In this document: piece by piece, positions 1-29,485 of the stretch | Layout: the number at the start of each line of letters is the position of its first letter | Position numbering within the stretch: position 1 is the stretch's first letter | From: a virus | Virus record (IMG/VR): IMGVR_UViG_3300030060_000673 | Coordinates: 1-29,485 of that record | Reading direction: 5' to 3' (one strand) | Length of the DNA: 29,485 nt | Notes under the pieces: model-generated | Databases searched by the model: none | Seen by the model: the letters and a program-made list of their open reading frames with translations, nothing else | Told to the model about the DNA's origin: nothing | Translations under genes and position numbers: made by a program

Positions 1-287
1 TTTATTTCTTCTATGTGATTATTTAAACGCCTAGAATAAAAACAGCCGTCCTCAATGACAAATAAGTCAAAGTCTTCTATAACTTGTTTTAACATAGCTG
101 TATCACATTGTAAGCCATAAGCTAAAATGTCATACTGGCTAGTGCATATTTTATTTTCTTCTGTGAATAACAATTCTAATACCGCCCAGAACAAACCATA
201 CCCAGCATAGCCAAGAGTGCTACGCAATTTTATGATTCTTATGTCCAAACGTGCCGAAGAATCGTGATTGAAATAAGTTTTTTTCAT
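1..287 (-). CDS. Replication protein N-terminal domain, partial (second allele)
   Basis: The start codon (ATG, complement of 285-287) lies inside the window and the frame runs open off the left edge, giving about 95 residues. It encodes the same Lin1244/Lin1753-like N-terminal domain as the complete gene at 28534-29286: MKKTYFNHDS start, then a conserved IEDFDLFVIEDGCFYSRRLN stretch. The two proteins differ at roughly 22 of 95 residues, mostly conservative changes. DNA alignment is gap-free at an offset of 28,999. I read this as the other end of a circular or redundant genome carrying a variant allele rather than a broken paralogue, because both frames are intact and differences are protein-compatible. 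Confidence 0.8.
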   Translation of the reverse strand, partial: MKKTYFNHDSSARLDIRIIKLRSTLGYAGYGLFWAVLELLFTEENKICTSQYDILAYGLQCDTAMLKQVIEDFDLFVIEDGCFYSRRLNNHIEEI

Positions 288-301
288 ATTGTATAAATAA
301 T

Positions 302-363
302 GATAGTGCCTATGCTAACAGAAAAGTATAACATATAAAACAAGTAATAACATAGACACTATC
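302..363 (-). promoter_or_regulatory. 13-bp inverted repeat upstream of the replication gene
   Basis: Arms at 302-314 (GATAGTGCCTATG) and 351-363 (CATAGACACTATC) enclose a 36-nt AT-rich loop, in the 84-nt gap between the DUF3127 gene and the replication-protein start. In the minus-strand RNA the single mismatch becomes a G-U pair. The right-end copy (29301-29362) has a fully paired stem. There is no U-tract directly after it, so it is not a typical terminator. It may be a leader-RNA structure, a replication-protein binding site or an origin element. Confidence 0.6.
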
Positions 364-371
364 GGAGTTAA

Positions 372-686
372 CTAAAATGGTGTGTTTTCTGTAATTTGAT
401 AATTTATGTCGTCTTCAACTCTAATATCTTTAATCATTAAAGTTGTGAAGAATTTATCTTTCCATTGATTACATCTAATATAGAAATCAATTTGAGCAAA
501 TTTATCAACCTTTATACTTTTTCTTCTAACATCTATTGATGCTTTGCCAAATATTTCAAAATGATATTTGTTTTCAAAGTCTGTGTCATCTTCTATTGTG
601 ATGTACATTTTTTCAGCTTGATCTCCACTTTTAAGTGTAATCATTTCATTTTTTATGTCTATTATTTTTCCTCTTATGCTATACAT
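372..686 (-). CDS. DUF3127-like OB-fold (SSB-like) protein
   Basis: This 104-residue protein has the layout of the DUF3127 family found in Bacteroidota and their phages. It opens with a MYSIRGKIIDI strand, continues through an FEIFG segment, and has an FAQIDFYIRCNQWKDKFFTTL core in which aromatic and basic residues alternate as in OB-fold nucleic-acid binders. The family is thought to bind single-stranded DNA, so the inferred role is protecting replication or recombination intermediates. It lies 11 nt downstream of an annealing-like gene and directly upstream of the replication-protein gene, which fits a DNA-metabolism operon. The family call is by pattern. A truncated second copy sits at the right edge. 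Confidence 0.6.
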   Translation of the reverse strand: MYSIRGKIIDIKNEMITLKSGDQAEKMYITIEDDTDFENKYHFEIFGKASIDVRRKSIKVDKFAQIDFYIRCNQWKDKFFTTLMIKDIRVEDDINYQITENTPF

Positions 687-697
687 ATCTATTTATT

Positions 698-1102
698 TTA
701 TTGATTATTATTTCTTTTAAATTGTTCGCTTTCATCTTCGCCAAAATGTCCTAAAGCTGATAGTCCGACGAGCTTGAGACACGCTCTACTCATTGAACGC
801 TTTTCTGCCATTTCCATCACATACCAACTACTCGTGTTTCCGTCTTGATAGCTAGTTCCCTTTTTAGCACTACCAAACGTTTGTACTTTTTTATCAGCAT
901 ATTTTGCAAGTGCCTTAACACAAGCAAAGTTTTCTTCACATTTGATAACTTCATATTCAATTTGAATATTATTATTAGCCATGATTTTTTCAATACCAGC
1001 TCTAGTAATAATTTTATAGTGCTGATGTGAAAATACATCTTCTTCTGTTAGATTATTTTCTATATATAATCTATTTAATAATTCTTTTCGTGTTTCTTTC
1101 AT
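698..1102 (-). CDS. Putative single-strand annealing (ERF/Rad52-like) protein
   Basis: A 134-residue protein with a conserved-looking middle (HYKIITRAGIEKI) and a C-terminal helix MAEKRSMSRACLKLVG at about residues 97-112. That helix resembles the AEKRAxxRAVLKL segment I know from ERF-like annealing proteins and related Bacteroidota phage proteins. It ends in a short acidic and polar tail. The gene begins 2 nt after the HTH gene's stop and is followed by an OB-fold protein, a typical recombination pairing. The annealing function is inferred from this motif and the context. It may instead belong to an uncharacterised conserved phage family. Confidence 0.45.
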   Translation of the reverse strand: MKETRKELLNRLYIENNLTEEDVFSHQHYKIITRAGIEKIMANNNIQIEYEVIKCEENFACVKALAKYADKKVQTFGSAKKGTSYQDGNTSSWYVMEMAEKRSMSRACLKLVGLSALGHFGEDESEQFKRNNNQ

Positions 1103-1104
1103 AA

Positions 1105-1314
1105 TTAAAATGGTTTTATAAATTTAACAACATCTAAATTAATTAGTTCACAAAGTTGCTCAAGCTCATTAACACGCATGGTGTCTGGCTCTTTAAGTCT
1201 TTTTAATGTTGTTGGATAGCTCCAGCCAAGTCTATTGGCTAAAGTTCTCTTGTTAATTTCTATTGCTGACATAGCTATTCTAATAACTTGTTTGCGTTGT
1301 TGTTTACTATTCAT
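1105..1314 (-). CDS. Small helix-turn-helix DNA-binding protein
   Basis: This is a 69-residue, basic, all-helical protein. Residues about 23-43 (RTLANRLGWSYPTTLKRLKE) fit a helix-turn-helix in which the second helix reads the DNA, followed by a helix ending in LINLDVVKFIKPF. It is the first gene of the minus-strand series and faces the plus-strand genes across a 185-bp region with promoter-like elements on both strands and an inverted repeat. A Cro/repressor-like control role is therefore plausible. The phage lacks an integrase in this window, so a classical lysogeny switch is not demonstrated. Short XRE-like or MerR-like folds cannot be told apart by eye. Confidence 0.6.
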   Translation of the reverse strand: MNSKQQRKQVIRIAMSAIEINKRTLANRLGWSYPTTLKRLKEPDTMRVNELEQLCELINLDVVKFIKPF

Positions 1315-1336
1315 GTAATAAGTTTTTAAATTATTT

Positions 1337-1365
1337 CACAATTATAATCATTATTTTAACACAAA
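1337..1365 (-). promoter_or_regulatory. Candidate promoter for the minus-strand early genes
   Basis: On the minus strand TTTG (complement of 1362-1365) is followed after 17 nt by TAATTGTG (complement of 1337-1344), one mismatch from the Bacteroidota -7 consensus TAnnTTTG. The site lies 23 nt before the HTH start codon at 1314. Bacteroidota promoters usually have TTTG and TAnnTTTG about 19 nt apart, so this is a reasonable but unproven match. Confidence 0.4.
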
Positions 1366-1385
1366 ATAAAAATAAAGACAATAGT

Positions 1386-1408
1386 TATTAACAATGGTGG
1401 TGTTGATA
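1386..1408. promoter_or_regulatory. Candidate operator (8-nt inverted repeat)
   Basis: TATTAACA (1386-1393) and TGTTGATA (1401-1408) are near-perfect inverted repeats with one mismatch and a 7-nt spacer, midway between two outward-facing promoter candidates. The adjacent HTH protein, or the plus-strand HTH protein (2086-2319), could bind here. The sequence is AT-rich, so chance is possible. Confidence 0.3.
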
Positions 1409-1449
1409 AATTAATATAAACGTTTATAAAAAGTAAAGATTTTTTTACA

Positions 1450-1457
1450 TATATTTG
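1450..1457 (+). promoter_or_regulatory. Candidate -7 promoter element for the plus-strand genes
   Basis: TATATTTG exactly matches the Bacteroidota -7 consensus TAnnTTTG and lies 43 nt before the ATG at 1500. A clear TTTG -33 element is missing; GTTTA at 1422-1426 is the nearest, with a 23-nt spacer. It likely drives the three plus-strand genes. Confidence 0.45.
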
Positions 1458-1499
1458 TGTCATACAATTAAAACAAGTATTAAATTTAAATTATAAATT

Positions 1500-1847
1500 A
1501 TGACTACAATATATAAACAAATTAAACTAAATGTAACACAATTAGCTACCTCTATGGTATTAATAGATAATTACATCAAAGAAGAAAACGAAATGATAGA
1601 AATATACATCAATAGATTAAATAGTTCTTCTAGTACAGATGAAGTCAATTTTTATCAAGATTTAGTTAAGGAAATGAAAGACAAAGTTAAATCAATGATT
1701 AGCTTAAAAAAAGAAATGGAAGACGTTGAGTTTACTACTAAACACGACTTGTATGTTCAAAAAGATGGCAAAATTCTTTATACTGAAAACGAGTTACAAG
1801 ATATGCAAAGAGAAGCAATAGATAAAGGAGAGCATTTAAATAAATAA
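1500..1847 (+). CDS. Hypothetical protein, helical
   Basis: I do not recognise this 115-residue protein. It is rich in Glu, Lys and Ile and predicted by eye to be mostly helical, with a coiled-coil-like stretch at residues about 25-75. The C-terminal part is more mixed and ends in a polar NELQDMQREAIDKGEHLNK tail. It is the first gene of a three-gene plus-strand group, divergent from the rest of the phage. A TATATTTG element lies 43 nt upstream and the next gene begins 2 nt after its stop. Position next to a control region suggests an early or host-takeover role, but nothing in the sequence proves it. Confidence 0.6.
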   Translation: MTTIYKQIKLNVTQLATSMVLIDNYIKEENEMIEIYINRLNSSSSTDEVNFYQDLVKEMKDKVKSMISLKKEMEDVEFTTKHDLYVQKDGKILYTENELQDMQREAIDKGEHLNK

Positions 1848-1849
1848 TT

Positions 1850-2089
1850 ATGATAAAAGAATATATTATAACTGGCGACGGCTATTACAACTCAAGAGTA
1901 GCTAGTCCAATATCTTTAGAACAAATTGGCGACGTAGAGTGGAAGAAAGGAGCTATCCATTTTAAAGGCACAGAAAAACAATTAGAAGCCTTTATAGATA
2001 CTTTATTTGAAGACGAAACCTATTTTAAATATAGAGATCATTTTGAAAAAGAAAAATATAATAACCTTAAAAGAATATCAATATTATGA
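1850..2089 (+). CDS. Hypothetical protein
   Basis: A 79-residue, acidic protein with no domain I recognise. The N-terminal half looks like alternating strands (EYIITGDGYY, GAIHFKG) and the C-terminal half is helical (EKQLEAFIDTLFEDE). The start is 2 nt after the preceding stop and its end overlaps the next start by 4 nt (ATGA), so the three plus-strand genes are probably translated from one message. The intact frame and tight packing support a real gene. Function is unknown. Confidence 0.55.
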   Translation: MIKEYIITGDGYYNSRVASPISLEQIGDVEWKKGAIHFKGTEKQLEAFIDTLFEDETYFKYRDHFEKEKYNNLKRISIL

Positions 2090-2319
2090 AATCAACACAC
2101 TTAACTAGAACACTAGACTATTTAAATGAATTTGGAAGCATAACAACATTAGATGCTTTTAGAGACTTAGGAAATACGAGATTGTCTTCTACCATTTTTT
2201 TACTTAGAAAAAAAGGATATAACATTGTAAGTGATGAAGTAGAAGTTCCAACAAGATTTTTGCTAGACAATGGAGATAGAAAGTTCACGCAAGTAGTTCG
2301 TTATCGACTAATTGCATAG
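2086..2319 (+). CDS. Helix-turn-helix protein (HTH_39-like)
   Basis: A 77-residue protein that fits the winged-helix family seen in many phages as HTH_39. Helix one is TRTLDYLNEFGSI, the turn and recognition helix are TTLDAFRDLGNTRLSSTIFLLRK (about residues 20-42), then KGYNI, and a C-terminal strand ends in YRLI. In relatives the GSIT-AxxDLG-TRLSxxIxxLRxxGY pattern is characteristic. It probably binds DNA as a small transcription factor. It overlaps the previous gene by 4 nt. It ends the plus-strand group, converging on the minus-strand series after about 24 nt. Confidence 0.65.
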   Translation: MKSTHLTRTLDYLNEFGSITTLDAFRDLGNTRLSSTIFLLRKKGYNIVSDEVEVPTRFLLDNGDRKFTQVVRYRLIA

Positions 2320-2343
2320 CCAAGAGAATATATATACCCCCTT

Positions 2344-2475
2344 TTATTTTTTCTTTAAATTCTTTACTAAAACTTTAAAGTCTTCTCGCATAGTTTTTAT
2401 GTCATAAACTTTGTTATTGTTTTTGTCATAAGTATAATATGCACCGAGTTTTAGTTTCTCTTTATAAATATTCAT
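2344..2475 (-). CDS. Small hypothetical protein (43 aa)
   Basis: A short minus-strand frame of 43 codons starts at the ATG complementing 2473-2475, 12 nt after the phosphoesterase stop. It encodes a lysine- and tyrosine-rich peptide (MNIYKEKLKLGAYYTYDKNN start, VLVKNLKKK end) with a net positive charge and no membrane segment. It would be the last gene of the long minus-strand series and ends 24 nt from the convergent plus-strand gene. The composition is amino-acid-like rather than random, but the length limits confidence. No function is suggested. Confidence 0.4.
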   Translation of the reverse strand: MNIYKEKLKLGAYYTYDKNNNKVYDIKTMREDFKVLVKNLKKK

Positions 2476-2479
2476 ATTA

Positions 2480-2487
2480 CAAATATA
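2480..2487 (-). promoter_or_regulatory. Possible -7 element before the 43-aa gene
   Basis: The minus strand reads TATATTTG here, a perfect TAnnTTTG match, ending 4 nt before the ATG at 2475. A transcript from it would be leaderless or nearly so. No good TTTG lies at the right upstream distance, so it may be chance in AT-rich DNA. Confidence 0.25.
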
Positions 2488-3264
2488 TTAATTTATTTTA
2501 CCATTCCAACGTCCTCCCTTTTCTAGTACCATAGGCAATAGCTTTGGCTGTCCGTTTATTATTATTCCACAACCTAAGATCACTCTAGCACTATTTACCT
2601 TATTATAGGCATAGGCTCTGGAATTATCGTCTATTAAACAACCTACCATCATGCTCCAGTTTAAATTCATGGGATTGCTAGTGTAACCAATTTCAAAACA
2701 AGTATGATAGTGTCCTTGTATCACACACATTCCCATCTCTTTTGCTAAAGCTAAGCCGTTCTTTTTCATTCCATGTGTCATAAATACTGTCTGTCCATTG
2801 TTCATTGTGTGCTTATAGTCTGCGTACCATTTCCAGCCTTTACCTACGCCAATAACTTCGTTATAGTCTTTTAACATATAGTTTGGTATTCCATGCGTTT
2901 TAGAGCGTCTGTAAAGCATAGAGCCATGATTAGAGTGGACAAGTGTCATTTCTGGAAATATCTCCTCTAGCTCTTTAAAAACCTTACGAGCTTTAAGAGT
3001 TTCGTTGTGCTGTGTGTCTAGCTCTTGTTCCTTCTCATGATATGACAATCCGTGGAAATCTGCCTCGTCTCCAGAGTTCCAAACTAACGTTGGCTTGTAG
3101 TATTCTTTTATAGCTTTTAAAAAACGAATTGAATCTTGGTGGTGGTATGGAATATGCAAGTCAGAGATAACTAAAATTATCTCATTTTCTTTTTGTCTTG
3201 ACTCTTTGACCTTGTCGTGTTCTGACTTGGTTAGCCTTAGACGATATGTTTTTTTATCTTTTAT
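2488..3264 (-). CDS. Calcineurin-like metallophosphoesterase with non-standard start
   Basis: The reading frame contains the full metallophosphoesterase motif series in order: ISDLH (DxH), SGDEAD (GD), SNHG, THG and GHYH, which bind two metal ions. ATG is absent. TTG at 3159 falls inside the first motif and would remove the catalytic Asp. Upstream the frame is open for 35 more codons with family-like sequence (YRLRLTKSEHDKVKESRQ) but no ATG, GTG or TTG, up to ATA at 3264. That ATA overlaps the holin stop as ATAA, exactly where an ATGA junction would be expected. I therefore set the start at ATA (about 258 aa). It could hydrolyse nucleotides, nucleic acid ends or phospho-sugars; the substrate is unknown. 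Confidence 0.7.
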   Translation of the reverse strand: MKDKKTYRLRLTKSEHDKVKESRQKENEIILVISDLHIPYHHQDSIRFLKAIKEYYKPTLVWNSGDEADFHGLSYHEKEQELDTQHNETLKARKVFKELEEIFPEMTLVHSNHGSMLYRRSKTHGIPNYMLKDYNEVIGVGKGWKWYADYKHTMNNGQTVFMTHGMKKNGLALAKEMGMCVIQGHYHTCFEIGYTSNPMNLNWSMMVGCLIDDNSRAYAYNKVNSARVILGCGIIINGQPKLLPMVLEKGGRWNGKIN

Positions 3265-3635
3265 TTTCTTTTAATTTTCTCAAATGACCTTCCAGCAAAA
3301 TAAGCTGAATAAACACACAATAAAAGTGTCTGATAAATTGGAACATAAGCTGGCGATATTTGGAACTCGCCAATGTTTCCGTCAAACACTGATATAACCA
3401 CAAACACGAAGGTCAAAAAAATTAATGTTAGTGGTCTAATATTTGCTGGCAACCAACCAGCTTTAGCGTCAGCCTCCCAACGCCTTGTGACTTGTTGTTG
3501 TGCGTTAGACTCAGCGTTAGCTAAGATTTCACGCATCTTATTTTTTAAAGCCAACTTCTCCTCTTTAGTTGTCACTACCTCGTCAATAATTTCTGAGGCG
3601 TTTCCAATTAGTGATTTAAAGATTCCTTGTAGCAT
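3261..3635 (-). CDS. Holin of the 3TM family
   Basis: This 124-residue protein matches the GTA/3TM holin family layout. An amphipathic N-terminal helix region (TTKEEKLALKNKMREIL) is followed by the signature QVTRRWEADAKAGWLPANIRP. A membrane segment follows at about 67-85 and a second at about 98-115, ending in a basic KIKRK tail. Holins form inner-membrane lesions that let endolysin reach the peptidoglycan. The neighbouring M15 peptidase gene, which overlaps by 1 nt, supports the lysis role. The stop TAA overlaps the presumed ATA start of the phosphoesterase downstream. The call rests on the signature and topology. Confidence 0.8.
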   Translation of the reverse strand: MLQGIFKSLIGNASEIIDEVVTTKEEKLALKNKMREILANAESNAQQQVTRRWEADAKAGWLPANIRPLTLIFLTFVFVVISVFDGNIGEFQISPAYVPIYQTLLLCVYSAYFAGRSFEKIKRK

Positions 3636-4144
3636 TATATTGATTTATATTCTATTAAAGGTCTATACTTAGTCTTATTGTTTTCGTCTTTGTAAGCTAC
3701 TAAAGTCTGTCGTCTATTGTCTGTAACTTTCCAACTTATGTGAATCCATGCTGGAAAGTCTGTGTCTTTTTCTGCTGTTGGAGCTGGTGTTCCAAATTCT
3801 AAGATGCACTGGTCATAGTCCAAGTCTAATTCTATTAGTGCTTTATAGATTTTAAGATTGTCCATTTTGCCACGACTAACGTGTTGACAATCAATAGCCT
3901 CATAACGACAATGTTGTGAGTTAACGCCAGAACTACCAGAAATTGCTTTACTTAGCTTAGGACTTCTATAACCGCTCGTAATTCTGATAGAGCCTATGTG
4001 ATTCCTCAATGGCTGTAAAAGATGAGCGGCTAGAAGTCTTAATTTTATAATACCTTCTTTTGTAGGCGTGTTGTCAATTCCAAGTCTTAAAGCTGTGTCA
4101 GACTTAGTTAATTCATGCAATGTAAAATTTTTAGTTAATCTCAT
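3635..4144 (-). CDS. M15-family D-Ala-D-Ala carboxypeptidase-like endolysin
   Basis: A 169-residue peptidase M15_3-like protein. The N-terminal FTLHELTKSDTA and ITSGYRSPKLS segments are family hallmarks. Zinc ligands are expected at H78 and D85 in SQHCRYEAID and at H135 in AWIHIS, with E/D residues between. The usual Gly of SQHxxGxAxD is replaced by Tyr81, an oddity in a flexible loop. These enzymes cleave peptide bonds in peptidoglycan stem peptides or cross-links. There is no signal peptide, so export would depend on the holin encoded next. It overlaps the upstream gene by 4 nt. Confidence 0.85.
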   Translation of the reverse strand: MRLTKNFTLHELTKSDTALRLGIDNTPTKEGIIKLRLLAAHLLQPLRNHIGSIRITSGYRSPKLSKAISGSSGVNSQHCRYEAIDCQHVSRGKMDNLKIYKALIELDLDYDQCILEFGTPAPTAEKDTDFPAWIHISWKVTDNRRQTLVAYKDENNKTKYRPLIEYKSI

Positions 4145-4476
4145 TCAAATTTAGCTAAATAAATTTTATCAATTACCTCTTGCAAATCATTAATAGAAAC
4201 GTCAAGCTCCATCATAATATTTGCTTCATACCTTGCAACTTCCAAATTATTGTCAAAAACTATAATTGTTGGAACAGCTAGTATGTCGTGTTTTTCTTGC
4301 TTGTCTGCATTGTGACATATTACAACGTCTTCTTTTTCGCAATCTTTTAAGTCTGCAATGTTGTAGTTGTTGTCTGCGTTCCATTCACTATTGTAGTGAA
4401 CTACTTTTACTTGAGCCATGCAAGAGCCTATTCCAAAAAATAATATGCCAAGTAATATATAAGGTAGATTTCCCAT
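4141..4476 (-). CDS. Secreted or lipoprotein thioredoxin-fold-like protein
   Basis: This 111-residue protein starts with a hydrophobic segment (about residues 5-18) followed by IGSC at 16-19, which resembles a lipobox. The remainder looks like a thioredoxin fold: KVVHYNSEW strand, a helix, VVICHNADK strand, then VPTIIVFDNN with the cis-Pro at about P69, and a final strand-helix. The redox CxxC expected after W32 is absent (WNADN), so disulfide exchange is unlikely. A binding or chaperone role in the periplasm is more plausible. It lies between a membrane protein and the endolysin gene, with 1-nt and 4-nt overlaps, in the lysis/envelope cassette. Confidence 0.5.
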   Translation of the reverse strand: MGNLPYILLGILFFGIGSCMAQVKVVHYNSEWNADNNYNIADLKDCEKEDVVICHNADKQEKHDILAVPTIIVFDNNLEVARYEANIMMELDVSINDLQEVIDKIYLAKFE

Positions 4477-4757
4477 TAGTCCATTTTATCTATTTTATCT
4501 CTCAAGTATTTCATGTCCTCTTTGATTTCTTTTACGTCTTCTTCTGTCGCTAAAATGGAAGACCTAATTAATTTGTCCTTTAGCTCAAACTCTTTTTCAC
4601 TAATAGGCATTTTCGGCAACTCTCTTGCTTCTGCTATGTCAGCTTGTAGTGTAAACCACATACCAACTAAAGTAGCTATTAGCATTGATATTCCGCCAAG
4701 TGTTTTAACACTGACTTGAAACTTAGAGTCTTCGGATAGTTCTTTCATTTGTTGCAA
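4476..4757 (-). CDS. Single-span membrane protein of the lysis cassette
   Basis: A 93-residue protein with a cytoplasmic-looking N-terminus, one transmembrane helix at about residues 17-39 (VKTLGGISMLIATLVGMWFTL), then a charged region (PISEKEFELKDKLIR) and a C-terminal coiled-coil-like helix rich in E, K and D. I know similar short proteins from lysis regions of Bacteroidota phages, but no function is established. The single span followed by a periplasmic coiled coil could suggest a spanin-like or holin-regulating role. It overlaps the upstream holin-like gene by 13 nt and joins the thioredoxin-like gene through TAATG. Confidence 0.5.
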   Translation of the reverse strand: MQQMKELSEDSKFQVSVKTLGGISMLIATLVGMWFTLQADIAEARELPKMPISEKEFELKDKLIRSSILATEEDVKEIKEDMKYLRDKIDKMD

Positions 4758-4981
4758 CTTTTATCACATTTCTTTCCAGAGAACTTTTCTACGCCACTAA
4801 TTCCAAAACAACCTAGCACAACCCAAACAAAAGAATCATAAACAAACTCGTTTATAATTAAGTCTTTGCCTATCCAGCCAGTAAGTAAATCAGCAATCAT
4901 TATTAAACACATTATTAAGAAAGCCACAAAACCAATTATAGCTTTTTCGTTCCAGTTATTGTTATCTTTAAATATATTCAT
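4745..4981 (-). CDS. Small holin-like membrane protein
   Basis: This 78-residue protein has a strong hydrophobic helix at about residues 13-37 and a second at about 47-63 (FVYDSFVWVVLGCFGISG). It ends in a basic, Cys-containing KKCDKSCNK tail. Two spans with charged ends fit a class II-like holin or antiholin. A different 3TM holin is encoded 1.1 kb downstream, so the pair could form a holin and pinholin or antiholin set. Its start overlaps the upstream stop (TAATG at 4981). Confidence 0.5.
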   Translation of the reverse strand: MNIFKDNNNWNEKAIIGFVAFLIMCLIMIADLLTGWIGKDLIINEFVYDSFVWVVLGCFGISGVEKFSGKKCDKSCNK

Positions 4982-5520
4982 TATAATTTATATTTTATTA
5001 AACCATTTTGTATGTAAATTCCTTCTGCTCTTTTTATGATTTTACCATTAAGATCATAAAGTAAGCCAGTATTTTTTGACTTGTCTAACAGCTCTTGCAT
5101 ACCACTATTGCATGGAAGTCCAGTAACGCAATCAATATATTCTGTTATAATGATTTCTTGAAACTCTACAATAGTGTCTGTTAGATATTCTGTTTGTATT
5201 ATCGTATCTGTTTGTATTATTGGCACTTCTACATAAACTGTGTCACATTCATTTTGTGGAACACATTGTTCAATTGGCGTAGGCACTGCGTCTTGTTCGT
5301 CGCTTCCGTCAACGCAATCGTTCCAGTTGTCGTTTAAATAAAACAAGCCACCAACACCATTAGGCACGCAACCCAAAGGACTATATTGTGTCCAGTTGCT
5401 AACGTCATCGCCACAATAAAAGCCATTAGCTTCGGCACAAGCTATACATAATTCTTGAAAGTCATAGTCTTGTGCAAAAGAAAACGCACTAATAAACAAT
5501 AACAACAATAATTTTTTCAT
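4981..5520 (-). CDS. Secreted Cys-rich protein, LDLa-like motif and sorting-like C-terminus
   Basis: This 179-residue protein begins with a clear signal peptide (MKKLLLLLFISAFSFAQ, cleavage near 16-17). Nine Cys residues (25, 28, 36, 51, 69, 86, 92, 131, 137) follow. NWNDCVDGSDE at 65-75 copies the calcium-binding end of an LDL-receptor class A repeat, though one of the six usual Cys is missing. Residues 95-130 are Thr/Ile-rich. The end (LYDLNGKIIKRAEGIYIQNG, then IKYKL) resembles the strand pattern of type IX secretion C-terminal sorting domains of Bacteroidota. The inferred location is periplasm or cell surface. The role is unknown, and the homology calls are by eye. Confidence 0.55.
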   Translation of the reverse strand: MKKLLLLLFISAFSFAQDYDFQELCIACAEANGFYCGDDVSNWTQYSPLGCVPNGVGGLFYLNDNWNDCVDGSDEQDAVPTPIEQCVPQNECDTVYVEVPIIQTDTIIQTEYLTDTIVEFQEIIITEYIDCVTGLPCNSGMQELLDKSKNTGLLYDLNGKIIKRAEGIYIQNGLIKYKL

Positions 5521-5522
5521 AG

Positions 5523-6548
5523 CTAAAAGATTAAATAATTAAAACCAAACTTGCTTTCATATATAGGCTTCCCCCAAACGTAGATGTGCTTGCCTTCAAT
5601 AAAGAAACCTAAAGACTTATTTACTTTAAGTCCTAAAATAGCTCCAGAATCCCATTCTAAGCTCTCTAAGGCACTATCTCCATACTCATAAGAGTATTCG
5701 TCCAAACCATAGTGAAAAGGCATTAGATTCGCCCAAATGTGAATCCAGTATTTTGGAGAGTATTTATAGAACGATAAACCAGCTACGAAGCTAATTTCTT
5801 TTTGCATACCTAATTTGTCAAGCTCTCTATTGTTAAAGTCTGCAATTGCTTGTCCAAAATAGTGTTTGTAAAACTCGTCATTTGACGTTGCTATTAGTTC
5901 TTCGTTTTTATACCAGTGCCATCTACCATTTACAAGCTCGCTACTATATCCAAACTCCTCAGCTAGTTGTGAAAAAGATTGTTCTCCAGCAATCCAAAAG
6001 TCTTCAATCGGTGTATAGCCATAAGGATCATGAACACGAAAAACAGCTCCAAAAGTAAAGTCAAAATTGCCTTTAGTTATTCTAAGTCTTGCGTCTGCTG
6101 AATTGTATCTAAGCTCTACTCTTTGATTGTCTATGTATTGTGCTTTAACAACAAAGCGTTTACCTAAATATCGAAGCCAATAAGTTTGCTGAGTAAATAT
6201 GTCACCACGATTACGCACCAATGAATAATTGGCAAGGTACTCAAAGCCAGTGCTATTACCAATAAGAACATCGTCAGAACTACTCTTATTGCTTTCGTTT
6301 CCATAATACCATGTAGTAAGTTTTTTCTCATAATCAAAACGTGCTTTTTTTCGTATTCCAATACTTAGATTGTAGTCAAAAGGATTTATTTGTGTAACGT
6401 CTTCGTAGCCTTTGTCAATAGAAATATAGTTTTGTCTTTCTACCATACTTGTATTTACATTCATAGAAGTATAGATAGTCGAATACTTAAAGAAGTCTAT
6501 TTGACTAAACGATAAAAATGGAATTAATAATAGTAAATATTTTATCAT
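5523..6548 (-). CDS. Outer-membrane beta-barrel-like protein
   Basis: A 341-residue protein with a signal peptide (MIKYLLLLIPFLSFSQ) and then many alternating, aromatic-rich strands (for example RFVVKAQYIDNQRVELRY and FDFTFGAVFRV). It ends in a terminal strand FGFNYLIF with the C-terminal Phe typical of proteins folded by the BAM machinery. Phages rarely carry such genes; in flavobacterial phages similar proteins occur, function unknown. Possible roles are masking the receptor against superinfection or weakening the outer membrane at lysis. The start overlaps the upstream stop by 4 nt (ATGA) and the next gene, also exported, begins 2 nt after its stop. Confidence 0.6.
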   Translation of the reverse strand: MIKYLLLLIPFLSFSQIDFFKYSTIYTSMNVNTSMVERQNYISIDKGYEDVTQINPFDYNLSIGIRKKARFDYEKKLTTWYYGNESNKSSSDDVLIGNSTGFEYLANYSLVRNRGDIFTQQTYWLRYLGKRFVVKAQYIDNQRVELRYNSADARLRITKGNFDFTFGAVFRVHDPYGYTPIEDFWIAGEQSFSQLAEEFGYSSELVNGRWHWYKNEELIATSNDEFYKHYFGQAIADFNNRELDKLGMQKEISFVAGLSFYKYSPKYWIHIWANLMPFHYGLDEYSYEYGDSALESLEWDSGAILGLKVNKSLGFFIEGKHIYVWGKPIYESKFGFNYLIF

Positions 6549-7081
6549 AAAACTTTAGTATAAGCGTAAGAAACATAAATATCACAAAACCAACCACCTA
6601 AAAAACCAGTGCCACTCGCCCAACAAATAAAAGGCGTGTTAATTATAGAAGTGTTTTTGACTGGTGTTCTTGGTGCACCTTGAGCATGAACTACATAAGA
6701 GCAATCTGTTGATTCGCTACTCATGATTCTGTCTACTTTTCCCCAATAGTCAGTGTCTACTGTGCCATCAAAACCAAATAATAAGCCATTGTTAGATGCT
6801 TCTGTTGCCGATGCGTATGTGCATAAAACAGTTACATTATATATTGTCGGCATATAACCACTCAACGCACCTATTAATGTTTTTGGTGTTGTATTTAAAG
6901 CCTGAACTTCTGTATTATTTAAAGAAAATTTATCAGTTTGAATAATAAATTTTGAGTCAATTTTTTTTGAAGTTCCAGCTGATGAGCCAGTTGTGTCGTT
7001 GACATCGACGACGTGAAATAAATCGCCAGAGCCAGTCTGCATTTCCATTGCTGTTTTATCTGTGAGCCTTTGATTTGCCAT
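6545..7081 (-). CDS. Small tail-fibre-like structural protein
   Basis: The 178-residue product begins MANQRLTDKTAMEMQTGSGD and HVVDVNDTTGSSAGTSKKID. This N-terminal pattern is one I know from the start of many virion fibre or appendage proteins in Bacteroidota phages, where it probably anchors the protein to the particle. The C-terminal 100 residues are small-residue rich with scattered aromatics and could form a receptor-binding domain. It lies between the head-tail adaptor gene and the secreted envelope genes. No transmembrane or catalytic motif is seen. The fibre role is an inference. Confidence 0.45.
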   Translation of the reverse strand: MANQRLTDKTAMEMQTGSGDLFHVVDVNDTTGSSAGTSKKIDSKFIIQTDKFSLNNTEVQALNTTPKTLIGALSGYMPTIYNVTVLCTYASATEASNNGLLFGFDGTVDTDYWGKVDRIMSSESTDCSYVVHAQGAPRTPVKNTSIINTPFICWASGTGFLGGWFCDIYVSYAYTKVL

Positions 7082-7172
7082 AATCTGTTTGTTTTTTATT
7101 CAATTTTTTAATGTATTTTTTTAACTTTTTATAGTTAATTAAAGAAAACTTTGTATTGTATTTGCCTCTCAT
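7056..7172 (-). CDS. Small basic protein (38 aa)
   Basis: A 38-codon frame starts at the ATG complementing 7170-7172, whose A is the last base of the adaptor gene's stop (TAATG, the junction type used repeatedly in this genome). It encodes a very basic peptide (MRGKYNTKFSLINYKKLKKY start, KSKAHR end) and overlaps the next gene by 26 nt in another frame. It fills what would otherwise be a 90-nt gap. Lysine richness partly reflects the AT-rich DNA, so it remains tentative. Confidence 0.4.
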   Translation of the reverse strand: MRGKYNTKFSLINYKKLKKYIKKLNKKQTDYGKSKAHR

Positions 7173-7741
7173 TAACATATATTTTTATAACCCATTCCAG
7201 CCAGTAAGGCTTTTAATTCTATGTCAGTAATATTGGTGTCCATATTTATTCCACTATAAAAGTTTCTAGTTGTCGGACTAATATCAGAGCCAGTGTTTGA
7301 ATTGTATTCTGGAAATAGTGATGTATTGTTTGTCAAATAACGAATCATTTGCTCTCTATAAAACTGAGCCATGTCAAGAGCCGAATCGATGAGAGGCTGT
7401 ATCGCGTCATAACTTGCTGATGAACCTTGCTCGTTAGTCATTTCAATTATTGAGTGATTTACAGCTCTTAAACGTAGCACTGGATAGAGAGTAGCGAGAG
7501 TATATTGACAAAGACACTTGCTGACGTAATCTCTTAGCAAGATTAAGTAGTTGCCAGCTGGTGTTCCTTGTACTTCTGTTTTTAACTTTTCAAATAAGTC
7601 TGTTCCTAATACTGGCAAAATATATTTATCTTGTGCTAATAGAACAACTGGGTGTATTAAGTTTGTGTCTACTGATTCAGAAATTGTAGTATTGTTTTTT
7701 AGTGTGTCCGCACTTATTAAGAGTGTATGTGTTACCGCCAT
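7172..7741 (-). CDS. Head-tail adaptor-like protein (DUF6712-like)
   Basis: A 189-residue, mainly helical protein. The segment VVLLAQDKYILPVLGTDLFEKL (about 33-54) and a long central helix (DYVSKCLCQYTLATLYPVLRL) match the layout of head-tail connector or DUF6712-like proteins common in Bacteroidota phages. In those, the protein binds beneath the portal ring. Its gene directly follows the portal gene (15 nt between), which supports the assignment. The C-terminus (LKALLAGMGYKNIC) is short and helical. The family name is a by-eye match. Confidence 0.55.
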   Translation of the reverse strand: MAVTHTLLISADTLKNNTTISESVDTNLIHPVVLLAQDKYILPVLGTDLFEKLKTEVQGTPAGNYLILLRDYVSKCLCQYTLATLYPVLRLRAVNHSIIEMTNEQGSSASYDAIQPLIDSALDMAQFYREQMIRYLTNNTSLFPEYNSNTGSDISPTTRNFYSGINMDTNITDIELKALLAGMGYKNIC

Positions 7742-7756
7742 AATTATTAGTTTATA

Positions 7757-9997
7757 TTATCCAACATTAGTTTTATAACTTCTTTCTTGTTCTTTTCGTG
7801 GCTTTAAAAATCCATGATTCTTCATTCTCCACGTTGTCTTTCTCATTTCAGCATCGTCTGGCATTGGCATCTTGCCACTTGCAAATTGTTGAGAAACTTC
7901 TCTAAAATTGTTTAGTGTTCCGTTTGGTAGATATTCTCCTTCTTGATATTCCTTTCCGTCAACATCTACAAACGTTGTTCCTTTAGGTACTATACGTCTA
8001 AAATAGAACACTCGTTCCCATTTATGTTTACAATTAGCTCCTCCTTTGTAAAGTGCTATGTTGTATGTGTTAGAGCCACCAGCTCCAAAGCCTTTGTTAA
8101 CAGCTTTTGTAGACGCTTTTTCTAGGTCTTCCATTCTATACAATGTTCCAGCTATTGACTTAGCAACCATCTTTTGACAGAACTCTCTACTAGATATTTG
8201 TCCAGTCTTTTTATTTACTGACAATGTTTGCGAGTATCTATATAGTATTCTAAACATACCTATATCGCTAGAGCTATCAGCTACATTTGGTGTTCCAGCT
8301 GGAGCGTAAGCAAACTCATGATAACGCTTGTCAATTTTGTCTTCGTTTATTGAGTCAACGTGTGCCTCAAACCATTCGTCCTTGTCTAGTGTTATACCTA
8401 TGTCATCAAAAAACGAAATGTCTACATTGTCGTCTTTTATAGCTTTTTGTTTAGCGTTTTTTTGAAACTCAGAAACGCTAGTGCTTATCTTTTTTTTTTT
8501 AAGGTTTCGCAAGATGTCTTTTAAGTTTTCAACTAATGGCTTAGGCTCTGGCGTATCTGCAAAAAATCTTTGTGCAACTTCTGGCGGTAGCTGTAAAAAT
8601 TGAATTAAGAATACAATCGCTTGATCTTTGTTCAAAATTCCTTCTTGTACTTTAGCTACAATATCTATTGCACTAGAAATTTGCGCGCCATTATATGAAG
8701 CCTCAACGTCTTGGACTACCTCTACTTCTTCTTCTGGCATTTCTTCATTTATTGGTGTTTCTACTACTTCTCCATCTGGAACTACTACTGCGTCATCTTC
8801 TATGTCTATTCCTTCTGTCTGTTCGTCTATTGCGTCAATTATATCTAAGTCTAAGAAGTCAGCTGGCTTTAATGTTTTAAAGTATATGTCTAAACTATCT
8901 ATGCCGTTAATTCTAAATATCTGGTCAAGTGATTCCAAGAGTGTGGATTGAAATGGCTTGATGCAAGTAGAATTGAAAAGACTATAAGAATCTCTTAACT
9001 CGTCTGCATTGCTTCCAAAACCAGATTCAGCTTTCACGCCAAAAAGGAGAGGCGACGTGACTCTATGCGCCGTTAAAATTTTTCGACTTACTTCTTGCGA
9101 CAAGAACTGATATTTGTCGTCATTGTCTCCAGTGTTTAACGGCACAACTTCTGGTGTTGTTTCTTTGCCGTCGTTAAAAGTTATAATTAGTTTACCACTA
9201 TTTCCAGAGCCGCTAAACTTTTCGTTAAGTTTACGCTCAACTTGTTGACGCTCCATATCGGTAGGTATTCCATTGGAAAAATTAACCATACAGCTAGGCA
9301 TAAAGTTGTTGTCTATATTAGCTAAATGTAGTTCCGCAATCGACATATCGAGCTGTATAAAATCCGTCCCCCCGATGTAATCACAAATTCCATAATAGAA
9401 TGACTGTGGATTGTATTCCTTAACTTGCATTAGTTGACTTGTTTCTGTTCTGTCTTCTGGATTAAAAGCCTTAATGATTCTTGGCTTATACTTTCTAATA
9501 TTGCTCCAGTCATAACAATAGTAATACTCATTAACCTTGCCGTAGCTATCAGCCTTGCCAGAGCGTATGTATTGAGCTGGAATGTGTTTTATTTCATGGA
9601 TAGCTGTTTTAGCCTTATTCCAAATAACGTTGATGTAACACGTTCCAAATAGCTTTAAATCAAACGCTAGGTTTTTTATTGTGTTTCTACTTCCAGTTTT
9701 TAGTAGTTTATTAAACTTTAAATATTGTTCTTTTGCGTCGCCCTCTAGTTCGTCTTTGTCAACAACGTCTAGTCCTTGACAGGTGCTTTGCTGATCTCCA
9801 GCAATCATAGCTGACACACCTTTGATAATAGCTGAGTTTATTCCAGAGCCAGTAAACAATTCTATTAAGTATTGTGGATATAAATTATCTGCTCCAAAAT
9901 AGATGTACTCTTTATCGTCTTTTTCAACAATGTGTGGTATGTTATAATGTGCTAACTCAACCACTGATAAATCATATTTGTTTTTCTTTTTAGCCAT
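7757..9997 (-). CDS. Portal protein with long C-terminal extension
   Basis: A 746-residue protein. Residues 1 to about 400 look like a Bacteroidota-phage portal: YFGADNLYPQYLIELFTGS near 33-51, then a clip/stem region with TAHRVTSPLLFGVKAE. An acidic linker (about 400-450) follows, then an LPPEVAQRFF helical region and a separate domain at about 540-740 (FRILYRYSQTLSVN, SREFCQKMVAKS, CKHKWERVFYFRR). The C-terminal domain has an unknown role, perhaps inside the head or in capsid maturation. An A11 run (complement of 8490-8500) codes Lys500-503 between the parts. Its start overlaps the upstream stop (TAATG). Confidence 0.75.
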   Translation of the reverse strand: MAKKKNKYDLSVVELAHYNIPHIVEKDDKEYIYFGADNLYPQYLIELFTGSGINSAIIKGVSAMIAGDQQSTCQGLDVVDKDELEGDAKEQYLKFNKLLKTGSRNTIKNLAFDLKLFGTCYINVIWNKAKTAIHEIKHIPAQYIRSGKADSYGKVNEYYYCYDWSNIRKYKPRIIKAFNPEDRTETSQLMQVKEYNPQSFYYGICDYIGGTDFIQLDMSIAELHLANIDNNFMPSCMVNFSNGIPTDMERQQVERKLNEKFSGSGNSGKLIITFNDGKETTPEVVPLNTGDNDDKYQFLSQEVSRKILTAHRVTSPLLFGVKAESGFGSNADELRDSYSLFNSTCIKPFQSTLLESLDQIFRINGIDSLDIYFKTLKPADFLDLDIIDAIDEQTEGIDIEDDAVVVPDGEVVETPINEEMPEEEVEVVQDVEASYNGAQISSAIDIVAKVQEGILNKDQAIVFLIQFLQLPPEVAQRFFADTPEPKPLVENLKDILRNLKKKKISTSVSEFQKNAKQKAIKDDNVDISFFDDIGITLDKDEWFEAHVDSINEDKIDKRYHEFAYAPAGTPNVADSSSDIGMFRILYRYSQTLSVNKKTGQISSREFCQKMVAKSIAGTLYRMEDLEKASTKAVNKGFGAGGSNTYNIALYKGGANCKHKWERVFYFRRIVPKGTTFVDVDGKEYQEGEYLPNGTLNNFREVSQQFASGKMPMPDDAEMRKTTWRMKNHGFLKPRKEQERSYKTNVG

Positions 9998-10464
9998 TAT
10001 ACATAAGTGTTTGTTAGATAAACTTGTTGTTGTTGTGTGCTTTCATATTCTGTGTAATCAACAGCTTGATTTACTGTTGTTGCACTATAAAGATTCATTA
10101 ATCCCATATAAGACAATTGCAAACCAGTTGCGTCTAAATTAGAAGAAGACGTGTTTTTATATATTTCCATATCATAAAGTCCATAAGGAAAGTCTTTATA
10201 GCCAACATATATAACACCAACAGCTGGAACATGAGTGCCAGTAGAATAAGATGTAGTAAATGTCATTTTAAAATATCTTTGTTTATATGTCAAATCTAAA
10301 CTCGTTGGAATAAACGTCATAGACTTGTTTGTTTCTTGACTTGTAATTTTAACTAAAGGCGTAAAAAAAAATGGACTATCTGTTGGATATAAATAACTAT
10401 CAAAGAGATTTACATACATAATATTGGTGCTTCCAGCTTGTGACAATCTGCTAACTTGTATCAT
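9997..10464 (-). CDS. Hypothetical structural protein near portal
   Basis: A 155-residue beta-rich protein without catalytic motifs. The central GYKDFPYGLYDMEIYKN and following LDATGLQLSYMGLMNL resemble a conserved protein I know from Bacteroidota phage structural clusters (a YxYxIYE-like segment followed by LExGxxxV). The C-terminus is glutamine-rich (ESTQQQQVYL). It starts in an ATGA overlap with the preceding small gene and ends in TAATG with the portal gene, so its expression is coupled to portal production. A minor virion or head-decoration role is likely but unproven. Confidence 0.5.
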   Translation of the reverse strand: MIQVSRLSQAGSTNIMYVNLFDSYLYPTDSPFFFTPLVKITSQETNKSMTFIPTSLDLTYKQRYFKMTFTTSYSTGTHVPAVGVIYVGYKDFPYGLYDMEIYKNTSSSNLDATGLQLSYMGLMNLYSATTVNQAVDYTEYESTQQQQVYLTNTYV

Positions 10465-10595
10465 ATCTCTATAAAGTATTTGTCTATAACATCTGGCATA
10501 ATTTCTTTTACAATTTTTAAATCGTTTTCGTTTAACGCATTTATGTCAAAAATTATGTGATTCTCTTTGTATTCGTCTTTAATCTTCCAAGCCAT
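10461..10595 (-). CDS. Small hypothetical protein (44 aa)
   Basis: A 44-codon frame from the ATG complementing 10593-10595. It encodes MAWKIKDEYKENHIIFDINA and an acidic-basic helix ending in VIDKYFIEI. It overlaps the upstream 55-aa gene by 17 nt and the downstream gene by 4 nt (ATGA). The coupling pattern and codon use support it. Similar tiny proteins are found next to portal or tail-tube genes in Bacteroidota phages. No function is visible. Confidence 0.5.
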   Translation of the reverse strand: MAWKIKDEYKENHIIFDINALNENDLKIVKEIMPDVIDKYFIEI

Positions 10596-10746
10596 TTTTA
10601 ATCTTTACTTTTTTTACTTTTTGTTTTTCAAAATAGTTTGGATATTTTTCGGACAATGACTTAAGTCCATTTTGTCCAATCTCGCCAAGTGTTAATTTAT
10701 AACCAGTTGGCTTTACGTTTAGATATTCTTTTTTTACTACTATCAT
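10579..10746 (-). CDS. Small hypothetical protein (55 aa)
   Basis: A 55-codon frame from the ATG complementing 10744-10746, giving a basic protein (MIVVKKEYLNVKPTGYKLTL start, FEKQKVKKVKIKNGLED end) that looks like strand-then-helix. It is the first gene after the tail-tube terminator and is preceded by the repeated AT-rich promoter-like element, so it probably opens the portal transcription unit. No family is recognised. Confidence 0.5.
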   Translation of the reverse strand: MIVVKKEYLNVKPTGYKLTLGEIGQNGLKSLSEKYPNYFEKQKVKKVKIKNGLED

Positions 10747-10754
10747 GGCATTGC

Positions 10755-10790
10755 TTTTTTATAAATATAATTATTTAGCTTTTGTTTACA
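10755..10790 (-). promoter_or_regulatory. Repeated late-promoter-like element, copy before portal unit
   Basis: On the minus strand: TAAACAAAAGCTAAATA, then a short spacer and TATATTTATAAAAAA, ending 8 nt before the ATG at 10746. It sits just after a strong terminator, where a new promoter would be needed. The same two blocks occur before the protease gene (14128-14163) and, less well, before other late genes. Confidence 0.5.
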
Positions 10791-10793
10791 AAT

Positions 10794-10821
10794 AAAAAAG
10801 GCAACCGAAGTTGCCCTTTTT
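10794..10821 (-). terminator. Rho-independent terminator with UUCG loop
   Basis: The minus-strand RNA reads GGCAAC-UUCG-GUUGCC followed by six U residues. This is a six-pair stem capped by the very stable C(UUCG)G tetraloop. It lies 24 nt after the tail-tube stop. The opposite strand also carries a T-run, so it could act in both directions. Confidence 0.85.
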
Positions 10822-10844
10822 AAAAAACAGAATAGAAAACTATT

Positions 10845-11438
10845 TTAAGCTGGTGTTGTACCAGATGTTATTGTGATGTTTGCTGGAGTTGCAATCGAGT
10901 CGAAAGGATAGCTTGCTTCCGCTGGATTTCCGCTTGATTTTGCAACAATATAGTTTTCAGTTTCTTGAGCTGTAAACGTTAGAGTAAAGCCAGAAAGATC
11001 AGCCTTCCCAGTGCCAGTAGTCATTGCTCCAGCCGTTACACTGCAACCGAATCGAGTTCCCATAACAAAAACGTTGTCGTTAGCGTCTAAAACAAATACT
11101 TGACATCTACCTTTTAGTAAAATATCTAAAGCGTTTAAGTCTTCTTTGACAATTTTTTGCAATTGAACTTCTAAAGTTTGTTCATAAAATGATGTTCCAT
11201 TTTCATCACTTGTTGTAAACGTTGACGTATAACCAGATGTATTTGCTCTCAAGTCATATTTGAATAATGTAAGCGTTCCAATTTCAGTTATTTCATTAGC
11301 TGAAAAAGTGAACTTATTAAACAAAGTTTCGTTGTATGGAAGCAAATAGATTTTGTTTATTCCCCCAATGGAATCCTTGCATGGAACAAGCCTGCCAGAA
11401 CTGAGGTCGCACGAAAAATCGTATTTTTTATTTGCCAT
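10845..11438 (-). CDS. Major tail tube-like protein
   Basis: A 197-residue, beta-rich protein. It opens KYDFSCDLSSGRLVPCKDS (with Cys10 and Cys20) and a segment IGGINKIYLLPY. Then comes a middle strand-helix block (FYEQTLEVQLQKIVKEDLNAL), a strand pair VFVLDANDNVFVMG, and a C-terminal Gly/Thr-rich LSGFTLTFTAQE strand. This matches the layout of tail tube proteins in Bacteroidota siphophages. It is the gene after the major capsid gene and is bounded by hairpins on both sides, consistent with high individual expression. Confidence 0.65.
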   Translation of the reverse strand: MANKKYDFSCDLSSGRLVPCKDSIGGINKIYLLPYNETLFNKFTFSANEITEIGTLTLFKYDLRANTSGYTSTFTTSDENGTSFYEQTLEVQLQKIVKEDLNALDILLKGRCQVFVLDANDNVFVMGTRFGCSVTAGAMTTGTGKADLSGFTLTFTAQETENYIVAKSSGNPAEASYPFDSIATPANITITSGTTPA

Positions 11439-11460
11439 TTTTTTTCTTTTTTAAGTTAAG

Positions 11461-11492
11461 TAAAAGGGAGGTATATTGCAACCTCCCATTTA
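11461..11492 (-). terminator. Hairpin terminator or attenuator after the capsid gene
   Basis: GGGAGGT (11466-11472) and ACCTCCC (11481-11487) pair perfectly around an 8-nt loop, extended by a few A-T pairs after one mismatch. On the minus strand the stem is followed by TTTTA. It is 8 nt beyond the major capsid stop, so it could end part of the capsid transcripts or protect their 3' ends. Confidence 0.7.
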
Positions 11493-11499
11493 ACAATTA

Positions 11500-12435
11500 T
11501 TATCCAGCATAAAGAACCATGTCAGAACCAAACGCGTAATTAACACCAGCGTTAAATCGCATAATCATCCTAACGTGGTCGCTTCCGTCAAGTTCAGCCA
11601 TGTCTAAAACACGAACTTCACTAGAAGAACCGTCCGTCGCAAAAAACATATTAGACGTTCTTCCAGCTATCATTGTGTTGTCAGCTAGTCCTGGAGCGTG
11701 GCATAAAGTTATTCCATTAAACTGTAATGGAAACTCGCCTCCCATATTGTAAAGATTAGCGTAACCAAGCGTAGCTTGTGCTTGTATGTAGAATCTGTAA
11801 GCACTTGTTGGAATCCAGATTTTTAAATCTTCTTTACCAAATACAGCTGTTGGTATTGTTGACATAACGTCGTTTAGTTCAGCAACAATGTTAGCCGCAG
11901 ATAAAGTAGTTGCACCAGCAACGTCGTTTACATCGCCGTCAGCAAGTAATAATTTTCTAAAGCCATCGAACTGTCCGTTAGTGTCAGTAGTTCCATCCCA
12001 AATAGATGTTTGGATTTCTGCTGATACTTTTTCTGCTGTTTGAGCGATTAAGTAATCAGTGAACTCTAATGGCAAAGTGCCGTTTAAACCAGCCGTCATG
12101 TTTTGTCCTTCCCAAGATTTTAAAAATTCTTGCTTACAAACCTGAGTATTTACGTCCAATTTTTCTGGCGTCAAGACTCTTTCTGCATAAGTTACTGTGC
12201 CGTCGTCAGTAAAAGCACAAGTAGCGTCAGAAATCAATCCGTCAGTTGTTCCGCCGACTGTGATTTTTCTTAGGTTAGCTTTAAATTCTACGTTGTTTAA
12301 AACTGTCAGTTCGTTGTTTGCGATAGTAGGATTTGAAAGCAACGCTGCTGAGATATATCCAGCCGCCGCTTCTCCTGCATAGTTTGAAGTTACAGACTGA
12401 GTTAAGTCATACTTCTTAGATAAATTCTTTTTCAT
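11500..12435 (-). CDS. Major capsid protein (HK97 fold)
   Basis: A 311-residue protein with the usual order of an HK97-type shell protein of Bacteroidota phages. The N-terminal arm (residues 1-60) is followed by an E-loop region with AERVLTPEKLDVNTQVCKQE, a helix with FTDYLIAQTAEKVSAEIQTS (spine), and a P-domain/A-domain part with KIWIPTSAYRFYIQAQ. A C-terminal strand region ends RFNAGVNYAFGSDMVLYAG. It follows the protease and scaffold genes, as expected for a maturation cluster. The start codon follows a TTTTAAAAATG leader with no Shine-Dalgarno, typical of Bacteroidota. Confidence 0.85.
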   Translation of the reverse strand: MKKNLSKKYDLTQSVTSNYAGEAAAGYISAALLSNPTIANNELTVLNNVEFKANLRKITVGGTTDGLISDATCAFTDDGTVTYAERVLTPEKLDVNTQVCKQEFLKSWEGQNMTAGLNGTLPLEFTDYLIAQTAEKVSAEIQTSIWDGTTDTNGQFDGFRKLLLADGDVNDVAGATTLSAANIVAELNDVMSTIPTAVFGKEDLKIWIPTSAYRFYIQAQATLGYANLYNMGGEFPLQFNGITLCHAPGLADNTMIAGRTSNMFFATDGSSSEVRVLDMAELDGSDHVRMIMRFNAGVNYAFGSDMVLYAG

Positions 12436-12460
12436 TTTTAAAATATTTAGTTTTTGTTTA
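12436..12460 (-). promoter_or_regulatory. Repeated late-promoter-like element, capsid copy
   Basis: The minus strand reads TAAACAAAAACTAAATA then TTTTAAAAATG. It shares the TAAACAAAAnCTAAATA block with the elements at 10755 and 14128. It overlaps the last codons and stop of the scaffold gene, so it could simply be constrained by coding. Confidence 0.4.
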
Positions 12461-13103
12461 CGAAATATGCCACTCTTTCTTTAACTGAAAGTTTAGACAA
12501 ATTAATTTCTTGATTGTTGTTAACACTTGGCGATACATTTACGCCGTCATTAGATGGCTCATTTTCTAAGCCACTAAACTTTTCTTCCATTGAGTTTAGA
12601 CGTGTAATAATTTCGCCCATAACGTCAGTAGATAAATCTGTTGATTCTTTTGAAAGCTCCTCCGTTTCCTCAGCCGCTTTGTCGCCAAATACAGCTTTTT
12701 CTAACTCAGCAACTCTGTCTTTCATTTCTTCAAATGTTTTTGCCCAGTCAGTTTCTTCCGCTTCTGATTCCTCAGCTAACTCCTCTTTGTTTTCTTCCTT
12801 AGACAATTCCTCCTCTACAACAACTTCTTCTTCTACAACTTCTTCTTCTCCCATTCCAGCTACTCTACTTTCAGAGTCTATTCTTATTTTTGAGCCGTCT
12901 TGGAGTGTGTAGATTCCCTCTGCTAAAGATTCCACCTCGCCTGAATCGTTTATCACATAAACTTCCGCACCTATGTCGAAACTTTCCGCGTCTGTTGCTA
13001 TGACTCTAGCGTCATCTAGTATTGCTTCTGCATACATATTGATTTTGTATGTCTTCTTTTTTGATAGCTTTAAAAGCTCTTTGATTTTTTTTATTGAACT
13101 CAT
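12447..13103 (-). CDS. Capsid scaffold-like acidic protein
   Basis: A 218-residue protein between the protease and capsid genes. The N-terminal 75 residues are basic and then beta-like (EVYVINDSG, IYTLQDGSKIRIDSES). The middle (about 85-125) is a very acidic run of Glu and Val, followed by a helical coiled-coil (about 120-145, EEMKDRVAELEKAVFG) and a polar tail ending LSKLSVKERVAYFVNKN. Acidic, helical proteins at this position normally act as internal scaffolds removed by the protease. Function is inferred from position and composition. Confidence 0.6.
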   Translation of the reverse strand: MSSIKKIKELLKLSKKKTYKINMYAEAILDDARVIATDAESFDIGAEVYVINDSGEVESLAEGIYTLQDGSKIRIDSESRVAGMGEEEVVEEEVVVEEELSKEENKEELAEESEAEETDWAKTFEEMKDRVAELEKAVFGDKAAEETEELSKESTDLSTDVMGEIITRLNSMEEKFSGLENEPSNDGVNVSPSVNNNQEINLSKLSVKERVAYFVNKN

Positions 13104-13111
13104 GTCGAATC

Positions 13112-13141
13112 TTTTTTTATATATATTAATAATTGTTTGTT
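13112..13141 (-). promoter_or_regulatory. Repeated late-promoter-like element, scaffold copy (degenerate)
   Basis: The minus strand reads CAAACAATTATTAATA then TATATAAAAAAAG, ending 8 nt before the ATG at 13103. It resembles the better copies at 10755 and 14128 but lacks the CTAAATA core. Confidence 0.3.
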
Positions 13142-13162
13142 GTTCCTTTTCAAAATGAAAAA

Positions 13163-14119
13163 CTATCGTTTGACAGTTTTATTTTTTATAGCGGCACACA
13201 CTTTTGCGGCTGTTTCTTCATTGCCATATTCAGCCATCTGATCTCTCATGCACTGATCCCAGTCATACTTAGCTAAATAGTCAGAGCTTGTGTATTTCTT
13301 TTTCTTGTACTTTGCTTTCTTTTTTCTTTTCTTCATCAGCTCTTGGTGTGACTTGCAAGCCATGAAATAAACCTCCGAATCAATTTCGTGTGCATGACTT
13401 CCAATACAATCAAAAAATAACTCTCCATACAGCTCAGCTTTTTCTATATCTTTATAGACTGGTGTTCCGTCTAACGTTTTGTCTGGCTTTAGTTCAGCGT
13501 TTAAAAGCACGTCTTTGATTTCATCTAAGACTTCTTTTTGTTCACACTCTATACATTCTTCTGCTAAATCTAAGATGTCTTGTTTTTGCATCTCAACAAC
13601 AGAATCAACGAAATAGCCTTCTATCGAGAAGCCTCTGAGCTTATTTTGCTTCACTTGTTCCCACACTTCATCGTTGTATATTTTCATCTTTACAAACCAA
13701 CTTCCAATTGGTACGTCGGAGAATCCGTAGAGATTGCTTTTGTCTGTGTCGTCTTCTTTTATCCATGTTTCAATAACACTAACACCACTAACGTCTTCTT
13801 TGTGTTCTAATGTTGCTTTGTTATTTTTAAGACTATTCATAAATAATTCTTGTGCTTTCTCTATTGTTTCTTTAGAAAAGAAAACTAGATACTCTCCGTC
13901 TTCTTCTGAATATCTTGGAATCTCTTTTTCTGGAACAAGTGCCACACCTACCAGCATTCTTTTTTCTTCATCTATTTTTGCTAATGATAAAAAGTTGTCT
14001 TTGTTAAGTGCCACCCAGCCACGTTCTATTGCTGGATTTGCTACAAGGCTTATAGCTTGTATTCCAAAAATGTCTTCTGTTTCGTCTATTAATAATTCAA
14101 CTAATTTTGGCTTCTTCAT
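13163..14119 (-). CDS. XkdF-like putative prohead serine protease
   Basis: This 318-residue protein matches the XkdF-like protease seen in Bacteroidota phages. An N-terminal segment IFGIQAISLVANPAIE is followed by a core with VGVALVPEKEIPR, EYLVFFSKETIEKAQELFM, LEHK (H106, candidate catalytic His) and RGFSIEGYF (S165, candidate nucleophile). The C-terminal 100 residues form a separate region: a lysine-rich stretch (KKRKKKAKYKKKK), then YDWDQCMRDQMAEYGNEETA and KVCAAIKN, a repeat-like motif known from related phage proteins. Such proteases cleave scaffold and capsid arms. It precedes scaffold and capsid genes, as expected. Confidence 0.7.
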   Translation of the reverse strand: MKKPKLVELLIDETEDIFGIQAISLVANPAIERGWVALNKDNFLSLAKIDEEKRMLVGVALVPEKEIPRYSEEDGEYLVFFSKETIEKAQELFMNSLKNNKATLEHKEDVSGVSVIETWIKEDDTDKSNLYGFSDVPIGSWFVKMKIYNDEVWEQVKQNKLRGFSIEGYFVDSVVEMQKQDILDLAEECIECEQKEVLDEIKDVLLNAELKPDKTLDGTPVYKDIEKAELYGELFFDCIGSHAHEIDSEVYFMACKSHQELMKKRKKKAKYKKKKYTSSDYLAKYDWDQCMRDQMAEYGNEETAAKVCAAIKNKTVKR

Positions 14120-14127
14120 TTTACTAA

Positions 14128-14163
14128 TTTTTTATAAATATATTTAGCTTAATTTTGTTTATA
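14128..14163 (-). promoter_or_regulatory. Repeated late-promoter-like element, protease copy
   Basis: The minus strand reads TAAACAAAATTAAGCTAAATA followed by TATTTATAAAAAA, ending about 8 nt before the ATG at 14119. It shares both blocks with the copy at 10755-10790, with different spacing between them. Confidence 0.5.
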
Positions 14164-16096
14164 AAGTGGCTTGATTTTCTAGCTCCTCTTGCAAGGCTTG
14201 AGCGTTAGAAATATCGTTCTCAATAACATAGGCTTGCAACGCTGTGTCTGTTCCAGCACCAACTAAATTTTCTGTCAATTGCGACGGAATCATTGATTGG
14301 ACATTGTCTTCTGAAAAAGTTTCTGAAACAACTTCGTCTTCGCCTCCACCGCCTCCACCGCCTCCACCACCACCGACGTTGGCTTCTGCTAGTGTTGCTC
14401 TTGCACTTGCGACACCAGCTATAACAGCTCCAACACCAGTTAAGATTGCTCCTAAATTAGCTGGAAACGGAACGGCTTGTGCTTGTTTTATTGCTCCAGC
14501 AACAGCAATAGCTGTGTCTATTAATATCTGTGCCATAGCGGCTCTTTTTCTTTGTCTGTTGGCTTCTTCTTCAATCTCTAGTCTGCGTTCTTCGTATTCC
14601 TCTTGACTTATATTTCCAGCCTCTAATTCAGCATCTAAGGCGGAAATACTTTCTTGTGCGTTAGTTTGTTGAATTTGTGAAATAGAATCTAACATTCCTT
14701 GAATAGCATTTACTGATTGAAAAAAACCATCTTGCAATTGTTGTTGAAACTCTGCGTTTTCTACTAAAAGTTCAGCCATTTGTTCGTTAGTATATTCGCC
14801 AACCTCATCTAAAGTGTAACCCATAGCTTGTAACTCTGCTAACAATTTATCTCTAGTAGCATCTACTGTGACTGTAAACGCTTGTGTTTCTTGATTAAAC
14901 AATTCCATTATCTGACGCATTTGTTGAGCGTATAGTGTTTCAGCCTCTTGATTTTTTTCTATTAGCTGTGATGTCATATTTTCTTGCTCTCCCAATAAAG
15001 CGTTGTTATTAGCTATTGTTTGGTCTAATAAAGTTTTAGCGGCGGTTTCTGCGTTAGTTCTTTTTCTCATTGCGTCTTCATCTCTCAACTGAGTTTCAGT
15101 TAGTAGAGAACGTCTAACCTCATCAAGAACATCTTGTGATGACTTTATTTTATCTTGTGATATTTTTTGTTCTTCTGCGGCTTGTCTCATTCTTTCGTCA
15201 TGATTAGCTTTTTCAGTTGCCGCTATTTCTCTAACTATGCCGTTAATTTTATTGTTAAGCTCTATTTGTTTAGTGCCAGATTCTTGTCTAAGGTTTGCAA
15301 CAGCTATTAATAGTTCCGCTTCTCTGTCTAAGTCTGCGGCTGTGTTTTCTCCCATAGCCATTTTCTCTTGTTGTATTCTTAGCTCCTCCTCTGCGTTTTC
15401 TACTCGTTTGTCTAATAAGTCTTGCTCTATTTGAAACGCTTGTCTAGCGGCATTTAGTCTTGTTTCTTCGTCTTTTGACAAGTCTTCTGCAATCAACTTC
15501 AACGCTTCAACTTCTGCTCGTCTTTGTGCTGTTTCTACATTCAGCTCTCTTTGGCTATCTCTTATTCTTATTGTTGCGTCAGCTAGATCATTAGCTAGCT
15601 TTATTTCTTCTTTTATTTCTTTGCCAATTCCTTTTAAAGAATCAGTCATGTCTTTAGCCGCACCTTTAAAGTCTCCTTTAAATACTTTCATAACGCCTCT
15701 ACCAAAACCAGCTATTCTGTCTGTAACTACTTTTATTCCAGCTCCTAACGATGTCAAAACTTTTTCTAATATTTCTGCTCCGTCTTTTGTCTGTGTAAAG
15801 TATGTTACAAGCGAGCCTATGGCTAAAACAAACGCTCCAATTCCAGTTGAAAGCAATCCAACATAAATAGACTTAAACATCTTTTTAGCTGTTCCAGTTG
15901 TAGCTACAAAGGCTTTTTGAACACTGCCCAGATTAGTGCCTAAGATGTCAACTTCTCCCCATGCGTCTGTCAAACTAGATGAAAGACTGTCTGCTTCTTT
16001 TTTACTTTTCTTTATATCAGAGCCGAGTTTGTCCATTTTCTTTCCACCATCTGACGCTCCTTTAACATTAATATTTACATTTATTTCTTCCGCCAT
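14159..16096 (-). CDS. Tail tape measure protein
   Basis: A 645-residue protein with the composition of a tape measure. It starts with MAEEINVNINVKGASDGGKK, has a hydrophobic stretch at about 75-112 (GLLSTGIGAFVLAIGSLVTY), then very long charged, Ala-rich helices across about 150-510, and a second hydrophobic, Ala/Gly segment at about 520-565 (AQILIDTAIAVAGAIKQAQA). An 11-residue Gly run coded at 14344-14376 separates a short C-terminal tail. At roughly 0.15 nm per residue it implies a tail near 100 nm. It overlaps the upstream 59-aa gene by 16 nt. Unusually, it is followed by the protease gene and not by distal tail genes. Confidence 0.75.
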   Translation of the reverse strand: MAEEINVNINVKGASDGGKKMDKLGSDIKKSKKEADSLSSSLTDAWGEVDILGTNLGSVQKAFVATTGTAKKMFKSIYVGLLSTGIGAFVLAIGSLVTYFTQTKDGAEILEKVLTSLGAGIKVVTDRIAGFGRGVMKVFKGDFKGAAKDMTDSLKGIGKEIKEEIKLANDLADATIRIRDSQRELNVETAQRRAEVEALKLIAEDLSKDEETRLNAARQAFQIEQDLLDKRVENAEEELRIQQEKMAMGENTAADLDREAELLIAVANLRQESGTKQIELNNKINGIVREIAATEKANHDERMRQAAEEQKISQDKIKSSQDVLDEVRRSLLTETQLRDEDAMRKRTNAETAAKTLLDQTIANNNALLGEQENMTSQLIEKNQEAETLYAQQMRQIMELFNQETQAFTVTVDATRDKLLAELQAMGYTLDEVGEYTNEQMAELLVENAEFQQQLQDGFFQSVNAIQGMLDSISQIQQTNAQESISALDAELEAGNISQEEYEERRLEIEEEANRQRKRAAMAQILIDTAIAVAGAIKQAQAVPFPANLGAILTGVGAVIAGVASARATLAEANVGGGGGGGGGGGEDEVVSETFSEDNVQSMIPSQLTENLVGAGTDTALQAYVIENDISNAQALQEELENQATL

Positions 16097-16260
16097 ATTA
16101 TTCTTTTTAGTTCTTTAAACATTCTTTTAAAACTTGTATGTTTGTAATTTAAGCCATATAAAAAGTCGTACTCTTTATTCTTTAGCTCTATTGTGTTTAT
16201 TATTTTTAGCTGTGCCAACATAGTTATTGAACACAATTTTATGTGATTTTTTAGTTCCAT
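16081..16260 (-). CDS. Small hypothetical protein (59 aa) upstream of tape measure
   Basis: A 59-codon frame from the ATG complementing 16258-16260 to TAA at 16081. It overlaps the large tail gene's end by 10 nt and the tape-measure start by 16 nt, filling the only gap between them. The product is basic and helical (MELKNHIKLCSITMLAQLKI start, FKELKRIIWRKK end) with one Cys. I recognise no family. Tight packing and intact frame support a real gene. Its place just before the tape measure could hint at tail assembly. Confidence 0.5.
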   Translation of the reverse strand: MELKNHIKLCSITMLAQLKIINTIELKNKEYDFLYGLNYKHTSFKRMFKELKRIIWRKK

Positions 16261-19200
16261 ATTAAATTATCATCGTTTTGAAAATATAAATAGCCAGCGT
16301 TTTGCCACAACGCATAACTTACATTATAACCTCCATTAGCTATGTTTGGCAATTCTTGAACGTTTAACTCTACTGACAAGCTCCAAGCTCTAAAAGTATT
16401 ATTTTGTGAATCAACCAAAGCAAACTCTAACTCTGTGTTGTTTTCTGTAATTTCTAAAGTGCAAGAACTAGCAACACCACCCTCTGTAATCGAGAACTCT
16501 TGCACACCTCTAATAGTTCCAATTTGTGTTATTGCTCCATGAATATTTTTAAAGCCAGTGTAATAAGACACACTCTCCGTTGTTCCAACTGGATAACTAG
16601 AATTTGTACTACCTACAACAGAAACAATAGCATTGACTCTAATCATCATATTGCTGTTTGTTGGTATTTTTAAACGCTCTAAACTACTATCGCCTTGAAC
16701 GTAAGCATAACCTTTTGTAGTTCCTTCTGTGTAACCAGACAAAGCTATTCTATGTATTTCGCCATTTATTTGTGGTTTACTAGCATTATTAGACGAGTGT
16801 TTTATTATTATGTCGTTTCCTATTTGTGGCATTATAGGCTGAGAATATTTGCCATTATTAGTTCCCATAACAAAGACTTTATTGTTCCCTGCAAACTTGT
16901 TAGTTGTTAGACTTTTATAGCCAGATTGTGAATAAAAAGAAACTGCATTTCTAAAACTCTGAACAGAAATAGGAAGACTACCAGTATTTGCTAAACATGG
17001 ATACAATGGAGCGTTAGCGTCAAAAAAAGTTGCTGGCGTTCCACCATAAGCATAGCAACTAGCTTCGTCAACAAAAAAATGTCCGCCACCACAAGCTGTT
17101 CCGTCTGTTGGACAGAACAACCAATACGCACCATAAGCTAGATTTGATCCCATTATGTCAGACAAAACATAGTCTCCAGTATAAGTAACTGTGTCTAAAA
17201 CTTTAAGCAATGTTACTTTAGTTGACGCTTGAGAGCCTATTTGATAATTTTGTATTTTGATAATCCGCCAATAAGAATCTCTTATAAATATCTCATCACT
17301 AAATGAAAAGTCAAAAATGTCTGTTGCATCTAAATTTAAATAGCACTCTAAGATTCTAGCGTCTTCATTATACAAATTGTCTAAGTATTTTTTCCAGTAT
17401 TCAAAGTACAATGTTTTTGAAGTCCAATCTAAACCGCTTGGCTGATAATTAAATATAGTTAAATCTGGAACGGCTGGAGGTGCAAAACCCCAGTATAAAC
17501 TTTTATTGCTAGACGTTAAAGTATATTGGTGTGATGTTCCATTTGGTACAATATCCCATGCTGTGCAAACTGGATATTTTGTAAACTCTTTTGGCACTGG
17601 TATTCCATCTACTAAATTAAATATGTGCAAATAATAAGATGCCGTAGATGGCGAAGAAGTGTCCACGTCTAAAGTTACTGACGTTGGCGTGCCACAATAA
17701 TAGAATAACTTTGGCTTTGTATTAGACAACTTTGGAAGTGTCACACCAGAATTGTCCGTATCGTAACCAATTTCATAGTGAACAGCCATGTTTTTTAAAT
17801 CTGTGACGTCCATTGACGTTGGAGTTTCGCCTACTTTTTGATTTATAAAAGGAGAAAACAAAGAGTCGTTTTTAAGCTCTCCACTAGCAAATTCGTTAAT
17901 AACTTCGTCAAGTTGCAACTTTCCTAAAACACTAATTGTTGGTGCGTCTTCTCTTATAGCTTTATTCATTAAATCCTCATCATCTAAGTCTGTCAAATTT
18001 ATAGTTCTTTTTTGTAGAGAAGTTGTATCTGATATTATGATTTCTTTTTCTGTGTCTAATTTGTCTGTCCAAAACTTAGTGCTTCCAGAACCTATATAGT
18101 CATTGTAAGGCTCTAAAATTAATTTGTTAGGATCATTTGGATCAGTTGTCACTATCAAGTTAAAACGTTGTATAATATCTTTTAAAAAGGCTTTCTGTGT
18201 AATAGTGTCTGGAATACAAGCTGGCACGTCTACGTTAGAACCATATATATCTAACAAATTGTCTGTAAAATTAGCTTGAATAGACGAGTACCAATTGTTC
18301 ATAATAAAATCACTAGGCAATTGTATTAAGTAATAGCCTAAAGTAAGTGACGCTGACAAAGACGTATTGTTTACTCTAACGTTAAATGGAGATATTAAAA
18401 TGATAGCTTTTGTACCAACTGGCATTTGATATAAGTCAAAAGTAAAAGTAATCTGGTCGCTTGACGATGGATTAACAAATTGTCCAGTAGACCAATAAAC
18501 TGTGTCTTGGTCTGGTGCGTTAGTTGTTTCGTTCCAACGTACTAATTGAGCTGTTATAAGCGGTGTTGAGTTTCCACAAGCCGCACAATTTGAAAACTGC
18601 GGATAGAATTGAACTTGAACATAGTCCATATTTAAAGCTACTCTTGTAATTGTGTTATATGTAGCGTCGTAAGTTCCGTCTGGATTTAGATAATTTCCAT
18701 TTCCAAAATTGTCTGCAACAAAAGGCGTGAAAGCATAATCAAAACCAGCACAATCTGTTGATGTTGCTGTGACTGGTATAGTTCCCCATTGTTCGTCAGA
18801 GCCACCAAACAGAAAGCCATCTGGATTCAACTCGTCGTTTTCCACAGCTGGATGTGCTGTTTCTAAATCGCTTCCAGTTGTCATAAATAGCTTACTAAAA
18901 TACTTTTCACTAGCATATATGCCAGTGCCGTCAATAAACGCTGACGTATAGCTAAAACCAGATTTAGCAAATATCAAGTTGAATAGAGCTTTAAGTTGCA
19001 ACGCTGGACGAAATTGTTGCATAGGTGTTGCTTTTTGTGCTGGATTATTTGCGTTTGTTGGATCACTCATATTCATATAAGCGTTGACTGTGTCTTTAAA
19101 ATAACCTCCGTCCATAGTAAAAGACAAAGGATAAAGAACTTTAGAAACGCCAGCGTCAGTATCTTGCAATGACACTCCACTTTTGTTTGTTAATGTGCCA

Positions 19201-19703
19201 GCCCATGAATTATAAAGTGTGTTGTTTGTTGCGTCTGTATATGTAAACAAATGATTCCATTCTTCCGAGTAAGTTCCGTCGTCATTCTTAAAAACGTCTT
19301 TAAGTTTATTCTCTCCAATAACATTAAATAAATTAATAACAGTAGAAGCAATTGACACTTCATAAGTTCCAGCCTTTTCATGTACTGACTTTAACTGCAA
19401 TAGTCCTTCAAATTGCGATGTTGTGCCATAATACAATATTGCGTCAAATTTTGTTCTAGTATTATAGACAAGTTTTTGCAGATTTACTTCGTACCAATTT
19501 TGAAAGAACTCATTGTTGCGGTCAGTGAACGGCAACTTAAACGTTTGGCTAAAACTTGCTTTTTTTGTTTCTGGATTCTTAATGTCGTCAAACTGATAAT
19601 TAACAGAAATATTAGGCTCTTTTTGCAAGTCTAATTCGTATGGCTTAACAGCCGATACGCCAACTGATTCTTTTCTATATGCTACTAATCTTAGCTTTGC
19701 CAT
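16251..19703 (-). CDS. Large tail protein (baseplate hub / tail tip-like)
   Basis: At 1150 residues this is the largest protein here. The first 200 residues (MAKLRLVAYRKESVGVSAVK, then ISVNYQFDDIKNPETKKASF and FSQTFKLPFTDRN) fit a conserved N-terminus of large tail proteins in Bacteroidota phages. A central AFLKDIIQRFNLIVTTDPND stretch at about 500-520 looks like a hub or tail-lysin scaffold. Later parts are beta-rich with Cys pairs (CAAC near 370, a Cys-rich patch near 860-900) and a C-terminal sugar-binding-like region. It starts in a TAATG junction with the preceding tail gene. Role: tail tip and host contact, inferred. Confidence 0.6.
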   Translation of the reverse strand: MAKLRLVAYRKESVGVSAVKPYELDLQKEPNISVNYQFDDIKNPETKKASFSQTFKLPFTDRNNEFFQNWYEVNLQKLVYNTRTKFDAILYYGTTSQFEGLLQLKSVHEKAGTYEVSIASTVINLFNVIGENKLKDVFKNDDGTYSEEWNHLFTYTDATNNTLYNSWAGTLTNKSGVSLQDTDAGVSKVLYPLSFTMDGGYFKDTVNAYMNMSDPTNANNPAQKATPMQQFRPALQLKALFNLIFAKSGFSYTSAFIDGTGIYASEKYFSKLFMTTGSDLETAHPAVENDELNPDGFLFGGSDEQWGTIPVTATSTDCAGFDYAFTPFVADNFGNGNYLNPDGTYDATYNTITRVALNMDYVQVQFYPQFSNCAACGNSTPLITAQLVRWNETTNAPDQDTVYWSTGQFVNPSSSDQITFTFDLYQMPVGTKAIILISPFNVRVNNTSLSASLTLGYYLIQLPSDFIMNNWYSSIQANFTDNLLDIYGSNVDVPACIPDTITQKAFLKDIIQRFNLIVTTDPNDPNKLILEPYNDYIGSGSTKFWTDKLDTEKEIIISDTTSLQKRTINLTDLDDEDLMNKAIREDAPTISVLGKLQLDEVINEFASGELKNDSLFSPFINQKVGETPTSMDVTDLKNMAVHYEIGYDTDNSGVTLPKLSNTKPKLFYYCGTPTSVTLDVDTSSPSTASYYLHIFNLVDGIPVPKEFTKYPVCTAWDIVPNGTSHQYTLTSSNKSLYWGFAPPAVPDLTIFNYQPSGLDWTSKTLYFEYWKKYLDNLYNEDARILECYLNLDATDIFDFSFSDEIFIRDSYWRIIKIQNYQIGSQASTKVTLLKVLDTVTYTGDYVLSDIMGSNLAYGAYWLFCPTDGTACGGGHFFVDEASCYAYGGTPATFFDANAPLYPCLANTGSLPISVQSFRNAVSFYSQSGYKSLTTNKFAGNNKVFVMGTNNGKYSQPIMPQIGNDIIIKHSSNNASKPQINGEIHRIALSGYTEGTTKGYAYVQGDSSLERLKIPTNSNMMIRVNAIVSVVGSTNSSYPVGTTESVSYYTGFKNIHGAITQIGTIRGVQEFSITEGGVASSCTLEITENNTELEFALVDSQNNTFRAWSLSVELNVQELPNIANGGYNVSYALWQNAGYLYFQNDDNLIWN

Positions 19704-21142
19704 TATGAATTGGTATTTATAGGATTGCTATATTCTATTTTAATAGTGTATTGAATTTTAACTTTATTGTTAGCTCCAGTTTTTCTAACTATCTTATTGT
19801 CTGTAACCATAACTGGAACAGTAAAGTCTGTGTCTGCATTTTGTACCATAAAGACGTCTGTTGACATTATAAGATTTTCTAAAAGCTGTGCGTCTTCTTC
19901 TGTAATGTAATCAGTGTTAAGAGTTTCGCTAAGTGTTGCTTGTACTTCTCTAACTTTTTTTGATGCTTCAAAATTTTGATAAGAATATTCTGTGCTGTTA
20001 AACTCTCCTATTAATTTGCCATAAGTGTTTCTTGTGACGTCTAACGTTTGTGTTGATTTCATGTTGAAAGTAAAGTAATCATATCCGCCTTTGCTATTTG
20101 TCCATGCTAATCTCCTAGATTTAAAGCCTTTGCAACTTGCTGTTTGTTTTATAAAATAATAAATAGCTGAACGAAAAACAGCACCATTTGTGTTAGTAGC
20201 TTGTATTGTGTAATACGCCCAGCCAGAGTGATTAGACGGACGATGTGTGTTTGAGCCTCCGTCGTCGTAACCTTCTAAATTAGCAACACCACAACCAAAA
20301 TATAGCAAGTGTTCTGCTAAACTTATAGTTGCTCCAGAATCAGAAACAGCACCACCAGCTGTTGAGCTGTTAGTAAATGAAGACGGAGAGCCATTTGCTG
20401 TGCCGTCTGCATTATAGTATTTAACTGTAATTTTTTGGACTGCACCATTAAACAAATCAACGCCATTTAAGAAAGCTAGTGTGTGATAGTCTCCGTCTTG
20501 TATATGCGTTCTAATTATAGTGCTGTTTGTTTCTTCGCAAAATGTAGGCTGTAAATCACTTAGAAATTTAGAGTTAACGTTTTGCATTTGATACGCTTGG
20601 AACGCTGTTCCTTGAAAATAAGCTCCAGTTGTTCTTGCTGTTTGTAAAGGCAAAGACGCCGCTATATAATACAAAGTATCAGTAGCGTTAGGCGTATCGT
20701 CAAAAGACGGAACAATTGTTGCTGATGACGCATAAGACTGATACGCTTTAACAAACACTTTTTTAACTTGATTAGAGTTTTTACTATAAATTTTAGTAGT
20801 CGCTCCAGTGTTTGCTCCTAATGTGTGAATTGGATATGCCGTAGCGTTCTGGTCTGCGTAAGTCTTTTCTATTTGTGTGTTGACTATGTTCCGTATATCA
20901 AACGTAGTGTAAACGTTAGATGTGCCAGTAGTATAGCCATTCTGTCTTTGTTTTAGTCTACCTAGCAACGTTCCAGTAGCGTCGTCTAGCCTTATTTCTA
21001 AAACAAACTTAAAATAGAATAAGCCAGAAATGTCTGTTTGCTTTATAGTGTATGGAACAATAGGTGTCCAATTTGTTATAACTGGAACTTTGTCTGATGT
21101 TTGGACTGGCTGTTGTTCTATTGAGATTGATCCTAGTGCCAT
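19703..21142 (-). CDS. Tail protein, distal-tail-like
   Basis: A 479-residue, beta-rich protein that opens MALGSISIEQQPVQTSDKVP and continues with ISGLFYFKFVLEIRLDDATG, a pattern of strands seen in distal tail or baseplate proteins. The middle is Thr/Asn/Gly-rich and includes a CxGFKSRRLAWTNSKGGYDYFTF block at about 335-360, which I know from related structural proteins of Bacteroidota phages. The C-terminal strands end VKIQYTIKIEYSNP. Its stop overlaps the next large tail gene's start. Placement before the hub-like gene supports a distal tail or adaptor role; the exact family is not certain. Confidence 0.5.
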   Translation of the reverse strand: MALGSISIEQQPVQTSDKVPVITNWTPIVPYTIKQTDISGLFYFKFVLEIRLDDATGTLLGRLKQRQNGYTTGTSNVYTTFDIRNIVNTQIEKTYADQNATAYPIHTLGANTGATTKIYSKNSNQVKKVFVKAYQSYASSATIVPSFDDTPNATDTLYYIAASLPLQTARTTGAYFQGTAFQAYQMQNVNSKFLSDLQPTFCEETNSTIIRTHIQDGDYHTLAFLNGVDLFNGAVQKITVKYYNADGTANGSPSSFTNSSTAGGAVSDSGATISLAEHLLYFGCGVANLEGYDDGGSNTHRPSNHSGWAYYTIQATNTNGAVFRSAIYYFIKQTASCKGFKSRRLAWTNSKGGYDYFTFNMKSTQTLDVTRNTYGKLIGEFNSTEYSYQNFEASKKVREVQATLSETLNTDYITEEDAQLLENLIMSTDVFMVQNADTDFTVPVMVTDNKIVRKTGANNKVKIQYTIKIEYSNPINTNS

Positions 21143-21159
21143 TGTTTTTCTTTTTTATA

Positions 21160-21726
21160 TTATACTAAATCGTCTTTTAAATTATTTGCTAAGTCATGTG
21201 CATAAGCTCCTTCTAAGTTTATATACATCTTAGCTAAGTTTTCTGCTAGTGGTTTACTAAAGAATCCTTTACCAACCGCTGATTGATAGCTTCCACCTTG
21301 TCCAAGTCCTCTTTGATATATCTTTTTTGCAATAGCAAACTTTAAGCTATTACGAGATACAAAACGTCCAGCGTCATCTCTAGTTCCTTCTATTCCTTTT
21401 TTTACTACCCATTTGTCAATTGCTTTAGGCGGTATCATTGTATAGTTGCCACTAAAAGCTGGCTGATTTCTAAAACCAAATATAGCATTTGCAAAAGGAC
21501 TATTCAATTGTCGCCTTTCATTCTTAACACCTTTCACACCAGTATCGACAAAACCAGCATAGTCTGGCATAGTAAACCTAACAATAGGCGTCTTGTCAAA
21601 GCTACCTATAACAGAGCCTTTGATTTTAGATGCAAGGTCTGTTGAGCCTCCAAGAATCTTTTGTGCGTCTGATACTTGTTTTCTAGCAAAGCCTTGCAAT
21701 ACTTGTATGGAATTACTAAACGCCAT
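21160..21726 (-). CDS. HK97 gp10-like tail completion protein
   Basis: A 188-residue, basic protein. The N-terminal helix, then MPDYAGFVDTGVKGVKNERR (about 54-73), matches the YxxxVDxGxxG core of the HK97 gp10 family that helps join tails to heads. A Gly/Ser-rich segment (KKIYQRGLGQGGSYQSAVGK) is followed by a C-terminal amphipathic helix. It overlaps the preceding gene by 11 nt. The position, right after the tail-terminator-like gene, is as in other siphophages. Confidence 0.55.
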   Translation of the reverse strand: MAFSNSIQVLQGFARKQVSDAQKILGGSTDLASKIKGSVIGSFDKTPIVRFTMPDYAGFVDTGVKGVKNERRQLNSPFANAIFGFRNQPAFSGNYTMIPPKAIDKWVVKKGIEGTRDDAGRFVSRNSLKFAIAKKIYQRGLGQGGSYQSAVGKGFFSKPLAENLAKMYINLEGAYAHDLANNLKDDLV

Positions 21727-22246
21727 CGTTCATAGATTGTGGAACATCACAAAGATTGTTCGTGTTTTGACAAGTAATATTAAACGTCGTACCCCAGCCA
21801 CTAAGACTGTTAGAAAAACGAGCTGTAAATGGTGTGCAACTTAAAGGCATTTCAATATCAATTCTAGCATCGACATAACTTCCAGTCTGTATGTTTTGCC
21901 TAAAGTTTGCTATAACATCTTTTAACGTAAGTAGTGTTTGAGAATAAGCGTCAATTAATGGACGTCTAGTTTGTGATAATTCAGCAACCTCAATATCCTC
22001 ATTGACTTGGTCTGCTATTAAAACGTCGATTGAATAAGTTATAGTTTGCTCATCTACAATTGCACCGACTGGTGTTGCGTGCATTAATGGAAACAGATTT
22101 AAGTCCATTTTTACAATGTCAACTTCTTCTAAACTTCGTGTGTAAAAACTATGTATGTTTTTATGATTAAATTGTATGTCGTACAATATCGTCATTATTT
22201 GACGTATTGTCATATTCCTATAAGTTTGATTTGCTGATGTTGCCAT
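21716..22246 (-). CDS. Tail terminator-like protein
   Basis: I set the start at the ATG complementing 22244-22246 (MATSANQTYRNMT, 176 aa). The longer frame from 22288 lies inside the chaperone extension. The protein has an N-terminal helix (RQIMTILYDIQFNHKNIHSF), strands around LNLFPLMHATPVGAIVDEQT, a helix YSQTLLTLKDVIANFRQN, and C-terminal strands (RIDIEMPLSCTPFTARF). The helix-strand order and its place before the gp10-like gene resemble tail terminator or DUF3168-like proteins. Assignment is structural reasoning, not a clear sequence match. It overlaps the extension's stop by 29 nt. Confidence 0.45.
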   Translation of the reverse strand: MATSANQTYRNMTIRQIMTILYDIQFNHKNIHSFYTRSLEEVDIVKMDLNLFPLMHATPVGAIVDEQTITYSIDVLIADQVNEDIEVAELSQTRRPLIDAYSQTLLTLKDVIANFRQNIQTGSYVDARIDIEMPLSCTPFTARFSNSLSGWGTTFNITCQNTNNLCDVPQSMNDGV

Positions 22247-22516
22247 GTCTTTCCTTTTGTAGTATAAATTTGTCTTGCTTATATGCAAGAAACGTTAGTG
22301 CTTGATAGATGCCTATTTTAGTGACTGCATCTATTTTAGTTATATCTCCTCCAGCCATTTCGTAAAGCAAAGCATACCAACCCCACTTGTCAGTGTATCT
22401 GTCTTCTGTTGTTACCCTCCGCTCTTGCTTCGTTCCTTTATTCTGGACAATGTCTGTTTTCTCAAATAGTTGCGAGAATCTTGTATAAGTGTTTTTTCTA
22501 AATGAAAAAAAAAATT
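22218..22516 (-). CDS. -1 frame extension of the chaperone-like gene (frameshift product)
   Basis: On the minus strand the -1 frame opens immediately after a TAA that abuts the T10 slippery run (T TTT TTT) and stays open to a TAG at 22218. It covers about 96 codons and includes DKWGWYALLYEMAGGDITKI and GIYQALTFLAYKQDKF. The WGWY and GDITK segments are ones I associate with tail-chaperone relatives in Bacteroidota phages. No ATG, GTG or TTG precedes WGWY in this frame, so expression needs a -1 slip. The short form would end at 22412. A base-count error in the run is the alternative. Confidence 0.6.
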
Positions 22517-23017
22517 AAGAACGCCTAGTGCTTCTCCCATTGGAAATTGCAACATTGCTTCTTGTTTTTCTGGCGTCGGATTATAGTCCTCCACATTATA
22601 CCTTCCCCATCTATCTACTTCGGCTGTTTGTTTTCTATACAATACAGCCATTATTTTGTGCAAATTTTCAACAGCATCTAAAACATAATTCTCTAAATCT
22701 ACAAACTCTCCAGTTGTCATTTCTGACATCTTAGGCATAAGAGAATAAGTAGTGCCATTGAAGTCTAAATGTTTTTTAACTTCTATTTTTGAGGGATCAT
22801 CTTTTGTTAGTTTCATTAATATAGAGCTAACCTTTTCTAAATCAGCCAACGCAAACGCTCTCAAATCCTCTTTCTTTACATTGCAAAACAACATTATCAT
22901 TTCAAACATCTTTTGCTTTTCCTTCTTTTTACTATCTACTAAAACCATGAATTTTTGGTATTGCTCGATAGTTATGTCGTTCCAATTCGTTGGAACTTTT
23001 AGTTTTATCTGTTTCAT
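22412..23017 (-). CDS. Tail assembly chaperone-like protein, short form
   Basis: A 201-residue protein beginning MKQIKLKVPTNWNDITIEQY, then helical sections with LFCNVKKEDL, FNGTTYSLMPKMSEMTTGEF (about 86-105) and an FFFHLEKTLIQ end. This resembles tail-chaperone-like proteins of Bacteroidota phages, in which a gpG-like short form and a frameshifted long form fold the tape measure. A T10 run (complement of 22505-22514) occurs near codons 168-171 and the -1 frame is open beyond it (see the next entry). Unusually it directly follows the terminase, about 6 kb from the tape-measure gene. Confidence 0.55.
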   Translation of the reverse strand: MKQIKLKVPTNWNDITIEQYQKFMVLVDSKKKEKQKMFEMIMLFCNVKKEDLRAFALADLEKVSSILMKLTKDDPSKIEVKKHLDFNGTTYSLMPKMSEMTTGEFVDLENYVLDAVENLHKIMAVLYRKQTAEVDRWGRYNVEDYNPTPEKQEAMLQFPMGEALGVLNFFFHLEKTLIQDSRNYLRKQTLSRIKERSKSGG

Positions 23018-23042
23018 TTTTTATAAATATAAAAGTTAGTTT
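23018..23042 (-). promoter_or_regulatory. Repeated late-promoter-like element, chaperone copy
   Basis: The minus strand shows AAAAAACTAACTTTTATATTTATAAAAAATG, given in two blocks: CTAACTTT and TATATTTATAAAAAATG. The second block matches that at 10755-10790. It falls between the terminase stop and the chaperone start. Confidence 0.35.
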
Positions 23043-23048
23043 TTTGTC

Positions 23049-24227
23049 TTAGCTTATATAATACTTGCCAGAATAAGACACCATGAGCTTATTCAAACAT
23101 ACATATCTAACAGCATCTATGGCGTGATTAAAAGCGTCTATTGGCTTGTTAGTGATTTCGTTGTTCTTGTCTTTAATCCATTTGTAATTCCTAAATTCTT
23201 TTATAGCATTGACACTTCTTTTAGTAATATTTAGCTTGTGTCTTTTCATAACGTCTATGCCTATTCTTATAGAGTCTGCTCCTTTTTTAGCTGGCTTTAT
23301 ATTTATGCCAGTATTCATTCGATAGATTTCTTCAATACTCTTAGGCTCGCTCGAGTCGGCAAAACATTCTGCTCCTCTTTGTATTTGCAAGTCTTTTATC
23401 TTGTTTCCAATATCTTGATTTGTTAGTCCTTTTTGATATATAAGCTCGTCTACATACAAGTCTAAGTCGTGTTTGTGTACTGACACCAATGTTGTCGGGT
23501 CAGCTGAATAGCCGAAGTCTAAGCCATAAGAAACTAGATTTGCATTGTCTGGCACTTTGTCTACTATATTAAATGACGGGAAAATGGTTTCAGTAGCCAC
23601 CCCACGTTGCCCTTCGCCAAAAACCCGCCATAAATTTTCGTCCACTTCTTTTAGTCTTTCAATTTCTGCTATTGTAGATTCTTCTAAGAATGGATTGTCT
23701 TTATAAGTAGACACAAAGAAGTCTACGTCCTCTCTGTCTGCGTCTATTATTTGTGTGTATAACCAGTGATATTCGTCACTTGGATTAAAGTCTATAATGA
23801 TTTTAAATGATGTTCTAAGTACCAATTGAGTGTAACTATCAAAGTCAAACTCATTGCACTCGTTTAAAAACAATATCTCTCTTTTACGACCACGCACTCT
23901 CATTGGCTGGTCAATGGATATAAACTCAAAATGGTTGCCGTAAAGATGATATAAAGCACTAGACTTGTTGTGGTTTCGCTCATCGTATAAATTCTCTTTT
24001 TTAAGTATGTCAAAGAAATCACGCATTGCAGTTCCTCTTAGTGCTGGAAAAGTCTTTCTAGCTATTGTTATGTATAGTCCTTTGCCTTTGTTCTTATACG
24101 CAAACTCTATTAGTGCTAACAATATAGAATAGGTCTTTCCGCTTCTCGTTCCGCCTTGTAGAACGCATATTCTTTTAGTTGAGCTTTTTACATCATAATA
24201 TGGCTTAGCTTGTTTCTTCATCGTCAT
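23049..24227 (-). CDS. terL: Terminase large subunit
   Basis: The start is set at ATG 24227 (MTMKKQAKPYYDV; MKKQAK six bases later is equally possible). Reading from 24263 would overlap the small-subunit gene further. The protein is about 392 residues. It carries Walker A GGTRSGKT near the N-terminus, Walker B-like ILFLNECNEF with the catalytic acidic pair, and a coupling SFKIIIDFNPS segment. In the nuclease domain are LDFGYSADPT (first Asp), ADSSEP and DAFNHAIDAVRY (last acidic ligands). This is the PBSX/Terminase_3 type motor that cuts and packages phage DNA. It overlaps terS by 23 nt. Confidence 0.9.
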   Translation of the reverse strand: MTMKKQAKPYYDVKSSTKRICVLQGGTRSGKTYSILLALIEFAYKNKGKGLYITIARKTFPALRGTAMRDFFDILKKENLYDERNHNKSSALYHLYGNHFEFISIDQPMRVRGRKREILFLNECNEFDFDSYTQLVLRTSFKIIIDFNPSDEYHWLYTQIIDADREDVDFFVSTYKDNPFLEESTIAEIERLKEVDENLWRVFGEGQRGVATETIFPSFNIVDKVPDNANLVSYGLDFGYSADPTTLVSVHKHDLDLYVDELIYQKGLTNQDIGNKIKDLQIQRGAECFADSSEPKSIEEIYRMNTGINIKPAKKGADSIRIGIDVMKRHKLNITKRSVNAIKEFRNYKWIKDKNNEITNKPIDAFNHAIDAVRYVCLNKLMVSYSGKYYIS

Positions 24228-24531
24228 TAATCCAAGACGGAGGACTAGCACTAACATTGACATTTTGGTCTGGCAATCCTTCTATTCTGTCTAATATTTC
24301 TTTTATTGCTTTTAGCTTTTCATTGTTATTCGAGTCTTTGTGGAACGCTATTTGTATTAACATCTTTGCTATTGGCGAGCCAAAGTCTCCAACTCCTCCC
24401 ATGTTAGTATCTTGTGTTGCTAGTAATTCTTTCAATACAGTAGCTACATTTCTTCTTCCTTTAGGACGTCCACGTTTTTCTGGCTGATTCTCAGAACTAA
24501 ATCTTGTTGCTTTATTTGGAAATTTATTCAT
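24205..24531 (-). CDS. Small terminase-like DNA-binding protein
   Basis: A 108-residue protein directly before the large terminase. It has a polar N-terminus with FSSENQPEKRGRPKGRRN, the AT-hook-like GRPKG segment typical of DUF5681 proteins, followed by two helices (NVATVLKELLATQ, SPIAKMLIQIAFH, EKLKAIKEILDRI). The tail is acidic (SWINDDEETS). These short proteins are commonly the small packaging subunit or packaging-linked factors in phages of this kind. The DNA site is unknown. Confidence 0.65.
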   Translation of the reverse strand: MNKFPNKATRFSSENQPEKRGRPKGRRNVATVLKELLATQDTNMGGVGDFGSPIAKMLIQIAFHKDSNNNEKLKAIKEILDRIEGLPDQNVNVSASPPSWINDDEETS

Positions 24532-24541
24532 GATTCCGTTT

Positions 24542-25696
24542 TTATACCGATTTTTCGTTGATTAATATTTCTTTTATTAAATAAGCCATTACGTCTGCTG
24601 TCATGCTATTTCCAGCTTGTTTATATAGTTGTGTATCGCTTATTCCTATTTCTCTGCATTTGTCTACAAAAGAGTCTGGAAAGCCTTGTAGTCTAAAACA
24701 TTCTTTTGGTGTTAGTCTTCTTATTTTTTGTTGTTTTATATAAGGCACAGAAACCCCTCCAACACTATTGCCATGTGATGTCAAGCAAGGTACTATGTTG
24801 TTTTTTTTCTTTCTTAGTCCTTCGTCATTTCTATAATCTGCAACCCATTCTATTGCTTGAGAATTAGCCGCATCTAAACAATAGCTAGTGCCGTCTTGTT
24901 TTATAAGATGTCCTGTTCCTCCTGCGTTTTTATTCTTTTTTATAGAAGGTCTTTTTGCACTTCTTTGTTGTAAACAATGTACTTTTATTAAATTGTCAGT
25001 GTGTGTTCCTTTTGCTTTGTTTTTCTTTGTGTTTTCTTCCAGCTTTTTTACAGTTTCTTCTTTTAAATAATACTTATGATCTACTATGTCATCTACTATG
25101 TCTTTTAGTTTTAATTCTAAAGGCATTTTTTTTGGAAACTTAAAACTATGTTTTTCGTCTCTAAATCCTACTATAAAAACTCTTTCTCTATTTTGTGGTA
25201 TTCCATAGTCTTTAGTGTTTAAAACTTTATAATAGACATAGTAGTTTAAGCCGTCTTCATAGTTAGTAAAACTATATTGACCATTTACAGTCTTCGCTAA
25301 GCAATCTAATATCGTTAAAAACGTTCTACCTTTATTGTGGCTTAATAATCCTTTGACGTTTTCTAGCACAAAATACTTAGGCTTTTTAGCTTTTAAATAT
25401 TGCAATAAATCAAAGAACAATGTTCCCCTAGTGTCTTCAAATCCTTTTCTCTTTCCAGCCATGCTAAAGGCTTGACAAGGAAATCCAGCAACATACAAAT
25501 CAACATAAGGAGCTTCATTGTGATTTCTTGTAGTAATATCGTCGTAAAAATGTTCTGTGTCGTAATTAGCTAAATAACTTTGTTTAGCGTATTTGTCCAC
25601 ATCACAAGCAAACATGGACTTGTGTTCTACTCCTAGTTTAATTAATCCTTGTTCTGGAGAGCCTATACCACTAAAGTCTGTTCCTATTGTTATCAT
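24542..25696 (-). CDS. DNA (cytosine-5) methyltransferase
   Basis: A 384-residue C5 methyltransferase with all main motifs in order: DFSGIGSPEQG near residue 7 (motif I, AdoMet binding), GFPCQAFS with the catalytic Cys74 (IV), LENVKG near 111 (VI), IPQNRERVFIVGF near 170 (VIII), a target-recognition region at about 230-330, and QAGNSMTADVM (X). It transfers a methyl group to C5 of cytosine in a specific site. No cognate restriction enzyme is seen, so it more likely shields the phage from host restriction. It overlaps the ParB-like gene by 4 nt. Confidence 0.9.
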   Translation of the reverse strand: MITIGTDFSGIGSPEQGLIKLGVEHKSMFACDVDKYAKQSYLANYDTEHFYDDITTRNHNEAPYVDLYVAGFPCQAFSMAGKRKGFEDTRGTLFFDLLQYLKAKKPKYFVLENVKGLLSHNKGRTFLTILDCLAKTVNGQYSFTNYEDGLNYYVYYKVLNTKDYGIPQNRERVFIVGFRDEKHSFKFPKKMPLELKLKDIVDDIVDHKYYLKEETVKKLEENTKKNKAKGTHTDNLIKVHCLQQRSAKRPSIKKNKNAGGTGHLIKQDGTSYCLDAANSQAIEWVADYRNDEGLRKKKNNIVPCLTSHGNSVGGVSVPYIKQQKIRRLTPKECFRLQGFPDSFVDKCREIGISDTQLYKQAGNSMTADVMAYLIKEILINEKSV

Positions 25697-26202
25697 AGCT
25701 TTATTTTAACGTCTAAACCTCTTTCGTCTAGTTCTTTGAATAATTGATTTGCTTTGGCTATGTTAGACTCTTTTATTGTTATAATATATTCGTCTTCTTT
25801 TTCTTCTTCTATTTTGTCTATATTTAGTCCTAGCTCTATTTCTTTAAATCCCCAGTCCTTAAGTTCTTCTATTTCAAAGTTACTTAATAAATCAAAATCC
25901 CATTCTCCGCCACTTTTGTTTAGCCTTATATTAAGCTCTCTTTCTTGTTCTTTTGACAAATCTAATATTACACAAGGAACTTTTGGAGGATATTCCCAAT
26001 CTACTTTTTTAGATGCTTCGTTTAATATAGCAAATCTTTGATGTCCTCCAATTATTGTGTTGTCAGAATTTATTATTAAGGGATCAACAATTCCAAACTT
26101 TTCTATTGACTCTTTTAAGTCTTTAACTTGTTTTTTAGTTATCTGTCTAGGATTATATTCCGCTGGCTTTAACTTACTTAGTTCTATGTCTTTAATTTTC
26201 AT
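25693..26202 (-). CDS. ParB/Srx-like domain protein
   Basis: This 169-residue protein has the ParB N-terminal fold. LKPAEYNPRQI at about 11-21 is followed by the helix VKDLKESIEKFGIVDPLII and the phosphate-binding signature GGHQRFAIL at 52-60. A later ERELNIRLNKSGGEWDFD segment is typical of phage ParB-like proteins located beside methyltransferases. The C-terminal part (about 120-169) is acidic then mixed. Such proteins bind or hydrolyse CTP or act as DNA nucleases. The overlap with the methyltransferase start suggests the pair acts together, perhaps in targeting. Confidence 0.8.
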   Translation of the reverse strand: MKIKDIELSKLKPAEYNPRQITKKQVKDLKESIEKFGIVDPLIINSDNTIIGGHQRFAILNEASKKVDWEYPPKVPCVILDLSKEQERELNIRLNKSGGEWDFDLLSNFEIEELKDWGFKEIELGLNIDKIEEEKEDEYIITIKESNIAKANQLFKELDERGLDVKIKL

Positions 26203-26377
26203 TTTTTAAATTTTCGCTTATTATTATATATCCGTCAGCGTGTTCTATCGCTTCATTATCTACTTTATTGTAATGTAAATTAACATATGCAGCATACGCT
26301 TTAAGCCATTCAAAATGTCTTTCCTTGTTAGATGTAATATATTTTATAATAGTTTTATTTTTTAAATCTTTTTTCAT
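26192..26377 (-). CDS. Small hypothetical protein (61 aa)
   Basis: A 61-residue protein with a basic N-terminus (MKKDLKNKTIIKYIT) and a helix-like middle with EWLKAYAAYVNLHYNKV, ending in DGYIIISENLKNEN. No domain is recognised. It starts inside the end of the HNH gene (23-nt overlap) and runs 11 nt into the ParB-like gene, so its translation is likely coupled. An intact frame squeezed between known genes argues for a real gene. Role unknown. Confidence 0.5.
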   Translation of the reverse strand: MKKDLKNKTIIKYITSNKERHFEWLKAYAAYVNLHYNKVDNEAIEHADGYIIISENLKNEN

Positions 26378-26696
26378 ATATTTTTTCGTATTCTATTTTA
26401 GCATATACTTGATGACACACATTCTCAAGATGTTTTATGCGACAAAACATATTAAACATCGAATCGCTTTCGGCTTTTATATGACACTCACGACACAAAG
26501 CCATTAAGTTTTCAATGTAATTTTTCTGACTATTTTTGCCAGCTCCCATTCCACGACTTTGTAAATGATGAATGTCAGTAGCCTCAGCACCACACATCAT
26601 CTCGCAAATAATTTTGTCGTCTAACACATAGTCAAAAAAATCCATATATATTTTAGTATGCTTTTTCAACTCTCTTTGGCATTTTGTGTAAGTCAT
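26355..26696 (-). CDS. HNH endonuclease
   Basis: The likely start is ATG 26696 (113 aa), with ATG 26645 (MDFFDYVLDD) a shorter option. The longer frame from 26729 would start deeper in the neighbouring gene. The core contains a zinc-knuckle CxxxC (CEMMC), ATDIHHLQSRGMGAG carrying the DIHH metal-binding histidines, ENLMALCRECH with the central Asn and a second CxxC plus His. This fits the phage HNH family that nicks or cleaves DNA, often with the terminase during packaging. Here it lies about 2.4 kb before the terminase genes. Confidence 0.8.
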   Translation of the reverse strand: MTYTKCQRELKKHTKIYMDFFDYVLDDKIICEMMCGAEATDIHHLQSRGMGAGKNSQKNYIENLMALCRECHIKAESDSMFNMFCRIKHLENVCHQVYAKIEYEKIYEKRFKK

Positions 26697-26811
26697 CACT
26701 AGGCAAAGACAATATAAAGTCTCCTTCACAAAAACAGCATTTGCCTTTTTTAATTAAACTGACTCTTGTACAACTTATACAGAATCTAAATATTTGTTCT
26801 TGCTTTTTCAT
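26653..26811 (-). CDS. Zinc-ribbon-like small protein (52 aa)
   Basis: A 52-codon frame from the ATG complementing 26809-26811, whose first two bases overlap the upstream stop (ATGA). It encodes FRFCISC at 9-14... and KCCFCEGDF near 24-32: a CxxC pair followed about 11 residues later by CCxxC-like cysteines, the usual spacing of a small zinc ribbon. The C-terminal part (SDDLHKMPKRVEKAY) is basic and overlaps the HNH gene by 44 nt in another frame. It could be a nucleic-acid-binding accessory of the HNH nuclease, but no such role is shown. Confidence 0.55.
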   Translation of the reverse strand: MKKQEQIFRFCISCTRVSLIKKGKCCFCEGDFILSLPSDDLHKMPKRVEKAY

Positions 26812-27173
26812 ACTTCGCAACTTTTTTCGTAAACTCTTTTTAAATTATCAAGTGTCTTTCTATTGCAAGAGCCACAACTACTCCACTTAGCATTTGTTCC
26901 AAATACCGCTCTATATAGTGTGCCAAGAACAACTTGGTTTTCTCTATTGACTCTTTGTACTTTTTCTACTTCTGGAATAATTGTTTCGTAGACTTTCTTC
27001 TCGTCTTTAGTAAAAGCTCTTATATTTTTAAAGTGTGGAAACATAGCGTTGAGCTTGTCTTGTCTTTCACTACAATTGCAGTCTCCAAAAATAGTTTTGA
27101 CAGCTTTAGATATTCCAGTTTTGTCTGTAAAGGCTTTTATGTCATCGCCTAGTCCTCTTGATTTTTTTACCAT
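26808..27173 (-). CDS. Conserved hypothetical Cys-containing protein
   Basis: This 121-residue protein has the sequence pattern of a widely shared Bacteroidota phage protein: SRGLGDDIKAFTDKTGISKA, then GDCNCSERQDKLNAMFP (Cys at 32 and 34), a helical middle, and a C-terminal SCGSCNRKTLDNLKRVYE (Cys pair). The two Cys groups could bind a metal ion together. I know no proven function; related proteins are annotated hypothetical. It starts within the end of the 29-aa membrane peptide (7-nt overlap) and ends in an ATGA junction with the zinc-ribbon-like gene. Confidence 0.6.
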   Translation of the reverse strand: MVKKSRGLGDDIKAFTDKTGISKAVKTIFGDCNCSERQDKLNAMFPHFKNIRAFTKDEKKVYETIIPEVEKVQRVNRENQVVLGTLYRAVFGTNAKWSSCGSCNRKTLDNLKRVYEKSCEV

Positions 27174-27256
27174 ATTGCAAAGATTAAAAGTGTTAGTAAT
27201 ATTAATGTTGTAATTCCAACAACAACGTTGGCTATAAAGTCTTCGTTAAATTTCAT
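27167..27256 (-). CDS. Membrane micropeptide (29 aa)
   Basis: A 29-codon frame starts at the ATG complementing 27254-27256, inside the last codons of the sigma-like gene (11-nt overlap), and ends TAA at 27167 inside the next gene's start. The peptide is MKFNEDFIANVVVGITTLIL and then LTLLIFAIW: a short polar head and a single hydrophobic helix of about 20 residues. It fills an otherwise unexplained 72-nt gap. It is one of two such peptides in the early genes. Confidence 0.5.
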   Translation of the reverse strand: MKFNEDFIANVVVGITTLILLTLLIFAIW

Positions 27257-27803
27257 TTTTTAGAATCTTTTTTACTTTTACTATTGACTTATAGAGAGTG
27301 TTCCTATTGATTCCACATTGCTTACTAAATTGATTGAGTGACATACCAGTCATCGTGTAAATTCTGAAGCATTCGGAGTCAAACCAGTGTATCTCTTTAA
27401 GCCTTTTGTTTATTCTCTCTATGTCTTTTTCCATTTGTTTTTTTAACTTTACGCCGTCTTCTTCAATTATCCGATGAAGTCTGTCTGGCGTATTGTTTAT
27501 GTATTGATCTTGCCACGTTCCTAAAACAAATCTCTCGTCCATTATTTTATAATATTTTCTATATTTTTTATAAAAAGGAGATGTCTTGCTATGGTATTGA
27601 TTTACCATAATTCTAGCTATCCAAAATATAAGCTCCTTTTTGTCTATTAGCTTTTCTATTTTTTCTTTGTCGCTGTCATATAACGCAACAATTGTATCAT
27701 GCAATAAATCGTCGCTATCATACTTCTTGCAACTCGTAATCTTGTCGGACACTTGTTTTAGCTTCCGATAGTTCTTTTCTAAATATTGGTTTAATTTTGA
27801 CAC
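27246..27803 (-). CDS. Sigma-70-like RNA polymerase factor
   Basis: A 185-residue protein with a GTG start at 27803. Residues about 28-75 (SDDLLHDTIVALYDSD, then FWIARIMVNQYHSKTSPFY) resemble sigma region 2, which binds core polymerase and the -10 element. Residues about 145-182 (CFRIYTMTGMSLNQFSKQCG then INRNTLYKSIVKVKKIL) look like a region-4 helix-turn-helix. It probably redirects the host polymerase to late phage promoters, for which the repeated AT-rich elements in the late region are candidates. It overlaps the upstream gene by 86 nt, unusually long, but region 2's first helix lies in the overlap. Confidence 0.65.
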   Translation of the reverse strand: MSKLNQYLEKNYRKLKQVSDKITSCKKYDSDDLLHDTIVALYDSDKEKIEKLIDKKELIFWIARIMVNQYHSKTSPFYKKYRKYYKIMDERFVLGTWQDQYINNTPDRLHRIIEEDGVKLKKQMEKDIERINKRLKEIHWFDSECFRIYTMTGMSLNQFSKQCGINRNTLYKSIVKVKKILKNEI

Positions 27804-28083
27804 AATTATAAATCGTTGGCGTTCCTATGTTTTTAAGCAAATCGTATTCTATTTTAGACATCTTATTTGCCTCAATTTCAACAACATCAAACCTCTCGTG
27901 TATTTTTTTATATATATAAGACAAATTTATATTGTCTTTTTTTAGATAACGCAATATATAATTTTGTTCTCTATGTATTTCCCCTTGTTTGTAGTTTATT
28001 GTGAACAACCAGTTGTTAGTATCTGTATAGTCCCAGAACAATCTTTCGTTTCTACTATTAAAAAATGTCGGCTTTCTTTTCAT
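27718..28083 (-). CDS. Hypothetical protein
   Basis: A 121-residue protein I do not recognise. It is rich in Tyr, Lys, Asn and Ile. The N-terminal part has FFNSRNERLFWDYTDTNNW and FTINYKQGEI, perhaps strands, followed by helices with INLSYIYKKIHERFDVVEIE. The C-terminus (KELSEAKTSVRQDYELQEV) overlaps the sigma-like gene by 86 nt. It begins in an ATGA junction with the VRR-NUC gene. Its place between a nuclease and a sigma-like factor gives no clear role. Confidence 0.55.
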   Translation of the reverse strand: MKRKPTFFNSRNERLFWDYTDTNNWLFTINYKQGEIHREQNYILRYLKKDNINLSYIYKKIHERFDVVEIEANKMSKIEYDLLKNIGTPTIYNCVKIKPIFRKELSEAKTSVRQDYELQEV

Positions 28084-28424
28084 TCTATAAATCCTCCTAA
28101 ATATGTTTCTATTACACTAATAGCATTATCTAAGCCATGACATATTTCAGCAACGTAACCACGCTTATTTAGCTCGTCACGCCATTTTAATTGCTCTTTA
28201 GTAGCTCTATTCTTTCCAACCTTTAATTCTATTGCTAAGCCATGAAATTTACCAACTGGCTCATAAATAAATAAATCTGGGAAACCACGCTTGTATCCAG
28301 ATTTCTTGGCTCTCATTCTAACAGAAACGTGTGGCTGATAATTGCCTCCCATGCTTCCGCAATATAAATAACCTTGCAAATCTAAATATTTGCAAACAGC
28401 TTTTTGTAGTTCGTATTCTTTCAT
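28080..28424 (-). CDS. VRR-NUC domain nuclease
   Basis: A 114-residue single-domain nuclease. GFPDLFIYEP (catalytic D50), LAIELKVGKN (E66 and K68) and TKEQLKWRDELNKRGY form the PD-(D/E)XK core of the VRR-NUC family, with a helix following that carries Q and R. Such stand-alone enzymes are common in phages and cut branched or recombination structures. Placed right after the replication-protein gene and before a sigma-like factor, it probably resolves replication or recombination intermediates. Start codon ATG overlaps the stop of a 37-aa membrane peptide. Confidence 0.9.
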   Translation of the reverse strand: MKEYELQKAVCKYLDLQGYLYCGSMGGNYQPHVSVRMRAKKSGYKRGFPDLFIYEPVGKFHGLAIELKVGKNRATKEQLKWRDELNKRGYVAEICHGLDNAISVIETYLGGFIE

Positions 28425-28534
28425 CTATAAAATTTATATATTATATAACTAATAAAAGGCGTAGAAAATAATAGTGTAATAATGTTTAAATGTGGTTCTC
28501 CACATATTCCTAATATATGCTTAATTATTTCCAT
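28421..28534 (-). CDS. Membrane micropeptide (37 aa)
   Basis: A 37-codon frame from ATG 28534, where the start A is the last base of the replication gene's stop (TAATG), to TGA overlapping the nuclease start (ATGA). It encodes MEIIKHILGICGEPHLNII and TLLFSTPFISYIIYKFYR: one likely membrane helix with a basic C-terminal end. It fills the 109-nt gap between two annotated-size genes. Coupled at both ends, it is the best-supported of the very short frames here. No known family. Confidence 0.55.
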   Translation of the reverse strand: MEIIKHILGICGEPHLNIITLLFSTPFISYIIYKFYR

Positions 28535-29286
28535 TATTTCTTAATCCATTTAGCACCAGCATTTGGATTGTATTCTGTTACATATCCAAGATTCTTTAAG
28601 TGCTGTTCATATTCTTTCTGTGCTGACACGTCTAGTCTTTTCATTAATAAACTATCGTAATGATCTGGAAACCTATTCTTTTGCTTATTAAAGCCATTAT
28701 TAACCCACCTTTTCAACCTTCTACCTATATCAAATGTCTTTTCCATTTCAGCTCTAAATTTAGTTCCAGACTTATTCTTTTCAGTCCAAAATAAATAGAA
28801 GTCGTTTTTATCACTATCACTAATATTCTCTATTTGGTTTATGGAATTTTTAAATTCCACTATTCTTTTTTCTATACTTTTATGTACTTTATTAATACTC
28901 TTGTTTACTTTACTGGTAGAACTATCGTTATACGTTTGTTTTACGTTCGTATTATTCCACCTTTTGCTAACGCTTTCTTTTGCTTTTTTTGACTTCAAAT
29001 TTATTTCTTCTATGTGTTTATTTAAACGCCTAGAATAAAAACAGCCGTCCTCAATGACAAATAAGTCAAAGTCTTCAATTACTGATCTTAATTTATCAGA
29101 ATCACATTGCAAACCATAAGCCAATATATCATATTGATTTGTGCAGATTTTATTTTCTTCTGAGAATAGTAATTCTAATACTGCAAAATAGATTCCGTAA
29201 AATTCAAAACCGCCAACGCTTCGAAGTGTAATTAATTTTAAGTCCATTCTTGCGTTAGAATCGTGATTAAAGTATGTTTTTTTCAT
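28534..29286 (-). CDS. Replication protein (Lin1244/Lin1753-like N-terminal domain)
   Basis: A 250-residue protein. Residues 3-95 are the Lin1244/Lin1753-type domain: YFNHDSNARMDLKLITLRS, YGIYFAVLELLF, and IEDFDLFVIEDGCFYSRRLN. This is a winged-helix-like region found at the start of phage and plasmid replication or helicase-loading proteins. A Lys/Ser-rich linker (SKKAKESVSKRWNN, then repeated KSINKVHKSIEK) leads to a C-terminal domain with FYLFWTEKNKSGTKFRAE and RRLKRWVNNGF. It likely starts replication or loads the host helicase. A 13-bp hairpin precedes the gene. A divergent allele of its first 95 codons lies at the left edge. Confidence 0.7.
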   Translation of the reverse strand: MKKTYFNHDSNARMDLKLITLRSVGGFEFYGIYFAVLELLFSEENKICTNQYDILAYGLQCDSDKLRSVIEDFDLFVIEDGCFYSRRLNKHIEEINLKSKKAKESVSKRWNNTNVKQTYNDSSTSKVNKSINKVHKSIEKRIVEFKNSINQIENISDSDKNDFYLFWTEKNKSGTKFRAEMEKTFDIGRRLKRWVNNGFNKQKNRFPDHYDSLLMKRLDVSAQKEYEQHLKNLGYVTEYNPNAGAKWIKK

Positions 29287-29300
29287 ATTGTGTAAATAAT

Positions 29301-29362
29301 GATAGTGCCTATGCTAACAGAAAAGTATAACATATAAAACAAGTAATAACATAGGCACTATC
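29301..29362 (-). promoter_or_regulatory. 13-bp inverted repeat, right-end copy
   Basis: Arms at 29301-29313 (GATAGTGCCTATG) and 29350-29362 (CATAGGCACTATC) pair perfectly. The left-end copy (302-363) has one base changed in the right arm, which keeps pairing in RNA as G-U. It lies just before the replication-protein gene. Confidence 0.6.
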
Positions 29363-29370
29363 GGAGTTAA

Positions 29371-29485
29371 CTAAAATGGTGTGTTTTCTGTGATTTGATA
29401 ATTTATGTCGTCTTCAACTCTAATATCTTTAATCATTAAAGTTGTGAAGAATTTATCTTTCCATTGATTACATCTAATATAGAAA
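29371..29485 (-). CDS. DUF3127-like protein, partial (right-end copy)
   Basis: This is the C-terminal end of the same gene as 372-686, cut by the right edge. Only one base difference (393 versus 29392) is seen over 115 nt, so the copies are effectively the same gene. It shows that the replication gene's upstream neighbour is the DUF3127 gene on both sides of the window, which supports a circular or terminally redundant unit. Confidence 0.7.
   Translation of the reverse strand, partial: FYIRCNQWKDKFFTTLMIKDIRVEDDINYQITENTPF

Follow-up and report, generated by a model that had tools for sequence, protein, structure and literature searches.

Tail assembly chaperones of the gpG/gpGT type bind the tape measure and the tail tube, are absent from virions and are made in a fixed product ratio. 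Few recoding events are as widespread in phages as the frame change in tail-chaperone genes, for which a ribosomal mechanism is described. For a -1 shift by the ribosome, a site of seven bases is needed, X XXY YYZ (here T TTT TTT), the last of which may in principle be a C; slippage of the RNA polymerase requires a long run, with a threshold at about nine A or T (PMC1088944, PMC5009743). In the case of phage lambda, the ribosomal -1 shift in G/T is established and widely conserved (PMC5009743). Runs of T9 or A9 are described as slippage sites, and in E. coli U_UUU_UUU is a weaker site of ribosomal shifting than A_AAA_AAG (PMC5009743). In bacterial slippage genes, a homopolymer gives rise to mRNAs of several lengths and to two proteins (PMC1088944, PMC4256274, PMC5009743); the closest to the present case in function is Citrobacter tssM1, where a secretion protein is made in two lengths from an A11 run (PMC4256274). 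In many bacterial genomes, coding regions show evident selection against runs of A/T once these reach nine (PMC1088944).

The gene studied here, hereafter the slip gene, lies in an IMG/VR virus record of 29,485 bases and 34% GC, the whole of which is called the window. Like lambda gpG/gpGT, it would give two products with a shared N-terminus, the second ending in a C-terminal domain reached by changing to the -1 frame shortly before the first ORF ends, and its N part has a tail PHROG match. Unlike the lambda pair, which stands directly before the tape measure gene, it follows the terminase gene and precedes the probable tape measure gene by four genes; its run is a poly-T of 9-11 where lambda has a heptamer, and it gave no match to the PHROGs of the lambda G/T and TP901-1 chaperones. 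With Thermus dnaX, Citrobacter tssM1, Shigella mxiE and IS elements it shares a homopolymer of 9-11 A or T (PMC1088944, PMC4256274, PMC5009743). It differs from these bacterial genes in being a phage tail-type gene whose T run is kept over hundreds of phages, and in that we infer the slippage.

The nearest isolate relatives for the slip gene are the Nonlabens phages P12024S and P12024L, which would point to a marine Bacteroidota as the host of the window. Their gp38-gp39 region is alike in that gp38 corresponds to the N form, that P12024S has a -1 extension from a T9 run and that the N ORF of P12024L is matched; it is only about 24% identical, and the two genes are annotated as hypothetical with the frameshift not noted. 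In P12024S (L001, 2510-3201), gp38 and gp39 are annotated separately with the T9 junction between them. They are very probably one recoded gene, and the annotated start of gp39 is likely to be wrong.

Results

The T10 run noticed in the preliminary description is present on the minus strand, inside the 201-aa ORF of the tail-chaperone-like gene (Table 1). A TAA in the -1 frame lies directly before it, so that the extension is unable to start 5' of the run; from there the -1 frame stays open up to its TAG, and it contains both the WGWY and the GDITK stretches, with no ATG, GTG or TTG before WGWY. These points agree with what had been described, except for the length: the extension counts 98 codons from T10 and about 64 beyond the stop at 22412, instead of about 96 codons past that stop. 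It overlaps the next gene, whose ATG is at 22246.

Table 1. Position of the slip gene, its recoding elements and the neighbouring tail and packaging genes in the window.
Feature	Position	Strand	Basis
N form, 0-frame product of 201 aa; gpG-like, probably a tail assembly chaperone	22412..23017	-	phrog_32199 7e-9; phrog_166 'tail protein' 3e-5; AlphaFold2 pLDDT 93.3
T10 slip run, AAT TTT TTT TTT CAT	22505..22514	-	sequence; 9-11 T's in each of the 301 distinct relatives
T TTT TTT heptamer, first in-frame within the run; second = 22505-22511	22508..22514	-	frame from ATG 23017
-1 frame extension, 98 codons + TAG (22220-22218)	22218..22514	-	conserved FFFSFR...WGW...DITK domain; overlaps next gene's start
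-1 frame TAA immediately 5' of the run	22515..22517	-	sequence
TAG in the +1 (remaining) frame, two codons past the run	22498..22500	-	+1 stop within two codons kept in 297/301 relatives
Large terminase gene, directly upstream of the slip gene in the window and relatives	23049..24263	-	also P12024S annotation
Probable tape measure gene, four genes downstream of the slip gene	14159..16096	-	phrog_3336 1.3e-4

Loci of the gene were gathered by scanning IMG/VR with its two parts and also with alignments of the relatives of each. This gave 418 loci, the window and P12024S included, of which six are truncated by a contig end and 412 have both parts complete; some contigs having been fetched repeatedly, one locus was kept per distinct 300-base stretch, leaving 301 junctions. 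Of the 412 viral loci, 411 have the extension in the -1 frame, and the run is a T9 in 214 of the distinct junctions, a T10 in 82 and a T11 in 5, none being shorter. Two earlier and smaller sets, of 120 and 241 junctions, gave the same picture, the latter forming 66 clusters at 80% identity and 10 at 50%. Runs of at least nine T's occur at loci of up to 44% GC, and only five others are found elsewhere in the 737 kb of the first locus set. Conservation of the run and of the extension frame, by which the preliminary description proposed to judge the frameshift, is thus borne out.

The same description had named two observations that would speak against a frameshift: reads with eleven T's giving one continuous frame, and relatives whose extension is not open. 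A gene that had merely lost a base from a true T11 in the assembly, or whose extension is a decaying remnant, could appear as this one does, and such a reading might draw on the single-ORF relatives in Duneviridae and on one locus, L103, which near position 327 is the sole relative to combine T11 (its own relatives have T10) with one continuous frame; L103 is either an error or a fusion at the DNA level that slippage would still split. Among the 412 loci, no other continuous T11 frame was found. A base-calling error is untenable because the 411 agreeing loci come from many separate assemblies and include the isolate P12024S, with its T9 and -1 extension. The comparison of relatives confirms that the -1 arrangement is far beyond chance and no sequencing error; as a general account, artefact or gene decay is refuted by these relatives and by the selection on the extension described below, and retains next to no probability. 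A tblastn with the extension against 50,697 phage records gave no match, and a scan of genome contigs with it found no relative.

Past the normal stop, the differences between related extensions fall on positions 1, 2 and 3 of the -1 codons in the ratio 10166:6086:24108, counted over sequence pairs that are not independent. Such an excess at third positions is the pattern of a translated frame and indicates that the extension is evolving as a protein, under selection at the protein level. In the overlap of the 0 and -1 frames, the third position of the -1 frame is again the most variable, from which the extension, and not the tail of the 0-frame product, seems to be the more constrained. Could the extension be made alone, by internal re-initiation and without fusion? 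In 28 of 72 representatives an ATG, GTG or TTG does occur after the run and ahead of the WxW motif, but the other 44, the relatives of the window included, have no such codon, the conservation of FFFSFR begins at the T run itself, and the fused product matches single-ORF homologues; we therefore give re-initiation hardly any credence. These comparisons give strong support to a programmed -1 change through which an extended product is expressed, and a pair of N and N-plus-extension forms in the manner of gpG/gpGT is well supported.

When one T was added and the products of 73 phages were aligned, the fused protein matched single-ORF proteins over the full length in hhalign (98-99%, E 1e-13 to 1e-16). 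The matches were to three Duneviridae, the Flavobacterium phages 2A and laban6-1 and the Cellulophaga phage Ingeline_1, and to a gut phage; the controls, five with shuffled columns and one reversed, all remained below 1%. Taken by part, the N region alone scored 96% and the extension alone only 33%. Unlike the slip gene, the homologues of 2A, laban6-1 and Ingeline_1 are homologous across the junction in one continuous frame and have no run of at least nine T's. That of Ingeline_1 precedes the annotated tape measure gene by three genes; the fused form thus exists elsewhere as a real protein, encoded in a tail region.

The identity of the product is less direct. The best PHROG of the N part, phrog_32199, is of unknown function, and the weaker 'tail protein' match, phrog_166, was found in 12 of 57 members (E-values in Table 1). 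The AlphaFold2 model of the N part has its best fold matches among uncharacterised phage proteins, that of P12024S included, and in Foldseek it weakly matched (E 4.6e-3) a protein labelled as a tail assembly chaperone; the model of the extension reaches a pLDDT of only 69, and sequence and fold searches of the PDB gave no match. Since the chaperones of lambda and TP901-1 fall into other PHROGs, membership of their family by homology is unproven. The resemblance to gpG/gpGT noted at the outset holds for the pair of N and N+C forms, the tail PHROG match and the full-length homologues in tail regions, but does not extend to the position, as the slip gene and the tape measure gene are not adjacent. 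A tail assembly chaperone is the probable product and our best guess.

Flavobacterium phage 6H was considered as a case of T TTT TTC and set aside: its -1 frame closes at once and its close relatives have single ORFs. Its homologue (L340, 9950-10960) is split in frame, the nearly identical phage 2A having an intact ORF; this split is either a sequencing error or a true loss.

Which machine would change the frame? An in-frame T TTT TTT, the slip site originally put forward, is present in all 301 junctions, as it is contained in any run of at least nine T's. A programmed ribosomal -1 shift at this heptamer, with the extra T's only boosting efficiency or reflecting amino acids, would follow the known mechanism of lambda (PMC5009743). 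For such a shift, however, seven T's would be enough and a TTC would be expected at the third base, and neither occurs in the 301 junctions. The run attains nine or more T's in three codon registers (NNT TTT TTT TTN, NTT TTT TTT TNN and TTT TTT TTT NNN). Where the register is NTT, the second Phe codon ends in T in 125 of 125 cases, although a C at its third base would be silent in both frames (TTT/TTC in frame 0, TTA/TTG against CTA/CTG in frame -1) and would still give the heptamer T TTT TTC. The other Phe codons of the same ORFs comprise 842 TTT and 207 TTC, that is 20% TTC, and aligned Phe columns contain 9-37% TTC. Phylogeny reduces the effective number behind 125/125: with 30 representatives below 80% identity, the expectation is 0.80^30, or about 0.001.

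Stimulatory elements of a ribosomal shift were sought on both sides of the run. Downstream RNA structure gave, for 72 representatives, mean z values of -0.2 to -0.45, near those of the controls and with no signal of a stimulator. Upstream, an SD-like hexamer is in weak excess over the controls, which would favour the ribosome, and is absent from the close relatives L011-L013. The low strength of U_UUU_UUU relative to A_AAA_AAG in E. coli (PMC5009743) also speaks against the ribosome. The heptamer is always there, but the conserved element is the run of at least nine T's, whose last heptamer place is never C, and not the heptamer itself, a pattern that slippage of the RNA polymerase explains at least as well and probably better.

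Other observations weigh against the slippage reading. Some of the extra T's are explained by the residues encoded (the middle T of Leu, Val and Ile codons, the first T of Tyr, Trp and Phe codons), the tree contains about 5-6 changes of register, too few for a significant paired test of co-change, and long runs are not strictly avoided, since the portal gene of the same phage carries an A11. A stop in the +1 frame at most two codons after the run (297/301) would silence transcripts slipped in the opposite direction; we do not lean on it, because it also follows from the frame-0 Leu TTA and the -1 Phe-Arg TTT AGR.

Discussion

The model we propose is that slippage of the RNA polymerase is the main cause of the frame change, which we consider rather likely from the pattern of conservation. 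Most transcripts would carry the ten templated U's and yield the 201-aa N form, and a minority would acquire an altered number of U's through slippage of the polymerase on the T run. One U more or two fewer would put the -1 frame in phase, the resulting product of about 266 aa having the WGW/DITK domain at its end, and transcripts shifted the opposite way would terminate within two codons. The gene would thereby yield, in the gpG/gpGT manner, two proteins that share their N-terminus and probably act as tail assembly chaperones. Ribosomal slippage may contribute, as every run of nine T's holds an in-frame T TTT TTT; as the sole mechanism, the ribosomal shift appears unlikely, though clearly less so than joint slippage of polymerase and ribosome on a run that in principle serves both, which we regard as improbable.

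On balance, a large group of marine Bacteroidota-type phages would set the ratio of its tail chaperones by polymerase slippage at T9-11 and not by a ribosomal shift, and the A11 of the portal gene may behave likewise. If so, there would be a second, independently based route to the gpG/gpGT pair, and if one large group shifts at transcription, either machine could set the ratio of the two proteins. Such genes would be overlooked or wrongly named by annotation tools that seek heptamers, and 'hypothetical' ORFs in hundreds of pairs would gain a function. Searches across 5.39 million open-access papers led to reviews, prediction studies and a small number of papers on phage genomes, among which no description of slippage in a tail-chaperone gene was found. 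The isolate pair P12024S/L, on Nonlabens (Persicivirga) sp. IMCC12024, makes the slippage reading directly testable.

Other features of the window

The portal ORF (7757-9997, minus strand) carries its A11 at 8490-8500, in the linker that joins the portal domain to the C-terminal domain. Both other frames are shut within three codons, so that the portal alone would result from slippage or from a dnaX-like shift at A AAA AAG. Among the portals examined (L348-L368, L369-L382), 17 of 22 have an A9-A11 in this linker, at three different sites; two further portals have A10-A12 there, and several more distant ones have none. In the L006-type group (L383-L387), an ORF of its own, about 385 aa long, encodes the portal, and the C-terminal domain is found in a distant gene, unlike the fused portal of the window.

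A second coding T9 is located at 10363-10371, in a 155-aa ORF (9997-10464; SPFFFTPL). Finally, positions 4981-6548 hold two ORFs of 179 and 341 aa with signal-peptide-like starts and no Pfam match, the 341-aa ORF ending in Phe as an outer-membrane barrel does.
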